Positions 1 to 64,000 of a stretch of DNA of 64,000 nt are shown piece after piece (the first letter of the stretch is position 1; every line of letters begins with the position of its first letter). Under the pieces are notes generated by a model. The model was given only the letters and a program-made list of their open reading frames with translations, did no database searches and was not told where the DNA came from. The DNA is taken from positions 62,001 through 126,000 of the forward strand of contig NZ_JASHIU010000003.1 of the NCBI RefSeq assembly GCF_030733545.1, read 5' to 3'. Origin of the DNA: Oceanicaulis sp. MMSF_3324. GTDB taxonomy: Bacteria; Pseudomonadota; Alphaproteobacteria; Caulobacterales; Maricaulaceae. The position numbers and the translations under genes are program-made.

Positions 1-232
1 CATCCAGACGCAGCTCCGCCAATAACATGGCGACGGCGACGACGTGGGAGTAATAGGGGTGACCGGACTGGCGCGACTGTCCCTCATGACTGTCGCGCGC
101 AAAGTCGTACGCGCGACGGATCAGATCCGCATCAGCCTGAGGATAATACGCCTGGACACGCGCAACCAGATCGTCGGCGCTCGGGATTGCGTCGGCGGAT
201 GCGAGCGCAGACGGGGACGCCAGCGCACTCAT
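1..232 (-). CDS. rsh: RelA/SpoT-type (p)ppGpp synthetase/hydrolase, N-terminal fragment
   Basis: Only the first 77 codons lie in the window; the gene runs off the left edge. The reading starts MSALASPSALASADAIPS and continues into AYDFARDSHEGQSRQSGHPYYSHVVAVAMLLAELRLD-type sequence, the opening of the HD hydrolase domain of bifunctional RelA/SpoT (Rsh) proteins: the first metal-binding His of the HD domain is in the HPYYSH segment. The protein makes and degrades the stringent-response alarmone. The ATG lies 5 bp after the rpoZ stop, so the two are almost certainly co-transcribed, the usual rpoZ-spoT arrangement. Function is confident from the motif and the neighbour; nothing can be said about the synthetase or the TGS/ACT domains. 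Confidence 0.85.
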   Translation of the reverse strand, partial: MSALASPSALASADAIPSADDLVARVQAYYPQADADLIRRAYDFARDSHEGQSRQSGHPYYSHVVAVAMLLAELRLD

Positions 233-237
233 GAGGC

Positions 238-615
238 TTAAAGTCGGCCGTCAGCCGGGCCGTCACGGTCAGACTGCAGCGCCTTCAGCATGGCGGTTTC
301 GTCCATTTCAGGCGCAGGCAGCGCCGGAGCGGCAGGCGCTTCAGTTTGCGGCACGCGCTCTTCAATGCCGCCTTCGTCATCATCGGACGGGATGACGCGC
401 TGCAGACCGGACACCAGGCTTTCACCCAGCGTCTCGAGGTCCAGCTTCTCGTCAGCAATCTCACGCAGCGCCACGACCGGGTTCTTGTCGTTGTCACGAT
501 CCAGGGTCAGCTCCGCGCCGGCGGAGATGTTACGGGCGCGATGCGCGGCCAGAAGAACCAGACGGAACCGGTTATCGACCTTCTCGATGCAATCTTCGAC
601 GGTAACGCGAGCCAT
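238..615 (-). CDS. rpoZ: DNA-directed RNA polymerase omega subunit
   Basis: 125 residues beginning [20 protein letters not shown], the conserved opening of the omega subunit, followed by the [15 protein letters not shown] and [15 protein letters not shown] segments that pack on the beta' subunit. Omega promotes beta' folding and RNA polymerase assembly, and it is part of the ppGpp-binding site in proteobacteria. The C-terminal half (about residues 75-125) is acidic and Pro/Ala-rich, which is common in alphaproteobacterial omega. It sits between folK (49 bp upstream) and rsh (5 bp downstream) on the same strand. Confidence 0.97.
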
Positions 616-664
616 GCCGGGGGGCGCTCCTTGAATACGTAAGAGTTGAAAGAGTGCTGATAGC

Positions 665-1258
665 TTAACTGGCCGCCCGCTTCAACCTGTACGACGCAGC
701 ATCAAGCACCCCGCCCGCAGGGCGACAGTCCTTGCGGTCATGCCAGCTGAGCCGACCGATCAAGCGGTCTATGTCCATGCCCGTATCGGGCGCTCGCCAG
801 TGTGGCGCAATCTCCCGCAGAGGCAAGAGCACGAAAGCGCGATACTGAACCCTGGGATGGGGCAATGTCAGCTCGAAGGCGCTCTCTGGCCTGAGCACGC
901 TTCCCTTGTAATCAATCAGATCTAGATCGAGCGTTCTGGGCGCATTGCGTATGGAACGCTCGCGCCCGCAAGCCGTTTCGACTGTGTGCAGGATCTGCAT
1001 CAGACGGTGAGGATCATCGCCTGACCAGGCGATTTGCGCAGCAGCGTTCAGAAAGGGAGGCAAGGACGGGTCCGGCCAGGCCGGCGTTCGCCATGGACGC
1101 GAGCAAGACAGGAGGCGAACCCCATGTCGCCCTAATAACCCCAATGCACGACGCAGGTTTTCAAACGGCGTGCAACGACGGTAATGTTGATTGGCTCCCA
1201 GGGCGATGAATATTCCTGGCTGAGCCTTATTCCCGCTTAAAGATTGTTGGAAAGGCAT
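665..1258 (-). CDS. folK: 2-amino-4-hydroxy-6-hydroxymethyldihydropteridine pyrophosphokinase
   Basis: 197 residues. HPPK transfers pyrophosphate from ATP to 6-hydroxymethyl-dihydropterin in folate synthesis. Visible signatures: IFIALGAN near the N-terminus, FLNAAAQI, the R-T-L-D-L-D-L-I signature at about residue 107 (the two Asp bind Mg), and [18 protein letters not shown]. The C-terminal ~35 residues are an extension past the usual HPPK core. The ATG is preceded on its strand by AGAAGG with ~9-nt spacing. That ribosome-binding site lies inside the divergent NYN gene, whose start is only 4 bp away. Probably the first gene of a folK-rpoZ-rsh transcript. Confidence 0.93.
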
Positions 1259-1262
1259 AGAT

Positions 1263-1835
1263 ATGACCTTCTACCCGAACGAGAAGCTCGGATTGTTCAT
1301 AGATGGCGCAAACTTGTATTCGGCTGCGCGAAACCTTGATTTCGACATCGATTACAAACGCCTACTGGAAGAGTTTCGTAAGCGCGGTCGCCTTATTCGC
1401 GCCAATTACTACACCGCTTTGATTGAAAGCGAAGAGTACACGCCCATCCGCCCCCTGATCGACTGGCTTGATTACAACGGCTTCAAGGTCATCACGAAGG
1501 CGGCCAAGGAGTTCACCGACGATTCCGGTCGTCGCCGCATCAAGGGCGATATGGATGTCGATCTGGCCATCGATGTCATGGAAGCCGCCGATTACCTCGA
1601 TCACATCGTGCTGTTCTCTGGGGATGGCGACTTCAAGAAAGTGGTCGAGGCTGTGCAGCGCAAGGGCGTGCGGGTGTCGGTCGTCTCCACCCTGAAATCA
1701 TCCCCGCCCATGGCCTCGGATGAACTGCGTCGCCAGGCGGACACTTTCATCGAGCTGCAGGATCTGGGCAAGCTGGTCGGCCGTGAACGTCGTCAGCGTG
1801 ATTATGACGACGCCGACACTGACGATGACGAATAG
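1263..1835 (+). CDS. NYN (PIN-like) domain protein, LabA/DUF88 family
   Basis: 190 residues. The fold is recognised from LFIDGANLYSAAR (first acidic site), the KGDMDVDLAIDVME segment (second) and VLFSGDGDFKKVVEAV (third). These carboxylates form the metal site of NYN/PIN-like ribonucleases. The last ~15 residues are very acidic (DYDDADTDDDE). GGAAAGG lies ~7 nt before the ATG and is inside the 5' end of divergent folK. Members of this family next to folK/rpoZ are common in alphaproteobacteria, but their RNA substrate is not established; nuclease activity is inferred from the conserved acidic residues. Confidence 0.88.
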   Translation: MTFYPNEKLGLFIDGANLYSAARNLDFDIDYKRLLEEFRKRGRLIRANYYTALIESEEYTPIRPLIDWLDYNGFKVITKAAKEFTDDSGRRRIKGDMDVDLAIDVMEAADYLDHIVLFSGDGDFKKVVEAVQRKGVRVSVVSTLKSSPPMASDELRRQADTFIELQDLGKLVGRERRQRDYDDADTDDDE

Positions 1836-2487
1836 GACGATCCCGGCAGAGCCCGCGCCTGATTGCGCGCTCTGCCCGCGACTGGTCGCGTATCGCCTTG
1901 AAAACATCGCGGCCGAGCCGGACTGGTTCAACGGCGCCGTTCCCAGCTTCGGGGACGACGCCGCCCGTCTGCTCGTGGTCGGGCTGGCTCCTGGTCGCGG
2001 CGGCGCAAACCGCACGGCTCGCCCGTTTACCGGCGACTGGGCCGGCGATCTCCTTTATCCGACGCTTGACGCCTTCGGCTTTTCCAGGGGCCCGTTTCAA
2101 CCCGACGGCCAGGATGATCTGCGCCTTGTGGACGCCATGATCACCAATGCCGTGCGTTGTGTCCCGCCGCAAAACAAGCCCATTGGCGCGGAAATGAACA
2201 ATTGCCGCCCCTTCCTGACCGCACGCATCACCGCCCTGCCCCGGCTGACCACCCTGATCTGTCTGGGACGGGTCGCGCACGAGAACACGCTCAAGGCGCT
2301 CGGCTACAAGCAATCGGCGTTCAAGTTCGCCCATGGCGCACGCCATGACGTGGACGGTCCCAATGGCCCGCTCGCCCTCTTCGACAGCTATCACTGCTCA
2401 CGCTACAACACGAACACCGGGCGGCTGACCGAAGCCATGTTCCATGACGTGTTCCGCGCAGCGAGAACGCATATCGATGCACGCTGA
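1825..2487 (+). CDS. Uracil-DNA glycosylase, family 5 (UDGb type)
   Basis: About 220 residues from ATG 1825, overlapping the end of the NYN gene by 11 bp; an alternative in-frame ATG is at 1804. Neither has a strong ribosome-binding site, so translational coupling is likely. An N-terminal CALCPRL provides cysteines for the expected iron-sulfur cluster. Motif 1 is GLAPGRGGANRTARPFTGD, the family 5 form (lacking the polar catalytic Asn/Asp of other UDGs), and the C-terminal motif is SYHCSRYNTNTGRLT, with His in the expected place. Role: excision of uracil and deaminated purines in base-excision repair. The longer upstream reading (start near 1720) lies inside NYN coding sequence and is rejected. 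Confidence 0.9.
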   Translation: MTNRTIPAEPAPDCALCPRLVAYRLENIAAEPDWFNGAVPSFGDDAARLLVVGLAPGRGGANRTARPFTGDWAGDLLYPTLDAFGFSRGPFQPDGQDDLRLVDAMITNAVRCVPPQNKPIGAEMNNCRPFLTARITALPRLTTLICLGRVAHENTLKALGYKQSAFKFAHGARHDVDGPNGPLALFDSYHCSRYNTNTGRLTEAMFHDVFRAARTHIDAR

Positions 2488-2504
2488 GGCAGCTTAGCGT
2501 TCGT

Positions 2505-2975
2505 TTAGCCGAAGGTTTTCATCAGGCGCGACTTCTGGCGCTGCCAGTCACGCTCTTTCTTCGTCTCGCGCTTGTCCACGGTCTTCTTGCCCTTGGCGAG
2601 CGCGATCTGGAGCTTGGCGATGCCGCGTTCGTTGAAATACATGCGCAGCGGCACGACCGTCCGACCCTCGCGCGCCACAGAACCGGCGATCTTGTTGATT
2701 TCCTTCTTTTTCAGAAGGAGCTTCCGACGGCGACGGGGATTGTGGTTGAAGCGATTGCCATGATCGTAGGGCGGGATATCCGAATTGATCAGATAGACCT
2801 CGCCATCTTCGGGACTCACATAGGACTCGGCGATATTGGCCTTCCCCGCTCGCAGCGATTTCACCTCGGTTCCGACTAGCTGGATCCCGGCCTCGAACGT
2901 GTCCTCGATCTCGTAATCGAAACGCGCGCGCCGATTAACGGCGACCAGTCCGGCATCCTCTTTTTTCTTGCTCAT
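2505..2975 (-). CDS. smpB: SsrA-binding protein
   Basis: 156 residues. SmpB binds tmRNA and brings it to stalled ribosomes for trans-translation. Visible: [32 protein letters not shown] at the start of the OB-fold, the KANIAESYV segment, [12 protein letters not shown], and a basic C-terminal tail ending [14 protein letters not shown]. The start overlaps the dapA stop in an ATGA arrangement (4 bp), so it is translated as the second gene of dapA-smpB. The tmRNA gene itself is not in the window. Confidence 0.97.
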
Positions 2976-3844
2976 ATCAGACCACAGCCTTCCATCGCCG
3001 TGCGAACCCGGGCTTTCACATCGTCAGGGCATTCCACCAGCGGAAGCCGGACTTCCTCTTCGCACAGGCCCAGAAGCGACAGCGCATATTTGCTGGGCCC
3101 CGGGCTGGGCGCAGCGAACAGCGCTTCATGTAAAGGCTGCAGCGTGTCGTTCAATGTGCGCGCCTCGTCCCAGCGGCCTTCCAGACAGGCCGTCTGGAAC
3201 TTCGCGCACAAATCGGGCGCGACATTGGCGCTGACCGAAATCGCGCCGTGCCCGCCATGGGCGTTATAACCCAGGGCCGAGGCGTCATCGCCGGACAACT
3301 GGATAAAGCTCTCACCGATCAGATTGCGATGGCGCGTCACCCGGGACATGTCCGCCGTCGCATCCTTCACGCCGACGATATTGGGATGCCGCGCCATCTG
3401 CGCCATGGTTTCCGGCGTAATGTCGACGATCGACCGACCGGGAATGTTGTAGACAAAGATCGGCAGAGCCACGGCGTCGGCGATGGCCGTGAAGTGCGCC
3501 AGAATCCCGGCCTGGGACGGCTTGTTGTAATACGGCGCGACGACCAGGCCCGCATCCGCCCCGGTCTCCTTGGCGTGCTGCTGGAACTGGACGGACGTCG
3601 CTGTCGAATTCACGCCCGTGCCCGCCATCACCGGAACCCGGCCGCCCGCCACCTCAACGCACAGCTCGACCACGCGCAGGCGCTCTTCCTGGGTCAGGGT
3701 CGGGGTTTCGCCCGTCGTGCCTGCGGGCACCAGGGCATGCGTGCCGGCCGCGATCTGGCGCTCAATCAGGGCTGCGAAGGCCTTCTCGTCAACGGCGCCG
3801 TTCTTGAATGGGGTGACCAGCGCTGTCATGGAGCCTTTGAACAT
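2972..3844 (-). CDS. dapA: 4-hydroxy-tetrahydrodipicolinate synthase
   Basis: 290 residues from the ATG giving [13 protein letters not shown], the standard DapA opening; a longer in-frame reading to 3928 is rejected because it extends past this conserved start. The enzyme condenses pyruvate with aspartate semialdehyde in lysine/diaminopimelate synthesis. Visible: [11 protein letters not shown] (GTTGE motif), the catalytic Tyr in FVYNIPGRS, and the Schiff-base Lys in [13 protein letters not shown]. First gene of dapA-smpB, divergent from the lytic transglycosylase gene with ~147 bp between them. Confidence 0.96.
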
Positions 3845-3991
3845 GGGGCAAACCTTCATCGGAACTTCAAATTCTGGCGCGGACCATACGCGGGCCGCCG
3901 ATTTGCGCCAAGTGCAGAGGACAACCATGGACAGCAGCGTGCACTTGGCTCACCCTGATCCTCATCTGGCTCTTACATAGGACGTTCAGCC

Positions 3992-6169
3992 GTGACTTCG
4001 ACTCGCGCCGCGCTGCTCCTGCTCGCCCTTGCCCTGCCCTTGTCCGCCGCTGACGCGCAAACGCCGTCTCCGCGTCTGAAACCGGCCGTTCCCAACCATT
4101 CACTGGTGCTGAATGACGCCGATTTCACCGCGTTCCGACACGGCATGCGTGATGCGGATGACGATGATTGGGCCGCTGTCCGCCAGGCGATCATGACGCT
4201 CGAAAACCCGGTGGCCGATCACATCCTGCTGTGGCGCGTGGCGGTGAGTGATGCGCGCGCCCCCTTCTCCGATCTCGACCGCGCCATTGATGAGCTCGAA
4301 GGCTGGCCGCGCCACGCCTCCATCCGGCGCGAAGCGGAATGGAAGATCGAGGATTCAGGGCTCAGCCCGGCGCTGATCGTGGCCTGGTTCGAGGATCGCG
4401 AGCCGGTGACCGGAGAAGGCCGGATCGCCCTGGGCGAAGCGCTGATCGAGCTGGGACGCGCCGATGAAGGGGCTGAACAGATCAGGACCGCCTGGCGCAC
4501 CCAGACCATGCGCCTGTCCAACCAGAATGAGGTGCTGCGCGAGCATGGCAACATATTGAGCGATGAAGATCACGCCGCGCGCGTGGACTTCCTGCTCTGG
4601 GCCGGACAACGCACCTCCGCCAGTCGTCTGCTGCCGCAGCTGAGCGCCGGTCAGCGCCGCGTGGCCGAGGCCCGCATCCGTCTCGCCAGCCGCTCCAGCG
4701 GCGTGGACAGCGCTGTCGCCGCGGTGCCGGACTCTCTCACCAACACGCCGGGGCTAGTCTATGAACGCGCCCGCTGGCGGCGTCAGCGCGGGCTCGACAC
4801 CTCGTTGGAACTGCTGCTGGAGCTGCCTGACAGTTACACCAACAGCTCGGCGCTGGAATCCATGTGGACCGAGCGCAAGCTGATGATCCTGGACCTGATC
4901 CGCGATCAGGATTTCGAGACCGCCTATGAACTCGCCGCCGCCAACGGCATGGAAAGTGGTGTGGATTTCGCCGACGCCGAATTTCTGGCGGGCTGGCTGG
5001 CGCTGACCAAGCTCGACCAGCCCGGTGTGGCGTTTGATCATTTCGACCGGCTTGAAGACGGTGTAACCACCCCCGTATCAACATCGCGCGCGCTCTATTG
5101 GCAGGGCCGGGCCGCCGAAGCCGCCGGCGAACTGGAGATCGCTTCAGAGCGCTTTGAAGCCGCCGCAGGCTATCCCACGGCGTATTATGGCCAGCTCGCC
5201 ATCCTCGCGCTGGGTCCGGATGCCGCACAGCTTGACCTGCCGCCCGATCCGCAACCCAGCGAAGAAGCGCGCGCCGCGTTCAACGCCCGTCCGGAAATCC
5301 AGGCGCTGCGCCTTCTGGCGGAGGTCAATGCGGACTATCTTTTCCGGGTCTTCATGTACCATTTCGATGACGAGATGCAGACGCCTGAAGAACAGGCCAT
5401 GCTGACCGACATCGCCCTGGAATACCTCCAGATTCGCCAGGCCGTGCGGGCTGCGAAAGCGGGCCGCCTGCAGGGCATGATCCTGGCCGAGCGCGCCTAT
5501 CCGATGATTGATCTGCCCGAGTCCGCGCCGGTCTCTCCCGAAGCCGCGCTGACCTATTCTGTGATCCGTCAGGAAACCGAGTTTGATCCGCAGGCCATCT
5601 CCGGCGCGGGCGCACGCGGGCTGATGCAGATGATGCCGGCGACAGCGCGCCAGACCGCGCGTCAGCTGGACCTGCCCTACAGCTTCCACTGGCTGACCGA
5701 TGATCCGAACTACAATCTGACGCTCGGCATGGCGCACCTGCAGGAAGTCGTTACCGATTACGAAGGCTCGCTCGTCATGGCGCTCGCCGCCTATAATGCG
5801 GGCGGGCATCGCGTGCGGCGCTGGGTCAGAAATTACGGCGACCCGCGCACGGACGACATCGACCCGATCGACTGGGTGGAATCCATCCCGTTCTCGGAAA
5901 CGCGCAATTATGTTCAGCGCATCATCGAGAACCTTCAGGTCTATCGCGCCCGTCTCAATGACGGGCTGACCACGCCGCTGAACATCACCGAAGACATGTC
6001 GGGTCAGTTTGCGCGCGACCTGCCGGCCTTGCCCGATGATTTCGTCGCGGCCTTGCGTGAAGCACAGGCGGCCGAAGCGGCCATGGAAGAGACCGATCCG
6101 GCTCAGGGACCGGACGCGCCGGTTCTCACCCTGCCTGAAGACGGCGAAGACGGCGGCGCGGAGCGTTGA
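3992..6169 (+). CDS. Soluble lytic murein transglycosylase (Slt family)
   Basis: 725 residues with a GTG start preceded by AGGA. A signal peptide (LLLLALALPLSAADAQ, cleavage near residue 23) sends it to the periplasm. Residues ~30-480 are helical superhelix-like repeats. The SLT domain starts near residue 520 with YSVIRQETEFDPQAISGAGA; the Glu of RQETEF (about residue 528) is the catalytic acid, followed by GLMQMMPATA and ALAAYNAGGHRV. It cleaves the MurNAc-GlcNAc bond, forming 1,6-anhydroMurNAc. The C-terminal ~50 residues are an acidic tail. Convergent with the dehydratase gene, with 4 bp between their ends. Confidence 0.93.
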   Translation: MTSTRAALLLLALALPLSAADAQTPSPRLKPAVPNHSLVLNDADFTAFRHGMRDADDDDWAAVRQAIMTLENPVADHILLWRVAVSDARAPFSDLDRAIDELEGWPRHASIRREAEWKIEDSGLSPALIVAWFEDREPVTGEGRIALGEALIELGRADEGAEQIRTAWRTQTMRLSNQNEVLREHGNILSDEDHAARVDFLLWAGQRTSASRLLPQLSAGQRRVAEARIRLASRSSGVDSAVAAVPDSLTNTPGLVYERARWRRQRGLDTSLELLLELPDSYTNSSALESMWTERKLMILDLIRDQDFETAYELAAANGMESGVDFADAEFLAGWLALTKLDQPGVAFDHFDRLEDGVTTPVSTSRALYWQGRAAEAAGELEIASERFEAAAGYPTAYYGQLAILALGPDAAQLDLPPDPQPSEEARAAFNARPEIQALRLLAEVNADYLFRVFMYHFDDEMQTPEEQAMLTDIALEYLQIRQAVRAAKAGRLQGMILAERAYPMIDLPESAPVSPEAALTYSVIRQETEFDPQAISGAGARGLMQMMPATARQTARQLDLPYSFHWLTDDPNYNLTLGMAHLQEVVTDYEGSLVMALAAYNAGGHRVRRWVRNYGDPRTDDIDPIDWVESIPFSETRNYVQRIIENLQVYRARLNDGLTTPLNITEDMSGQFARDLPALPDDFVAALREAQAAEAAMEETDPAQGPDAPVLTLPEDGEDGGAER

Positions 6170-6173
6170 GGCG

Positions 6174-7154
6174 CTAGCTGGACAGCGCCTGCTTGAAGAC
6201 GGCGCTGTCCACATTGCCGCCGGTCAGGACGATCACCGTCGTCTTGTCCTTCACATCAACCTTGCCGGACAGAACGGCCGCCAGGGCCGCGGCGCCGCCC
6301 GGCTCCAGCACCAGCTTGAGCGTTTCAAAGCCGAGACGCACCGCCTGCAACGCCTCAAGGTCGCTGATGACGCCAATGTCCGCCAGGCGCGGCTGGTTGA
6401 TCGCATAGGTCAGCTCACCCGGCGTTTCGGTCAGCAGCGCATCACACAGCGATCCGCCCTTGCGCGTATTGACGACCTTGTCCCCGCTGGCGAGCGAGCG
6501 CGCATGGTCATCAAAGCCTTCAGGTTCGGCGCCATAGATCTTGGTTGAAGGCGACAGCGCCTCGGCGGCGAGATTGATCCCGGCGATCAGACCGCCGCCA
6601 CCGACACAGCAGACCAGCTGGTCTGCCTGAATATCCTGCGCCTTCAGGGTTTCGAAGATCTCCAGGCCCGACGTCCCCTGCCCGGCGATCACGTCCGGAT
6701 GGTCATAGGACGGGATCAACGCAGCGCCGCTTTGGGCGCACAGCGCTTCGGCGATCTCGACCCGGCTCTCGGTTTCGCGATCATAGGCGCGGATTTCAGC
6801 GCCCCGCTCCAGAACGCCCGCCTTCTTCACCTCCGGCGCATCCTCCGGCATCACGATGACGGCCTTGATACCCAGAATGCGGGCGGCCTCGGCGACGCCC
6901 TGGGCGTGATTGCCGGACGAGAAGGCGACCACGCCGGCCCGCCTTTGCGATTCGCTCAACTTCGAGAGCGCATTGAACGCGCCGCGAAACTTGAAGGTGC
7001 CGGTGCGTTGAAGGCATTCCGCTTTTAAAAATATTCGTCCGCCCATCCGGGCATCGAGAGCGGGATTGGTCAGGAGCGGAGTGAGAACCGCCTGATCTTT
7101 CAAGCGTGCGGCAGCTGCACGAACATCTTCGAACACGGGAAGCGGATGCGTCAT
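6174..7154 (-). CDS. Threonine/serine dehydratase (PLP-dependent, fold type II)
   Basis: 326 residues from the ATG at 7154 (MTHPLPVFEDVRAAAARL); the 41-residue upstream extension is not family-like and was dropped. The PLP-binding Lys is in GTFKFRGAFNAL, the phosphate-binding loop is CVGGGGLIAG, and SSGNHAQGVA is the usual substrate loop. There is no C-terminal ACT-like domain, so this is the short catabolic/serine-racemase-like type rather than feedback-inhibited IlvA. Likely reaction: threonine to 2-oxobutyrate and ammonia, or serine to pyruvate. Divergent from the acyl-CoA ligase gene. Confidence 0.88.
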   Translation of the reverse strand: MTHPLPVFEDVRAAAARLKDQAVLTPLLTNPALDARMGGRIFLKAECLQRTGTFKFRGAFNALSKLSESQRRAGVVAFSSGNHAQGVAEAARILGIKAVIVMPEDAPEVKKAGVLERGAEIRAYDRETESRVEIAEALCAQSGAALIPSYDHPDVIAGQGTSGLEIFETLKAQDIQADQLVCCVGGGGLIAGINLAAEALSPSTKIYGAEPEGFDDHARSLASGDKVVNTRKGGSLCDALLTETPGELTYAINQPRLADIGVISDLEALQAVRLGFETLKLVLEPGGAAALAAVLSGKVDVKDKTTVIVLTGGNVDSAVFKQALSS

Positions 7155-7305
7155 GGATACAAAGCCTTTCGCGGAGTTGTGCAGCTGCAAGAAACTGATG
7201 TGAAAGGGATTGCGTAGTGCGCTTTCGAGCCTTTTGATAGAGCCAACAACAAAACGAACCGGCATGTGATCGAACACATGTCAGGTGACAGGGGAGGAAT
7301 ACGAC

Positions 7306-8937
<1,632 letters not shown>

Positions 8938-8960
8938 GCTCAGGCCATATCAGGCTTCTG

Positions 8961-8990
8961 AAACCCCGGCGCTCCGCGTCGGGGTTTTTT
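8961..8990 (+). terminator. Rho-independent terminator after acyl-CoA ligase
   Basis: Eight-bp stem AAACCCCG / CGGGGTTT with an 11-nt loop, continuing into a T tract (positions 8985-8990). It lies 24 bp past the stop codon. Confidence 0.9.
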
Positions 8991-9074
8991 GTGTCGGCCA
9001 ACCTTACAAACTCGTCACTTGAAGTCTGACGGGCGCACCCCCACATTTATCGACAAACAATAAGGAGGTTGGTC

Positions 9075-9257
9075 ATGGAAGTCATGGTTCTGCTTGCGTT
9101 GCTGCATTTTCTGCCCACGGTGATTGCGCTGCTGCGCGGACACCACAACAGCTTCGCGATCTTTTTGACGAATTTGCTGCTGGGCTGGACCGTAATCGGC
9201 TGGATCATCGCCCTGATCTGGTCCTTTACGGCAGTGGCGCGTCCCGTCCGCGCCTGA
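9075..9257 (+). CDS. Small membrane protein, superinfection-immunity (PF14373-like) family
   Basis: 60 residues, from the ATG at 9075 preceded by TAAGGAGG with ideal spacing. Two hydrophobic segments (MVLLALLHFLPTVIALLRG and LTNLLLGWTVIGWIIALIWSF) joined by a short polar turn HHNSFAIFLTN. The N-x-x-L-G-W-T-x-I-G-W-I-x-A-L-x-W pattern is typical of the T4 Imm-like small proteins that are widespread in bacterial chromosomes. The name comes from a phage protein that blocks DNA entry; a defence role here is not shown. It stands alone between a terminator and the chemoreceptor gene. Confidence 0.8.
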   Translation: MEVMVLLALLHFLPTVIALLRGHHNSFAIFLTNLLLGWTVIGWIIALIWSFTAVARPVRA

Positions 9258-9326
9258 TGGCAAAGATAAACGCGGCGTTTACCAACTGAGCGTTACCCCT
9301 ATCGCATAGATCATACGGGGACATTC

Positions 9327-10739
9327 ATGCTCAGCTTCGGTCGCAAACCTGCCGCGAATGCGTCGGCCCAATCTGCATCCGCTCCAGCGGCGGCTTCTCA
9401 TCCATCTGATTGGACCGACGCGCTTGCGGTCGCCATCGCCGACATCAAGTCGGGACGGCAGCCGGATCTGAGCGCACTACCGCCCAAGGCGCAAAGCGCT
9501 CTGGCGGATCTGTCTGATGAGCTGAAAAAGCGCAACGCCGCAGAACTGGAGCGCACCGTTAACGCCTCGGTTCAGAATTCCAATGCGATGGCGGCAGTGT
9601 CACGTGCTACCGGCGAAGTGCGCAAGATGGACACCCACGTCTCGGGCATGTCCAAAGCGGTCGAAGAGCTCGACTTCTCGATCCACTCCATCACCAAGCT
9701 CGCCAATAGCGGCGCCGAATCGCTTAGCGCCTGCGTGGAGCAATCCCAGACAGGTCTGGACGCCGTGCGTCTGACCCGATCTGAAACCGAACAGCTTGGC
9801 GGCGCCTTTGAAACCATCACCGGACGCGTGACCGATCTTGAGCAGGCTTCGCGTCAGATCGCCGAGATCGTCGACACCATCGCCGCCATCGCCGACCAGA
9901 CCAATCTTCTGGCCCTGAATGCGACCATCGAAGCAGCGCGCGCCGGTGAAGCCGGTCGCGGTTTCGCGGTTGTGGCAGGTGAAGTGAAAGCACTGTCGGG
10001 CCAGACGGCGAAAGCCACCGAGGATATCCGTCAGCGCATGGATCATTTGCAGCAGCAGGTGGGCGCCATCACCGAAGCGGTCTCGAACTCCTCCGGGTCG
10101 GTTCAGGAAGGCATCAATGCGGCGAACGCCTCTGAAAACGCGGTCAACTCCGTCACCGACACCATGCGTGAAAGCGCGCGCATCGTCTCCGAGATCGCCA
10201 GCCTGATCACCGAGCAATCAAGCGCCACCACAAACCTGTCGAGCTCGGTCACCGAAATCGCGAGCGGAGCCACCCGCGCCCGCGAGCGTGTCGAGCACGT
10301 AGTTGAAGCCAGCGCCGGGACAGAGTCGACCATTGGCCAGACGCTGGCGGCGCTGAGCGAACGCAATATCGAGAACTTTGTCCTGCATTGCGCCAAATCC
10401 GACCACCTGCTCTGGAAGAAACGCCTCAACAGCATGCTCGTGGGCGCGACCGAGCTGAGCGAGAGCGAACTGTCCGATCATCGCTCCTGCCGCCTGGGCA
10501 AATGGTATGAGAACGCCCGTCAGGACTATGGTCACATCCCGGCCTTCCAGGCGATCGAGCCGCCGCACGCCAAGACCCATGAATGCGGCAAGCGCGCCGC
10601 GCGACTGTGCGCCCAAGGCGACTACGCGGGCGCAGAATCAGCGGTTGAAGAGATGGAAGCGTCCTCAGAAGACGTGCTCAACGCATTGGACCGTCTCATT
10701 GGCGAGTTGAGCAGCGGCTCCGTCCGCCAAGCCTCCTGA
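9327..10739 (+). CDS. Soluble methyl-accepting chemoreceptor with C-terminal CZB zinc-binding domain
   Basis: 470 residues with no signal peptide or membrane span, so cytoplasmic. Residues ~80-330 form the coiled-coil signalling domain; its hairpin tip is visible as [20 protein letters not shown] followed by [15 protein letters not shown]. From ~350 a CZB domain follows: [26 protein letters not shown] and [13 protein letters not shown] supply the His/Cys ligands of this zinc module. CZB receptors sense zinc or oxidants such as hypochlorite in other bacteria. No CheA/CheW/CheR genes are adjacent. A strong bidirectional terminator follows. Confidence 0.93.
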
Positions 10740-10756
10740 TCACATAGGCCTCAATG

Positions 10757-10789
10757 AAAAGGGCGGCGGGTCAGCCCGCCGCCCTTTTT
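10757..10789. terminator. Bidirectional terminator between chemoreceptor and nitroreductase genes
   Basis: Perfect 14-bp stem (AAAAGGGCGGCGGG) with a TCAG loop, A4 on one side and T5 on the other. It lies between the convergent ends of the chemoreceptor (+) and nitroreductase (-) genes. Confidence 0.93.
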
Positions 10790-10796
10790 GTATTCG

Positions 10797-11465
10797 CTAT
10801 CGAAAATCGCTGATCTCGGAGAGCGCCTTTTTCTGAAGCGCATGCAGCGGCACCTGGGCGCCCTCCTGTGGATAGCCACAGACGACCAGCATCATCGGCT
10901 TTTCAGTTGAAGGCCGTTCACACAGCTCGGTCAGAAAGCCCATCGGGTTGGGCGTATGAGTCAAGGTCGCCAAGCCCGCCTGGTGCAGGCTTGCGATGAG
11001 CAATCCGCAGGCGATTCCAACGCTTTCAGAGACATAATAGTTCTTCCGGTCATCGCCGGGCTTTGGCCCGCCGCGACGCTGGGCGAAGACGGCGATGATC
11101 CAGGGCGCGGTTTCCAGAAACGGCTTGCTGGCGTCCGTGCCGAGCGGTTCGAGCGCTTCAAGCCATTCCGCGCTGGCCTTGCCCTCGTAAAAGGCGCGCT
11201 CTTCCGCTTCTGCCGCCTCGCGCAATTGCGTGCGCAACGGCCCCTGCCCCAGGGCGGTAAAGTGCCAGGGCTGGTGATTGGCGCCGTTGGGCGCTGTGCC
11301 CGCCGTCAGGATCGCCGTCTCGATGATCTCACGCGGCACGGGCCGATCGGAGAAGTCACGCACGGTACGACGCTGACGCATGGTGTCATAGAACGCCTCC
11401 GCCCGCGCGCGCATTTCGGCTTGGGGCAGTTCGGAAAACTCAAGCGGGGTTACGGGATGGGTCAT
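10797..11465 (-). CDS. Nitroreductase-family FMN oxidoreductase
   Basis: About 222 residues from the ATG at 11465 (MTHPVTPLEFSEL). FMN-binding features: RQRRTVRDFSDRPVP (phosphate-binding Arg), GTAPNGANHQPWHF, and ESVGIACGLLIASLHQAGLATLTHTPNPMGFL. This subgroup resembles iodotyrosine-deiodinase/BluB-like nitroreductases more than NfsA/NfsB. Substrate is unknown. It ends 7 bp past the terminator hairpin and is followed on its own strand only by that terminator. tdh ends 47 bp upstream in the same direction, so readthrough from tdh is possible. Confidence 0.85.
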   Translation of the reverse strand: MTHPVTPLEFSELPQAEMRARAEAFYDTMRQRRTVRDFSDRPVPREIIETAILTAGTAPNGANHQPWHFTALGQGPLRTQLREAAEAEERAFYEGKASAEWLEALEPLGTDASKPFLETAPWIIAVFAQRRGGPKPGDDRKNYYVSESVGIACGLLIASLHQAGLATLTHTPNPMGFLTELCERPSTEKPMMLVVCGYPQEGAQVPLHALQKKALSEISDFR

Positions 11466-11512
11466 TTGTCTATTCTTATCGCACGGACACAAAAGCGCCA
11501 CTCACGAAATGA

Positions 11513-12547
11513 TCAAACCTGCGTCCAGTCGAGGATCACCTTGCCCGCCTTGCCCGAGCGCATGGCGTCAAAGCCGGTCTGGAAGTCGGTCGCCGGCAGG
11601 CGGTGTGTGATGAGCTGGCTGACATCGAGGCCGGACTGCAGCATGGCCAGCATCTTGTGCCACGTCTCGAACATTTCCCGGCCATAGATCCCCTTGAAGG
11701 TGATCGCCCGCATGATCAGGCTGCCCATATCGAGATTGAACGGCTTGCCGGGCAGGCCCAGCATGGCGATCTTGCCGCCCATCACCATGTTCTCGACCAT
11801 CTGGTTGAAGGCCGGTTCCGCGCCGGACATTTCAAGGCCGACATCAAAGCCTTCGGTCATCTTCAGGCGCGCGCGCACATCCTTGAGGTCATCTTTGGTG
11901 GTGTTCACCGGAACAGCGGTCGGGCAGACCTTTTCCAAGAGCGCCAGACGGTCGGGATTGATGTCGGTCACCGCGATATGGCGCGCGCCGCAATGACGCG
12001 CGACCGCAGCGGCCATGATGCCGATCGGCCCTGCGCCAGTGATCAGCACGTCTTCCCCCACGAGATCAAAGGCGGTGGCGGTGTGAACCGCATTGCCCAG
12101 CGGATCAAGAAAGGCCGCCTGCTCCATCGCGACTTCATCAGGCAGCGGCACCACATTGAACGCCGGGATGACGAGATATTCGGCGAACGCGCCGGGCATG
12201 TTCACGCCCACGCCCTTGGTGTCCGGATCGAGATGGAAGCGACCGGCGCGCACGGCGCGCGACTTCTCGCCCACCACATGCCCTTCGCCCGACACGCGCA
12301 TGCCCGGGGTGACCCGGGTGACGTCCGCGCCAACTTCCTCGATCACGCCGCCAAACTCATGGCCGACGACCATGGGCACGGGCACGTTTTTTTGCGCCCA
12401 GCTGTCCCAGTTGTAGATATGCACGTCGGTGCCGCAGATGGCGGTGTTGTGCACACGGATCAGGACATCGTCCGGCCCGATGACCGGCTTGTCGACCTCC
12501 TGCAACCACAGACCTTCTTCGGCTTTGGCTTTGACGAGGGCTTTCAT
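11513..12547 (-). CDS. tdh: L-threonine 3-dehydrogenase
   Basis: 344 residues of the medium-chain zinc dehydrogenase family. It oxidises threonine to 2-amino-3-ketobutyrate with NAD. Catalytic zinc ligands are at C38 (AICGTDVH) and H63-E64 (VGHEFGG); the NAD loop is [15 protein letters not shown]. The C-terminal [21 protein letters not shown] is typical of Tdh. Odd point: the structural-zinc lobe, C-x2-C-x2-C-x7-C in E. coli Tdh, reads [21 protein letters not shown] here, so all four cysteines are replaced (G, S, V, D in order). Its partner kbl is 2.3 kb upstream on the same strand, separated by an oppositely oriented cassette. RBS GGGAG precedes the ATG. Confidence 0.95.
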
Positions 12548-12654
12548 GAGGGGGCTCCCAGGTTGAGAGGTGGACGTCTCGGCTCGGTTTGATCACGCCG
12601 CGCGCCGAAAGAAAAGCGCTTTGCCTGACTCTGCGCCTCTCCCCGCCTGGAGCT

Positions 12655-13011
12655 TCATGACGTCTGCACCTGTCGCTGTTTGAGACGATGCCCGACATGA
12701 ACGATGGCATCGAGGGCGGGCAGTAGCTCAGCTCCCAGATCGGTCAACTCGTACTCGGTTGAAGGCGGGGATGTATCGCGCACATGCCGCACCAACACGC
12801 CTCGCCCTTCGAGTTCGGAGAGCCGTGTAGACAACACCTTGGCGGAAATGGGTGGAATATCGGCGCGCAGCTCGCTGAACCGGCGCGGACCTGCCCGCAA
12901 ACACCAGATCACATTCGGCGCCCAGGCGCCGCTGATCACAGTCATGCATTCCGTCAGCATGCAGGGCTCAGGCGGGTTTGACGCCTTGTTATGGCGCATT
13001 TTGAGCGGCAT
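12655..13011 (-). CDS. HxlR-family winged-helix transcriptional regulator
   Basis: 118 residues. CMLTECMTVISGAWAPNVIWCLRAGPRRFSELRADIP is the HxlR signature (a Cys near the N-terminus, then the W..x-I/V-L-x-L recognition region), followed by ISAKVLSTRLSELEGRGVLVR. HxlR regulators often respond to electrophiles or oxidants through the N-terminal Cys. Divergent from the GST/SnoaL-like/tautomerase genes, with a cluster of GTAAC half-sites between, so it probably controls them. GAGG lies 9 nt before the ATG. Confidence 0.9.
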   Translation of the reverse strand: MPLKMRHNKASNPPEPCMLTECMTVISGAWAPNVIWCLRAGPRRFSELRADIPPISAKVLSTRLSELEGRGVLVRHVRDTSPPSTEYELTDLGAELLPALDAIVHVGHRLKQRQVQTS

Positions 13012-13024
13012 TCGGAGATACCTC

Positions 13025-13059
13025 GTAACTGGCGGGTAACGCGAAAAGAGACGTTACCC
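13025..13059. promoter_or_regulatory. Candidate HxlR operator: GTAAC half-site cluster
   Basis: The 123-bp divergent region between hxlR and the GST gene holds an 8-bp inverted repeat GGGTAACG (13034-13041) / CGTTACCC (13052-13059) with a 10-bp spacer, plus a further GTAAC at 13025-13029 in direct orientation 11 bp before the first arm. HxlR proteins bind such inverted repeats as dimers. The assignment is inferred from position. Confidence 0.5.
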
Positions 13060-13134
13060 TTGGTGACCTGGTTGTCAATGGAAACTCCAAGTCTCACCTT
13101 CCAAGCCTCGACCAACACAGCAGAGGCTGAAGCC

Positions 13135-13743
13135 ATGAAACTGTATCTCTCCCCCGGCGCCTGTTCGCTCGCCAGCCATATGACGCTGCGAGAACTCGGC
13201 GCTGACTTTGACGTCATCCGTGTCGACACTCAGAGCGGTCAGACCGAGACGGGCGCTGACTACCGCGCGATCAATCCCAAGGGCTATGTTCCCTCGCTTG
13301 AACTGGATGAGGGTCAAATCCTCACCGAAGGCCCCGCCATCTTGCAATATCTGGCGGATACGCATCCTGAGGCTGAGCTGGCGCCGCCTCTGGGAACGCT
13401 CGAACGCGCCCGAATGCTCGAAGTGCTCACATTCACCTCTTCGGAATTGCACAAGGCGTTTTCCCCGCTCTTCCGCGCCAGCTCATCAGAGGCGATCAAA
13501 ACGGATGCGCGAGCTGAGGTGAGCCGGAAAATGGCGTTTGTTGAGGCGCTACTGGCTGATGGGCGCGAACATGTAACCGGTGCGACCTACACAATCGCCG
13601 ACGCTTATCTCTTCGTCGTCAGCAACTGGGCCCATTTCACCGGGATCGATCTCAACGCCTGGCCAAACCTGTCCGCCTTTGTGCAGCGGGTCTCGCAGCG
13701 CCCCGCAACACAGGCGGCGATGAAGGCTGAAGGTCTGATCTGA
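13135..13743 (+). CDS. Glutathione S-transferase
   Basis: 202 residues from the ATG at 13135 (MKLYLSPGACSLASHMTLREL). The thioredoxin-like N-terminal domain carries the SPGACSLA start typical of beta-class bacterial GSTs (the Cys at residue 10 usually contacts glutathione), NPKGYVPSLELDEGQILTEGPAILQYL (cis-Pro and the SE/TEGPAI glutathione-binding turn), and an alpha-helical C-terminal domain (TIADAYLFVVSNWA). It conjugates electrophiles to glutathione. Its stop shares bases with the next start (TGATG). The longer in-frame reading upstream runs into hxlR sequence and is not used. Confidence 0.93.
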   Translation: MKLYLSPGACSLASHMTLRELGADFDVIRVDTQSGQTETGADYRAINPKGYVPSLELDEGQILTEGPAILQYLADTHPEAELAPPLGTLERARMLEVLTFTSSELHKAFSPLFRASSSEAIKTDARAEVSRKMAFVEALLADGREHVTGATYTIADAYLFVVSNWAHFTGIDLNAWPNLSAFVQRVSQRPATQAAMKAEGLI

Positions 13744-14126
13744 TGAGCGCTCAGGACTATGCCGAGATCAGCAGCCTGATGCAGGCTTATGCGGACGGGC
13801 TCTACCACGCCGATAGCCAGGCCTTGCGCCAGGTGTTTCACCCGAACCTGGCCTATGTCTGCGCCACACCGGGCGATGAGTTGCATCTCGATCTTGAAGC
13901 TTACATGGCCCGGATCGACAAGCGCACGCCGCCTTCGCAAACCGGCGATGTTCGGGACGATCGGGTGCTCGAAATCAAACTCGCAACACCTCAACTGGCC
14001 CACGTCACCGCCTCGATGGCGCTCATGGGCCGCACCTATCTTGATCTGCTCACTTTACAACGCACGCCCGAAGGCTGGCGCATCGTGACCAAGGTGTTCA
14101 GCTATGTGCCAATGGAGAAGTCCTGA
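13743..14126 (+). CDS. NTF2/SnoaL-like small protein (putative lumazine-binding type)
   Basis: 127 residues. The pattern ISSLMQAYADGLYHADSQALRQVFHPN at the start and LTLQRTPEGWRIVTKVFSY at the end is that of cone-shaped NTF2-like proteins, probably the lumazine-binding-like subgroup. No catalytic residues can be assigned with confidence. It is joined to the GST and tautomerase genes by TGATG overlaps on both sides, so the three are translationally coupled; a role in handling a small reactive molecule is inferred from those neighbours. Confidence 0.75.
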   Translation: MSAQDYAEISSLMQAYADGLYHADSQALRQVFHPNLAYVCATPGDELHLDLEAYMARIDKRTPPSQTGDVRDDRVLEIKLATPQLAHVTASMALMGRTYLDLLTLQRTPEGWRIVTKVFSYVPMEKS

Positions 14127-14347
14127 TGCCTTACGTCAATATCAAGATCACCCAGGAGGGCGGACCTGAAGGCAAGGGCCCTTCTGATGCGGAGAAAGCC
14201 GAGCTGATCGCCGGCGTGACCGACTTGCTTCATCGCGTTCTGGGCAAGACCCCCGCGACGACCGTCGTGGTCATCGACGAGGCGCCTTTGGCCAATTGGG
14301 GCATTTCGGGCCTTCCCGTTGAAGAATACCGCCACTCAAGACGCTAA
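14126..14347 (+). CDS. Tautomerase-superfamily protein (4-oxalocrotonate tautomerase type)
   Basis: 73 residues, MPYVNIKITQEGG. After Met removal Pro-1 would be the catalytic base, the family hallmark. LIAGVTDLLHRVLGKTPATTVVVIDEAPLANWGISG matches the second half of a 4-OT-type monomer. Coupled to the upstream gene by TGATG. Substrate unknown. Its location with a GST and under an HxlR regulator suggests metabolism or detoxification of an unsaturated or quinone-like compound. Confidence 0.85.
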   Translation: MPYVNIKITQEGGPEGKGPSDAEKAELIAGVTDLLHRVLGKTPATTVVVIDEAPLANWGISGLPVEEYRHSRR

Positions 14348-14418
14348 ACGCCTGACGCCCGGACGGCCGCCAACCCAGAGCGCGCCGTCCGAGCCCGCGT
14401 ATACCAAGAGAACGCCCA

Positions 14419-14865
14419 ATGTCGCCTTACTCAGCCCTGATGGTCCTCGCCGGCCTGGGCATACCCGTGTTAGCGGCGCTCAATGCTGCTTTGGGCGCCA
14501 AGTTGGGGGCTCCGCCGCTAGCCGCCCTCATCCTCTTCATTGTCGCACTGTGCGTTACGCTGCCGGTGGTCATCATGACGCCGACACCGGCGCTGTCAGA
14601 GCTTTCACAGGCGCCCCGACACCTGTTTCTGGGCGGCGTATTCGTTGTCATCTACATTCTTTCAATAACATACGTAGCACCGAAGATCGGGGTGGGCGCC
14701 GCCATCTTCTGTGTCCTTCTCGGCCAGACGATGGGCGCCGCCCTGATCGATCATTTTGGTCTGTTCGGAGCGCAGCCAACCCCGCTTTCCCTCAATCGGG
14801 TGGCAGGTCTGGGCTTGATGGTCGCCGGACTCTGGCTCACTCAACGTGCGCCAGCCTCGGCCTAG
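14419..14865 (+). CDS. DMT-superfamily small membrane transporter (YdcZ/DUF606 type)
   Basis: 148 residues with about five membrane spans. [33 protein letters not shown] near the N-terminus and [26 protein letters not shown] are typical of the ~145-residue DUF606 half-size transporters. Substrate unknown. It starts 71 bp after the tautomerase and may be the fourth gene of the cassette, possibly an exporter. Its stop codon overlaps the kbl stop (shared CTAG, 14862-14865) in convergent orientation. Confidence 0.85.
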
Positions 14866-16067
14866 ATCACCCCCAGCTCCTTGCCGACCTTGGTGAAGGC
14901 GGCGACGGCGCGGTCGATCATCTCGGGCGTATGCGCGGCGCTCATCTGGGTGCGGATCCGGGCCTTGCCCTTGGGCACCACAGGATAGAAGAAGCCGATC
15001 ACATAGACGCCCTCCTCCATAAGCTTGTCCGCCATCTGCTGGCTCAGGGCCGCATCGCCCAGCATGACCGGAATGATCGGGTGCTCGCCCGGCAGAAGAT
15101 CAAATCCCGCCTCGGTCATGCCGCTGCGGAAACGCTTGGCGTTGTCAAACAGGCGCGCGCGCAGATCATCGCCCTCGCGCACCATTTCCAAAGCCTTGAG
15201 GCTGGCCCCCGCAATGGCCGGCGCCAGCGAGTTGGAGAACAGATAGGGGCGTGAGCGCTGACGCAGAATGTCGATCACCGGCTTCTTCGCGGCGGTGAAC
15301 CCGCCCATGGCGCCGCCGAGCGCCTTGCCAAGCGTGCCGGTGATGATGTCCACCCGGCCCATGACGCCGCAATGCTCGTGCGTGCCGCGGCCCTTGGCGC
15401 CCATGAAGCCATGGGCGTGACAGTCATCCACCATGGTGAGCGCGTCATACTTGTCCGCCAGATCGCAGATATCCTTCAGATTGGCGATATAGCCGTCCAT
15501 CGAGAACACGCCGTCGGTGACGATGAGGATGGTGCGCGCGCCATCCTCGCGGGCCTGTTTGAGCTGGGCCTCCAGGTCATTCATGTCCGAGTTGGCGTAG
15601 CGATAGCGCTTGGCCTTGCACAGACGCACGCCATCAATGATCGAGGCATGGTTGAGCGCGTCTGAAATGATCGCGTCTTCCGGGCCCAGAAGCGGTTCGA
15701 ACACGCCGCCATTGGCGTCAAACGCCGCCGCATACAGGATCGCGTCTTCCTGGCCGGTGAAATCGGCGATGGCCGCTTCAAGCTCTTTGTGAACCTCCTG
15801 AGCGCCGCAAATGAAGCGCACCGACGCCACGCCATAGCCATAGCGATCCAGCGCGGTCTTGGCCGCATTGATCAGCTCGGGCCGGTTGGCGAGCCCCAGA
15901 TAATTGTTGGCGCAGAAATTGAGGACATGGCGTTCGGCGCCATCGGTTCCGCGCACATCGATCTCGGAAAATTGCTGCGAGGTGATGGTGCGCTCGCGCT
16001 TGTAAAGACCATCCGCTTCGATCTCGGACAGGGTTTCGGTCAGGCGGTCATAAAAGCTCTGGGACAT
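14862..16067 (-). CDS. kbl: 2-amino-3-ketobutyrate CoA ligase (glycine C-acetyltransferase)
   Basis: 401 residues, a fold type I PLP enzyme of the alpha-oxoamine synthase family. It splits 2-amino-3-ketobutyrate with CoA into glycine and acetyl-CoA, completing the threonine pathway begun by Tdh. Visible: [36 protein letters not shown] (Asp and His contacting PLP), and the Schiff-base Lys in [16 protein letters not shown]. It lies 38 bp downstream of the TPP enzyme on the same strand. The usual kbl-tdh adjacency is interrupted by the five-gene cassette at 12655-14865. Confidence 0.97.
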
Positions 16068-16105
16068 GGGTGGACTCCCGTTGGAAGAGCGAAACTGGAA
16101 AGAGT

Positions 16106-17752
16106 CTAGTTCAGCGACAGCGTTTTGCCCGGCGCAATATCGGCCAGGCTCTGTTTGACATGGATGAGCGCGGGCCGACCCGCATTTAAAGCCTCATCAA
16201 GCGCGGCGGCGAAGTCACCGGTCTTGTCGACATAATACCCGGCGCAGCCGCACGCCTCCGCCATCATCTTGAAGTCGGGATTGGCGAGGTCCGTGCCGCT
16301 GACCCGGCCCGGATAGGCGCGCTCCTGGTGCATGCGAATGGTGCCATAAGCGCCATTGTCAAAGACACAGACGACGATGTTCGCCCCGTGCTGGACCGCC
16401 GTCGCCAGCTCTGGCGCAGCCATCATGAAATCACCATCCCCGCACACCGCGATCACCGGACGGTCGGGACTGTGCAGCTTGGCGGCTATTGCGGCCGGCA
16501 GGCCGTAGCCCATCGCGCCCGAGGTCGGGGCCAGCTGGCTGGGGCAGCACTGGTGCACCCAGAAACGGTGCAGCCAGGCCGCAAAATTGCCGGCGCCATT
16601 GGTCATGATCGCCTGGCCGCCCATCTTCTCGGAGGTTTCGCGCCAGATGATCGACGGGTTCACATCGCCGGTCACCTCGACCGGCTCGATCCATGCGTCA
16701 TAGGCGGCGCGGCACTGCTTGACCCAGTCAATACGCGCAGCGGCGCGCTGGGGCCTGGATGCGGCGTGGATCTCGCTCAGCGCCGGGCCGGCTTGGGCCG
16801 TCACCGCCAGCTTGGGCCGATAGACGCGGCCCAGCTCTTCACCGCCCGGATGAATATGGACCAGACGATCCGCCACCCCTTCAGGCACATCAAACAGGTC
16901 ATAGCTCTGGGTGGTCATTTCCCCGAGACGCGGACCAATGGCGACGATCAAGTCGGAGTCTCGAAGCGCGCCCACCACGGCGGGGCATGCGCCAATGCCA
17001 GCCTCGCCGCCATAATGGGAATGCTTGTTATCAAACAAATGCTTGACGCGGAAACTTGTGATGATGGGGCAGTTCATCTGCTCGGCGAAGGCATGTAGCG
17101 CCTGCCGATCCTCATCGCGCCAGCCCGGCCCGCCCACCATGACGACCGGACGCTCGGCGGCGTCGATCATGGAAGCGATATCAGAGGCGGTGGAGGCTGA
17201 CACTTCGCTGCGCGCCACAGGCAAAGCCGCCGCAGCAGGCGCGTCCGCAATCTCGGTCAGCATGTCTTCAGGCAGGCCCACCACGACCGGCCCCGGACGG
17301 CCGTGCATGGCCAGCGCGAAGGCGCGCATCATCATCTCGGGCACGCGGGCCGGGTCGCGGATCTCGAACGCGGCCTTGGCGAGACCGGCGAAGGCCTGGC
17401 CATAATCAAGTTCCTGGAACGCCTCGCGCCCTTCATCTTCACGCCGGACCTGTCCGACCAGAAGGATCATGGGCGTTGAGTCCTGAAGCGCAGTATGCAC
17501 CCCCACCGCCGCCTGGGTGGCGCCCGGACCGCGGGTCACGAAACAGATTCCCGGCTTGCCCGTCAGCTTGCCATGGGCTTCGGCCATATTGGCTGCGCCC
17601 GCTTCATGGCGGCACTGGATGAAGGGGATGCCCGCATCCACCAGCGCATCAAGCGCGGCCAGATAACTCTCTCCGGGAACACCGAAAATCCGTTCAACGC
17701 CATTGGCGGACAAGGCGTCGATCAGGTGCTGGGCGCCGGTGCGGGAGGGCAT
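16106..17752 (-). CDS. Thiamine-pyrophosphate-dependent enzyme, acetolactate synthase-like
   Basis: 548 residues from the ATG at 17752 ([14 protein letters not shown]). The catalytic Glu that activates TPP is E50 ([16 protein letters not shown]); the TPP/Mg motif is [17 protein letters not shown] with N in the later [10 protein letters not shown]. Domain order is PYR, central, PP, as in acetolactate synthase, glyoxylate carboligase and benzoylformate decarboxylase. It is not next to an ilvN-like regulatory subunit, so it is probably catabolic; the substrate is unknown. The close downstream kbl suggests co-transcription. RBS GGAG precedes the ATG. Confidence 0.85.
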
Positions 17753-17843
17753 GATGAGGTCTCCGAATTTGTGGACCCGATCTGCTACCGCGGTCCGGCC
17801 GTACAAGGCAAGCTCAGCTCATGCATGGCCAAGTCTGTGTGGT

Positions 17844-19889
17844 CTAGAAGTCCAGACGCGCCCTGACGCTGAATGTCCGGGGCTCGCCGGGGAAATATCT
17901 GTAGCGTCCGAAGGCGAAATCCGCGCGCTCGGCGTAACGCTCATCCAGCAGGTTCCGGACGGCCACAGTCAGAGCCAGGGTCTGGGTCAGCTGGTAATCG
18001 GTGCGCAGATTGAACAGGTCGTGGCCCTCATACAGCGCTGTATTGCCCGCATCGGCGAAATACTCGCCCAGATGAACCCATTCGAGCTCGGCCGTCAGCG
18101 CGGCTGTCGGCCGCCAGGTCGCTCTGATATTGGACATCCATTCGGGCGCCGTATCTATCCGGGCGCCTTTGCGGATGGTTTCAGAGCTGTTGGGCGCGCC
18201 GCCATCAAAATCATATTCATGGACCGCCCAGCTGACCGCCCCGGACAGACGGAGCTGGTCGGAGAGGCTCCAGACGCCCTCCGCCTCAATCCCGTGATGT
18301 CGAGTGCGCGCCCCCGTCACCGTCAGACCGTCCGCATCGCGCAGAATGACATTGTCCTTTTCCATGACATAGCCGGTGAGCTCCAGCTGGGTTCCCGGAG
18401 TGGGCGTGAAACGGATTCCCGTCTCCAGGCTGTCGAGCGTTTCAGGCTCGATGCCCTCAACACTTTGCCCTGGTTGAAGCCGATAAAGCTCGGCGGTCTG
18501 CGGCGCCCGGACGCCCCGTGCGGCGCGACCGAACACAGACACGCTGTCACTCACATCGAGGATCCAGCCCGCATGCGGAGCCAGCGTGTCAAAGGTGTCC
18601 TCACGGTCGGGCAAACGCAAATAACGCCCCACGGCGCCATCCGGGGCCGCATTGGCGTAGTCATAGTGCGTGGCTTCCCATCTCAAGCCCGCATCCAGGC
18701 GTAGTCTGGGCGTCAGCTGATGTTCGCCCATGACGAAAGCGGCATAGGTCCGGGAGTCGACCTCGTAATCATAGTGGAGCCCCTGAACAAAGGGCCCGAG
18801 CGTGGGTCGGGTCTGAAATTCCCGCAAAGCGCCTTGGGTAAAGTCCGCATCCAGACCCAAGCGAACCGTGCTTTGATCCAGCGTCCAGACGAGCGCGGAT
18901 TGCAGGCCGACGGAATCATGCCCGCTGGTCTCAAGCGCTTCGGATGGCAAGAAGTGCATGCGGAATTGCATGTCGTTGCTGCGCGCAAACAGAACGGCCT
19001 GAGCGCTCAGCGTGTCAGAGAGCGGGCGTTCGAGATGCAGGGCCGCGCGCAAGGCGTGAGCGTTGCGAAAGGCTTCCGGATCGGAATTGCGACGTGACGC
19101 GGCCTCATCCTCATATGCCTTGAAGCCGCCCACATAGGTCGCGGTTTCCTGCTCCAGATCAATACCGGAAAACCGCAAGGACCATTCCGTCAGTCCCATC
19201 TGCCCATCCAGTCGCGTTTGCAAGGCGCGCCGATCCAGGGATGCATCTTCGCGCCAGCTATCCTCATGACGCAGGCTCAGCCCCAGCCAGCCGGCGCCGA
19301 AACGCGCCTGCCCGGCCAGTGAGCCCCGCAGAGCCGCCCGGCCATATGATCCGGCTTCAATCGTCAGATGCCGATCCGCTGTTTCGGGATCAGGGGTGAG
19401 CACATTCACCAACCCGTGAAGCGCGTTGGATCCGTAGGCGGCAGATCCGGGGCCGCGCACGACCTCGATCTGTCCGGCCAGGCCATCGGCGGCTTCAAAC
19501 AACCCGTTCAGATTGGCGAATCCGGCGGCGCGAAGCGGCACGCCGTCTTCCAGATAGAGGAAGCTGCCCGCGCCCTGCCCGCCCGTGAGCACGGGGGACC
19601 GGATCGCCGTCAGGTGCTCGGCTCCGTTCCCCCGGTTCAGAAAGACGCCCGGCAAGCGATTGAGCGCCTCGCTCACATGATGCGCGCCCAGTCGGTCGAT
19701 CTCGTCAGACGTCAGGACGGAGACAGACAGCGCATTGTGCTGCTTCAGGGTTTCGCTGCGCGTGCCTGTCACGACCACAACATCGCTCACCGAAGTCTCT
19801 GTTTGTGCGACCGCAGCACTGTCCGGATACGTCAGAAAAGCCCACACCGACGCGGAGCATAGAGCCATGGATCGAATGGGGCTGATCAT
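17844..19889 (-). CDS. TonB-dependent outer-membrane receptor (BtuB/siderophore-like size)
   Basis: 681 residues from the ATG at 19889; a signal peptide (MALCSASVWAFLTYPDSAAVAQ) follows. The plug domain starts after DVVVVTGTRSETL (TonB-box-like region) and includes LNRLPGVFLNRG and GQIEVVRGPGSAAYGSNALHGLVNVLT. The barrel ends with FSVRARLDF, a C-terminal Phe as expected for BAM-assembled porins. Ligand unknown; no cobalamin riboswitch is visible upstream. Divergent from the M14 peptidase with ~150 bp between them, so peptide or peptide-bound metal uptake is possible but speculative. Confidence 0.93.
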   Translation of the reverse strand: MISPIRSMALCSASVWAFLTYPDSAAVAQTETSVSDVVVVTGTRSETLKQHNALSVSVLTSDEIDRLGAHHVSEALNRLPGVFLNRGNGAEHLTAIRSPVLTGGQGAGSFLYLEDGVPLRAAGFANLNGLFEAADGLAGQIEVVRGPGSAAYGSNALHGLVNVLTPDPETADRHLTIEAGSYGRAALRGSLAGQARFGAGWLGLSLRHEDSWREDASLDRRALQTRLDGQMGLTEWSLRFSGIDLEQETATYVGGFKAYEDEAASRRNSDPEAFRNAHALRAALHLERPLSDTLSAQAVLFARSNDMQFRMHFLPSEALETSGHDSVGLQSALVWTLDQSTVRLGLDADFTQGALREFQTRPTLGPFVQGLHYDYEVDSRTYAAFVMGEHQLTPRLRLDAGLRWEATHYDYANAAPDGAVGRYLRLPDREDTFDTLAPHAGWILDVSDSVSVFGRAARGVRAPQTAELYRLQPGQSVEGIEPETLDSLETGIRFTPTPGTQLELTGYVMEKDNVILRDADGLTVTGARTRHHGIEAEGVWSLSDQLRLSGAVSWAVHEYDFDGGAPNSSETIRKGARIDTAPEWMSNIRATWRPTAALTAELEWVHLGEYFADAGNTALYEGHDLFNLRTDYQLTQTLALTVAVRNLLDERYAERADFAFGRYRYFPGEPRTFSVRARLDF

Positions 19890-20041
19890 CACATTGAAAT
19901 CCTTGTCTGCTTTCGCTCCAACATCTCGAAGCGGGCGGGTTCTGCGCGGAAGATAGCGCGCTTGGGGCATTCAGACATGCTTGACCGCAGGCGCGGCCTG
20001 CTTACCGTTACAAATTAACAACAAAATGGGGAGCTGCTGAC

Positions 20042-22645
20042 ATGCTGCGCGCGCTTGCAATATCTCTGGCCCTGGCCTTGCCCACGGCCGGAGCCGCTTC
20101 GGCTTATTTCGAACCGGACTACACGCCCAAACCGATCGCTGACCTGCTGGATTTCGATGCGCGCTATGACGCCGCCATCCCCACCCCTGAGTCAGTCCTG
20201 GGCTATCAAAGTGGTGAGATCATCTTCACCCCGGAAATGCATGCGGCCTATATCAATGCTGTGGCGGCGGCCTCCGACCGGGTGAGTGTGGAAACCATCG
20301 GACGCAGCCATTTTGGTCGCCCCATCCTGCGCGTCACCATCACCTCGCCCGCCAATCAGTCGCGTCTCGACGAAATCCGCCAGACACAGCTGTCCTTGAG
20401 CGAGCCGGGCGCGGCGACGCCGGCCGACCAGCCGGTGGTTGTGCAGTTCACCCACGGCGTCCACGGCTCGGAATCCTCAGGCTATGATTCCGCCCCGCTG
20501 ATCTTGTATCACCTCGCCGCTGCGCAAGGCGCCGAGATCGAAACCCTGCTGGACCAGACGGTCATCCACCAGATCGTGATGATCAATCCCGATGGCGCGA
20601 ACCGGTTCGCCCAATGGACCAACATGCACCACGCCAATGTGCCGGTCGCAGATCCCCAGCATCGCGAGCATTACTATGAGTGGCCCTGGGGCCGCACCAA
20701 TCACTACTGGTTCGACATCAATCGCCAGTGGCTGCCCGTCACCCAGCCGGAAGCGCGCGCTCTGGTCACCGCCACTCAGGACTGGCGTCCCAACGTCGCC
20801 GCCGACCTGCATGAGATGGGCGAAAACTCGACCTTCTTCATTTCGCCGGGCCCGCGGGAAGGACTGCATCCGCTGCTGAGCCAGTCCGGCTTTGAACTCA
20901 ATCTCGAACTCAACGAAACCCTCAACAGCCAGCTCGATGCCGAAGGCGCGGTCTATGTCAGCGAAGAGCTGTTTGACGACTTCTACCTTGGATACGGCTC
21001 CAGCTATCCCGGCCTGATCGGCTCCGTCCCTTATCTCTTCGAGCAAAGCTCCGTGCGCGGCATCGTGCAGGAGACCGAGTTCGGCGTGCAGCGCTATGAT
21101 GACAAGATCGCCCAGCAAGCACGCACGGCGATCGCCCTGATCCGTTCCGCCCATGACAACCGGACGGAACTGCAAGATCATATGCGGGCCTTCTTTGACG
21201 AAACCCGCCAGATGGCCAATTCGGACTCCGTGCGCGGCTATGTCTTCGGCTCATCGGATCGGGGCCGGCTCGCCGATTTCCTCGATGTGCTGGCCACCCA
21301 CCGCATCGAGGTGCGGGCGCTGACCCAGGCCTTCAGCCATGACGGCCAGGAATTCCGCCCCGGAGAAGCCTTTCTCGTGCCGCTGCGTCAGGACCAGTAC
21401 CGCACGGTGCGCGCCCTGTTCGAAACCCGCGTGATCGAGGACAAGGTCGAGTTCTACGATGTGTCCGGCTGGACCCAGCCCCTCGCCTATGATCTCGATT
21501 ACGCCGAACTGCGCGGTCGGGAATTCCGCAGCCAGCTGGCTGGCGAGGTCGTGACTGCCTACGACATGGCGGAAACCGCGCCTGACACCAGTGCGCTGGG
21601 CTATGTGATGGAATGGGATAGCTATTACGCCCCCCGCGCCCTCTATCGCCTGCTTGATGCCGGCGTGCGCGCCCGCATGATCCCCGATGAAACTTCGGTG
21701 CAGACCAGCCGCGGCGAGCAGGAGATCGGACGCGGCGCCGTCATGATCGAGCTGCGTCGCCAACCGGTCAGCGGTGAAGACATTCATGCGCTGCTCAGCC
21801 GCGCCGCCCGCGAGGACGGCGTGAAGGTTCATGCCATCACCTCGGCCAGCACCTCGCGCGGCTCGGACCTGGGCGGCTTCGCGCTGTCCAATGTCGAACG
21901 TCCTGAAGTGCTGCTGGTTACAGGCCGCGGCATCAGCACGGGGGATGCCGGGGAAGTCTGGCACCTGCTGGACCATGACATGCGCATGCCGGTCAGCATG
22001 ATCGACCAGTCCGAACTCGGCGGCTCCGATCTGAGCCGTTACACCCACATCATCCTGCCCAATGGCCGGTTCAACCGTCTGCCGGACGACTTTTCCGCCG
22101 AGCTGGGCCGCTGGGTGCGCAATGGCGGCACCCTGATCGCCACAGGCAACGCCTCGCGTTGGGCGATTGATCAGGAGCTGACAAGCGCCACATTGGCCGA
22201 GCTGGAGACGCCTGAAGCGGATGCGGCGCCCGCGCCTCGGTATGAGGATATCGCCGCCTGGGACGCCGAAATGCGGATTTCCGGCGCGATTTTCGACACA
22301 CGGATCGATACCAGCCACCCGCTGGCCTTCGGTCTGAGCGATGCGAACCTGCCCAGCCACCGGTCGAGCGACCTGGCTTTCGCGGTAGGCGACAATCCGC
22401 TCGCCCTGCCCGTGCGCTATGCGCCCGAGGACCCGATCCTGAGCGGTTATGCCTCCGAGGAGCTGCGCCGGGCGCTTGCCGATCAGGGCGCGATGCATGC
22501 CGAGCGGCGGGGTTCGGGTTCCGTCATCCTCTTCGCGGATGATCCGTATTACCGCGCCTATTATCGCGGCACGGCTCGCTTGCTGATGAACGCCATCTTC
22601 TTCGGCAATGATTTCAGGAACGCCTATCGCCGCACTGACGGCTAG
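20042..22645 (+). CDS. Secreted M14-family zinc metallocarboxypeptidase
   Basis: 867 residues with a signal peptide (MLRALAISLALALPTAGAASA). Zinc ligands: H141 and E144 in THGVHGSESSG and a downstream His in AADLHEMGENS (~residue 257). Other family marks are MINPDGANR, TNHYWFDINRQW and YLFEQSSVRGIVQETEFG, the last holding the presumed catalytic Glu. After ~residue 380 the protein continues into a C-terminal region with a glutamine-amidotransferase-like look (VLLVTGRGISTGDAGEVWHLLD, GGTLIATGNASRW). Likely periplasmic or outer-membrane exopeptidase. A close paralogue is at 58967-61552. RBS GGGGAG precedes the ATG and a terminator follows. Confidence 0.93.
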   Translation: MLRALAISLALALPTAGAASAYFEPDYTPKPIADLLDFDARYDAAIPTPESVLGYQSGEIIFTPEMHAAYINAVAAASDRVSVETIGRSHFGRPILRVTITSPANQSRLDEIRQTQLSLSEPGAATPADQPVVVQFTHGVHGSESSGYDSAPLILYHLAAAQGAEIETLLDQTVIHQIVMINPDGANRFAQWTNMHHANVPVADPQHREHYYEWPWGRTNHYWFDINRQWLPVTQPEARALVTATQDWRPNVAADLHEMGENSTFFISPGPREGLHPLLSQSGFELNLELNETLNSQLDAEGAVYVSEELFDDFYLGYGSSYPGLIGSVPYLFEQSSVRGIVQETEFGVQRYDDKIAQQARTAIALIRSAHDNRTELQDHMRAFFDETRQMANSDSVRGYVFGSSDRGRLADFLDVLATHRIEVRALTQAFSHDGQEFRPGEAFLVPLRQDQYRTVRALFETRVIEDKVEFYDVSGWTQPLAYDLDYAELRGREFRSQLAGEVVTAYDMAETAPDTSALGYVMEWDSYYAPRALYRLLDAGVRARMIPDETSVQTSRGEQEIGRGAVMIELRRQPVSGEDIHALLSRAAREDGVKVHAITSASTSRGSDLGGFALSNVERPEVLLVTGRGISTGDAGEVWHLLDHDMRMPVSMIDQSELGGSDLSRYTHIILPNGRFNRLPDDFSAELGRWVRNGGTLIATGNASRWAIDQELTSATLAELETPEADAAPAPRYEDIAAWDAEMRISGAIFDTRIDTSHPLAFGLSDANLPSHRSSDLAFAVGDNPLALPVRYAPEDPILSGYASEELRRALADQGAMHAERRGSGSVILFADDPYYRAYYRGTARLLMNAIFFGNDFRNAYRRTDG

Positions 22646-22650
22646 ACATG

Positions 22651-22681
22651 AAAAGGCCCGGTCACACGACCGGGCCTTTTT
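22651..22681. terminator. Bidirectional terminator between M14 peptidase and his operon
   Basis: Perfect 13-bp stem AAAAGGCCCGGTC with an ACAC loop and T5 (A4 in the opposite sense). Ends the M14 gene (+) and the histidine operon (-). Confidence 0.95.
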
Positions 22682-22700
22682 CTTCTCAGATCCACGTCTC

Positions 22701-23309
22701 TCAGCCTTTGGATGCGTGCCTTTGTTCCAGCACACCGGCCACATCCGCCAGGGACAGGCCCCGCGCCTTGAGCGTCACCATCAGGTGAAAGACCAGGTCG
22801 GCCGCCTCGCCCAGCAGGGCCTCATCATCTTCCGCGGCCGCGGCGAGCGCGGTTTCCACGCCTTCTTCACCCACTTTCTGAGCGCATTTCAGGACACCCT
22901 TGGACAGAAGCTTGGCGGTGTAGCTGTCCTTGGGCGCATCATTGGCGCGCGCATCAATCACATGCTGCAGCTCGCCCAGAAAGGCGAGCTCCGGTCCGGG
23001 CGCTTCGCCAAAACAGCTATGACTGCCCGTATGACAGGTTGGGCCCGCCGGACGCGCCCGCACCAAAATCGCATCAGCGTCACAATCGGTCGCCACGGAG
23101 ACGAGCGAGAGCGTATTGCCTGAGGTCTCCCCCTTGGTCCAGAGCCGCTCCTTGGAGCGCGACCAGAACGTCACAAGGCCCTTTTCCTGGGTTGCATCCA
23201 GCGCCTTGGCGTTCATATAGCCCAGCATCAGCACCTCGCCGGTGTCGGCGTGCTGCACGATGGCCGGGGCCAGGCCGCCACCCTTCTTCCAGTCGATCTG
23301 CAAGCTCAT
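22701..23309 (-). CDS. hisIE: Bifunctional phosphoribosyl-AMP cyclohydrolase / phosphoribosyl-ATP pyrophosphatase
   Basis: 202 residues, a fusion performing steps 3 and 2 of histidine synthesis. The HisI half (~1-110) shows [26 protein letters not shown], with the zinc Cys and Mg Asp residues. The HisE half (~110-202) shows [14 protein letters not shown] and [17 protein letters not shown], the MazG-like pyrophosphatase core. Alphaproteobacteria usually carry separate hisI and hisE; the fusion is the gammaproteobacterial/Bacteroidetes form and matches the rest of this operon. Overlaps hisF by 4 bp; last gene of the operon. Confidence 0.96.
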
Positions 23310-24073
23310 AGCCGTATCTCCACGCCTTCTGCGGATAACCAGGCCTTAAGATCAGGGATGGCGATCACAGCTTTATGAAAGACACTGGCCGCGAGCGCGC
23401 CATCCACATCCGCTTTCTGAAAGACGTCGCGGAAATGGTCCATGGCGCCGGCGCCGCCCGAGGCGATGAGCGGAACCGAACACGCCTCACGCGCCGCTGC
23501 GAGCTGATCGATGTCATAGCCTTCGCGCACGCCGTCCTGGTCCATGCAGTTGAGCACGATCTCGCCCGCGCCGCGATCCACAACCTCGCGAATCCAGTCC
23601 AGCGTCTTGCGATGCTCGGTAGAGGTCTTGGACGGGTCGCCCGTATTCTTGTGGCAACGCCAGTCACCATCGATCACACGGCTGTCGATGCCGACCACCA
23701 CACACTGGGAGCCGAACTCCTTGGCCATGGCATCGATGAGACCGGGGTTTTCAAGGGCTGGCGTATTGATCGAGATCTTGTCCGCCCCGCCAAACAGGCG
23801 CGCCCGGGCGTGTTCAAGTGAGCGTATGCCGCCTGCGACGCAGAACGGAATGTCGATGGCCTGCGCCACGCGGCCCACCCATTCAGGTTCAACCGTGCGC
23901 CCGGACGGGCTGGCGCTGATGTCGTAGAAGACCAGCTCGTCCGCGCCCTCTTCGGCATAACGTCGCGCCAGCTCTTCGATGCCGCCCACATCCTCGTGGT
24001 TCTGGAACCGGACGCCCTTCACAACACGGCCGTCACGCACATCCAGGCAAGGAATGATCCGACGCGCTAGCAT
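23306..24073 (-). CDS. hisF: Imidazole glycerol phosphate synthase, cyclase subunit
   Basis: 255 residues. Catalytic Asp residues are in [15 protein letters not shown] (D11) and [11 protein letters not shown] (D130 equivalent). With HisH it converts PRFAR plus glutamine-derived ammonia to IGP and AICAR. The text reads as enteric-type His[27 protein letters not shown], a TGD-containing loop, and [15 protein letters not shown], all close to the gammaproteobacterial version and unlike the usual alphaproteobacterial GADELCFLDITAS form. Overlaps hisA by 7 bp and hisIE by 4 bp. Confidence 0.97.
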
Positions 24074-24792
24074 GCCAGCGCCTCCTCCAGCGTGAACCGG
24101 CCCTCAAATAACGCCCGACCGATAATCGCGCCCGAGACGCCCTGGTCCTTCAGCGCCCTGAGATCGTCGAGCGAGGATACTCCGCCTGACGCCTGCCAGT
24201 TCATGTCCGCACGGATCTTGGACAAGTCCTCATACAGCTCGAGATTGGGACCCTCGAGCATGCCGTCACGCGCCACATCGGTCGCAAGGGCATGGCTGAG
24301 CCCGCCTGTGCGATATTCGGCCAGAAGGTCGGCCAGCGGCGTGACGGATTGTTCGGTCCAGCCGCGCAGGGTCGGGTAAGCAACGCCATTATCGGCGATC
24401 TTGACGTCAAAGGCGGCGGCGATCTGTTCAGAACCAAAGGCCGCGATCCAACCGATCACGGTCTGGGGCTCGCTGACCGCCAGGCTGCCGATCACGGCCC
24501 GACTGGCGCCGGCATCAAGGATGGCCTCCACGTCTTCACGCGTGCGCACACCGCCGCCGGTCTGGACCTTCAGACCCACATCGGCAATGGCGCGCACCAG
24601 ATCCTGCTGGCGACGCGCGCCGTCGCGAGCGCCGGACAGGTCCACAAGATGCAGCCAGTCCGCGCCGGCGGCCTTGAATTGCTCGGCCACGGCGACCGGA
24701 TTGTCGCCATATTCGGTGACGGCGTCGAAATCGCCCTTGGCCAGCCGCACGACGCGACCGTCAAGAACATCAATGGCGGGATAGAGGATCAT
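24067..24792 (-). CDS. hisA: Phosphoribosylformimino-5-aminoimidazole carboxamide ribotide isomerase
   Basis: 241 residues, a TIM barrel related to HisF. Catalytic Asp residues are in [15 protein letters not shown] and [14 protein letters not shown]; phosphate loops are [12 protein letters not shown] and [11 protein letters not shown]. It performs the Amadori isomerisation of ProFAR to PRFAR. The [16 protein letters not shown] and [21 protein letters not shown] segments resemble enteric HisA. Overlaps hisH by 4 bp. Confidence 0.96.
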
Positions 24793-25388
24793 GCCGCGCC
24801 CTTTACAAAATTGGTCAGGATTTGCGCGCCGGTCTTGGCCGAGCGCTCGGGATGAAACTGGCAGCCGGCCACATGGCCCTTGCGAGCGATGGCCGTAATG
24901 CCGATTCCATAATGCGTGGAGGCCGAGGTGTGCGCGCTGAGCGGCGTGTAAAAGCCATGCACGAAATAGACATGCGCCCCGTCAGTTACGCCTTCAAGCA
25001 GCGGCTCGTCCGACTTCACCGGCGTCAGCGTGTTCCAGCCCATATGCGGCCAGGGTCCATCGCTTCCAGGATCCAGTCGCTCGACCCGTCCCGGGATCAG
25101 CCCCAATAGCTCGCAATCACTTTCGACCGAGTAATCAAACAGCAATTGCATACCCAGACAGACCCCCAGAAGCGGCCGCTGATCACCTTGCAGGGCCTGG
25201 GCCCAGCCGGTCGCTTTCAATCGCGTCATGGCCGGCCCGGCCGCGCCGACGCCCGGCAGGATGATGCGGTCACATTCGCTCGCCTCATCAGGCGTTTCCG
25301 CCAGCTTGTAGCGCGCGCCCAACCTCTCCAGCGCATAACGCACCGACGCGATGTTCGCGGTCGAAGTGTCGACGATCGCAGTGGTCAT
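24789..25388 (-). CDS. hisH: Imidazole glycerol phosphate synthase, glutaminase subunit
   Basis: 199 residues from ATG 25388 (TGATG overlap with the hisB stop); a GTG one codon upstream at 25391 is an equal alternative. Class I glutamine amidotransferase triad: Cys in LLGVCLGMQLLF, His and Glu in CQFHPERSAKTG. It supplies ammonia to HisF. Fits the hisB-hisH-hisA-hisF order. Confidence 0.97.
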   Translation of the reverse strand: MTTAIVDTSTANIASVRYALERLGARYKLAETPDEASECDRIILPGVGAAGPAMTRLKATGWAQALQGDQRPLLGVCLGMQLLFDYSVESDCELLGLIPGRVERLDPGSDGPWPHMGWNTLTPVKSDEPLLEGVTDGAHVYFVHGFYTPLSAHTSASTHYGIGITAIARKGHVAGCQFHPERSAKTGAQILTNFVKGAA

Positions 25389-26584
25389 CACAAAACGCCT
25401 TTCGTAGACGGAAGAGCATCACCCTCGACGCGCACCGCCATGCGCAGCGCCCGGCCGAACGCCTTGAACGTGCTCTCGATCATGTGGTGAGCATTGTCGC
25501 CCTCCACCTTCACATGCAGCGCGGCCTTCAGGCTCTCCGCTATGGACCGGAAAGCGTGCGGGCACATTTCGACCGGGAAATCGCCCACACGATCGCCCGG
25601 GATCTCGCCTTCAAACACCGCGTAGGGCCGGCCGGACAAATCAATCCAGACCCCGGCGCGGGTTTCATCCATGGGCAGTTCAAAACCGAAGCGGGCAATG
25701 CCGCGCTTGTCCCCGAGCGCCTGTCGCAAGCCTTCGCCCAGGGCCAGACAGACATCTTCAATGGTGTGGTGGGCGTCGACCTCCAGATCGCCTTGGCAGG
25801 ACACGCTCAATGCAATCCCGCCATGGCGCGCGATCTGCTCGAGCATGTGATCGAAAAAGGCGTTACCGGTATCAATATCCGCGCCCTCACGATCAAGATC
25901 GAGGCTGAGCGTGATCTCGGTTTCCTTGGTCACCCTGCGAACGGTCGCGATGCGCCGCTGGGCGGAGAACCCCAGAAAGTCACTCAATTCGCGGGCTGTC
26001 TGGGCATCACGCACATGCCCGACCAGGCCTTCGCCATCTTCAGCAAGCACAAGTCCGAGCCGCCCCAGAGTCATCGGATTGGTGTGCTCATAGACCAGAC
26101 CGCGGGAAGTAACCTGCGCCACCTCGCCCAGTTCTTCTGACAGAAGCTGGGCGATGTCCTGCAAGATCGCATCGCGTTCCTCGCGATCCTTGCGAGCGGC
26201 CAGACGGGCGCCCGGGCTGAGCTGGGTCAGGCCTTCTTCCAGAAGACAGCATGGCACGGCGTTGAGCTTGCTCTGCAGCAAAGCCGCCTGATTGGCGTCC
26301 ATGGCGGACAGAACCGTGATCGGGGTCTGCTGCCCGCCGATCCGATATAGCGTAAGGCCTTGCTGGGCCGGCTCGTCCAGAGCAATGACGCCATCCGCGC
26401 CGAAATCATGGGTCAGGGTCAGCTCGCTGCTCCAGACCGCCTGCCGGGCTTCATCCGTGCTCGAGGCCAGCGCGAGATATTCCTTGGGCGTCTCCAGAAG
26501 GGTTTCCAGCCGCTCCAGCAAGAGCTGCTCTCCCATGGCGCGCATATCCTCAGGACGTTTGGAGAGATCGAATACACCGCTCAT
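25388..26584 (-). CDS. hisB: Imidazoleglycerol-phosphate dehydratase with unusual N-terminal extension (degenerate HisC-like)
   Basis: 398 residues. The C-terminal ~190 (from about 209) are a complete IGP dehydratase: TKETEITLSLDLDREG, FFDHMLEQIARHGG, the metal-binding VDAHHTIEDVCLALGEGL and HHMIESTFKAFGRALR, ending RVEGDALPSTKGVL as in the enteric bifunctional HisB. The N-terminal 208 residues (25961-26584) are not the HAD histidinol-phosphatase found in enteric HisB: no DxDGT motif is present. By eye they follow the start and the end of HisC (PKEYLALASSTDEARQ; LSPGARLAARKDREERDAIL; VRDAQTARELSDFLG) without the central PLP-lysine region. Overlaps hisD and hisH. Dehydratase function is secure; the N-terminal assignment is a hypothesis. 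Confidence 0.92.
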   Translation of the reverse strand: MSGVFDLSKRPEDMRAMGEQLLLERLETLLETPKEYLALASSTDEARQAVWSSELTLTHDFGADGVIALDEPAQQGLTLYRIGGQQTPITVLSAMDANQAALLQSKLNAVPCCLLEEGLTQLSPGARLAARKDREERDAILQDIAQLLSEELGEVAQVTSRGLVYEHTNPMTLGRLGLVLAEDGEGLVGHVRDAQTARELSDFLGFSAQRRIATVRRVTKETEITLSLDLDREGADIDTGNAFFDHMLEQIARHGGIALSVSCQGDLEVDAHHTIEDVCLALGEGLRQALGDKRGIARFGFELPMDETRAGVWIDLSGRPYAVFEGEIPGDRVGDFPVEMCPHAFRSIAESLKAALHVKVEGDNAHHMIESTFKAFGRALRMAVRVEGDALPSTKGVL

Positions 26585-27885
26585 CGGTCTGCCTTTCTCT
26601 GTCGGCGCAAAACCATGGCGAGACGGTGAGCGTCCAGCCCTTCCAGGGTCGCCAGGCGCTCCACGACAGGGCCCAGCGTCTGAAGGCTGGTCTGGCTCAA
26701 CTCCAGCACGGTTGTCGTCTTCTGGAACATCTCGACCGTCACACCCCCATAGGCGCGTGCAGCGCCCGCTGTGGGCAGGGCGTGATTGGGTCCGGCGGCA
26801 TAATCGCCTGCAGCTTCAGGCGTCCACGGCCCCAGAAAGATCGAACCGGCATGACGAATTTTGTTCGCCAGCGCACGCGGATCGTCTGTCTGTACAATAA
26901 GGTGTTCGCTGGCATAGGCGTTCGCCGCCTCGGCCGCTTCGTCATCCGAACTGACCAGCACCACACGAGAGTTCGCCAACGCTGCTCGCGCTGTCTCTGC
27001 ACGGGGCAGATCGCCCAGCAAACGCTCGATCTCGTTTTCAACCTGGCGCGCGAACGCATCCGAATAGGCGACAAGAACCACCTGGGCCAGAACATCGTGT
27101 TCAGCCTGACTCAAGAGGTCGATCGCCACAAGCTCAGCGTCAGCCTTGTCGTCGGCGACCACCATCACCTCGCTCGGCCCGGCCGGCAGATCCGCCGCTG
27201 CGCCATCCGGGCTTTGGGCCAATAGGGATTTCGCAGCGGCGACATAGGCGTTGCCCGGACCGAAAATTTTGTCCGCTTTCGGCAAGCCAGCCGCGCCTAG
27301 CCCAAGCGCGGCGACACCATGCGCGCCGCCAATGGCGTAGACCTCATCAACGCCCAGCAAGGACGCAGCGGCCAGAACCGTGGGCTCCACCCCCTGCCCC
27401 TTGCACGGCGGCGCAATCACGGCGATGCGCGGCACCTGCGCCAGCTGGGCGGGCACGGCCAGCATGATCAGGGTTGAGACCAGTGGCGCCGTGCCCGCTG
27501 GCACGTACAGTCCGGCCACATCAATCGGGGTCACCCGGCGTCCGGCCCGGGCGCCCGGCCAGGTCTCGACCTCATAGGAGCGGTAGCCCTGTTCCGCGTG
27601 AAAGGTGCGAACGGCGTTCGCAGCATCCAGAATGGCCGCCCTGTCATCTCCGCTGAGCGCATCAGCGGCGGCTTTGAGTTCAGTCTGCGGCACGCGAAAC
27701 CCGGCCTCAGGCGCCCAGCCGTCCAGACGAACTGCATATTCGCGCACAGCCGTTTCGCCCCGCGCACGCACATCATCCAGGATGGATTGCGCGACCTTGA
27801 GCGCATCAGACCCCAGCGACGGTCGTTCGAACAGGCGCTGACGCGTCTCGGCGTCCGCCTGGCTCCATTCAATTCGGGTCAACAT
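26581..27885 (-). CDS. hisD: Histidinol dehydrogenase
   Basis: 434 residues. The enzyme oxidises histidinol to histidine in two NAD-dependent steps. Visible: VAGLYVPAGTAPLVSTLIMLAVPAQ-type core, IFGPGNAYVAAAK, DLPAGPSEVMVVAD, LLSQAEHD (zinc Gln/His region) and NHALPTAGAARAYGGVTVEMFQK with the general-base Glu/His pair. Reads as a full-length functional enzyme. One bp separates it from hisG and it overlaps hisB by 4 bp. In enteric-type operons hisC would follow here; it does not. Confidence 0.97.
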   Translation of the reverse strand: MLTRIEWSQADAETRQRLFERPSLGSDALKVAQSILDDVRARGETAVREYAVRLDGWAPEAGFRVPQTELKAAADALSGDDRAAILDAANAVRTFHAEQGYRSYEVETWPGARAGRRVTPIDVAGLYVPAGTAPLVSTLIMLAVPAQLAQVPRIAVIAPPCKGQGVEPTVLAAASLLGVDEVYAIGGAHGVAALGLGAAGLPKADKIFGPGNAYVAAAKSLLAQSPDGAAADLPAGPSEVMVVADDKADAELVAIDLLSQAEHDVLAQVVLVAYSDAFARQVENEIERLLGDLPRAETARAALANSRVVLVSSDDEAAEAANAYASEHLIVQTDDPRALANKIRHAGSIFLGPWTPEAAGDYAAGPNHALPTAGAARAYGGVTVEMFQKTTTVLELSQTSLQTLGPVVERLATLEGLDAHRLAMVLRRQRKADR

Positions 27886-27886
27886 G

Positions 27887-28774
27887 TCAGGCCATCATCT
27901 TTTCAATCGGCATGACCAGGATGGATCGCGCGCCAGCCGCCTTGAGCTGTTCCAGCGTGGACCAGAATACGGCTTCGGTGCAGACGGCGTGTACGGCGAC
28001 AACGTCCTCCCGCCCCACAACAGGCGCCACGGTCGGCGCATCCGTGCCCGGCAGAATGGCGCGCACCTGTTCCAGCCGGTCGCGCGGCGCATTGAGCAGG
28101 ATGTATTTGGTCTGCCGGGATGCGATGACCCCCTTGAAGCGCTCGATCAGGCGTTCGGCAGTATCGGCAACGGTCTCGGAGGACGCCGTCTTGCGACGCA
28201 CCAGAACCGCCTCGCTTTCCAGCACGGTTTCAAACGCCGCCAGCCCGTTCGCTTCCAGCGTGGCGCCGGTCGAGACCAGGTCGCAAATGGCGTCCGCCAC
28301 GCCCATGCGCGGGGCCACTTCGACGCTGCCGCCCATTTCCACGATTTCCGCGTTGACGCCTCGCTCCTTGAGATAGGCGTCGGTCAGGGCGGGATAGCTT
28401 GTGGCGACCGTCTTGCCATCCAGATCCGCCGCCGATGTGATGCCGCCCTCCTTGGGCGCTGCGAGTTTCAGCGTGCACCGGGCGAAACCGAGCTTGAGCG
28501 CAATTTCCAGATCGGCCATGCGGCTGGACTTGTTCTGCGCCTCATAGAGCACGTTCTCGCCCACAATGCCGTAATCGCACGCGCCAGATGCGACGAAGCT
28601 CGGGATGTCGTCATCGCGGATCAGCATCAGATCGATCGGTTCGTTTTCGGACCGGCGCAGCAGGTCATCCCGGCTGTAGGCCAGCTTGACCCCGGCTCGC
28701 TTGAGCAGATCCAGGCCGCCTTCGGCCAGTCGCCCCTTTTTCTGGACGGCCAGCGTCAATCGGTTCTCGGTCAT
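27887..28774 (-). CDS. hisG: ATP phosphoribosyltransferase, long form
   Basis: 295 residues, first committed step of histidine synthesis. Phosphate-binding loop: DAICDLVSTGATLEANGL. The C-terminal ~75 residues, ending FWSTLEQLKAAGARSILVMPIEKMMA, are the ACT-like regulatory domain of HisG-L, which gives histidine feedback inhibition. Many alphaproteobacteria instead use a short HisG with HisZ; this long form is of enteric type (also NGSVEVAP-like GGSVEVAPRMG). Overlaps the yerC stop by 4 bp. Confidence 0.97.
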   Translation of the reverse strand: MTENRLTLAVQKKGRLAEGGLDLLKRAGVKLAYSRDDLLRRSENEPIDLMLIRDDDIPSFVASGACDYGIVGENVLYEAQNKSSRMADLEIALKLGFARCTLKLAAPKEGGITSAADLDGKTVATSYPALTDAYLKERGVNAEIVEMGGSVEVAPRMGVADAICDLVSTGATLEANGLAAFETVLESEAVLVRRKTASSETVADTAERLIERFKGVIASRQTKYILLNAPRDRLEQVRAILPGTDAPTVAPVVGREDVVAVHAVCTEAVFWSTLEQLKAAGARSILVMPIEKMMA

Positions 28775-29091
28775 GAGCCTTGCTCCTTCAGACGATCCAG
28801 CACCAGCTGGTATCCTTGATGCTCTTCCTGGGTAAGGAAACGGGCGACTCGGGTGACGGTGGTGGTGCTGACGCCCGTATCCGCGCTGATCTCGCGGTAG
28901 GACTTCTCTCCTTCCGCCAACAGACGCGCCACGCGCCAGCGTTCCGCCAGAGCCTGCATTTCGCCCGGCGTCGTCAGGTCCTTCAGGAAACGCTGCATCT
29001 CCTCGCTTGAGCGCAAGGTCAGCAACGCATCACACAGCGCCTTGATATCTTCCGGACCGCCTACGCGGGTGCGTGTCAGGGACTCCGCCAT
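28771..29091 (-). CDS. TrpR-related transcriptional regulator, YerC/YecD family
   Basis: 106 residues. The TrpR-like helix-turn-helix is clear in LTTPGEMQALAERWRVARLLAEGEKSYREISADTGVSTTTVTRVARFL. First gene of the his operon, overlapping hisG by 4 bp, preceded by GGAGG and a short leader. The family lacks the tryptophan-binding evidence of TrpR; location suggests it senses histidine or a pathway intermediate and controls its own operon. A tandem TAGCGTG repeat in the promoter spacer is the obvious candidate site. Confidence 0.9.
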   Translation of the reverse strand: MAESLTRTRVGGPEDIKALCDALLTLRSSEEMQRFLKDLTTPGEMQALAERWRVARLLAEGEKSYREISADTGVSTTTVTRVARFLTQEEHQGYQLVLDRLKEQGS

Positions 29092-29116
29092 CGCTCGCCT
29101 CCATGGTTCGGAGGAC

Positions 29117-29144
29117 GTTATAGCGTGTTAGCGTGATAAAACAA
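29117..29144 (-). promoter_or_regulatory. his operon promoter with tandem repeat in spacer
   Basis: On the minus strand: -35 TTGTTT (29139-29144), 16-bp spacer, -10 TATAAC (29117-29122). The spacer and -10 overlap two tandem copies of TAGCGTG (plus strand 29121-29127 and 29129-29135, 8-bp period). The -10 lies 26 bp before the yerC ATG, giving a leader of about 20 nt with GGAGG. Such a short leader leaves no room for a His-rich attenuator peptide. Repressor binding by YerC is inferred. Confidence 0.6.
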
Positions 29145-29164
29145 TGACGCAGATGCAGCGCGAC

Positions 29165-29590
29165 CTAATTGAACAGAATGTTCTGAAAACTCTCGCTTAT
29201 CCGCTCTGCCCGCTCCATGAAAAAGGCAGCCGCCTCAGGCGTGGGCGCGCGGTCTCTCAAGGTTTCCGCAAAGAGCGCGAGCCAGATTGAGAAGTGCTCA
29301 GGCCTAATCTTGTCGAGATGTTTGTGATGGGCGGGCACGGGACGGCCGCCATAGCTGCCGGCATTCAGAGCAATGGAGGACCAGAACTGCTTCATGGTCT
29401 GAAGATGCGGCGCCCAGTCGTCTCCAATGGCGGCTGCGAAGACCGGTCCGAGCTCGGGGTTCGCGCGCACGCGATCATAAAAGGCATCCACAAGCTCGGA
29501 GATGAGGGCCTCGTCAATGCCAAGCGCCTGCGCCCGTCGCGCAATGTCGCTTTGCCTCGCAGATGCGGTGCGGATCACGATTTCGGACAT
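29165..29590 (-). CDS. Group III truncated hemoglobin
   Basis: 141 residues. ISELVDAFYDRVRANPELGPVFA is the N-terminal globin pattern, MKQFWSSIALNAGSYGGRPVPAHHKH places the distal-side residues, and the proximal His is in IRPEHFSIWLALFAETL. Length and the LDKIRPEHF motif fit the group III (trHbP) family, proposed to handle O2, NO or peroxide chemistry. Monocistronic; the his promoter starts 20 bp downstream of its stop. Confidence 0.9.
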   Translation of the reverse strand: MSEIVIRTASARQSDIARRAQALGIDEALISELVDAFYDRVRANPELGPVFAAAIGDDWAPHLQTMKQFWSSIALNAGSYGGRPVPAHHKHLDKIRPEHFSIWLALFAETLRDRAPTPEAAAFFMERAERISESFQNILFN

Positions 29591-29933
29591 GGGACTCTTC
29601 CTTTCCAGCCGCCATGGCGATGCCGCACATCACAGAAAATGACAAGCCGCAGGAACGCGGCGGAATACCTCAAGGCGAACGCAGTCCGCTTTGCTTAAAT
29701 GAAAGACTCTCTATTCAGAAATGCACCCCTCTGCGTTGTGCGTCGAAAACTGGGCTTTGGGCTGTCTATCCTAAAGTTCAGCGTTACAGAGCGCTGACAC
29801 AAAACACACATTATAAATCACCGATATATGCGCTTTTCTGCATGTCAGCTTGACCTGCTGCACCAATTCCCTATCTAATACTCTCGATCCCTATTTCGTT
29901 CATTTAGCGCCGCTGGCAGCGGCAGGAGGACAT
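29591..29933. other. 343-bp AT-richer intergenic region
   Basis: No convincing gene. It holds the upstream region of the globin (-) and of the DJ-1-like gene (+). The stretch ~29690-29910 is clearly AT-richer than its surroundings. A 96-codon open frame (29563-29853, +) overlaps the globin start and has no family-like features. Confidence 0.6.
29850..29877 (+). promoter_or_regulatory. Candidate sigma-70-type promoter for DJ-1-like gene
   Basis: TTGACC (29850-29855), 16-bp spacer, TATCTA (29872-29877), about 57 bp before the proposed GTG start. Set in an AT-rich stretch. Confidence 0.4.
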
Positions 29934-30476
29934 GTGGCTTTTTCCAAACCCAATGCACGTCAAAATCGAATCGATCTCAATCACCTCGGCGCCTCCGGCG
30001 ATATTGCGGTTCTCGCGGTCGACGGATTTGATGCGGGTGATCTGACTGACATCGCCGGATCTGCGGAACGCGCCGGATACCGGACGGTGATGATCAGCCC
30101 CAAGAAGGGTCTGATCACGGGCCGCCCCCAGGGTGGTGATGAAATGAATTTCGTGGTCGACGCCCAGCCGGGCGAAAAGACTGCGAGCGCGTTTACAGGT
30201 CTCGTGTTGCCGGCCGGCGCCGCCAGCATCGAGCGGCTGCGCAACGATCAGGATGCGCGCCTGTTGATCGCTGACTTCCTGCGCGCCGGCGCACCTGTGT
30301 GCGCCCTTGGCGAAGCTGTGGCCCTGCTCGCAGAAATCGCGGAAACCACCGATCCGAAATCTGACGCCGTTCTGGCGCTGAAAGGTGATCTGTTCGCTGC
30401 AGACGGCGACGATGCGCGCGCCGATGCGCGCAGCCTCTTCATCAAGGCGATGTCGATGACGGCTGAAGCCGCCTGA
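29934..30476 (+). CDS. DJ-1/PfpI-superfamily protein
   Basis: About 180 residues. The GTG at 29934 is chosen because AGGAGG lies 4 nt upstream; an open frame continues to 29850 but without a ribosome-binding site. The pattern DIAVLAVDGFDAGDLTDIAGSAERAGYRTVMISPKKG, then FVVDAQPGEKTASAFTGLVLPAGAASIERLRNDQ, then DFLRAGAPVCALGEAVALLAE matches DJ-1/PfpI. The Cys of PVCALG takes the place of the nucleophile-elbow Cys (usual ICHG), but the following His is absent, so protease or glyoxalase activity is doubtful. Monocistronic, with a strong terminator after it. Confidence 0.82.
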   Translation: MAFSKPNARQNRIDLNHLGASGDIAVLAVDGFDAGDLTDIAGSAERAGYRTVMISPKKGLITGRPQGGDEMNFVVDAQPGEKTASAFTGLVLPAGAASIERLRNDQDARLLIADFLRAGAPVCALGEAVALLAEIAETTDPKSDAVLALKGDLFAADGDDARADARSLFIKAMSMTAEAA

Positions 30477-30499
30477 CGCAACACGCCTTGCGACAATGG

Positions 30500-30532
30500 A
30501 AAACGCCCCGGCCGATGGCCGGGGCGTTTTTT
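30500..30532. terminator. Bidirectional terminator
   Basis: Perfect 14-bp stem AAAACGCCCCGGCC, loop GAT, then T6. It lies between the DJ-1-like gene (+) and the MFS gene (-). Confidence 0.95.
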
Positions 30533-30553
30533 GTTGCGCAAGGGGCGGAAGCC

Positions 30554-32401
30554 TCAGGCCTCTTCCCAGTCCTTGGCGATGGTCCGCGCGCCGATGAGGA
30601 ATAGCGCACCCGCCACGAGATACAGGGTCGCGCCGATCATGATCGAATAGCGCAGCGCCTCCTCCCCGAAGCTCGGGGTGAGCAGCGTCGACAGCTCGCC
30701 CAGCGCATACACGCCAACGCCTATGCCCACGAGATTGTTGATCAACAGGAAGATCGCCGACGCCATGGAGCGCATATTGGGTGGCGCCATGTGCTGGAAG
30801 GCTGACAGCGTCGGACCAAGCCAGGCCAGACCCAATCCGGTCGGGATCATGAACATCAACACCGCAACAAGCGGAGTCGGCGCCAGAACGCCCGCAATAT
30901 AGAACGGATAGGTCACAAAGAAGGCCACCGCCGGAACAATGGCGTACATCCGCTTGGAGCCTTTGCCCATCAGATCACCCAGCACGCCCCCCAGGATGAT
31001 GCCCAGCGAGCCGCCCACGAACAGGATGGCGCCGAACAGCCAGCCCGACTGGATGATGGCGTCCTGCAGACCCAGGTCGGAAAAGAAGCTGCGACGGAAA
31101 AAACTGGGCACCCAGAAGAAGACGCCATAGCCCATCATCGAGCTGCAGGACGCTCCCAGAGTCATCCACCAGAATGAGGGCTTAGAGATCAGAACCGCCA
31201 AAACATCTGCAAAACTTGGACTGGGCTTAGCCCGTAAAAGGTCAAAGTAATTACTTGGGACAGGATTTGGCCCGTGAGAGTTATCCTCCACAGATGGCCG
31301 AGCAAGAATGACAACCACGAACACGAAGGCCAGAATGCGAGCCACAACTGCCAATGCGCCTGTCACCAAGCCAAAACCGACGCCGCCCAACAAGAAAAGA
31401 GGGATCAGTAACCAGAAGCCACTCATCCCAACATCGTGAAAACGGCGAACAGCGACAGAAATCAATAGCAGATTCAATGCCATAAAAACAGTCGAAACGG
31501 CTTTGAAGTCAGGAACAAATAAGGCAATAGCTATCAGCGCAAGTTGAGAAACAGACAGCAAAGCATATGCCCACCAGAACTCGGAGCGTCTCGCCCTTCC
31601 AGTAAAGGTGATTACCTTCTTTATTACCGTAAGAATGCTTGCCAATGGCGAAGGGCGCAGCGCGACTTGCTCCTTCGCCTCCATTGAATTTACGACAGCC
31701 GGCTCGCCTGCGGCCGCCTCATTTTCCGCCAGTTCGGCTTCAACGGCGGGACGCTGGGGCGCGTCCAGTCCGCCACGCTTGGGTTCGCGCACGGTGAACT
31801 TGAAGATCGGGGCGATCACAAGGCCAAGCACGCCGACAATGATGAACGCGGCGCGCCAGTCGAGATTTTCGCCCACAGCGCCGCCCGCAATCAGGGCGCC
31901 CGCAACAACCCCGAAGGCGGAGCCGATCGGAATGCCCAGAGAATAGATGGCCAGCGCGCGCGCCCGGCTTTGCGGCGGGAAATAGTCTGCAATCAGCGAA
32001 TAGGACGGCGCCACGCCGCCCGCCTCGCCAACGCCGACGCCCACACGCGCCAGGAAGAGCTGGGTGAAGTTGGTCGCCAGCCCGCAAATGGCGGTGAAGC
32101 CGGACCAGATGGTCAGGGAAATCGTGATGATCCAGGTGCGCTTGGTCCGATCCGCCAGCCAGGCGATCGGAACGCCCAGGGTGGAATATAGAAGCGCGAA
32201 GGCGATCCCGCCCAGCAAGCCCAGCTGACGGTCAGACAGGCCCAGCTCTTGCTGGATCGGAATGGCCAGAATCGAAATGATCTGACGATCCAGGAAATTG
32301 AACGCGTAGACGATGAAGAGCATGGCCAGGACCCATGCGCTGTATCGTGTACTGGTTGGCGTGGGAGCGGCGCCCGGTTGCGCCTCGGTTTGAGTGGTCA
32401 T
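30554..32401 (-). CDS. MFS transporter with a DUF805 membrane domain inserted in the central loop
   Basis: 615 residues; ordinary MFS carriers have ~430. The N-terminal half (~20-205) shows MFS marks: FNFLDRQIISILAIPIQQELGLSD, the loop 2-3 motif GVPIAWLADRTKR, and LARVGVGVGEAGGVAPSY, spinster-like. The C-terminal half resumes at ~400 (KPSFWWMTLGASC). Between them, residues ~262-384 form a DUF805 domain: FTGRARRSEFWWAYALL, AVRRFHDVGMSGFWLLIPL and NSHGPNP. Its DNA is visibly lower in GC (25/60 at 31201-31260 and 26/60 at 31441-31500, against 37/60 at 31801-31860). The frame stays open throughout. Substrate unknown. RBS GGGGAGAG precedes the ATG. Confidence 0.92.
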   Translation of the reverse strand: MTTQTEAQPGAAPTPTSTRYSAWVLAMLFIVYAFNFLDRQIISILAIPIQQELGLSDRQLGLLGGIAFALLYSTLGVPIAWLADRTKRTWIITISLTIWSGFTAICGLATNFTQLFLARVGVGVGEAGGVAPSYSLIADYFPPQSRARALAIYSLGIPIGSAFGVVAGALIAGGAVGENLDWRAAFIIVGVLGLVIAPIFKFTVREPKRGGLDAPQRPAVEAELAENEAAAGEPAVVNSMEAKEQVALRPSPLASILTVIKKVITFTGRARRSEFWWAYALLSVSQLALIAIALFVPDFKAVSTVFMALNLLLISVAVRRFHDVGMSGFWLLIPLFLLGGVGFGLVTGALAVVARILAFVFVVVILARPSVEDNSHGPNPVPSNYFDLLRAKPSPSFADVLAVLISKPSFWWMTLGASCSSMMGYGVFFWVPSFFRRSFFSDLGLQDAIIQSGWLFGAILFVGGSLGIILGGVLGDLMGKGSKRMYAIVPAVAFFVTYPFYIAGVLAPTPLVAVLMFMIPTGLGLAWLGPTLSAFQHMAPPNMRSMASAIFLLINNLVGIGVGVYALGELSTLLTPSFGEEALRYSIMIGATLYLVAGALFLIGARTIAKDWEEA

Positions 32402-32484
32402 GTCTCTCCCCAGGTCGTGTTGTTTTGTATGCGCCTAATCGCGCTCACCACATACTGAAGGGGTAAACCTTCAAAAGGCAAAGA

Positions 32485-32522
32485 AAAAACGCCGCCAACC
32501 CGGCAAGGTTGGCGGCGTTTTT
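32485..32522 (-). terminator. Terminator of TonB receptor gene
   Basis: Sixteen-bp stem AAAAACGCCGCCAACC / GGTTGGCGGCGTTTTT with a 6-nt loop. On the minus strand it follows the receptor stop by 13 bp and ends in an A/T tract giving U residues; it separates the receptor from the downstream MFS gene. Confidence 0.93.
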
Positions 32523-32535
32523 CCGTCACACGCGA

Positions 32536-34869
32536 TTAGTAGCGATAGGTGACGGAGGCGGTGACGGTGCGCGGATCGCCATAGAAGGCTGTCAGCGTCC
32601 CTTCAAGGCCCAGCGTCGGCGTGAACGGACCGCTGGTGCTGGAGTAGTCCACAAAGTCATAGCCCGCGACCTTGTAACGCTCGTCGGTCAGGTTCCGACC
32701 ATACAGACCGGCCGTCCAGACGCCGTCATCGGAGTTCCAGACCACGCTGGCGTTCCACAGCGTGTACGCTTCCTGGTCGATCAGCGGGCTCGACAGCTCG
32801 AACTGCTGGGAGTCGCCGCGATGCGACACGGTGGTCAGGACGCTCAGCTCACCCGAATACACCGGCGCATGATAGCCCAGCGATAGCGAGCCAGTGGTGT
32901 CCGGGGTGTTCTGGATGGACGCCTGATCAGAGATATCCGCACCGAAGGCGTTGATGAACTGATCGTATTCGCCGTCCAGCAGGCCCAGGGTGGTGTTCAG
33001 CGTCATGTAATCGCCGTCCACGAACGCATTGGTTTCCCAGGCGCCGGACAGTTCAAACTCGATGCCGCGCAGGGTCGCTTCACCCGCATTGGTGGTCACG
33101 CCCGTGAAGGTGTCGGCCACGCCGTCGCCATCGGTGTCCACACCCACGGAGCCCGGCACCTGAACGTCGGAATAATCCATCTGGAACACGGCCAGGGAGT
33201 GGCGCCAGCCATTGCCCCAATCGGCTTTCCAGCCCAGCTCATAGCTGTCGACTTCTTCCGGATCGAACTGCATGAACTGGTAGACCTCGGCCGAGGACAC
33301 GGAACCGTCGCCATTAAAGTCAGGCGCTGCCGAGGTTTGACCGCGCGGGTCGAAACCGCCGCCCTTGAAGCCTTGCGAGTAGGTCGCATAGACGTTCTGG
33401 CCCGCGGCGAAGTTCCATGCGATGGACGCCCGCGGAGAGAAATCGTCGAACTCGGCCGTGCCGTTGAAATCGGACGTCACAGCGATCGGAACGGCGCTGC
33501 CGCCGAACAGGTCCGAGGCGCCGCCGATAAAGGTAGTGCGACGCACCACGGAAGACCGCTCATCCTCGGTGTAGCGCGCGCCCAGCGACACTTCGATGGT
33601 GTCGGTCAGGTCATAGGTGAAGTCCGCGAACAGGGACCAGGTCTCGGTCGCCACGTCACCAAAGGTCTGCGCGTTCAGGCCCGGAAGCCCGATGACCGCC
33701 CCCGTCGTCGCCAGGATCACGTCAAAGCCGGTCATGGCGTTGGCGTCCAGATAGTATGCGCCAACCACGCCATTCAGGCGCTCGGATGAATACTGCAGCT
33801 GGAATTCCTGGGAGAACTGGTCGTTGGCGTAGATCGCCGGCACGTCGAGATCCGCTTCGGGCAGCGAATCAAAGTCGATCGGGGTGGTGCTCTCGTCTTC
33901 GCGATACGCAGTGATCGACTTCAGCGTGATCGAGTCATTGACCATCCACTCGGCGGTCACAGAGCCGCCATAGGCTTCAACATCCTGCTCGGGAAAAGCC
34001 AGGCCGGCGCGCGTGTCGTATTCGTCATCAAGCACGGGATAGGTGAAGGGCGGGAACTGGTCCGGGATCAGACGGTGACCCTGACGCGCGTTAGACGAGT
34101 CAGAGCTGTAATCGCCCGCGACGCGGATCTGGAAGGTCTCGGTGAGATCAAACTCCGCAGACAGACGACCAGCCCAGACAGATTTATTGTAGTTGTCCAC
34201 GCCATTATAGAGGTTTTCGCCATAGCCTTCACGGGACAGGCGCGCCACAGCGCCGCCGACCCGGACAGTGTCGCTCAAGGGCGTGGAGCCGCTGGCGATG
34301 ACGTCCAGCTGGTTATAGCTGCCCACATTGACGCGCACGCTGGCGGTCGGCTCATCCGACAGGCCGCGCGTGACGTATTTGACGGCGCCGCCAATGGTGT
34401 TGCGGCCATAGAGAGTACCTTGCGGACCACGCAGGACCTCGATGCGCTCAACGTCGTAGATATCGAGCACGGACGCCTGGGGACGGTTCAGGTAGACATC
34501 ATCGAGATAGATTCCGACGCCGGATTCAAAGCCCGCCACAGGATCCTGCTGGCCCACGCCGCGGATGAAGGCGCTGAGCGTGGTGTTCGTGCCGCGCGAC
34601 ACTTCAAGGGTCACGTTCGGGGTGACCTGGGCGACAAAGGTGATGTCCTGCGCGCCGAACTCGTCGAGCTGATCGCCCGAAAACGCCGTCACGGACACCG
34701 GAACATCGGTCAGGGTCTCTTCCCGGCGACGGGCGGTGACGGTGACCACGTCCTGGATCGGACCGGCTGAAGCCCCGGCTTCCTGAGCAACAGCGGAAGC
34801 GGCGAATGGCAGGGCGGACGCAGAAACGAGCAATGCGGCCGCACCCAGAATGGTGCGTTTCATAGTCAT
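32536..34869 (-). CDS. TonB-dependent outer-membrane receptor
   Basis: 777 residues with a signal peptide (LLVSASALPFAASAVAQ). The TonB-box-like region and plug follow: DVVTVTARRREETLTDVPVSVTAFS, IRGVGQQDP, GVGIYLDDVYLNRPQAS, RIEVLRGPQGTLYGRNTIGGAVKYVT. The barrel ends in ASVTYRY. Two barrel loops contain calcium-loop-like sequences: DFNGDGSVS (~517) and DTDGDGVADTF (~577). The family (pesticin/FyuA-like plug) imports siderophores, terpenoids, sugars or other hydrophobic ligands. Divergent tetR and its hydrolase genes, with a palindrome in this gene's promoter, suggest TetR-controlled uptake of an ester substrate. Confidence 0.94.
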   Translation of the reverse strand: MTMKRTILGAAALLVSASALPFAASAVAQEAGASAGPIQDVVTVTARRREETLTDVPVSVTAFSGDQLDEFGAQDITFVAQVTPNVTLEVSRGTNTTLSAFIRGVGQQDPVAGFESGVGIYLDDVYLNRPQASVLDIYDVERIEVLRGPQGTLYGRNTIGGAVKYVTRGLSDEPTASVRVNVGSYNQLDVIASGSTPLSDTVRVGGAVARLSREGYGENLYNGVDNYNKSVWAGRLSAEFDLTETFQIRVAGDYSSDSSNARQGHRLIPDQFPPFTYPVLDDEYDTRAGLAFPEQDVEAYGGSVTAEWMVNDSITLKSITAYREDESTTPIDFDSLPEADLDVPAIYANDQFSQEFQLQYSSERLNGVVGAYYLDANAMTGFDVILATTGAVIGLPGLNAQTFGDVATETWSLFADFTYDLTDTIEVSLGARYTEDERSSVVRRTTFIGGASDLFGGSAVPIAVTSDFNGTAEFDDFSPRASIAWNFAAGQNVYATYSQGFKGGGFDPRGQTSAAPDFNGDGSVSSAEVYQFMQFDPEEVDSYELGWKADWGNGWRHSLAVFQMDYSDVQVPGSVGVDTDGDGVADTFTGVTTNAGEATLRGIEFELSGAWETNAFVDGDYMTLNTTLGLLDGEYDQFINAFGADISDQASIQNTPDTTGSLSLGYHAPVYSGELSVLTTVSHRGDSQQFELSSPLIDQEAYTLWNASVVWNSDDGVWTAGLYGRNLTDERYKVAGYDFVDYSSTSGPFTPTLGLEGTLTAFYGDPRTVTASVTYRY

Positions 34870-34917
34870 GGGGTAATCCCTCCCTGTGAACGGAAGCTTC
34901 TATGAGCTTTTGCATGA

Positions 34918-34946
34918 GGTAAATTCAACGTTGAATGAAAAGTCAA
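34918..34946 (-). promoter_or_regulatory. TonB-receptor promoter with TetR-type palindromic operator
   Basis: On the minus strand: -35 TTGACT (34941-34946), 17-bp spacer, weak -10 TTTACC (34918-34923). The spacer carries a perfect 14-bp palindrome ATTCAACGTTGAAT (34923-34936). Its place between the receptor and the divergent tetR gene makes it the likely TetR operator. The -10 is poor, so the exact start is uncertain. Confidence 0.6.
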
Positions 34947-35064
34947 TAGGCATTAGGACTTCGGTCACAAACAATAAGGCGGCTGAGACCTGATAGACAC
35001 AGGCTATGGCTGGCCAATTCATGGCTTTGGGCTCTAAAAGGGAGCCCAAGGGAGGACCAGAATA

Positions 35065-35754
35065 ATGACCGACGCCGGAGGAACGCGCCGGGGCGAGCGC
35101 ACGCGCACCCGCCTGCTGGACGCTGCAGAAAGCCTGTTCGCTGAAAAGGGCTTTCATGGCGTCACCGTTCGCGCCATTGCGCGCCAGGCCGACAGCGATC
35201 CGGCCCTGGTCGCCTATTATTTCGGCGGCAAGCGTGAATTGTTCGATGCGGTGCTGCTGCGCCGCGCCGAAGAGCTCAATACGATTCGCCTGGCCGAGCT
35301 TGAGGCCTGCGAAGCCAACGCCGGTCCGGACGGCCCCACCCTGGAAGCCATTATTCACGCCTTCACCCATCCGCTGCTTGATCGCAGCGCCAATGGCGGG
35401 CCGGGCTGGAAAAGCTATTTCGCGCTGGTCGGTCAGGTGACCAACTCCCCCGAATGGGGCGTGGCCATCATGTCGAAATACTTCGACCCGATCGTGCGGC
35501 GCTTCCTGGACGCCGTGCGCCGCGCCCTGCCCGATGCGCCCGATGAAGAACTGTTCTGGAGCTATCACTTCCTGTCGGGCGCCCTGGTTCTGACCTTTGC
35601 CGACACCGGCCGTATCGACGCCCTCTCCGGCGGGCTGTGCAAATCCAGCGATCTCGAAGCCGTCACCGAACGCATGCCCGAATTCCTGGCCGCCGGCTTC
35701 AAGCGCATGGCGCAACGCGGCTCCAGTACAACACAAGCCACAGAGACTGTTTGA
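35065..35754 (+). CDS. TetR-family transcriptional regulator
   Basis: 229 residues. The N-terminal HTH reads RTRLLDAAESLFAEKGFHGVTVRAIARQADSDPALVAYYFGGKRELF, a textbook TetR DNA-binding domain. The ligand domain contains PEWGVAIMSKYFDPIVRRFLDAV, typical of a large proteobacterial TetR subgroup. RBS AGGGAGG precedes the ATG. Its stop overlaps the next ATG (TGATG), so it forms an operon with two alpha/beta hydrolases. Confidence 0.95.
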   Translation: MTDAGGTRRGERTRTRLLDAAESLFAEKGFHGVTVRAIARQADSDPALVAYYFGGKRELFDAVLLRRAEELNTIRLAELEACEANAGPDGPTLEAIIHAFTHPLLDRSANGGPGWKSYFALVGQVTNSPEWGVAIMSKYFDPIVRRFLDAVRRALPDAPDEELFWSYHFLSGALVLTFADTGRIDALSGGLCKSSDLEAVTERMPEFLAAGFKRMAQRGSSTTQATETV

Positions 35755-36620
35755 TGACCCCGTTTTCAGAGCACTATTTCACCGCTCCCGATGGCGTGCG
35801 CATCTATTACCGCCGATATCCGGCGCAAGGCGACAACGGCAAGACGCCGGTGATCTGCCTGCATGGGCTGACCCGCAACAGTCGCGATTTTGAAGACCTC
35901 GCCCCGATCATCGCCGAAACGGGCCGCTCCGTGGTGGCCGTGGATGTGCGCGGACGGGGACGTTCTGATTATGACGCCAATCCCGAGAACTATACGCCCG
36001 TGAAGTATGTCGAGGATGTCATCGGAACCCTTGATGAACTGGGCTGGCCGAAAGTGATCTCTGTCGGCACCTCCATGGGCGGACTGATGACGATGATCCT
36101 GTCCACCATGCGCCCGGGCCAGCTGACCGGCGTCGTCATGAATGATATCGGCCCCGAGCTTGATCCTGTCGGCCTTAAGCGCATCCAGGGCTATGTGGGC
36201 GGCGCCGGCCGGTTTGCGAACTGGGAAGAAGCGGGTGAAGCCCTGCGCGCCATCAATGGCGTCGCCTTCCCCAAAGAGACTGGTCAGGACTTCTGGATCG
36301 CCTTCGCCAAGCGCACCTGTCGCGCCATTGATACGGGTGAGATCGTGCTTGATTACGACGCCAATATCTCAAAGCCGGTTCAAAGCGGCGATGTGGCGCC
36401 GCCCGATCTGTGGCCCTTCTTTGAGGGCCTGAAGGGCGTGCCGCTGCTTCTGGTGCGCGGCGCCATCACCGATCTGCTGGCCATGGAGTGCGTCGAGGAA
36501 ATGTCGCGCCGCCATGGCGCGATGGAGCTTGTGCAAGTGCCTGATGTGGGCCATGCCCCGCTCCTGACCGAACCTGAAGCGCTTGAACCGATCAAGGCTT
36601 TCCTGAACCGTCTCGACTAA
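35754..36620 (+). CDS. Alpha/beta-fold hydrolase
   Basis: 288 residues from the ATG overlapping the tetR stop (MTPFSEHYFTAPDGVRIYYRRYP). CLHGLTRNSRDFEDLAP forms the oxyanion-hole region, and DVRGRGRSDYD follows. The nucleophile elbow is GTSMGGLM (Ser), the acid is the Asp of VRGAITDLLA, and the His is in VPDVGHAPLLTEPEAL. Esterase, lactonase or C-C hydrolase activity; substrate unknown. Coupled to tetR and followed 20 bp later by a second hydrolase, so it is probably induced by the same ligand. Confidence 0.9.
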   Translation: MTPFSEHYFTAPDGVRIYYRRYPAQGDNGKTPVICLHGLTRNSRDFEDLAPIIAETGRSVVAVDVRGRGRSDYDANPENYTPVKYVEDVIGTLDELGWPKVISVGTSMGGLMTMILSTMRPGQLTGVVMNDIGPELDPVGLKRIQGYVGGAGRFANWEEAGEALRAINGVAFPKETGQDFWIAFAKRTCRAIDTGEIVLDYDANISKPVQSGDVAPPDLWPFFEGLKGVPLLLVRGAITDLLAMECVEEMSRRHGAMELVQVPDVGHAPLLTEPEALEPIKAFLNRLD

Positions 36621-36640
36621 CGCCTAGAAGGATGACGACC

Positions 36641-37561
36641 ATGTTGCTGCGAATTCTGGGCGGGGTGATCCTGCTGGCGGTTCTGGTGATCGCCTTTATC
36701 GCCTGGACCCTGAGGCCGCTGGATGCGGGCGCGGTCCAGTCTGAATGGATGACCGAGGCAGACCGGTTCGTCACCATTGAAGGCGAAGACTGGCGCGTGC
36801 GCGAGACGGGCCCCGCCGATGCCCCGGCGCTGATCCTGATCCACGGCTACAGCCATTCGCTCGAAGCCTGGGACGGCATGTCCGCCGAGCTGGAGGATGA
36901 CTTCCGGGTCATTCGCTTTGATCTGCCCGGCCATGGCCTGACGGGCCCTCGCGAAGATGGCGCCTATTCAGTTCCCGACACGGTGAAACAGGTAAGCGCC
37001 CTGCTTGATGAGATCGCGCCGGAGCGGTTCGCCATTGGCGGCAATTCCCTGGGCGGTCTGATCGCCTGGCGCTATGCCGCGGACCATCCTGATCGTGTGG
37101 ATCATCTGGTGTTGATGGATCCGGGCGGCTATCCCAATCTGGGTGTGGGCGACGAGCCTGCGCCTATTCCCGACGCCATGAAAGCCTATCTCAGACTGGC
37201 GCCGGAAGCCGGTGTGGCGATGGCGACGTCGGGCCTATACGCCGACCCCACCCGCATCACGCCCGAGCAGCTTGAGCGCATTCGCGCCATGATGCGCGTC
37301 GAGGGCAATGGCCAAGCCCTGATCGAGCGGATCGAGCAATTCACCCTGCCCGATCCCAATCCGGACCTGGCGCGCATCCAGGCCCCGACCCTGATCATCT
37401 GGGGCGATCGTGATTCCATGATCCCGGCGGCCCATGGTCCGCGCTTTGACGCGGCCATCCCCGATTCCCGGCTGGTGCTGATGCAAAACACCGGACACAT
37501 GCCGATGGCGGAATGGCCGGTCGAGACCGCCGAGCTGGTGGACGACTTTCTGGACGACTGA
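36641..37561 (+). CDS. Membrane-anchored alpha/beta-fold hydrolase
   Basis: 306 residues from the ATG at 36641, which has AGAAGG at good spacing; an in-frame ATG at 36632 abuts that site and is less likely. An N-terminal membrane segment (LLRILGGVILLAVLVIAFIAWTL) is followed by IHGYSHSLEAWDG, DLPGHGLTG, the nucleophile GGNSLGGLIAW, acid GDRDSMIPA and His in NTGHMPMAEWPVE. A full catalytic triad is visible. It likely acts in the periplasm or at the inner membrane on a ligand brought in by the adjacent receptor; that link is inference. Confidence 0.9.
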   Translation: MLLRILGGVILLAVLVIAFIAWTLRPLDAGAVQSEWMTEADRFVTIEGEDWRVRETGPADAPALILIHGYSHSLEAWDGMSAELEDDFRVIRFDLPGHGLTGPREDGAYSVPDTVKQVSALLDEIAPERFAIGGNSLGGLIAWRYAADHPDRVDHLVLMDPGGYPNLGVGDEPAPIPDAMKAYLRLAPEAGVAMATSGLYADPTRITPEQLERIRAMMRVEGNGQALIERIEQFTLPDPNPDLARIQAPTLIIWGDRDSMIPAAHGPRFDAAIPDSRLVLMQNTGHMPMAEWPVETAELVDDFLDD

Positions 37562-37582
37562 CCCAAGCGATTGTTCCAACAA

Positions 37583-37614
37583 AAAAGGGCGCTCAGATCA
37601 CTGCGCGCCCTTTT
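37583..37614. terminator. Bidirectional terminator between hydrolase and rhodanese
   Basis: Ten-bp stem AAAAGGGCGC / GCGCCCTTTT with a 12-nt loop, A6 upstream and T4 downstream, between convergent genes. Confidence 0.85.
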
Positions 37615-37631
37615 CCATGCGTTTGCAAGGC

Positions 37632-37976
37632 TCAGCCCTGCAGCACCATCTGACCGGTCGACGGTTCGATCCGGTAATAGCCCAGACCCGCCGCTTTCCA
37701 GGCGCCCATGCCGCCGGCCATGTGCGTGACCACATCCGAGCCGGCCGCCGCACACGCTTGCAGGGCCTTGCCCGATCGGCCGCCGGCGGCGCAATGCAGA
37801 ACGACCTTGCGCCCCTGCCCGGTCGGAAGCGCAGCCGGATCAAAGGTCGACAAGGGCAAAAGCAGTGCGCCGGGGATGCGTTCGTTCTCGTACTCTCCGG
37901 GCTCGCGCACATCGACAAGGATGATCTCGCCAGCCTTCAGAGCCGCATCAACCTGTTCAGGGGACCATTCTTCCAT
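37632..37976 (-). CDS. Rhodanese-domain sulfurtransferase
   Basis: 114 residues, one rhodanese domain: SPEQVDAALKAGEIILVDVREPGEYENERIPGA at the start and active-site loop HCAAGGRSGKA with the Cys that carries persulfide. HMAGGMGAWKAAGLG closes the fold. Single-domain cytoplasmic type. It lies 111 bp downstream of mrp on the same strand and may share its transcript. Confidence 0.92.
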   Translation of the reverse strand: MEEWSPEQVDAALKAGEIILVDVREPGEYENERIPGALLLPLSTFDPAALPTGQGRKVVLHCAAGGRSGKALQACAAAGSDVVTHMAGGMGAWKAAGLGYYRIEPSTGQMVLQG

Positions 37977-38087
37977 CTTCGCTCTCTCTTTGCAGCGCCG
38001 GGCGGAGGCGCCCCGCCCACTTCAATTATCAATTTTGACAAGTTTGGAGGCAGAGCTCAAGTGCGACCTGCCGTCACTGATGCGTGA

Positions 38088-39161
38088 TCAGTCTTCGAAG
38101 ACGATCTCCGGCGCGGGTCGGTGAGCGCCTTCAAGGGCGTGCAGCATGCCCGCGGCGGCGCGCTGGAAGGCTTTGGCGACCGGCCCGTCGCCCGACCCGA
38201 CCAGACGGCCTTCATCGCTGGCTTGGCGCAGTTCGGGATGCAGCGGGATCTCGCCCAGGAAGGGCACTCCCAGAAGCTCAGCTTCAGAGCGGGCGCCGCC
38301 GCGACCGAAGATTTCCGTGCCCTCGCCACAGGACGGGCACAGGAAGAAGCTCATATTCTCGACAATGCCCAGAATCGGAATGGCGGTGCGATCAAACAGC
38401 GAGACCGCCTTGCGCGCATCATCAAGCGCCAGCGTTTGCGGTGTAGACACCACGACCACGCCCGAAATCGGTGCGCCCTGGGCGATGGCCAGCTGGGCGT
38501 CGCCCGTGCCCGGCGGCATGTCGATGATCAAAACGTCCAGATCGCCCCAATTCACCTCGTTGAGAAACTGGCGGATCGCGCCGGTCACCATCGGGCCGCG
38601 CCAGACCACCGGATCGCGCTCGCCAATCAGAAAGCCCATCGAGACCACTTTCACGCCATGCGCTTCGACCGGTTCGATGCCGTGTTCGGATTTCTGCAGA
38701 CCGGACACCTCGCTGAGACCGAAAATCCGAGGCGCCGAGGGGCCGTAGACGTCCGCATCCATCAGCCCGACCGACAGCCCCATTTTCACGCAGGCCGCAG
38801 CCAGATTGGCGGCGGTTGTGGACTTGCCCACCCCGCCCTTCCCCGAGGCGACGGCGATGATCGCCTTGGCGGGCGCCTTGGCGGTTTTTGAAGCATCATC
38901 GGGTTCGGGCTTGGTCGTCTTGGCGCTCAATGCCGCTTCGATGATGACGCGGGCGCGGTCAATCTCGGGATGGGCTGTCAGCGCGGTCTGGATCGCCTCG
39001 CGCAAGGCGCTGGCGTCTTCCCCGGCGGCGCCGGGTTTGAGCACGAGCGTCGCCACGCCATCGCGCAAATCCGCGCCCTCAATCCGGCCGGAACGGTTCA
39101 GGGGCGCACCACTGGCCGGATCGGCCACCGAAGCGAGAGCATTGAGCACGGTTTCGTTCAT
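38088..39161 (-). CDS. Mrp/NBP35-type iron-sulfur cluster carrier ATPase
   Basis: 357 residues from the ATG at 39161 (MNETVLNALASVADPASG). The N-terminal ~90 are a MIP18/DUF59-like domain. The ATPase begins IIAVASGKGGVGKSTTAANLA (deviant Walker A), with LMDADVYGPSAPRIFGL and LIIDMPPGTGDAQL. The CxxC that holds the transferable cluster is in FFLCPSCGEGTEIFG. It assembles or delivers 4Fe-4S clusters. The 38 in-frame codons further upstream are not family-like. Confidence 0.94.
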   Translation of the reverse strand: MNETVLNALASVADPASGAPLNRSGRIEGADLRDGVATLVLKPGAAGEDASALREAIQTALTAHPEIDRARVIIEAALSAKTTKPEPDDASKTAKAPAKAIIAVASGKGGVGKSTTAANLAAACVKMGLSVGLMDADVYGPSAPRIFGLSEVSGLQKSEHGIEPVEAHGVKVVSMGFLIGERDPVVWRGPMVTGAIRQFLNEVNWGDLDVLIIDMPPGTGDAQLAIAQGAPISGVVVVSTPQTLALDDARKAVSLFDRTAIPILGIVENMSFFLCPSCGEGTEIFGRGGARSEAELLGVPFLGEIPLHPELRQASDEGRLVGSGDGPVAKAFQRAAAGMLHALEGAHRPAPEIVFED

Positions 39162-39295
39162 GGGGCTGAGATAGGCGAGCCCTGCGCCGAACGCAAAGCC
39201 ATCGGCGCTTATTCCCGTCTGTTTGCAGCATAAACTGCAGCTCAGACGCGCGAGCGACTTGATCGGCGGGGGCAAGCGCGGCTAAACCCGTGAGT

Positions 39296-39386
39296 GGAGA
39301 CGTGGCCGAGTGGTCGAAGGCGCTCCCCTGCTAAGGGAGTAAGCGGCAAAACCGCTTCGTGGGTTCGAATCCCATCGTCTCCGCCA
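39296..39386 (+). tRNA. tRNA-Ser (anticodon GCU)
   Basis: Acceptor GGAGACG pairs with CGTCTCC, D-arm GCCGAGTGGTCGAAGGC, anticodon stem CTCCC/GGGAG with loop CTGCTAA (anticodon GCT), long class II variable arm AGCGG-CAAAA-CCGCT, T-arm GTGGG-TTCGAAT-CCCAT, discriminator G and an encoded CCA. All stems pair. Length 91 nt. Confidence 0.97.
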
Positions 39387-39605
39387 TTTCAAGTTCCCAC
39401 TGAGAATTCAGAGGGGGCGATACGAGCGGAACCAAGCGTACTTTGGCGAGTGAGGTTGGTTCCACTTGCGATGTCTTCGGCCCTGTTCTGTGACACAGAG
39501 TCGGAGACACCCATCGGGGTAGGTTGACAAAAATCCCTTCCTATACATTGGCTTAATTGCTTCGGGGCAAAAACGTGCAAACTGCACTGTGCCAATCGAG
39601 ACCGA

Positions 39606-39668
39606 TCCTCTGCTAAGGGAGTATACCTCAAAAGGGTATCGTGGGTTCGAATCCCATCGTCTCCGCCA
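39606..39668 (+). repeat. Second tRNA-Ser(GCU) 3' fragment, possible attachment-site relic
   Basis: Repeats the tRNA-Ser from the anticodon loop to CCA: 14 bp identical (CTGCTAAGGGAGTA, 39610-39623) and 30 bp identical at the 3' end (39639-39668). Between them the variable arm differs but is self-complementary (ATACC ... GGTAT), so it derives from another tRNA-Ser rather than from point mutations of the neighbour. No matching acceptor 5' half or D-arm precedes it. Lies 282 bp downstream of the intact gene. Confidence 0.8.
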
Positions 39669-39785
39669 GACCTTCTGACCTGTCGAAACCGACACCAATC
39701 CATCTACAGAGTTTCAAAAGTCTGGGCGCTCACTGCGGAGCGTCATGAATATCTGTGCGATCTACTCGGCCTTAACACAGTCATG

Positions 39786-39817
39786 AAAAAAGCCGGACCG
39801 TGACCGGCCCGGCTTCT
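39786..39817 (-). terminator. Terminator of DUF305/LVIVD gene
   Basis: Stem AAGCCGG-A-CCG / CGG-C-CCGGCTT with one mismatch and loop TGAC. On the minus strand it ends in T6. Lies 22 bp past the stop of the DUF305 protein gene. Confidence 0.85.
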
Positions 39818-39838
39818 TCCGTTGGCGTTCAGATACGC

Positions 39839-42268
39839 CTAGCGCAACGAGCTGGCGACTTCGTCGATCACATCCTGCAGGCGTGACAGGCGACGCACAG
39901 AGGCTTCGCCCTGCACGGATACATCAGACAGGCCGCGACGCAGCTGGCGCAGTTCGCGCGACAGCTGAGCGTTGTCTTCGCCAGCCTCAACGGCGTCCGC
40001 CGCCTGACCGAGCGCGGCATAGAGCGCTTCAGCCTGTTCGGCCGGCAGCGCCTCGTCACGCATCAGCTGATCCATATAGGCGAGCCCGACCACGGGATGG
40101 TCCGGCCAGCTCACGGGATATTGCTGCTGCGGGTTGAAGGTCTGGCCCTGGTCCGCCAGGCGAGCCGCCGCGATTTCGTTCTCGCTCAGATACTCGCTCG
40201 GCTCCAGCTCGAACACATCGAGCCCGCGCACGATCTCGGTGCCGTAGATGCGGCCGTCATACCAATAGGTGGACCAGTAACCGCCCAGCACCATCACGTC
40301 CGGATCGATGGGACCGCGGTCGAAATACGCGATCTCATAGGCATTGCCCGGATCGGTGAAGTCCAGGATGGACATGCCGCCCTGATACCAGGCCTGCACG
40401 AAGACATCGCGGCCCGGCACCGGAATGATCGAGCCGTTATGGGCGACGCAATTCTCTTCCTCGGACTGGGCGGACGGGATCTTGTAGTACCCGTCAAACT
40501 CCAGCTGGCCGTCATTGATGGAGTAGATCGCATTGGCGCCCCAGTCGGACGGATCCTGTGCGCGGCAGCGCGGACGACCGCCCCCGCCCCATTCGTCGGT
40601 GAAGAGCACCTTGTCGCCGTCATTGCTGAAGGTGGCGGAGTGCCAATAGGCAAAGCCCTGATCGACCACGGCGTCGATGCGGCGCGGCGCCAGCGGGTCG
40701 CTGATGTCCAGGATGATGCCATTACCCGAGCATGCCCCTGCGGCCAGGTCGAGCGAGGGGAAGACCGTGATGTCGTGGCACTGGTCGGTCCGGCGGGTCC
40801 GCTGGGTGCCCTCGCCATGATCGCCGCCCGTCCACAGACCGGCGATCCGGCCCGTTTCATCATCGGCGAAGACGCGCGGGCTATCGACAATGCGCGACGC
40901 GGCCGGGTTGTCGACCGGGATCTCGATCACGTCGATGCTGAACAGCGCCGTATCCTCATCCCCCGGCAGGCCGGCGACACAGCCCGCCAGTTCCTCTTCG
41001 TCGCGAATGGAGCTGGTGCCGGAATTGTAGACGACGACCCGCTCTTCATTGCTGGAGACCACCGAATGGGTGTGCGACCCGCGGCAGGTCTGCACCTGGC
41101 CGACCTGGCGCGGCGCCAGCGGATTGCTGATGTCGAAGATGCGCAGGCCGCGGAAGCGTTCATCACTCACCTCCTCGCTCACGCCCTGACGCCCGCAATC
41201 AACCCGGGCGCGGGTGTCCTGCACCGAGACCAGCAGCAGATCGCCCACGATCGAGACATCGCCCTGCCCGCCCGGACAGACGACCGAGCTCATCAGCTCG
41301 GGCTCATCACCGCCCAGACGATACAGGTTGAAGCCGTGGTAATTGCCCACCGCGAGCAGATCGCCGGCGAAAGCCATGTCCGTGTTCGAGAAGCTCAGGA
41401 AAGGCGCGCGCTGTCCAAAGCGGCGCTCCACCTCTTCATCGGTATCCTCAGGCTCGATTTCCGGCGGCAGGCCCGCCGGGTTCTCGCTGTCGAAAAAACC
41501 GGTCGGCTTGGGCAGGCTGGCGATCAGCTCCAGATTGGAGATCGCCTGGCCCGCATCCCGGAAACCCGCTTCCAGACCATTGCGCGGATCTTCCGACAGG
41601 GAGGACAGAACCGAATTCATCCGGCGGATCTCAGCGGTCTGCTCACCGCGCACATCATTGATGAAATCGTACAGCACAGGGTCATAGGCCGAACCACGCT
41701 GGTCCAGCAGGTGGTCCACCATGTCCACGGCGCCTTCGTGGTGCGCAATCATCAGCTCCAGGAACAGGGCGTCGAACTCGCCGCCATTCGCCGCCGCCAG
41801 CGCCTGCATCTGCTCGGGCGTGGCCATGCCTTCCATGGTGGCGTGGCCCATATGGTCCCCGGACCCGTGATGCATGGCGTGCGCGTCATTGGCCGGATCA
41901 GGCGCATCCTGGCCCCGTTCGGTCAGCCAGTTCTGCATGAAGGCGATCTCATCGGCCTGGCTGGCGTTGATGCGGCCTGCAACAGCGACAATCTCGTCCG
42001 TGCTGGTCCGGTCCGCCACCAGATCAGCCATTTCCACAGCCTGGTAGTGGTGGATGATCATGTCCTGCATGAAGCGCACATCATCAACCGAAAACCGGTT
42101 GGCCGCGATCTCGACAGCTTCTTCCGCACTGATCTCGCGCACATCCTCGCCCGGCGCGCCGGGCTGAACGATGGGTGCATTTTGCGCGGCGGCGACAGCA
42201 TTGGCGCTAAGCCCGGCCGCCAGGGCAACCATGGCGGACTGCAGGAGCAGTCGTGAGTTTATGGACAT
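39839..42268 (-). CDS. Exported DUF305 protein fused to LVIVD-type beta-propeller region
   Basis: 809 residues with a signal peptide (SAMVALAAGLSANAVAAAQ). Residues ~55-225 are a DUF305 four-helix, ferritin-like domain: VRFMQDMIIHHYQAVEMADL and LFLELMIAHHEGAVDMVDHLL. They are separated by a His/Met-rich stretch HAMHHGSGDHMGHATMEGM (~130-148) that looks copper-binding. From ~290 a propeller with LVIVD-like strands follows: GLRIFDISNPLAPRQVGQV, GIILDISDPLAPRRIDAV, GMSILDFTDPGNAYEIAYFD. The C-terminal ~60 residues are helical. Such proteins are annotated as LVIVD-repeat proteins of unknown function. Divergent from the Tat-exported hydrolase gene. Confidence 0.88.
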   Translation of the reverse strand: MSINSRLLLQSAMVALAAGLSANAVAAAQNAPIVQPGAPGEDVREISAEEAVEIAANRFSVDDVRFMQDMIIHHYQAVEMADLVADRTSTDEIVAVAGRINASQADEIAFMQNWLTERGQDAPDPANDAHAMHHGSGDHMGHATMEGMATPEQMQALAAANGGEFDALFLELMIAHHEGAVDMVDHLLDQRGSAYDPVLYDFINDVRGEQTAEIRRMNSVLSSLSEDPRNGLEAGFRDAGQAISNLELIASLPKPTGFFDSENPAGLPPEIEPEDTDEEVERRFGQRAPFLSFSNTDMAFAGDLLAVGNYHGFNLYRLGGDEPELMSSVVCPGGQGDVSIVGDLLLVSVQDTRARVDCGRQGVSEEVSDERFRGLRIFDISNPLAPRQVGQVQTCRGSHTHSVVSSNEERVVVYNSGTSSIRDEEELAGCVAGLPGDEDTALFSIDVIEIPVDNPAASRIVDSPRVFADDETGRIAGLWTGGDHGEGTQRTRRTDQCHDITVFPSLDLAAGACSGNGIILDISDPLAPRRIDAVVDQGFAYWHSATFSNDGDKVLFTDEWGGGGRPRCRAQDPSDWGANAIYSINDGQLEFDGYYKIPSAQSEEENCVAHNGSIIPVPGRDVFVQAWYQGGMSILDFTDPGNAYEIAYFDRGPIDPDVMVLGGYWSTYWYDGRIYGTEIVRGLDVFELEPSEYLSENEIAAARLADQGQTFNPQQQYPVSWPDHPVVGLAYMDQLMRDEALPAEQAEALYAALGQAADAVEAGEDNAQLSRELRQLRRGLSDVSVQGEASVRRLSRLQDVIDEVASSLR

Positions 42269-42435
42269 GAAAGTCTCCCCGTTATTTTGCCGGGAAGATT
42301 AGTGGCCCACTCAGAGAGGGCAAGTGAATCCCGAGAAAGCCCACAGTTGCGCCGCCTCTCCAGACTGAAACCGGATTGACTTGCAGCGCGTGCGCGTCGC
42401 GCTATTACACCGTCGGCTCAGCAAGGGGACAAAAC

Positions 42436-43323
42436 ATGAAACGGTCAAAGCCCGATATCGCACCCGGCGCGTTCAGGCTCTACGACGCGTACGCCCATGG
42501 CGACATGTCCCGACGCGATTTCCTCGACGGATTGAGGACCTATGCCGTCGGCGGCGTGACCGTGGCCGGATTGGCGGGCGCATTGATGCCCGATTACGCC
42601 AATGCCCAGCAGACCGAAGCGGGCGATCCGCGCCTTCTGGAAGAGGATCTGCTGTACGACTCCCCTCAAGGTGCAGGCGAGATGAGCGGCTATCTCGTAC
42701 GTCCTGCCGGCGACGCGGTCCCGCGCGGCGGCGTTTTGATCATTCATGAAAATCGTGGCCTGAACGCGCACATCCGCGATGTCGCCCGGCGTGCAGCGCT
42801 GGCGGGCTATGTGGCCTTCGCACCGGACGCGCTGCACCCGCTGGGCGGCTATCCGGGAACCGATGACGAGGGCCGCACCCTGCAGCGCCAGCGCGACCGC
42901 GCCGAAATGCTTCAGGACTTCATCGCGGCCGCCCATGTCCTACGCGATCACCCCGCCACGACCGGTCGCGTCGCCGCTGTCGGGTTCTGCTATGGCGGCG
43001 CCGTCGCCAATGCGCTGGCCGTTCGTCTCGATTGGCTCTCAGGTTCCGTCCCGTTTTACGGCGGCTGGCCCGAACCCGAAGCTGCGGAGCGTGTCCGCGT
43101 ACCCCTACAAATCCATCTCGCCGAGCTCGATGATCGGGTCAATGCCGGCTGGCCGGCTTGGAGAGACGCATTGGAGGCGGCTGGCGCGCCCTACGAGGTC
43201 CATCTCTATGAAGGCGCCCAGCACGGTTTCCATAATGACACCACGGCGCGATTTGATCCCGATCAGGCGGCACTGGCCTGGGCGCGCACGCTCAGCTTCT
43301 TCGAGCGACTTCTAGTCGACTAG
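42436..43323 (+). CDS. Tat-exported dienelactone hydrolase-family protein
   Basis: 295 residues from the ATG at 42436 (MKRSKPDIAPGAFRLYDAYAHG). A twin-arginine signal SRRDFLDGLRTYAVGGVTVAGLAGAL follows at ~25, with cleavage near NAQQ. The hydrolase domain shows VLIIHENRGLNAHIRDVARR (oxyanion Glu of DLH), the nucleophile AVGFCYGGAVA (Cys), Asp in LAELDDRVNAGW and His in GAQHGFHNDT. It hydrolyses lactone or ester bonds in an unknown substrate. Its stop overlaps the mnmH stop in convergent orientation through a shared CTAG. Confidence 0.92.
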   Translation: MKRSKPDIAPGAFRLYDAYAHGDMSRRDFLDGLRTYAVGGVTVAGLAGALMPDYANAQQTEAGDPRLLEEDLLYDSPQGAGEMSGYLVRPAGDAVPRGGVLIIHENRGLNAHIRDVARRAALAGYVAFAPDALHPLGGYPGTDDEGRTLQRQRDRAEMLQDFIAAAHVLRDHPATTGRVAAVGFCYGGAVANALAVRLDWLSGSVPFYGGWPEPEAAERVRVPLQIHLAELDDRVNAGWPAWRDALEAAGAPYEVHLYEGAQHGFHNDTTARFDPDQAALAWARTLSFFERLLVD

Positions 43324-44381
43324 GCGCCGGACGATACCGCTATGACGCGATCAGCGAGCGCGTGAAGCGCCTCACTGTCGAGACGTTCCGTCTTGAGTGT
43401 CGTCACGCTCTGCCTCATGCGCTTTCGCCGCGAGCGGTCATACGCCGGGTCATAGTGCGCCTGCATCAGCTCGGTCGCCAGCTCAATGGACGCGCCCGAA
43501 TGGGCTAGCTCGCGCCAATGCGCGATCCGGTCACGAGGCTGAAACGGGCTGATCAGGTCGAGCGCCTGCTCGGCGCGCTCGGGATCGTCGACGATATCGG
43601 CATAGCTCTGCGTCAGAAACCGCGCCCGCTCTGCCAGCGGAGCCACGATCTCAAGCCGGGGCGTGTTTTTCATAAGGTTCCACAAGGCGGCAGGCAATCG
43701 GATGGATCCGATACGGGCGGATTCCGCTTCGACGAACACCGGCCGCGTCTCATCCAGAAGCTCGACCTGGCTCCATAGCGCACTTTCAAAGGCTTTCTGG
43801 CTGGGCTGGTCTGCATCGGCAAACCCGCCAAAGGCCGAGCCGCGATGCCGGGCGAGCCCTTCAAGATCAATGACCTGTTCGCCCTTCTCGCGCAGCACCT
43901 GCAACAGCGCTGTCTTTGCCGTTCCGGTCTGGCCGTCAATGAGGACAAGATCGAGCTTGGGGCAAACGGCCTCGAGGCCAGCGATCACGGCGCGTCGCCA
44001 GGTCTGGTACCCGCCTTCAAGTACCGCCACCGGCCATCCGACCGCGGCCAGGATCGTCGCCATGGAATTGGAACGCATGCCCCCGCGCCAGCAATACACG
44101 AGCGGGCGGAAGCGCTTGGGTTTGTCCGCCAAAGCGGTCTGCAAGTGAACCGCCGCATTGCGCGCCACCAGCGCCGCACCGGCGCGCCGCGCTTCGAAGG
44201 GTGAAACCTGCACATAAGTCGTCCCGATCTCGGCGCGTTCGGCGTCGTTCAGGACGGGCATGTTCACCGCGCCGGGCAGATGATCCTCCCCATGCTCGGA
44301 CGGGGAGCGGACATCGATGATCATGTCATAGCGTTGCAGCCGGGCTGCACTGACATCGGTCAGGGTCTCGTAACGTATCAT
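43320..44381 (-). CDS. mnmH: tRNA 2-selenouridine synthase
   Basis: 353 residues from the ATG at 44381 (MIRYETLTDVSAARLQRYD). An N-terminal rhodanese domain holds the active Cys in LVYCWRGGMRSNSMA (~97), and a P-loop domain follows (DGQTGTAKTALLQ). It replaces sulfur by selenium in 2-thiouridine at the wobble position of tRNA-Lys/Glu/Gln through a geranylated intermediate, using selenophosphate. The divergent selD supplies that donor, 54 bp away. The longer in-frame reading upstream lies inside selD and is rejected. Confidence 0.95.
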   Translation of the reverse strand: MIRYETLTDVSAARLQRYDMIIDVRSPSEHGEDHLPGAVNMPVLNDAERAEIGTTYVQVSPFEARRAGAALVARNAAVHLQTALADKPKRFRPLVYCWRGGMRSNSMATILAAVGWPVAVLEGGYQTWRRAVIAGLEAVCPKLDLVLIDGQTGTAKTALLQVLREKGEQVIDLEGLARHRGSAFGGFADADQPSQKAFESALWSQVELLDETRPVFVEAESARIGSIRLPAALWNLMKNTPRLEIVAPLAERARFLTQSYADIVDDPERAEQALDLISPFQPRDRIAHWRELAHSGASIELATELMQAHYDPAYDRSRRKRMRQSVTTLKTERLDSEALHALADRVIAVSSGA

Positions 44382-44435
44382 GCGCGCCTTATAGTTCCGT
44401 TCTCGGCTCGAATCGAACACAGACGGATGCTTGTG

Positions 44436-45497
44436 ATGACTGACGCCTCTTCCGCCCCTGCGCCATCCCTGACAAGCCTTGCGCGCGGCGGAGGCTGCGG
44501 CTGCAAGCTCGACCCCGCTTTCCTCGATCGCATTCTGGCCGATAGCCCGCCCTTGCCGCTCAACCCCGCCTTGATGGTGGATGCAGCGACCCGCGATGAC
44601 GCAGCCGTCTACCGGATCAATGACGAGACCGCTTTGGTGGCGACGACGGATTTCTTCGCCCCGGTGGTGGATGATCCCCACGAATTCGGTCGTATCGCCG
44701 CCACCAACGCCCTGTCCGACATCTACGCCATGGGCGCCAAACCGATCTTCTGCCTGGCGGTTCTGGGCATGCCCATCAATACGCTGCCGCCTGAAACCAT
44801 TCGCCAGATCCTCGATGGCGGTCGGAGCGTGGCTGAAAGCGTGAATGCGCCGGTGGCGGGCGGGCACTCCATCGACGCCGCCGAACCGTTCTACGGCCTC
44901 GTGGCTTTGGGACTGGCCCATCCCGACCGGATTCTGACCAATGCCGGCGCTCAGCCCAGAGACGTCCTGATCCTCGGCAAACCGCTGGGCGTGGGCGTGT
45001 TCAGCGCCGCCCAGAAGCGCGGTCTTCTGAACTCGTCAGATTACGAGGCGATGATTGACTCCACCACGAAGCTGAATACGCCCGGCGCGGACCTCGCCCA
45101 TCTGGACGGCGTTCATGCGGTCACAGATGTGACCGGCTTCGGCTTGCTGGGGCATCTGTCAGAGATGTGCCGCGGATCGGGCGTTTCGGCGCAGCTGGAC
45201 CGCACCGCCCTGCCCGTTTTCGACGGCGCCCGCCGCCTCCTGGCCGAAGGTGTGCGGACCGGCGCCTCCGGACGCAACTGGGCAGCCGTTGAACCTCACG
45301 TGGAACGCCCACAGGATTGGTCCGACGCAGATCGCGACATGTTGTGCGACCCTCAGACAAGCGGCGGGCTATTGGTGGCCTGCACGCCGGACTCCGCTCC
45401 CCAAGTCCTGGAGGCCTTCCGCCGTCAGGGTCATGACGCCGCCGTGCAGATCGGACAGGTCGAGGCTGGCGCCCCGCTTATCCGGTTCAGCGCCTGA
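44436..45497 (+). CDS. selD: Selenide, water dikinase (selenophosphate synthetase)
   Basis: 353 residues from ATG 44436; in-frame ATG 44427 and GTG 44433 are alternatives and no strong RBS separates them. It makes selenophosphate from selenide and ATP. LTSLARGGGCGCKLDP contains the catalytic Cys and Lys; the codon at the Sec/Cys site is TGC, so this is the Cys form. DDAAVYRINDETALVATTDFF, AVTDVTGFGLLGHL and LCDPQTSGGLL are further family marks. Paired with mnmH; selA, selB and tRNA-Sec are not in the window, so the visible use of selenium is tRNA modification. Confidence 0.96.
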   Translation: MTDASSAPAPSLTSLARGGGCGCKLDPAFLDRILADSPPLPLNPALMVDAATRDDAAVYRINDETALVATTDFFAPVVDDPHEFGRIAATNALSDIYAMGAKPIFCLAVLGMPINTLPPETIRQILDGGRSVAESVNAPVAGGHSIDAAEPFYGLVALGLAHPDRILTNAGAQPRDVLILGKPLGVGVFSAAQKRGLLNSSDYEAMIDSTTKLNTPGADLAHLDGVHAVTDVTGFGLLGHLSEMCRGSGVSAQLDRTALPVFDGARRLLAEGVRTGASGRNWAAVEPHVERPQDWSDADRDMLCDPQTSGGLLVACTPDSAPQVLEAFRRQGHDAAVQIGQVEAGAPLIRFSA

Positions 45498-45500
45498 CCC

Positions 45501-45542
45501 GGATCGCTCTGCGATCCCCACTTAATCCATAAACAGGATTAA
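45501..45542. promoter_or_regulatory. Two inverted repeats between selD and autotransporter
   Basis: GGATCGC-TCT-GCGATCC (45501-45517) starts 4 bp after the selD stop but has no T tract, so termination is uncertain. TTAATCC-ATAAACA-GGATTAA (45522-45542) follows, ~80 bp before the autotransporter ATG, and could be an operator. Confidence 0.35.
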
Positions 45543-45621
45543 CTTTTACTCGTCTCTCGTGCCGGGCCGGGGCATGCTGGGCGCATCTGTTATAAGTTAA
45601 TGACGCTGGGGGGACATCATT

Positions 45622-48600
45622 ATGACCATCAAGACGAGCCGCAAGGCGCGTTTACGCGCGACTGTCGCTACGGCCTTGCTGGCGAGCCTCCTTCCCGCGA
45701 CAGCCTGGGCCGAGTGCCTCGTCGAAGCCGACACGATCCTGATCTGTTACGACGACGCACCGGACACCCGGATCATCGAATCCGCGTATGATCGTTACGA
45801 GATCACAGGTCGATATCAGGGCGTAACGATCAGCGGCCTGGACGGCGCCCTGATCCTGACCGCTGCATCCCAGATCAGCCACACCCCCTCTGATGCCGCG
45901 GACGCCGCGATCGTGATCGAGAGCGCGTCTGCAAATGGCTCTTTCACCCATGAGGGGCTGATCCAGTCCAGCGTGGGCAATGGCGTCTATCTCGCCGCGG
46001 AGAACGCGGCGGGCGCCGCCAACGAACTGGGCGGCTTCACGAACACCGGCACGATAACCACCTCGGCGCCGGGCTACGAAGCCGTGGTGCTGGAAGGCCG
46101 GATAACCGGTGATGTGAACAATTCCGGCACGATCAGCGGCGCCTATACCGGCCTGTTCTCCAGTTATATCGGTGGCGACCTGATCAATTCAGGCACGATC
46201 AGCGCGACAGGTGATGTGGACGCCGCTGGCGTTGAGGTCACCAGCGTCATCGGGGGCGTCATAAACTCAGGCACGATCAGCGGCGACGCATACGGCGTGA
46301 TTGGCGTGTCGCTTGAAGGCGGACTGTTCAATGCCGGCCATATCACCAGCGGCGGAACTGCAGTGGATGTCATCACGCTGGGCGGGTTCACCAATGCCGG
46401 TCGTGTTGAAGGTGGCGCGTACGGACTGGTTTCGCAAACCCTCAATGGCGATCTGGACTTACGCTCGAACAGCCTGATCTCCGGCGGCGTGCGGGCCATT
46501 GATGTGGGCACGCTCAACGGCGATCTGCTGATCGGCGCTCAGGTCCGGGCTGACAACGGGATAGTCATTGATCAGCTCAATGGCGGCGTCCTCAACACCG
46601 GCGATCTCATCCTGACCGGCGCCGGACTGAGCATCGGAACCCTCACGCAGCCCCGCAACACCCCCACCATCGATTTTGGCGCCCTTCGGCTCGAGAACGC
46701 CTCGACCGGGACCGGGCTGGCCTTGCGTGTCGATGACTTCCAGCTCGGAGATCATGTGCTGATCAACGCGGAGCTGGATGGCGGCGCGTCCTTTGACTTT
46801 TCCAACTCTGACGCGTCCCTCACCCGCAATGTGTTCGTGCATGGACGCTATGAGACCGATCTTGGCAGCGGACTGTCAGGCTTGGTGCTCGATGGAGGCG
46901 CCAATATCCGCTTCCTGAACAGCTTTGGTGAAACGCTGGAAGTCTTCGGGGACGATTGCGGGCTGTGCGTGACCAACCTCACCGCCATTCCCGGCATTGA
47001 TATAGAGCCAACCACACCGGTTGGCCTGCCGGGCGCGGGCTCTGCTCATTCCCTGGCAGGCCTCTTCTTCGGACGCACGGCGGCCCTGGATATCGAACTG
47101 GTGAATTCCGGTGAAACTGCAGACCGGATGAACACGCTTTTCCTGAATGGCAGCGCCTTCTCCCAAACCGGCGACGCCATTCATCTGCGAGGCGATCTGA
47201 GCGGGCTTTCACTTGCACAATTTCCGATACTGGGCGCATGGGCGCCGCAAGGCAGCGCCGTGACGATTGAGGGGAATGTGGATCGGCTTCTTGTACGAGG
47301 CAGTCGACAGGGCGCCTCCCCCACTGACGTGCTCCAAGATTATCTTTCAGGCTTTCTCGACGATGAGGATATTGAGACCTATCTGGCGCCAAACCGGGAC
47401 TTCACGGACTATTTCTCCAGGCGCGTCGCCATGTTCGCGGCCCGTGATCACGCCCTGCACGTCACCGGTGACATCGAGCAGTTCCGCTTCGGGTTCGGCA
47501 GCGACAGAACGCGCCCATCCGCCTATAGCCTGGAAGGCGACGCCATCCGCATTGACGGCGATGTCAGTCAGGCCTTCATCACCGGTGTGGCCATCAGCTA
47601 TGCCGCCTCGGCGGACGCAGCCGGCCTGCGGATTGGCGGGACGTCCGGAACCCGGCTTTCAATCGCCCCCTTCTCGGTCATTCACGGACAAACGGCCGTA
47701 GTGCTGGGGGATGGCGACGATCAGGTCTTCATCGGCAGAGGCGCAAATCTGTTCGCTTATGGCGATACGGTCATGGATCTGGGCGGCGGTGATGACACCG
47801 TGTATGCGACCGGCGCCATTCTGGAGGCCAATGTCACCCCCCCCACGGTCCCGACGTCCTCAAGCGTCGCCTCGATCCAGTCCGTCGCCGCTCCCTTCAA
47901 TCTGAGTGCAGGCCTGATACAGGGTGGCGACGGCGATGACACGATCATTCTGGAAGGCGACAGCACGCTTGACCTCCTGTTGACCGATTTTGAACAGCTC
48001 ACTGTCGCTGAAGGCGGAACGCTGACATTCGGTCGCGACCAGACGGTGGACAATGTCACTGTGCTGAGCGGCGGCCTCGATCTGAACGGGTTTGATCTCA
48101 CAGGCGATCTGACGCTGGTCGACAGCACGCTGACAGGCAATGGCGGACGCATTGAAGGCGCGCTGACAACACTGGGTAATGTGCTGGTCGAGGATCTGGA
48201 GCTGGGGGGCGACTTCACCATTTCCGGTCTGCTCAATCCCGGCGGCTTCGGCGTCATCGACACGCTCTTTGTCGGAGGCGATTTCGCCTTACTGCCCGAG
48301 GACGGCGCCCTAGCGGTGGCAACGATCGCGAACCAGCAAGCGACAGATGTCACAGCCGGCGCGGCCGCGCGCCTGGCGATCGATTTTGACGGTCTGCGCC
48401 ATGACCGGGTCCGCGTGGATGGCGCGGCTCAATTGCAGGGTGATCTCTATCTGCTGGGCGATCTGACAGACGCGCTCAAATCGCGCCAGTCCTTCAACCT
48501 CGTCACGGCGCAAGGCGGGCTGAGCGGCGGTTTGACCCTCGCCAATACCGGCGGCGTGCTGTTCACCCCCGTGATCGAGCAAAGCGCGACCGCTCTGAGC

Positions 48601-49707
48601 TTGAACTTTGAGCGCGCTGCGGACTTCGCAGACGCGCTCAACGCCTCCACGGGCAATCGCCGGCGCGCCGCCCAAGGGCTTCAGGCGCAATGGGATGCAG
48701 GGCCCAGCGAGGTGGATGATGTCCTGCTGTCGCTGGATGCCGGCCTGCCCGCCGCCGGGACATTGCAGGGCTATGCCGCCGAACCGGCCGCCGCCGTCTT
48801 GCGCGACGGTGCGGAAACCGCCGGCCTGATCGCCCGCACCATCGCCGCCTGCGGCCATGACACCGCATCCTGTTCGGGCAGCGATCGGGGCTGGGTGCAG
48901 TACTCCCGCAGCGCGACCTGGCTAGATGGCGACGCCAATGCCGGCAAGGTGCGCCAGAGCACGAGCCTGACCTCGTTCGGCCTGCGTCACGCCTTCACCC
49001 CCGAGCTCAATCTGGGCGCGTATGGCGCGATGGCGCGAACCCGCGTCAAGGTCGAGGCCGGTGATTACGGTCGTGGGGAGAACGAAACCCTCTCGGCGGG
49101 CGCATTCGCCGACTTCACGTCAGGGCGCGTTTCGATGTTCGCGCTTGTGGGCGTAGGCAAGGCCGAGTCCGAAACCAATCGCCGAACGCCGCTGGGTGTC
49201 GCGACGGGCAATACCGAACAATGGCTGACATTGGGACGCGCTTCGGCGCGACTGGCCTTGTCTCAAGGCCCGCTCATGTCGGGCCTGACGGTGTCCTACG
49301 CCCATGCCCGGTCGGACATGGATCGCTATACCGAAGCGGGCCCGAACGGATTTGATCTCGATCTGGCCCCTGAGGACTATCAGTCCGATCAGGCCGAGCT
49401 CGCATTCGATGCGTCCACAACTCTGGGCGAGCCTGGGTCCGGGCGGATCTGGCGCGTCGGCGCGGAAGCGGGGTATGCGGTCAATCTCAGCGACACCGCA
49501 GCGATTGTGCGCGCAAGTTTCGCAAACAGCTCTGTCGGCTTTGACACCTTCGGTCCGGACGGCGGCGAAGACGGCCCGGTTGCTTCCCTGTCGCTGTCGA
49601 GCCAGGACCCGGATGGTCGCTTCCGGCTGGATCTGCAGGCTTCGGGACGCTGGACGGACTCCCGGGCCAGCGCGACCGTGACCGGGCAGCTGGGCTGGCG
49701 GTTCTAG
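45622..49707 (+). CDS. Large autotransporter (type Va) with N-S-G-T-I repeat passenger
   Basis: 1361 residues. Signal peptide ATVATALLASLLPATAWA. The passenger (~35-1080) has many short repeats of the type GDVNNSGTISG, GDLINSGTISA, GGVINSGTISG (~170-240), as expected for a right-handed beta-helix, and later RTX-like Gly/Asp segments: VLGDGDDQVFIGRGANLFAYGD and DLGGGDDTV (~693-735), IQGGDGDDTIILEGD (~765-780). The translocator barrel runs from ~1088 to the end (GQLGWRF, C-terminal Phe), 12-strand type. No protease triad was recognised, so an adhesin-like role is most likely. Confidence 0.92.
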   Translation: MTIKTSRKARLRATVATALLASLLPATAWAECLVEADTILICYDDAPDTRIIESAYDRYEITGRYQGVTISGLDGALILTAASQISHTPSDAADAAIVIESASANGSFTHEGLIQSSVGNGVYLAAENAAGAANELGGFTNTGTITTSAPGYEAVVLEGRITGDVNNSGTISGAYTGLFSSYIGGDLINSGTISATGDVDAAGVEVTSVIGGVINSGTISGDAYGVIGVSLEGGLFNAGHITSGGTAVDVITLGGFTNAGRVEGGAYGLVSQTLNGDLDLRSNSLISGGVRAIDVGTLNGDLLIGAQVRADNGIVIDQLNGGVLNTGDLILTGAGLSIGTLTQPRNTPTIDFGALRLENASTGTGLALRVDDFQLGDHVLINAELDGGASFDFSNSDASLTRNVFVHGRYETDLGSGLSGLVLDGGANIRFLNSFGETLEVFGDDCGLCVTNLTAIPGIDIEPTTPVGLPGAGSAHSLAGLFFGRTAALDIELVNSGETADRMNTLFLNGSAFSQTGDAIHLRGDLSGLSLAQFPILGAWAPQGSAVTIEGNVDRLLVRGSRQGASPTDVLQDYLSGFLDDEDIETYLAPNRDFTDYFSRRVAMFAARDHALHVTGDIEQFRFGFGSDRTRPSAYSLEGDAIRIDGDVSQAFITGVAISYAASADAAGLRIGGTSGTRLSIAPFSVIHGQTAVVLGDGDDQVFIGRGANLFAYGDTVMDLGGGDDTVYATGAILEANVTPPTVPTSSSVASIQSVAAPFNLSAGLIQGGDGDDTIILEGDSTLDLLLTDFEQLTVAEGGTLTFGRDQTVDNVTVLSGGLDLNGFDLTGDLTLVDSTLTGNGGRIEGALTTLGNVLVEDLELGGDFTISGLLNPGGFGVIDTLFVGGDFALLPEDGALAVATIANQQATDVTAGAAARLAIDFDGLRHDRVRVDGAAQLQGDLYLLGDLTDALKSRQSFNLVTAQGGLSGGLTLANTGGVLFTPVIEQSATALSLNFERAADFADALNASTGNRRRAAQGLQAQWDAGPSEVDDVLLSLDAGLPAAGTLQGYAAEPAAAVLRDGAETAGLIARTIAACGHDTASCSGSDRGWVQYSRSATWLDGDANAGKVRQSTSLTSFGLRHAFTPELNLGAYGAMARTRVKVEAGDYGRGENETLSAGAFADFTSGRVSMFALVGVGKAESETNRRTPLGVATGNTEQWLTLGRASARLALSQGPLMSGLTVSYAHARSDMDRYTEAGPNGFDLDLAPEDYQSDQAELAFDASTTLGEPGSGRIWRVGAEAGYAVNLSDTAAIVRASFANSSVGFDTFGPDGGEDGPVASLSLSSQDPDGRFRLDLQASGRWTDSRASATVTGQLGWRF

Positions 49708-49814
49708 GCGCGCATCAGGTATCGCCTCAGGTCCCGTCCCGGGCGGGCTGATGTCGCCGTTTCGGGACTTGGGCGCGCGATGATCTAGCTTCTTTCCTCC
49801 AAAGAGGATGAAGC

Positions 49815-51131
49815 ATGACTGACAGACGCGACAATCGAGGCGCCGCGATTCCCAAAGGCCGGTTGAGCCGGCTGGGCCGGTTCGGGCGGCTTGCGGCCGG
49901 GACTGCGAGCGAAGCTCTGGGCAATTCGCTTCAGGCCCTGGCGCGAGGCGAAAAGCTTGATGCGTCCCGCCTCGTCCTGACCCCATCAAACGCGCGTCGC
50001 ATGGCGAATGAGCTGGCGCATTTGCGTGGCGCCGCCATGAAGATGGGGCAGATGCTGTCCATGGATGCGGGCGATCTTCTTCCGCGCGAATTGACCGACG
50101 TGCTTGCGCGTTTGCGCGAGAGCGCCCAGCCCATGCCGCCTCATCAGCTCAAGCGGGTTCTGACACGCAATTGGGGGCCTGACTGGCTGAGCCGGTTCGC
50201 GCATTTCGAAGCGCGCCCCATGGCCGCCGCGTCCATTGGCCAGGTCCATCGCGCCCGAACACAAGACGGCCGGGAGCTGGCGATCAAGGTTCAGTATCCC
50301 GGTGTTCGCGACAGCATCGACAGTGATGTGGACAATCTCGCCAGCCTGATCGCGCTATCCGGGCTTGCCCCGCGCGGCCTCGACCTCAAGCCCATGCTCG
50401 AAGAGGTAAAGCGCCAGCTGCGCGACGAGGCCGATTATCTCCGTGAGGGGCGCATGATGACCCGGTTCGGCGACTGGCTCGCGGGGGCGGATGCGTTTGT
50501 GACCCCGCAACTGGACGAGGAACTGACCACGCCCAATGTGCTGGCGATGTCATATCTGCCCGGAGATCCCATAGAAACGGTGGCTGAGGCTGCACCGGAT
50601 ATACGCAACCGGGTCATCGCGGACCTCTCCGAACTGGTCTTGCGTGAAGTCTTCGAGTTCGGCGCCATCCAGAGCGATCCCAATTTCGCCAATTATCGCT
50701 ATCATCCCGAGACGGGCCGGATCGGACTTCTCGATTTCGGCGCCGTCCAGGACATTCCCGACACGGTTCGCCAGGCCGGGCGGCGTTTGCTCAGAGCCGG
50801 GCTCGCGGCGGATGGATCGGAGCGGGAACAGGCCCTGATCGAATTGGGCTATCTGTCAGACGAGACCCCGCCCGATCAACGCGCGCTGGTGCTTGAGCTG
50901 ACGGATATGGCGCTGGCGCCCCTGTTTGAAGCGAGGACCTTCGACTTTGACGCCTCCACGCTCATCGCGCCCCTGCGGGAAGGCGGGTTCAAGCTGCGCG
51001 AAATGGGATATGCCCGCACCCCTGCCCCCATGGCGGTGTTCATTCAGCGCAAGGTCGCGGGGCTGTACCTGTTGGGCGCAAAACTGAACGCCCGGCTGGA
51101 CACACGAAGCCTGCTCGAACGCTACGTCTAG
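49815..51131 (+). CDS. ABC1/UbiB-family atypical kinase
   Basis: 438 residues. Family marks: AAMKMGQMLSMD (KxGQ motif, ~80), MAAASIGQVHRARTQDG (Ala-rich loop in place of the usual P-loop), LAIKVQYPGVRDSIDSDVDNL, IQSDPNFANYRYH (catalytic/metal loop) and IGLLDFGAVQ (DFG). These ATPase-like kinases support ubiquinone or isoprenoid-lipid metabolism in other bacteria. It is shorter at the C-terminus than UbiB and has no clear membrane anchor. Not near other ubi genes; convergent with mltF. Confidence 0.9.
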   Translation: MTDRRDNRGAAIPKGRLSRLGRFGRLAAGTASEALGNSLQALARGEKLDASRLVLTPSNARRMANELAHLRGAAMKMGQMLSMDAGDLLPRELTDVLARLRESAQPMPPHQLKRVLTRNWGPDWLSRFAHFEARPMAAASIGQVHRARTQDGRELAIKVQYPGVRDSIDSDVDNLASLIALSGLAPRGLDLKPMLEEVKRQLRDEADYLREGRMMTRFGDWLAGADAFVTPQLDEELTTPNVLAMSYLPGDPIETVAEAAPDIRNRVIADLSELVLREVFEFGAIQSDPNFANYRYHPETGRIGLLDFGAVQDIPDTVRQAGRRLLRAGLAADGSEREQALIELGYLSDETPPDQRALVLELTDMALAPLFEARTFDFDASTLIAPLREGGFKLREMGYARTPAPMAVFIQRKVAGLYLLGAKLNARLDTRSLLERYV

Positions 51132-51146
51132 TCTGACGGTCCAAGC

Positions 51147-52517
51147 TCAGGCCTCAAGGTGCAGGTCGAGCAAGATCCGATAGCGCCGAATATTGCTCAC
51201 ATAATGGACGGGCTCGTGCCCGCGCGCATATCCGCGCGGCAGGGTCCGGTAATGCTCTGGATCTGACAGCAGGGGCAGCACTTTACGCACATCGCCCCAA
51301 CGTCCCTTCTCCAGCGATTGTCGTTCCGCCAGACGCCGCGCGTCGTAAAGATGGCCCATGCCCACATTGTAAGCAGACAAAGCCAGGAACAGCCGGTCGC
51401 GGCCCTGCACGTCGTCCGGCAGGCGCTCCATGAGATTGGACAGATAACGCGCGCCGCCCTCAATCGACTGGGCCGGATCAGTGCGGTCCTCAATGCCCAG
51501 CTCATTGGCGGTGGGCAGGGTCAGCATCATGATGCCCCTCACCCCGGTCGCACTGACCGCGTCCTCATCCCAATGGGATTCCTGATAGGCTTGGGCGGCC
51601 AGCCAACGCCAGTCGATGCCCGTGGCCTCTTCCGCGGCCTCAAAGTGTGGACGCAGGGCGGGCAATCGTTCCTCGATCCGGCGGATGAACCGGGCCGTAT
51701 CCACATAGTCGAACTCCTGGGTCGCGCCATACCAGCGCTGGTCCAGACGCTCGAGCAGGCCGGTTTCATGCAGACGGTCCGACCAGGTGTTCAACCGATC
51801 GGTCAGCGCCGTGTCAGTGGGCAGCACCAGGGCGAGCGAGCGTTCTTCACTCAGATCGAGCGGCGTCAGCAGCTCGGGGAAACGCAAACGGGCATGGGCG
51901 ATGAGATTGGAATCCGCCACGGTGCAATCGATCGATTCCGCCTGGACTTGCTCGAGCAAGGGCATGGCGGAACGTGCATTGACCGTCCGCCAGCTGAGGT
52001 CGGGATAATCCGCCGCCAGGCCTTCCAGGGTTTCGACGAAGCTGGAGCCCTGCAGCACCACAATCTCCACGCCAGCCAGATCGGACAGCGCCTGTATGCG
52101 CGGCCCGCCGCGTCGGCAGACAAGCTGTTCGGTCACCGTCTTGTAGGCCGGACCGAAGCTGACTTGGGCAGACCGCGCTTCGGTGACGGTCACGCCGCCC
52201 GCAGCCAGATGGCCCTGCCCTTCGGAAATACGGGTCAGCAGCTGGTTGAGATTGCGCTGCGGCTCATAGCGAACGCTCACGCCCAGTTCCTGAGCAAAAT
52301 CCTCGATCAGCGCGACTTCATAGCCTTCCGGCTCGCCATCTTCGTCCAGATGATAGGTCGTCGGGCTTTCCAGCGTCAGAATGATGAGCTCGCCACGTTC
52401 GACGATTTCATCCAGCGTCTCGCCCCCGGGCAGTTCGGGCGATGAACAGGCGACCAGGCTGACAAGCGACGCGGTCGCGCCGCCCAGCCATTTTGTGCTT
52501 TTTGTCCAAAACTCCAT
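51147..52517 (-). CDS. Membrane-bound lytic murein transglycosylase F-like lipoprotein
   Basis: 456 residues. Lipobox LVAC near residue 24 (SLVSLVACSS) implies lipid anchoring. Residues ~40-265 form an SBP_bac_3-like (amino-acid-binding-protein) domain. The SLT domain starts at ~295: WLAAQAYQESHWDEDAVSATGVRGIMMLTLPTA, with the catalytic Glu in AYQESHW, then ALSAYNVGMGHLYDARRLA. The domain order matches MltF, in which the binding domain responds to muropeptides. Cuts peptidoglycan to 1,6-anhydro products. Confidence 0.94.
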   Translation of the reverse strand: MEFWTKSTKWLGGATASLVSLVACSSPELPGGETLDEIVERGELIILTLESPTTYHLDEDGEPEGYEVALIEDFAQELGVSVRYEPQRNLNQLLTRISEGQGHLAAGGVTVTEARSAQVSFGPAYKTVTEQLVCRRGGPRIQALSDLAGVEIVVLQGSSFVETLEGLAADYPDLSWRTVNARSAMPLLEQVQAESIDCTVADSNLIAHARLRFPELLTPLDLSEERSLALVLPTDTALTDRLNTWSDRLHETGLLERLDQRWYGATQEFDYVDTARFIRRIEERLPALRPHFEAAEEATGIDWRWLAAQAYQESHWDEDAVSATGVRGIMMLTLPTANELGIEDRTDPAQSIEGGARYLSNLMERLPDDVQGRDRLFLALSAYNVGMGHLYDARRLAERQSLEKGRWGDVRKVLPLLSDPEHYRTLPRGYARGHEPVHYVSNIRRYRILLDLHLEA

Positions 52518-52633
52518 GCCTCAAACCTAGGCGATTTTCGGGCACAACCCAAATTTTGCCCTATTTCGAGCGCCGAAACCGGATCAAGAAACCACGCTAT
52601 CTCACTGTTTTTGATTCAGCTCTGCTTTTTGAC

Positions 52634-52668
52634 AAAAAAACGGCGTCAGGCATGAGCCTGACGCCGTT
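52634..52668 (-). terminator. Terminator of third TonB receptor gene
   Basis: Perfect 12-bp stem AACGGCGTCAGG / CCTGACGCCGTT with a 6-nt loop; A7 on the plus strand gives a strong U tract for the minus-strand receptor gene 41 bp upstream. Confidence 0.93.
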
Positions 52669-52709
52669 CCGACCAGAGAGGGGCTGGTCTTTAAGTCTGT
52701 CTGGAGACC

Positions 52710-54926
52710 TTAATTCAGGCTGGTGCGTAGGCTGACGCCCCAGATGCGCGGCTCGTTGACGAACCCGGTATTGTTGTTGAAGTCGATGCCGCCCATGAGG
52801 TTTTCCTCATCGGTGATATTGCGCACGAACAGCGCCGCTTCCCAATCGCGGCCATCGGCGTTGCCGGCATAGCCCAAGCGCAGACCGCCTTCGAAATTAC
52901 CGTCGGAATAGAATTCCTCGGACTCATACAGGAACAGATTGGTTTCGCCCTGCCAGAACCAATCGGTGTAGACGAACCACTCTCCGCCCCATTGAGACGG
53001 GATACCGTAGCGCGCGGTCAGGCTGAGAATATAGTCCGGCGCTTGCGGGAACGGATTGCCGTCCACTTCGACGAACCCGTCATTGTCCGCATCCGGATCG
53101 GTGGGCGTGCACTGGCCCGAACCGCACGGCGCAACCTCCAGATTGGAGTCCTGCAGCTCGGTCTCGTTCCAGCTGAAGCCTGCGGTCAGCAGCAGGTTGT
53201 CTCCGATCAGGAATTCGGAATCCACCTCGAAGCCATAGCCCACGCCTTCATCGGCATTGACCAATTGCACGAGATTTCCCGCCCCGCCGACGGCGGACAA
53301 TTGCAGGTCCGACACGGTATAATAGAAGGCCGTGGCGTTCACGCGTGCGCGGCCATCGGCGAACTCGGACTTGAAGCCGGTTTCAAAAGATGTGGAGGTT
53401 TCGCTGTCCGCCGTGGAAGGCGGGCTGAAGAAGGCCACATCGCGCGCCTGGATGGTCGGGCCGCGGAAACCGCGCGCCACACGCCCGAACAGCGCAAACT
53501 CGTCATTAACGTCATAGAAGGCGGACACATCCCAGCTCACTTCCTCGTCAGACACCGAGACCGGGCTGACCGGGAAAGCGGCGAGCGGGACCGTCAGATC
53601 CTTTTCATCGCTGGTATAGCGCAGGCCGCCGGACAGGCGCAGCTGGTCGTTGAGCTGATGGCTGACCTGGCCGAACAGCGCCCAGAGCTGGTTTTCATGG
53701 GTCACCGTGGTGGTCGGCGGGAAGCCGATCGGGGAAGAGGTGGTCACCGAGAATTCGGAATCGAACCAGTACGCGCCAACCTGCCAGCTGGTGGCGCCAT
53801 CGGTATCGGACGCCAGGCGAATTTCCTGAGTGAACTGCTTGAGATCATCAAGCGAATCCTGGGTTTCGGACTGGAAGGGAATAAAGCCCGGCCCGCCCGG
53901 ATTGCCGCCATCAATATCGCCCAGCGAGAAGCCGTCCGCGTATTCATACCCTGTGATCGAGGTCAGCGTGAGGCCGTCAAAATAGCCGTTCAGCGTCAGG
54001 CTGGCGCCATGACCTTCATATTCCTGCGGATTGTTCGCCGGGGAATCGAAGAAGACGGTATCGCGGTCGAAATTGGCGTTGAGGTTATTGGACCCCGTGG
54101 TCAGGATGTTGGCGCGGAACACCGCGGATGTGCCCTCATAATCGCGCGCATGCACATTAAGCAGGGCATCGAACTGGTCGTTGGGCGTGTACAGAAGCTG
54201 TACCCGGGCGGCGCGCTCATCAAACCCGCCCAGAGCATCATCCTGACCGCTGAAGCCATTGTCGATCCAGTCATCACGATGCTGGCTGAGCACCGACACG
54301 CGTGCGCTCAGGACATCTTCGACCAGAGCGCCGCCCACAGCCGCTTCGGCGTTCACCGTGCCGAGCGAGCCGACCGTCCCGCTGAGATAACCGTCGAACT
54401 CCTGGCTGGGACGAACCGATTCAAAGCGCACCAGACCGGCCGTGGTGTTACGACCGAACAGCGTGCCTTGCGGACCGCGGGCGATCTCCACCTGCGCGAT
54501 ATCGAACAGCGGGAAGCTTTTCAGGATCACGTTTTCCTGCACCACGCCGTCCATCAGGATGGAAACCGGCTGGGAGGCGGCGAGATCGAAATCGGTGTTG
54601 CCCAGACCGCGAATATAAAAGCGCGGCGCGACCCGGCCGTTCGAGCTTTCCGCGTACACGCTCGGCGCCCGCGCAGCGAGCTGGAGAATGTCTCCGCCCG
54701 CTTCGGTGATGGCGTCCAGTGTCGGCTTTTGAACCGTGGTGACCGACGCCGCCACGTCCTGGACGTTTTCTTCGCGACGCGTGGCGGTGACGATGATCGT
54801 GTCGAGACGATCCGGCGTCATTTCCGCCTCATTGGCGAGCGCTGCGGGCTGGGCGGCGGCCATGAGCGCAAGCGCGCTGGCAGAGCTGGCGGCGAGTAAG
54901 GACAGGCGGGTCTTGAACTGGGGCAC
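52710..54926 (-). CDS. TonB-dependent outer-membrane receptor
   Basis: 738 residues with a signal peptide (LLAASSASALALMAAAQPAALA). The plug begins after DTIIVTATRREENVQDVAASV and includes FYIRGLGNTDFDLAASQPVSILMDGVV and VEIARGPQGTLFGRNTTAGLVRFES. The barrel ends WGVSLRTSLN. A loop near residue 600-615 contains the Asp/Asn-rich DPDADNDGFVEVDGN, which looks calcium-binding. Ligand unknown; the only close neighbour is a DUF547 gene on the same strand upstream. Its 5' leader contains two hairpins (see 54945-55001). Confidence 0.94.
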   Translation of the reverse strand: MPQFKTRLSLLAASSASALALMAAAQPAALANEAEMTPDRLDTIIVTATRREENVQDVAASVTTVQKPTLDAITEAGGDILQLAARAPSVYAESSNGRVAPRFYIRGLGNTDFDLAASQPVSILMDGVVQENVILKSFPLFDIAQVEIARGPQGTLFGRNTTAGLVRFESVRPSQEFDGYLSGTVGSLGTVNAEAAVGGALVEDVLSARVSVLSQHRDDWIDNGFSGQDDALGGFDERAARVQLLYTPNDQFDALLNVHARDYEGTSAVFRANILTTGSNNLNANFDRDTVFFDSPANNPQEYEGHGASLTLNGYFDGLTLTSITGYEYADGFSLGDIDGGNPGGPGFIPFQSETQDSLDDLKQFTQEIRLASDTDGATSWQVGAYWFDSEFSVTTSSPIGFPPTTTVTHENQLWALFGQVSHQLNDQLRLSGGLRYTSDEKDLTVPLAAFPVSPVSVSDEEVSWDVSAFYDVNDEFALFGRVARGFRGPTIQARDVAFFSPPSTADSETSTSFETGFKSEFADGRARVNATAFYYTVSDLQLSAVGGAGNLVQLVNADEGVGYGFEVDSEFLIGDNLLLTAGFSWNETELQDSNLEVAPCGSGQCTPTDPDADNDGFVEVDGNPFPQAPDYILSLTARYGIPSQWGGEWFVYTDWFWQGETNLFLYESEEFYSDGNFEGGLRLGYAGNADGRDWEAALFVRNITDEENLMGGIDFNNNTGFVNEPRIWGVSLRTSLN

Positions 54927-54944
54927 GAGTTCGACTCCGAAGAG

Positions 54945-55001
54945 GCGTCAGATAGCACTGACGCGAAGGGTGGAGGTCCATCGCTCCGTATCTGCGGAGC
55001 G
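54945..55001 (-). promoter_or_regulatory. Structured 5' leader of TonB receptor gene (two hairpins)
   Basis: Two 7-bp inverted repeats stand 18-75 bp before the receptor start: GCGTCAG-ATAGCA-CTGACGC (54945-54964) and CGCTCCG-TATCTG-CGGAGCG (54982-55001). Both would fold in the mRNA leader. Neither has a T tract, so they are not simple terminators. A 10-bp palindrome CCGTATACGG (55113-55122) lies further upstream. No known riboswitch class was recognised. Confidence 0.4.
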
Positions 55002-55131
55002 GGCTCGTCCCGAGCGTGTTACGGATTTTTGTCAGCAGCAAAAGGGAAATATGACGCTTCAACATCTCAAGAAGCGTTCTGTGTGCGCTTGCAGCAACAG
55101 TTTTCACTTGATCCGTATACGGCGCTTTGAG

Positions 55132-55920
55132 TTATCGCATGTTCAAGGCGCTGCCGGTCTGGTTGAGCGACCAGTCATACGCGTAGCCGGCGATCCTCGG
55201 CCGGGCGCGAATCGCGTTCGCGAGATCATCGGTCGCATACTCAAGCAGGTGCGCCCTCACCCCGGCGTCATCTCCGCCAAAATCCTCATCGAACCAGTCA
55301 TAGATCCGGGAAACCACGAGCCCTTCTTCGGTCACGCTGACGCCGCGCGGATGATTGATATAGGCGCGCGCCGCCGTCTCGAGATCGGTGTCCAGCGTCG
55401 CCCCGCGCCAGGCGGTCGCTTTCAGGTTGGGACAACCGATGGAGGCGCAATTGACGGCATAATGGACCAAGGGCGCTTCGAACTGTTCGCGCATGATATC
55501 ATGCTCGATATTGTCCAGCGACAGCGCGCGGCCTTCCACCTCGACCCGGTCCACGCCCCAGGGGCCGATGGACCAGGGCCGCGGCCGGATTTGCCGGATA
55601 GAGCGTTCAGGCGCTTCATCCACGATCAGTTTGACGGTGACGGCGTTGTAGAGATTGGCCCAGAACGCGAACTGGTCCTCGGCGGCCAGCGTGCTGACCG
55701 GAACCGTTTCCAGCGTCTCGATATAATCATCCAGGCTGGACCGATCCTGGCTGGCATTCCGCAAAGCGTCATAATCGAACCGGTTGATGCCGTCCGGGCT
55801 CGGCGAGAGATAGCCCTCGAGAATCTGGTCCCAGGGGTGATGCAGGTCTGACGACTCCTGCGCCAGACCCGGCCCGGCAAGGCCGAGAACCAGAACACAC
55901 AGACTGAAGAATGCTTTCAT
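55132..55920 (-). CDS. Exported DUF547-family protein
   Basis: 262 residues with a signal peptide (MKAFFSLCVLVLGLAGPGLAQ). DUF547 marks: QFAFWANLYNAVTVKLIVDE (family FWINLYNA-type motif), LVHYAVNCASIGCPNLKATAW (conserved Cys/His-containing CxSxxCP segment) and YDWFDEDFGG. The Cys-His-Asn/Asp pattern has led to suggestions of a papain-like fold, but no activity is established. Probably periplasmic. It lies 205 bp upstream of the third TonB receptor on the same strand. Confidence 0.88.
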   Translation of the reverse strand: MKAFFSLCVLVLGLAGPGLAQESSDLHHPWDQILEGYLSPSPDGINRFDYDALRNASQDRSSLDDYIETLETVPVSTLAAEDQFAFWANLYNAVTVKLIVDEAPERSIRQIRPRPWSIGPWGVDRVEVEGRALSLDNIEHDIMREQFEAPLVHYAVNCASIGCPNLKATAWRGATLDTDLETAARAYINHPRGVSVTEEGLVVSRIYDWFDEDFGGDDAGVRAHLLEYATDDLANAIRARPRIAGYAYDWSLNQTGSALNMR

Positions 55921-56037
55921 GCCACGCTCCTGAGCTCAGGAGTTTAGGGTAGCGGACTGTCCATCCAAGGCCAGTCACGCCCCGGTGAGAATCGGGCATG
56001 GTCAAACACTTGTGACCGCCAGACCGAAAGCCGCGCC

Positions 56038-56901
56038 ATGACCGAGCCCATTCGCACACAATTCACGCTCGAACAGGGCGTCATGGCCGCCTGGCATTGG
56101 CCCAGGCCCGACGCGCCTCTGCTCGTCTTCGCGCACGCCAACGGCTTTAACGGCGGAGTTTATCGTCGGCTTCTGACGCCGCTGTCCGAGCATTTCGAGA
56201 TCATCGCGCCCGACCTGCGTGGCCATGGCCGCACCACTCTGCCCGCGGATCCGCAAAGCCATAAAAGCTGGGACATTTATGCGAGCGATCTTCTGGCGCT
56301 CTATGACCAGCTCGATCGCACGCCGGCGCTGCTGGCCGGCCATTCCATGGGGGCGTCCAGCACCTTGCTGGCCGCCGCGCGCATGACGGCGGCCCCGCCG
56401 CTCGCCCTCATCGAACCCGTTGTCCTGCCCGCCTCGCTTTACACGATGGCGCGCTCACCGCTCTGGCGGTTCATGAAGGGCACGGTCAAACAAGGCCAGA
56501 TGGCGCGCAAACGCTCCAATGGCTGGCCGGACGCGCCCAGCGTCGCAGAACGCTACAAAAGCCGCCCCACCTTCGCCCGCTGGGCGGAGGGCGTGCTTGA
56601 AGATTATCTTGAGGACGGCCTCACCGAGACCTCGGACGGCGTGCGCCTGTCCTGCGATCCCGAATGGGAAGCCGCCAATTTCGAAGGCCAGGCGCATGAC
56701 CTGCTCAAAGCGGCGCGCCGCGTGGGCCACAAGACGCACGTCCTCAAGGCGCTCAAAGGCTCCACAGTGATCAACGCAGAAGGCCTGAAGCAGCGTGGGG
56801 TCCATATTGACGCTATTGAGGGCGGCCATCTGGCGCCCATGGAGCAACCCGAAGCGGTCGCGGACTGGCTGTCTCGAACCGCCCGGGCGGCGGGCCTCTG
56901 A
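56038..56901 (+). CDS. Alpha/beta-fold hydrolase
   Basis: 287 residues. VFAHANGFNGGVYRRLLTPLSEH supplies the oxyanion region, DLRGHGRTT follows, the nucleophile elbow is LLAGHSMGASSTL (Ser), and the His is in IEGGHLAPMEQPEAV. The acid residue is less obvious. Cytoplasmic, substrate unknown. The start codon sits 117 bp from the divergent DUF547 gene. A bidirectional terminator follows. Confidence 0.88.
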   Translation: MTEPIRTQFTLEQGVMAAWHWPRPDAPLLVFAHANGFNGGVYRRLLTPLSEHFEIIAPDLRGHGRTTLPADPQSHKSWDIYASDLLALYDQLDRTPALLAGHSMGASSTLLAAARMTAAPPLALIEPVVLPASLYTMARSPLWRFMKGTVKQGQMARKRSNGWPDAPSVAERYKSRPTFARWAEGVLEDYLEDGLTETSDGVRLSCDPEWEAANFEGQAHDLLKAARRVGHKTHVLKALKGSTVINAEGLKQRGVHIDAIEGGHLAPMEQPEAVADWLSRTARAAGL

Positions 56902-56905
56902 TACA

Positions 56906-56933
56906 AAAAGGCCGGGCAAGCGCCCGGCCTTTT
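56906..56933. terminator. Bidirectional terminator between hydrolase and typA
   Basis: Perfect 12-bp stem AAAAGGCCGGGC, loop AAGC, T4 (A5 on the other strand). Between convergent genes. Confidence 0.93.
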
Positions 56934-56952
56934 CATCAGATGTGCGAGAAGC

Positions 56953-58782
<1,830 letters not shown>

Positions 58783-58966
58783 GGGGAGGTCCTTGTCTCG
58801 CAGATCAGTCTCTTCGCAGGTGCGAAGCCTGCGGTCTTTGGCGCTCTCATACAGGGGGAAATTGCATTCGGCTAGCACTGGTCGCCGCAGGACGGTCGGT
58901 CTAGGTTGCCCAGCAAATCATCGCCATGACAAAATCGAGCCCAATAACGGCTCATGGGGAGACATT

Positions 58967-61552
58967 ATGAAGAGCATTATCCGCGCAAGCATCGCTGCGC
59001 TTGGCGCTGCTTTGGCAGGCGCTCAGGCGTCTGCCGAGCCCATTTCCTTCTTCATGCCCGAAGACGTGACCTATGACGACGCCATCCCGGCGCCGGAGGA
59101 CAGCTTCGGCTATGAAATCGGTGATCGTCCCGTGCGCCATGCCGACATGGTCGCCTATCTGCGCGATGTCGCCGAACAATCCGACCGGATCAGCGTGGAG
59201 ACCATCGGCTACACCCACGAGCACCGCCCGATTCTCTTTTTCACCGTCACCTCGCCTGAAAACCAGGCGCGAATCGACGAGATCCGCGCGGCGCATCTGG
59301 CCCGCATGCGCGGGGAAGCGGTCGCCGAAGACACCCCGCTCGTGCTGTGGATCAATTTCGGCGTTCATGGCGCAGAATCCTCGGGCATGGATGCCGCCAT
59401 GCCGGCGCTCTACCACTTCGCAGCCGCCAGCGACGCCGATGTCGGCGAAACACTGGATGACACGGTGGTGCTGTTCACCGCCGTCTTCAATCCGGACGGA
59501 CATTCGCGCCGGGTGAACCATGTGGAGACCTTCCTCTCCGAAGCGCAGAACACCGATCCGGCCGACATCATCCACAATCTGTGGGTCGAAGCGCGCACCA
59601 ATCACTACTGGTTCGACCTCAACCGCCAATGGCTCCTGCTGACCCAACCCGAAGCCCAGGCCTGGATCGGCAAATGGCATGAGTGGAAGCCGATGGTCTC
59701 GGCGGACTACCATGAGATGGGCTCTTCCAGCCCGTTCTACTTCCACCCGGGTGAAGCACTACGTCGCAACCCGCTGATCCCCGAACGGGCGCGCGATCTG
59801 ACCTATCGCATCGGTCAGCAGCACACTTCTGATTTCCTCGATCCCGAAGGCCGCCTGTACACGACCCAGGAAGGCTTTGATAACTTCTATATCGGCAAGG
59901 GGTCGACCTATCCCCAGATCAATGGCTCGCTCGGCATTCTGTTTGAAATCGGCGCGGCGCGTGGCGGCGCTCTGGAAACCGATCGCGGCCTCGTCACCCA
60001 TGGCGACAATGTGCGCACCCAGTTCCGCACCGTGCTCACCACGATCGAGGGCGCGCGCAACATCCGCGATGAGCTGATCGACTATCAACGCAGCTATTTC
60101 GAAGAGTCTGCGCGGATGGCGAACCAGGACAATCGCCGCGCCTATGTCTTCACCGCCTCGGGTGATCCCGAGCGCGCAAACCGCTTCGTGCGCCTTCTGC
60201 GCATGCACGATATCGAGGTGTTCGAGCTGGAAGGCGATGTCCGCGCGGATGGGCGCACCTATCGCGCCGGCGAAGCCTTCATCGTGCCCATGGAACAGAC
60301 CCAGCACCGGATGATCCGGGGCATCTTCGACCGGGTCACCGAATTTCCCGAAAACATCTTCTATGACGTTTCCGGCTGGACCCTCCCTCTGGCCTATGAC
60401 CTCGACTATTCGGCTCTGAACGGCCTGCGTTCGGTATCCTGGTCGGATGAGCTGGCCACGGGTGATTTTGAACCCGCGCCGGCGCCGGATGTCGCCCCCT
60501 ACGGCTATGTTCTGGAATGGTCGCACACCTATGCGCCGCGGGCTCTGAACCGCATCCTGTCGGCCGAGCTTTACGCCCGCGCCGGAAGCGAGCCGGTCAC
60601 GGCGGAAACCACGCGCGGCCGCGTCGAGCTGGGCCGCGGGGCCGTGTTCGTCCCCTATGCCCGCCAGGATATGAGCCGCGAGGACATTCACGCCCTGATG
60701 GAAACCATCGCCCGCGAGGACGGGGTGACTGTGCACGCTCTCACCTCGGGCCTCACGCCCACTGACGGCGCCGATTTTGGCGCGGCGGGCGTGTTCCGCT
60801 CTCTGGAAGCGCCGCGCGTCGTGCTCGCCTTTGATGATGGGCTGACCCGGTATGATTCCGGGGAAATGTGGTGGACGCTCGATCATCAGCACAACATGGA
60901 AGTCACCCTTGTGCGAAAGGATGATCTGGGTCGCCTGACGATGAGTGACTATTCCCATCTCATCCTGGTGGGCGGCAATGCCCGCCTGTCAGAGCGCACC
61001 CAGGAACAGATTGAAGACTGGATCCGTCGCGATGGCGGCACGCTGATCGCCACCCGTCAGGCCGCCGTCTGGGCGCAGGAGGCCTTCTTTGACCGCGTGA
61101 TGGAGGAGGACGAGGAAGAGCGCGAGCCGCTTACCCGTCTGAACGTGTCCGAAATGGCGGTGCGTGAAGCCGAACACATCATCGGCGGGGCGCTGTTCGA
61201 GACCGATCTCGACATCTCCCACCCGCTCGGCTTCGGCTTCAATGACCGCACCTTGCCGGTCCAGCGCAACATGACCAGCGTGCTGATCCGTCCCGAAGAC
61301 GATCCCTATGCGGTCGTGGCCGAATATACGGATGAACCGCTGTTGTCCGGCTATGCCTCCGAGCGCCGTCAGGGCGAGATCGCCGGCACGCCGGCCGTGG
61401 TCGCCGAACGGCTGGGTCGCGGCTCGGTCATCATGATGGCCGACAACCCGGTCTTCCGCGCCACCTTCCCCGGCTCGGAGCGGCTGTTGATGAACGCCAT
61501 CTTCTTCTCTGACATGATCGACGGCGCCCGCGGCGTCTACGCAGAGGAATAG
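58967..61552 (+). CDS. Secreted M14-family zinc metallocarboxypeptidase (paralogue)
   Basis: 861 residues from ATG 58967 with a signal peptide (SIIRASIAALGAALAGAQASA). Zinc ligands H134 and E137 (NFGVHGAESSG) and the His of ADYHEMGSS. It shares NPDGH, TNHYWFDLNRQW and the ILFEIGAARGGALETDRG region with the protein encoded at 20042-22645; the two align along their length, including the C-terminal GGTLIATRQAAVWA region. Periplasmic or secreted peptide degradation is inferred. Divergent from typA with 184 bp between them; the open frame further upstream overlaps typA and is not coding. A terminator follows. Confidence 0.93.
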   Translation: MKSIIRASIAALGAALAGAQASAEPISFFMPEDVTYDDAIPAPEDSFGYEIGDRPVRHADMVAYLRDVAEQSDRISVETIGYTHEHRPILFFTVTSPENQARIDEIRAAHLARMRGEAVAEDTPLVLWINFGVHGAESSGMDAAMPALYHFAAASDADVGETLDDTVVLFTAVFNPDGHSRRVNHVETFLSEAQNTDPADIIHNLWVEARTNHYWFDLNRQWLLLTQPEAQAWIGKWHEWKPMVSADYHEMGSSSPFYFHPGEALRRNPLIPERARDLTYRIGQQHTSDFLDPEGRLYTTQEGFDNFYIGKGSTYPQINGSLGILFEIGAARGGALETDRGLVTHGDNVRTQFRTVLTTIEGARNIRDELIDYQRSYFEESARMANQDNRRAYVFTASGDPERANRFVRLLRMHDIEVFELEGDVRADGRTYRAGEAFIVPMEQTQHRMIRGIFDRVTEFPENIFYDVSGWTLPLAYDLDYSALNGLRSVSWSDELATGDFEPAPAPDVAPYGYVLEWSHTYAPRALNRILSAELYARAGSEPVTAETTRGRVELGRGAVFVPYARQDMSREDIHALMETIAREDGVTVHALTSGLTPTDGADFGAAGVFRSLEAPRVVLAFDDGLTRYDSGEMWWTLDHQHNMEVTLVRKDDLGRLTMSDYSHLILVGGNARLSERTQEQIEDWIRRDGGTLIATRQAAVWAQEAFFDRVMEEDEEEREPLTRLNVSEMAVREAEHIIGGALFETDLDISHPLGFGFNDRTLPVQRNMTSVLIRPEDDPYAVVAEYTDEPLLSGYASERRQGEIAGTPAVVAERLGRGSVIMMADNPVFRATFPGSERLLMNAIFFSDMIDGARGVYAEE

Positions 61553-61574
61553 GCGAACGCCACTCCTGAACAAG

Positions 61575-61605
61575 AACGCCCCGCCAGGATATGGCGGGGC
61601 GTTTT
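61575..61605. terminator. Bidirectional terminator between M14 paralogue and enoyl-CoA hydratase
   Basis: Eleven-bp stem AACGCCCCGCC / GGCGGGGCGTT with a 7-nt loop and T4. Between convergent genes. Confidence 0.88.
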
Positions 61606-61616
61606 GCATCTTGTTC

Positions 61617-62381
61617 CTAGAATTGACCGTGCCGGCCCTGGCCTTGTGTGAAGCGCGTCGCGCCTTCCACCGTCTCTCCGCTGGCGAGCGTCTGAAGCCC
61701 GAGCCGCGTTTCATTGAGGAGCGCCCCGGCTTCATTGAGCGACCATTGCTCCAGCACCGACTGGCGATCATGGCGCAGGCAAAGCTGGGGAAAACCCGCA
61801 ATCTGTTCTGCAAGCGCCAGGGCCATCTCCAGCGCCTGACCCTTGGGACAGGTGCGATTGGCGAGCCCGATCTGCAGCGCTTCGTCCGCATGAACCGCCC
61901 GTCCGGTCAGGATCATGTCCATGGCCCGGGACTGCCCGATCAGGCGCGGCAGGCGGATCGTGCCGCCATCAATGAGCGGCACCCCGAACCGTCGGCAATA
62001 GACGCCAAAGACCGCATCCGCGGCCATCACCCGCAGATCACACCACAGCGCCAGCTCCAGACCGCCCGCCACGGCATGGCCCTCGACCGCGGCGATGACC
62101 GGCTTGGACAAGCGCATGCGTGACGGCCCCATGGGGCCATCGCCGGTCTCTTCGACCCGATTACGCCCTTCGCCGGTGCTGACCGCCTTGAGGTCCGCGC
62201 CGGCGCAGAACGTATCGCCAGCCCCGGTCAGGATCGCGACGGACAGCGCCTCATCGGCGTCAAATCGGCGAAAGGCCTCCGCCAGCGTCTCGGCGCTCGG
62301 CCCATCGACGGCATTGCGCCGATCGGGACGGTCTATGGTGATGATCGCAACGGCGCCGCGCGTCTCATACTGAACGCTCAT
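61617..62381 (-). CDS. Enoyl-CoA hydratase/isomerase family protein
   Basis: 254 residues from the ATG at 62381 (MSVQYETRGAVAIITIDRP), with GGGGAGG upstream. Crotonase marks: RPDRRNAVD, the oxyanion loop DTFCAGADLKAV, and PVIAAVEGHAVAGGLELALWCDLRVMA with the second oxyanion Gly. The usual hydratase Glu (in GLxPExG-like) is replaced by FGVPLIDGGTIRLPRLIG, where Asp precedes GG, a pattern often seen in crotonases lacking a defined substrate. Acts on an acyl-CoA; specific reaction unknown. Confidence 0.9.
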   Translation of the reverse strand: MSVQYETRGAVAIITIDRPDRRNAVDGPSAETLAEAFRRFDADEALSVAILTGAGDTFCAGADLKAVSTGEGRNRVEETGDGPMGPSRMRLSKPVIAAVEGHAVAGGLELALWCDLRVMAADAVFGVYCRRFGVPLIDGGTIRLPRLIGQSRAMDMILTGRAVHADEALQIGLANRTCPKGQALEMALALAEQIAGFPQLCLRHDRQSVLEQWSLNEAGALLNETRLGLQTLASGETVEGATRFTQGQGRHGQF

Positions 62382-62440
62382 GGCTGTCCTCCCCTGTTGT
62401 TTTGAACAAGGGTCGGTCAGCCTCGACACACAGGCAAGCC

Positions 62441-64000
62441 TTATTGCGCGGGCGCCTGCACCTGTGATGTTTCAAGGGTGTAGAAGCGCAGGCTCAGCTC
62501 TCGCCCCTTCACGGCGTTATAGCCTTCCAGGGTCGCCAGCTGACGGATCGCGGCGCCGTTCAACGCACTCTGGAAGGCCGCGTCTTCAGACTGGTCCACA
62601 ATGGCGACGCCGCAATCGGGATGGTTCAGGAGATACGCCGCCGTATCCGCCCCATCCGTGCCCAGATGCACGTCGGTGGAGAAGTTGAAGACATTGGACG
62701 GCTCGCGATAGCCCGCCGTCGCCACGTCCAGCACTTCGCACCCTGTAAAGGTGTCGGCGATGCGCGCAGCGTTATAGGACGGCCACAGCTTGTGCACGCC
62801 AGGAATGGCGACGCCGAACGCGACCACATAGACCGCGCAGGTTGCCGCGGTCACTGCGAGAAACCGGGTCAGGTCCGGCTTGAACGCCAGCACGATCAGG
62901 CTGGCCACCGCCAGGGCGCCCATGACGGCGGTGACCTGACTGGCCAGGCTGACGGGTTCGCCAAACTCGATCTGGCCCACCCAGGGGACCAATCCGACCA
63001 GCACGCCCACAAGGATGGCCGCGACAGCCAGCACGCCAAACAGCGTCCAGTGCTTCCAGCTGCTCAGCAGCGCCTTGGCGTTCACAAGCCCGATCCCGAT
63101 CAGGATGGCGATCGCCGGGAACATCGGCGAGACATAATGGGGCAGCTTGGTCTGGATCAGTTCAAACACCAGCCAGGACGGCAAAATCCAGACGAGCAGG
63201 AACTGCACGCTCGCTTCGCCCTTGCGCGCCCAGGCCGCCAACCCGGCCAGGCCCAGCAGCGCCGAGGCCGGCCACAGCGTCACCGGCATCAAAAGGGTGT
63301 GGTAACCGAACGGCCCGCCATGGCTGTCATCGGCGACACCCACCTTGCCGAACAGGGCATGGCCCACCGCTTCCTGGAAAAAGCCCCACTCGGTCTGGAT
63401 GTTGATGGCGACCAGCCAGGGCATGAAAATCGCCATGGCCAGCAACAGCCCTGGAAAGGGCCGGATTTTCAGAAGCAGTCTGGGATCGCGCTTCAGGGCG
63501 ACAAAACCGATCAGGGTCAGCGCTGTGACCATGAAGAAGATCGGCCCCTTGATGGCGACCGCAGCGCCCGTTCCCGCCCAGAGCACCGCTGGCCAGCCCC
63601 AGAATTTCGGCCGGGCCTCCTTGACCTTCAACATCAGCATGGCGAGCGCGACCTGGGCAAACATGCCCGCCGCCAGCAGCGCTGCATCCGTCTTGGCGGT
63701 GCGCGCCTCGATCTGCATGGCGAGGCTGAGCGCCATCACAAGACCCGCAATCAAGCCTACCGAGGGCGAGAACAGGCGCGCCCCCAGCCAGGCGGTCAGA
63801 GCAACCGCGATGATCGAGCCGACAAAGCTCGGCAGGCGGTGCGCGCCGATGGGCGCATCCTCGCCGCCAAAGGGCTGCGTGGTGATCACTTGAAGCCAGT
63901 AGATCCCGCTGGGTTTAACGTGGCGCGGATCGCCCTGGAACCGGATGTCCACATAATCGCCCGTCTCCATCATCTGGCGACTGGCCTGGGCGTAACGCGC
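62441..64000 (-). CDS. ArnT-like glycosyltransferase (GT83/PMT type), N-terminus outside window
   Basis: 519 codons are visible; the frame is open through the right edge. At the edge ARYAQASRQMMETGDYVDIRFQG corresponds to the (DE)-x-R-Y segment near the catalytic Asp of ArnT/PMT proteins, followed by KPSGIYWLQV. About ten hydrophobic spans follow and a periplasmic C-terminal domain. Such enzymes transfer a sugar from an undecaprenyl carrier to lipid A or another acceptor in the inner membrane. The first catalytic Asp (D-E-x-R) lies just outside the window, so it cannot be confirmed. Confidence 0.88.
   Translation of the reverse strand, partial: ARYAQASRQMMETGDYVDIRFQGDPRHVKPSGIYWLQVITTQPFGGEDAPIGAHRLPSFVGSIIAVALTAWLGARLFSPSVGLIAGLVMALSLAMQIEARTAKTDAALLAAGMFAQVALAMLMLKVKEARPKFWGWPAVLWAGTGAAVAIKGPIFFMVTALTLIGFVALKRDPRLLLKIRPFPGLLLAMAIFMPWLVAINIQTEWGFFQEAVGHALFGKVGVADDSHGGPFGYHTLLMPVTLWPASALLGLAGLAAWARKGEASVQFLLVWILPSWLVFELIQTKLPHYVSPMFPAIAILIGIGLVNAKALLSSWKHWTLFGVLAVAAILVGVLVGLVPWVGQIEFGEPVSLASQVTAVMGALAVASLIVLAFKPDLTRFLAVTAATCAVYVVAFGVAIPGVHKLWPSYNAARIADTFTGCEVLDVATAGYREPSNVFNFSTDVHLGTDGADTAAYLLNHPDCGVAIVDQSEDAAFQSALNGAAIRQLATLEGYNAVKGRELSLRFYTLETSQVQAPAQ

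What the first reader, a model, noticed from the sequence alone, without database searches (positions are those of the whole stretch)
25388..26584. HisB carries a 208-residue N-terminal domain that looks like a decayed, internally deleted HisC
Seen: IGP dehydratase occupies only residues ~209-398. The preceding 208 residues contain no HAD motif. Their first part (LETPKEYLALASSTDEARQAV, then GADGVIALDEPAQ) follows the N-terminal part of HisC where the chain reads ..KPEQVLVSRGADEGI.. and ..DAILYCPPTYG... Their second part (LSPGARLAARKDREERDAIL, GEVAQVTSRGLVY, VRDAQTARELSDFLG) follows the HisC C-terminal small domain in order and spacing. The SPNNPTG, DEAY and SK-AF (PLP lysine) blocks are missing. 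Known: in the matching gammaproteobacterial operon hisC sits just before hisB, whose own N-terminus is the HAD phosphatase. Inference: a deletion from within hisC to the HAD/dehydratase linker fused a hisC remnant to the dehydratase; the remnant was kept in frame through long divergence, so it may serve assembly, stability or regulation rather than catalysis.
Basis: partly seen in the sequence, partly recalled or inferred. Interest (0 to 1): 0.85.

Follow-up and report, generated by a model that had tools for sequence, protein, structure and literature searches.

The report
HisB carrying a decayed HisC domain
In these bacteria the histidine enzyme HisB still carries, on its front end, the shrunken and apparently dead leftover of a second histidine enzyme (HisC) to which it was once fused; related species show the steps from intact fusion to dead domain to leftover to replacement by another enzyme.

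Summary
The 398-aa HisB (25388-26584, minus strand) has an intact dehydratase at residues 209-398. Residues 1-208 match no Pfam or NCBIfam model, but a profile of 32 such extensions matches a HisC profile in two collinear blocks, well above 100 column shuffles. A poor model built without HisC sequences has a HisC as best, but weak, PDB match. Relatives settle the origin: 72 of 85 HisC-like extensions keep the PLP lysine, i.e. intact HisC fused to HisB; Brevundimonas-group loci have mostly Leu there; the window's lineage has a ~200-aa remnant; others have HisD fused instead. Remnant genomes hold a separate HisC (32 of 32); intact-fusion genomes mostly do not (15 of 68). Its present role is inferred: a translated, inactive appendage. 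The papers searched showed no HisC-HisB fusion.

The parts
25388..26584 (-). hisB gene: HisC-remnant extension + IGP dehydratase, 398 aa
25961..26584 (-). residues 1-208: HisC-derived remnant, no PLP lysine
   Evidence: profile match, models and fold searches, tree
26426..26530 (-). residues 19-53: block that aligns with fused-HisC residues 60-94 of L024
   Evidence: hhalign score 31.9, best of 100 shuffles 16.5
26306..26425 (-). residues 54-93: outside both local profile matches; most of the HisC large domain (PLP site) is lost around here
   Evidence: partly missing in relatives L008, L009, L020, L021
25967..26305 (-). residues 94-206: block that aligns with fused-HisC residues ~229-353 (after the PLP block, to the C-terminal small domain)
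   Evidence: hhalign 95.9%, E 5.8e-9, best of 100 shuffles 17.3
25391..25960 (-). residues 209-398: IGP dehydratase domain
26581..27885 (-). hisD (name recalled from sequence); its TGA overlaps the hisB ATG (ATGA)
27887..28774 (-). hisG (name recalled from sequence)
24789..25391 (-). hisH (name recalled from sequence)
24067..24792 (-). hisA (name recalled from sequence)
23306..24073 (-). hisF (name recalled from sequence)
22701..23309 (-). hisIE (name recalled from sequence)

Best explanation
Residues 1-208 are the vestige of a once complete HisC domain. Shown: HisC and IGPD are fused, without the HAD phosphatase, in many relatives; in the Brevundimonas group the fused HisC has lost its PLP lysine; in the window's lineage it has lost most of the large domain as well but stays in frame, starts at an ATG that overlaps the hisD stop, and evolves under relaxed purifying selection. 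Shown by co-occurrence: a second HisC of a distant type, elsewhere in the genome, makes the fused one redundant, and a HisN-type phosphatase gene is present where HAD is missing. Inferred: the dehydratase works as usual; the remnant does no transamination and is kept because hisB's start, coupled to hisD, lies in front of it and because the chain must still fold (an inactive small-domain cap on the IGPD oligomer). A new function is possible but not needed.
Confidence: 0.8

Rival explanations
1. The remnant has been recruited to a new job: it helps assemble or stabilise the IGPD oligomer, or docks another His enzyme or ligand, as a pseudoenzyme domain.
For: dN/dS 0.05-0.40 in 19 pairs and 84-88% identity among L001-L003; no stop inside any of the 30 listed matches with a locus, remnant rows included; invariant G83 and P124, nearly invariant L22, L122, A197, L200, L204 in 32 sequences.
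Against: The extension changes faster than IGPD in all 19 pairs (dN 1.5- to 23-fold); it is shorter in L008, L009, L020, L021 and absent in the HisD-fused lineage. No partner or ligand known.
Confidence: 0.35
2. The extension is a decayed HAD phosphatase, the usual partner of this IGPD type.
For: The dehydratase is of the type whose gammaproteobacterial relatives carry HAD.
Against: No HAD similarity by profile (0.2%) or HMM (L001 score 0); HisC similarity well above shuffles.
Confidence: 0.02
3. The extension is an unrelated new domain or an untranslated open frame; IGPD starts internally.
For: Long open frames are common in this DNA; several frames run on upstream of the start.
Against: Start overlapping or next to the hisD stop, dN/dS well below 1, HisC profile match.
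Confidence: 0.03

Closest known systems
HisC, histidinol-phosphate aminotransferase
   Same: Remnant derives from it: two collinear blocks and similar topology
   Different: About 150 residues lost, with PLP lysine, NPTG and DEAY blocks; no activity expected
HisNB (E. coli-type HAD phosphatase-IGPD fusion)
   Same: IGPD domain of the same lineage; compact his cluster in gamma-like order (order in E. coli recalled)
   Different: N-terminal partner is HisC-derived, not HAD; a HisN-type phosphatase gene lies elsewhere
Short N-terminal domain of Balneolota HisB (PMC8305728, section 14 and passages read)
   Same: IGPD with an extension of unknown role, unlike HisN
   Different: No HisC similarity in two sequences tested; weak 22-column HAD resemblance only (hhalign 49%)
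HisZ, catalytically dead HisRS paralogue that regulates HisG (recalled, no call)
   Same: Dead enzyme kept in histidine synthesis
   Different: HisZ is a separate subunit with a known role; here the dead domain is fused and its role unknown

Membership tests
HisC (TIGR01141) | score above curated cut-off | tested here: not met
   residues 1-208: 0 NCBIfam families at E<=10; no HisC model among the 3 families matched by any of 32 remnants at E<=1
HisC (TIGR01141) | PLP-binding lysine, NPTG Asn, DEAY | tested here: not met
   not seen in the alignment of 23 remnants or in the remnant rows shown by the motif scan; Lys present in 72 of 85 HisC-like fused loci
HisC (TIGR01141) | common ancestry / fold | tested here: met
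IGP dehydratase (PF00475) | domain above gathering score | tested here: met
   195.5 bits against 27
IGP dehydratase (PF00475) | dehydratase activity | not testable with these tools
   HHTIED and HHMIES motifs present (role as metal site recalled)
HisNB bifunctional enzyme | HAD phosphatase domain at the N-terminus | tested here: not met
   hhalign 0.2%; HMM score 0 for L001; NF003937 280.4 bits against cut-off 443, matched from res 208 only
retained pseudoenzyme domain | catalytic residues lost, purifying selection kept | tested here: met
   dead HisC of the Brevundimonas group

The most novel reading that the evidence does not exclude
A bifunctional HisC-HisB enzyme, made in a gamma-type operon that moved into alphaproteobacteria, turned into a monofunctional dehydratase whose dead HisC half was reshaped into a lineage-specific structural or docking module of the dehydratase oligomer, with the Brevundimonas group (dead but nearly full-length) and the window's lineage (minimal) as separate stages or separate events.
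Probability: 0.35. Interest if true: 0.78.

Novelty: new variant of a known kind. Interest (0 to 1): 0.64.

Why it matters
Gene fusions are usually shown as finished products. Here related bacteria show what looks like the whole course: HAD-IGPD, HisC-IGPD, dead HisC-IGPD, minimal remnant-IGPD, HisD-IGPD, with the redundancy (a second HisC) that allowed the decay. It makes testable whether a dead fused domain persists from a new function or because its partner cannot easily shed it. A 2007 survey of histidine fusions (PMC1963479, passages read) names hisA/hisF, hisIE, hisHF, hisNB and hisIED, and does not mention hisC (0 occurrences).

Tried and rejected
Tried without result: Pfam and NCBIfam scans of the extension alone and of 32 remnants (only scattered chance matches); profile search of PDB sequences (one match, E 1.8, unrelated). 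MAFFT of the remnant together with HisC sequences gave a wrong register (and at the start of the fragments in 63), so I judged register from hhalign only. Single or double loss of HisC activity: not resolved (p-AU 0.37); remnant plus HisD rows (without L085) form one group, support 80 only. HAD origin rejected.

Left out before counts: one search used 120 of the 121 genomes with a HisB match (G142, a 40-aa fragment, dropped) out of 137 searched; the 2 HisD-fused genomes without a separate HisC are 90% and 69% complete; 4 intact-fused genomes show no HisC over cut-off at all (contig ends). One search used 125 of 218 loci (thinned; at least eight loci are places fetched twice). One search dropped the unfused and Balneolia rows and half of the large intact group (93 rows). 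One search used 29 of 57 gamma HisC; I did not measure where these lie relative to hisB. One search read the 30 best of the matches in 81 genomes; the 80 genomes with a match include weak matches to the separate HisC. One search chose starts automatically for loci not listed by hand; two of its values (L002, L133) look like a wrong stop. The middle of the output (L088-L136) was cut.

Full report
What is there. The window holds a compact his cluster on the minus strand: hisG, hisD, hisB, hisH, hisA, hisF, hisIE (names other than hisB recalled from sequence). hisB (25388-26584) encodes 398 aa. Residues 209-398 are IGP dehydratase. Residues 1-208 match nothing in Pfam or NCBIfam.

Stages in relatives. 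Of 218 loci with IGPD, 73 carry an intact HisC, 59 a HAD domain, 36 the remnant (32 distinct places), 22 HisD, 13 a dead HisC and 15 nothing recognised (at least eight loci are places fetched twice). In 85 HisC-like extensions the PLP lysine is kept in 72, replaced or missing in 12, and cut off by a contig end in one. In the Brevundimonas group the 30 best-matching loci have Leu (29) or Phe (1) at the lysine; a further one read has Met (L261), and one genome of the group (G200) has an intact fusion. The IGPD tree places HAD-type sequences outside; intact HisC fusions form one starred group of 35, and 4 more sit beside the dead ones (support 81); remnants and most HisD fusions fall together (support 80 with all remnants). 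Whether catalysis was lost once or twice is not resolved (p-AU 0.37).

Where the fused HisC came from. In a HisC tree the 16 intact fused domains and 4 dead ones share a starred branch with 14 of 29 gammaproteobacterial-type HisC found in the same loci as HAD-type hisB, while the four separate HisC of this order lie on a branch of length 3.0; the dead ones also sit on a long branch, 2.8. The simplest course, inferred: a gamma-type operon entered this lineage, the HAD part of HisNB was lost and hisC joined to IGPD, then redundancy with the resident HisC let the fused HisC decay. A separate HisC over the cut-off is present in 32 of 32 remnant genomes, 18 of 20 HisD-fused, and 15 of 68 intact-fused genomes (genomes are related, so the Fisher p of 9.6e-18 overstates it). 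In the Brevundimonas group 76 of 81 genomes have a HisC over the cut-off. The window's genome has one separate HisC (314.9 bits; NPNNPTG and an SK block visible) and a HisN-type phosphatase (282.5 bits, cut-off 275.15), so HisC and phosphatase steps are covered outside HisB.

Is it maintained? The extension is open in every remnant locus; the hisB ATG overlaps the hisD stop as ATGA in 20 of 32 distinct places and the stop lies within 5 bases in 30, by an automatic reading. dN/dS of the remnant is 0.05-0.40 in 19 pairs against 0.01-0.13 for the dehydratase beside it, with dN 1.5- to 23-fold higher in the remnant; dead HisC gives 0.21-0.32 in four pairs; intact fused HisC gives 0.05-0.13 in the 9 of 12 pairs with finite dS, several of them with dS near 2. 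So selection looks relaxed but not absent. In the window's closest relatives it is 0.05-0.07, with dS of 1.4-1.8, too saturated to lean on.

How it works. Shown: dehydratase intact by family match; HisC catalytic blocks gone; frame and start kept; backup enzymes present. Inferred: HisB acts as an ordinary dehydratase; the remnant is a folded, inactive cap kept since hisB's coupled start precedes it. A recruited structural or docking role is the main rival. Relatives with HisD in its place show that the remnant itself can be dispensed with.

Literature. PMC1963479 (passages) lists five his fusions and does not mention hisC; PMC10138114 (passages) lists seven fused his genes without hisC; PMC8305728 (section 14 and passages) reports an unexplained short N-terminal domain on Balneolota HisB. 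Searches listed no paper whose title or abstract start points to a HisC-HisB fusion; of the listed papers I opened only these three, and the library is open-access only.

Noticed in passing
L082, L096, L107, L108, L113, L119, L129 (upstream of IGPD) and L226-L255: Brevundimonas group: fused HisC nearly full length but with the PLP lysine changed (29 Leu, 1 Phe in the 30 loci); a dead aminotransferase domain across much of a genus.
   Followed up: partly
L022, L085, L138-L141, L143: HisD fused in frame directly to IGPD, no HisC remnant (20 of 120 family genomes; also a Hyphomonadaceae MAG, L085, placed elsewhere in the tree).
   Followed up: partly
L098, L121 (Balneolia): IGPD with a 107-157 aa open extension; weak 22-column HAD resemblance (hhalign 49%), perhaps a parallel decay of the HAD partner.
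   Followed up: partly
G174, G195, G205, G215 (Brevundimonas group): Assemblies rated 100% complete with no HisB match at E<=0.001: possible histidine auxotrophs.
   Followed up: no
L257 (G207): Dead HisC domain split between two frames in a single-contig genome.
   Followed up: no
L075: MAG labelled Hydrogenophilaceae carries a dead HisC-IGPD that groups with an alphaproteobacterial MAG; possible mis-binning.
   Followed up: no
window 28771-29091 (-): 106-aa TrpR/YerC-like helix-turn-helix protein at the head of the his cluster (name recalled); possible his regulator.
   Followed up: no
[not shown]
   Followed up: no
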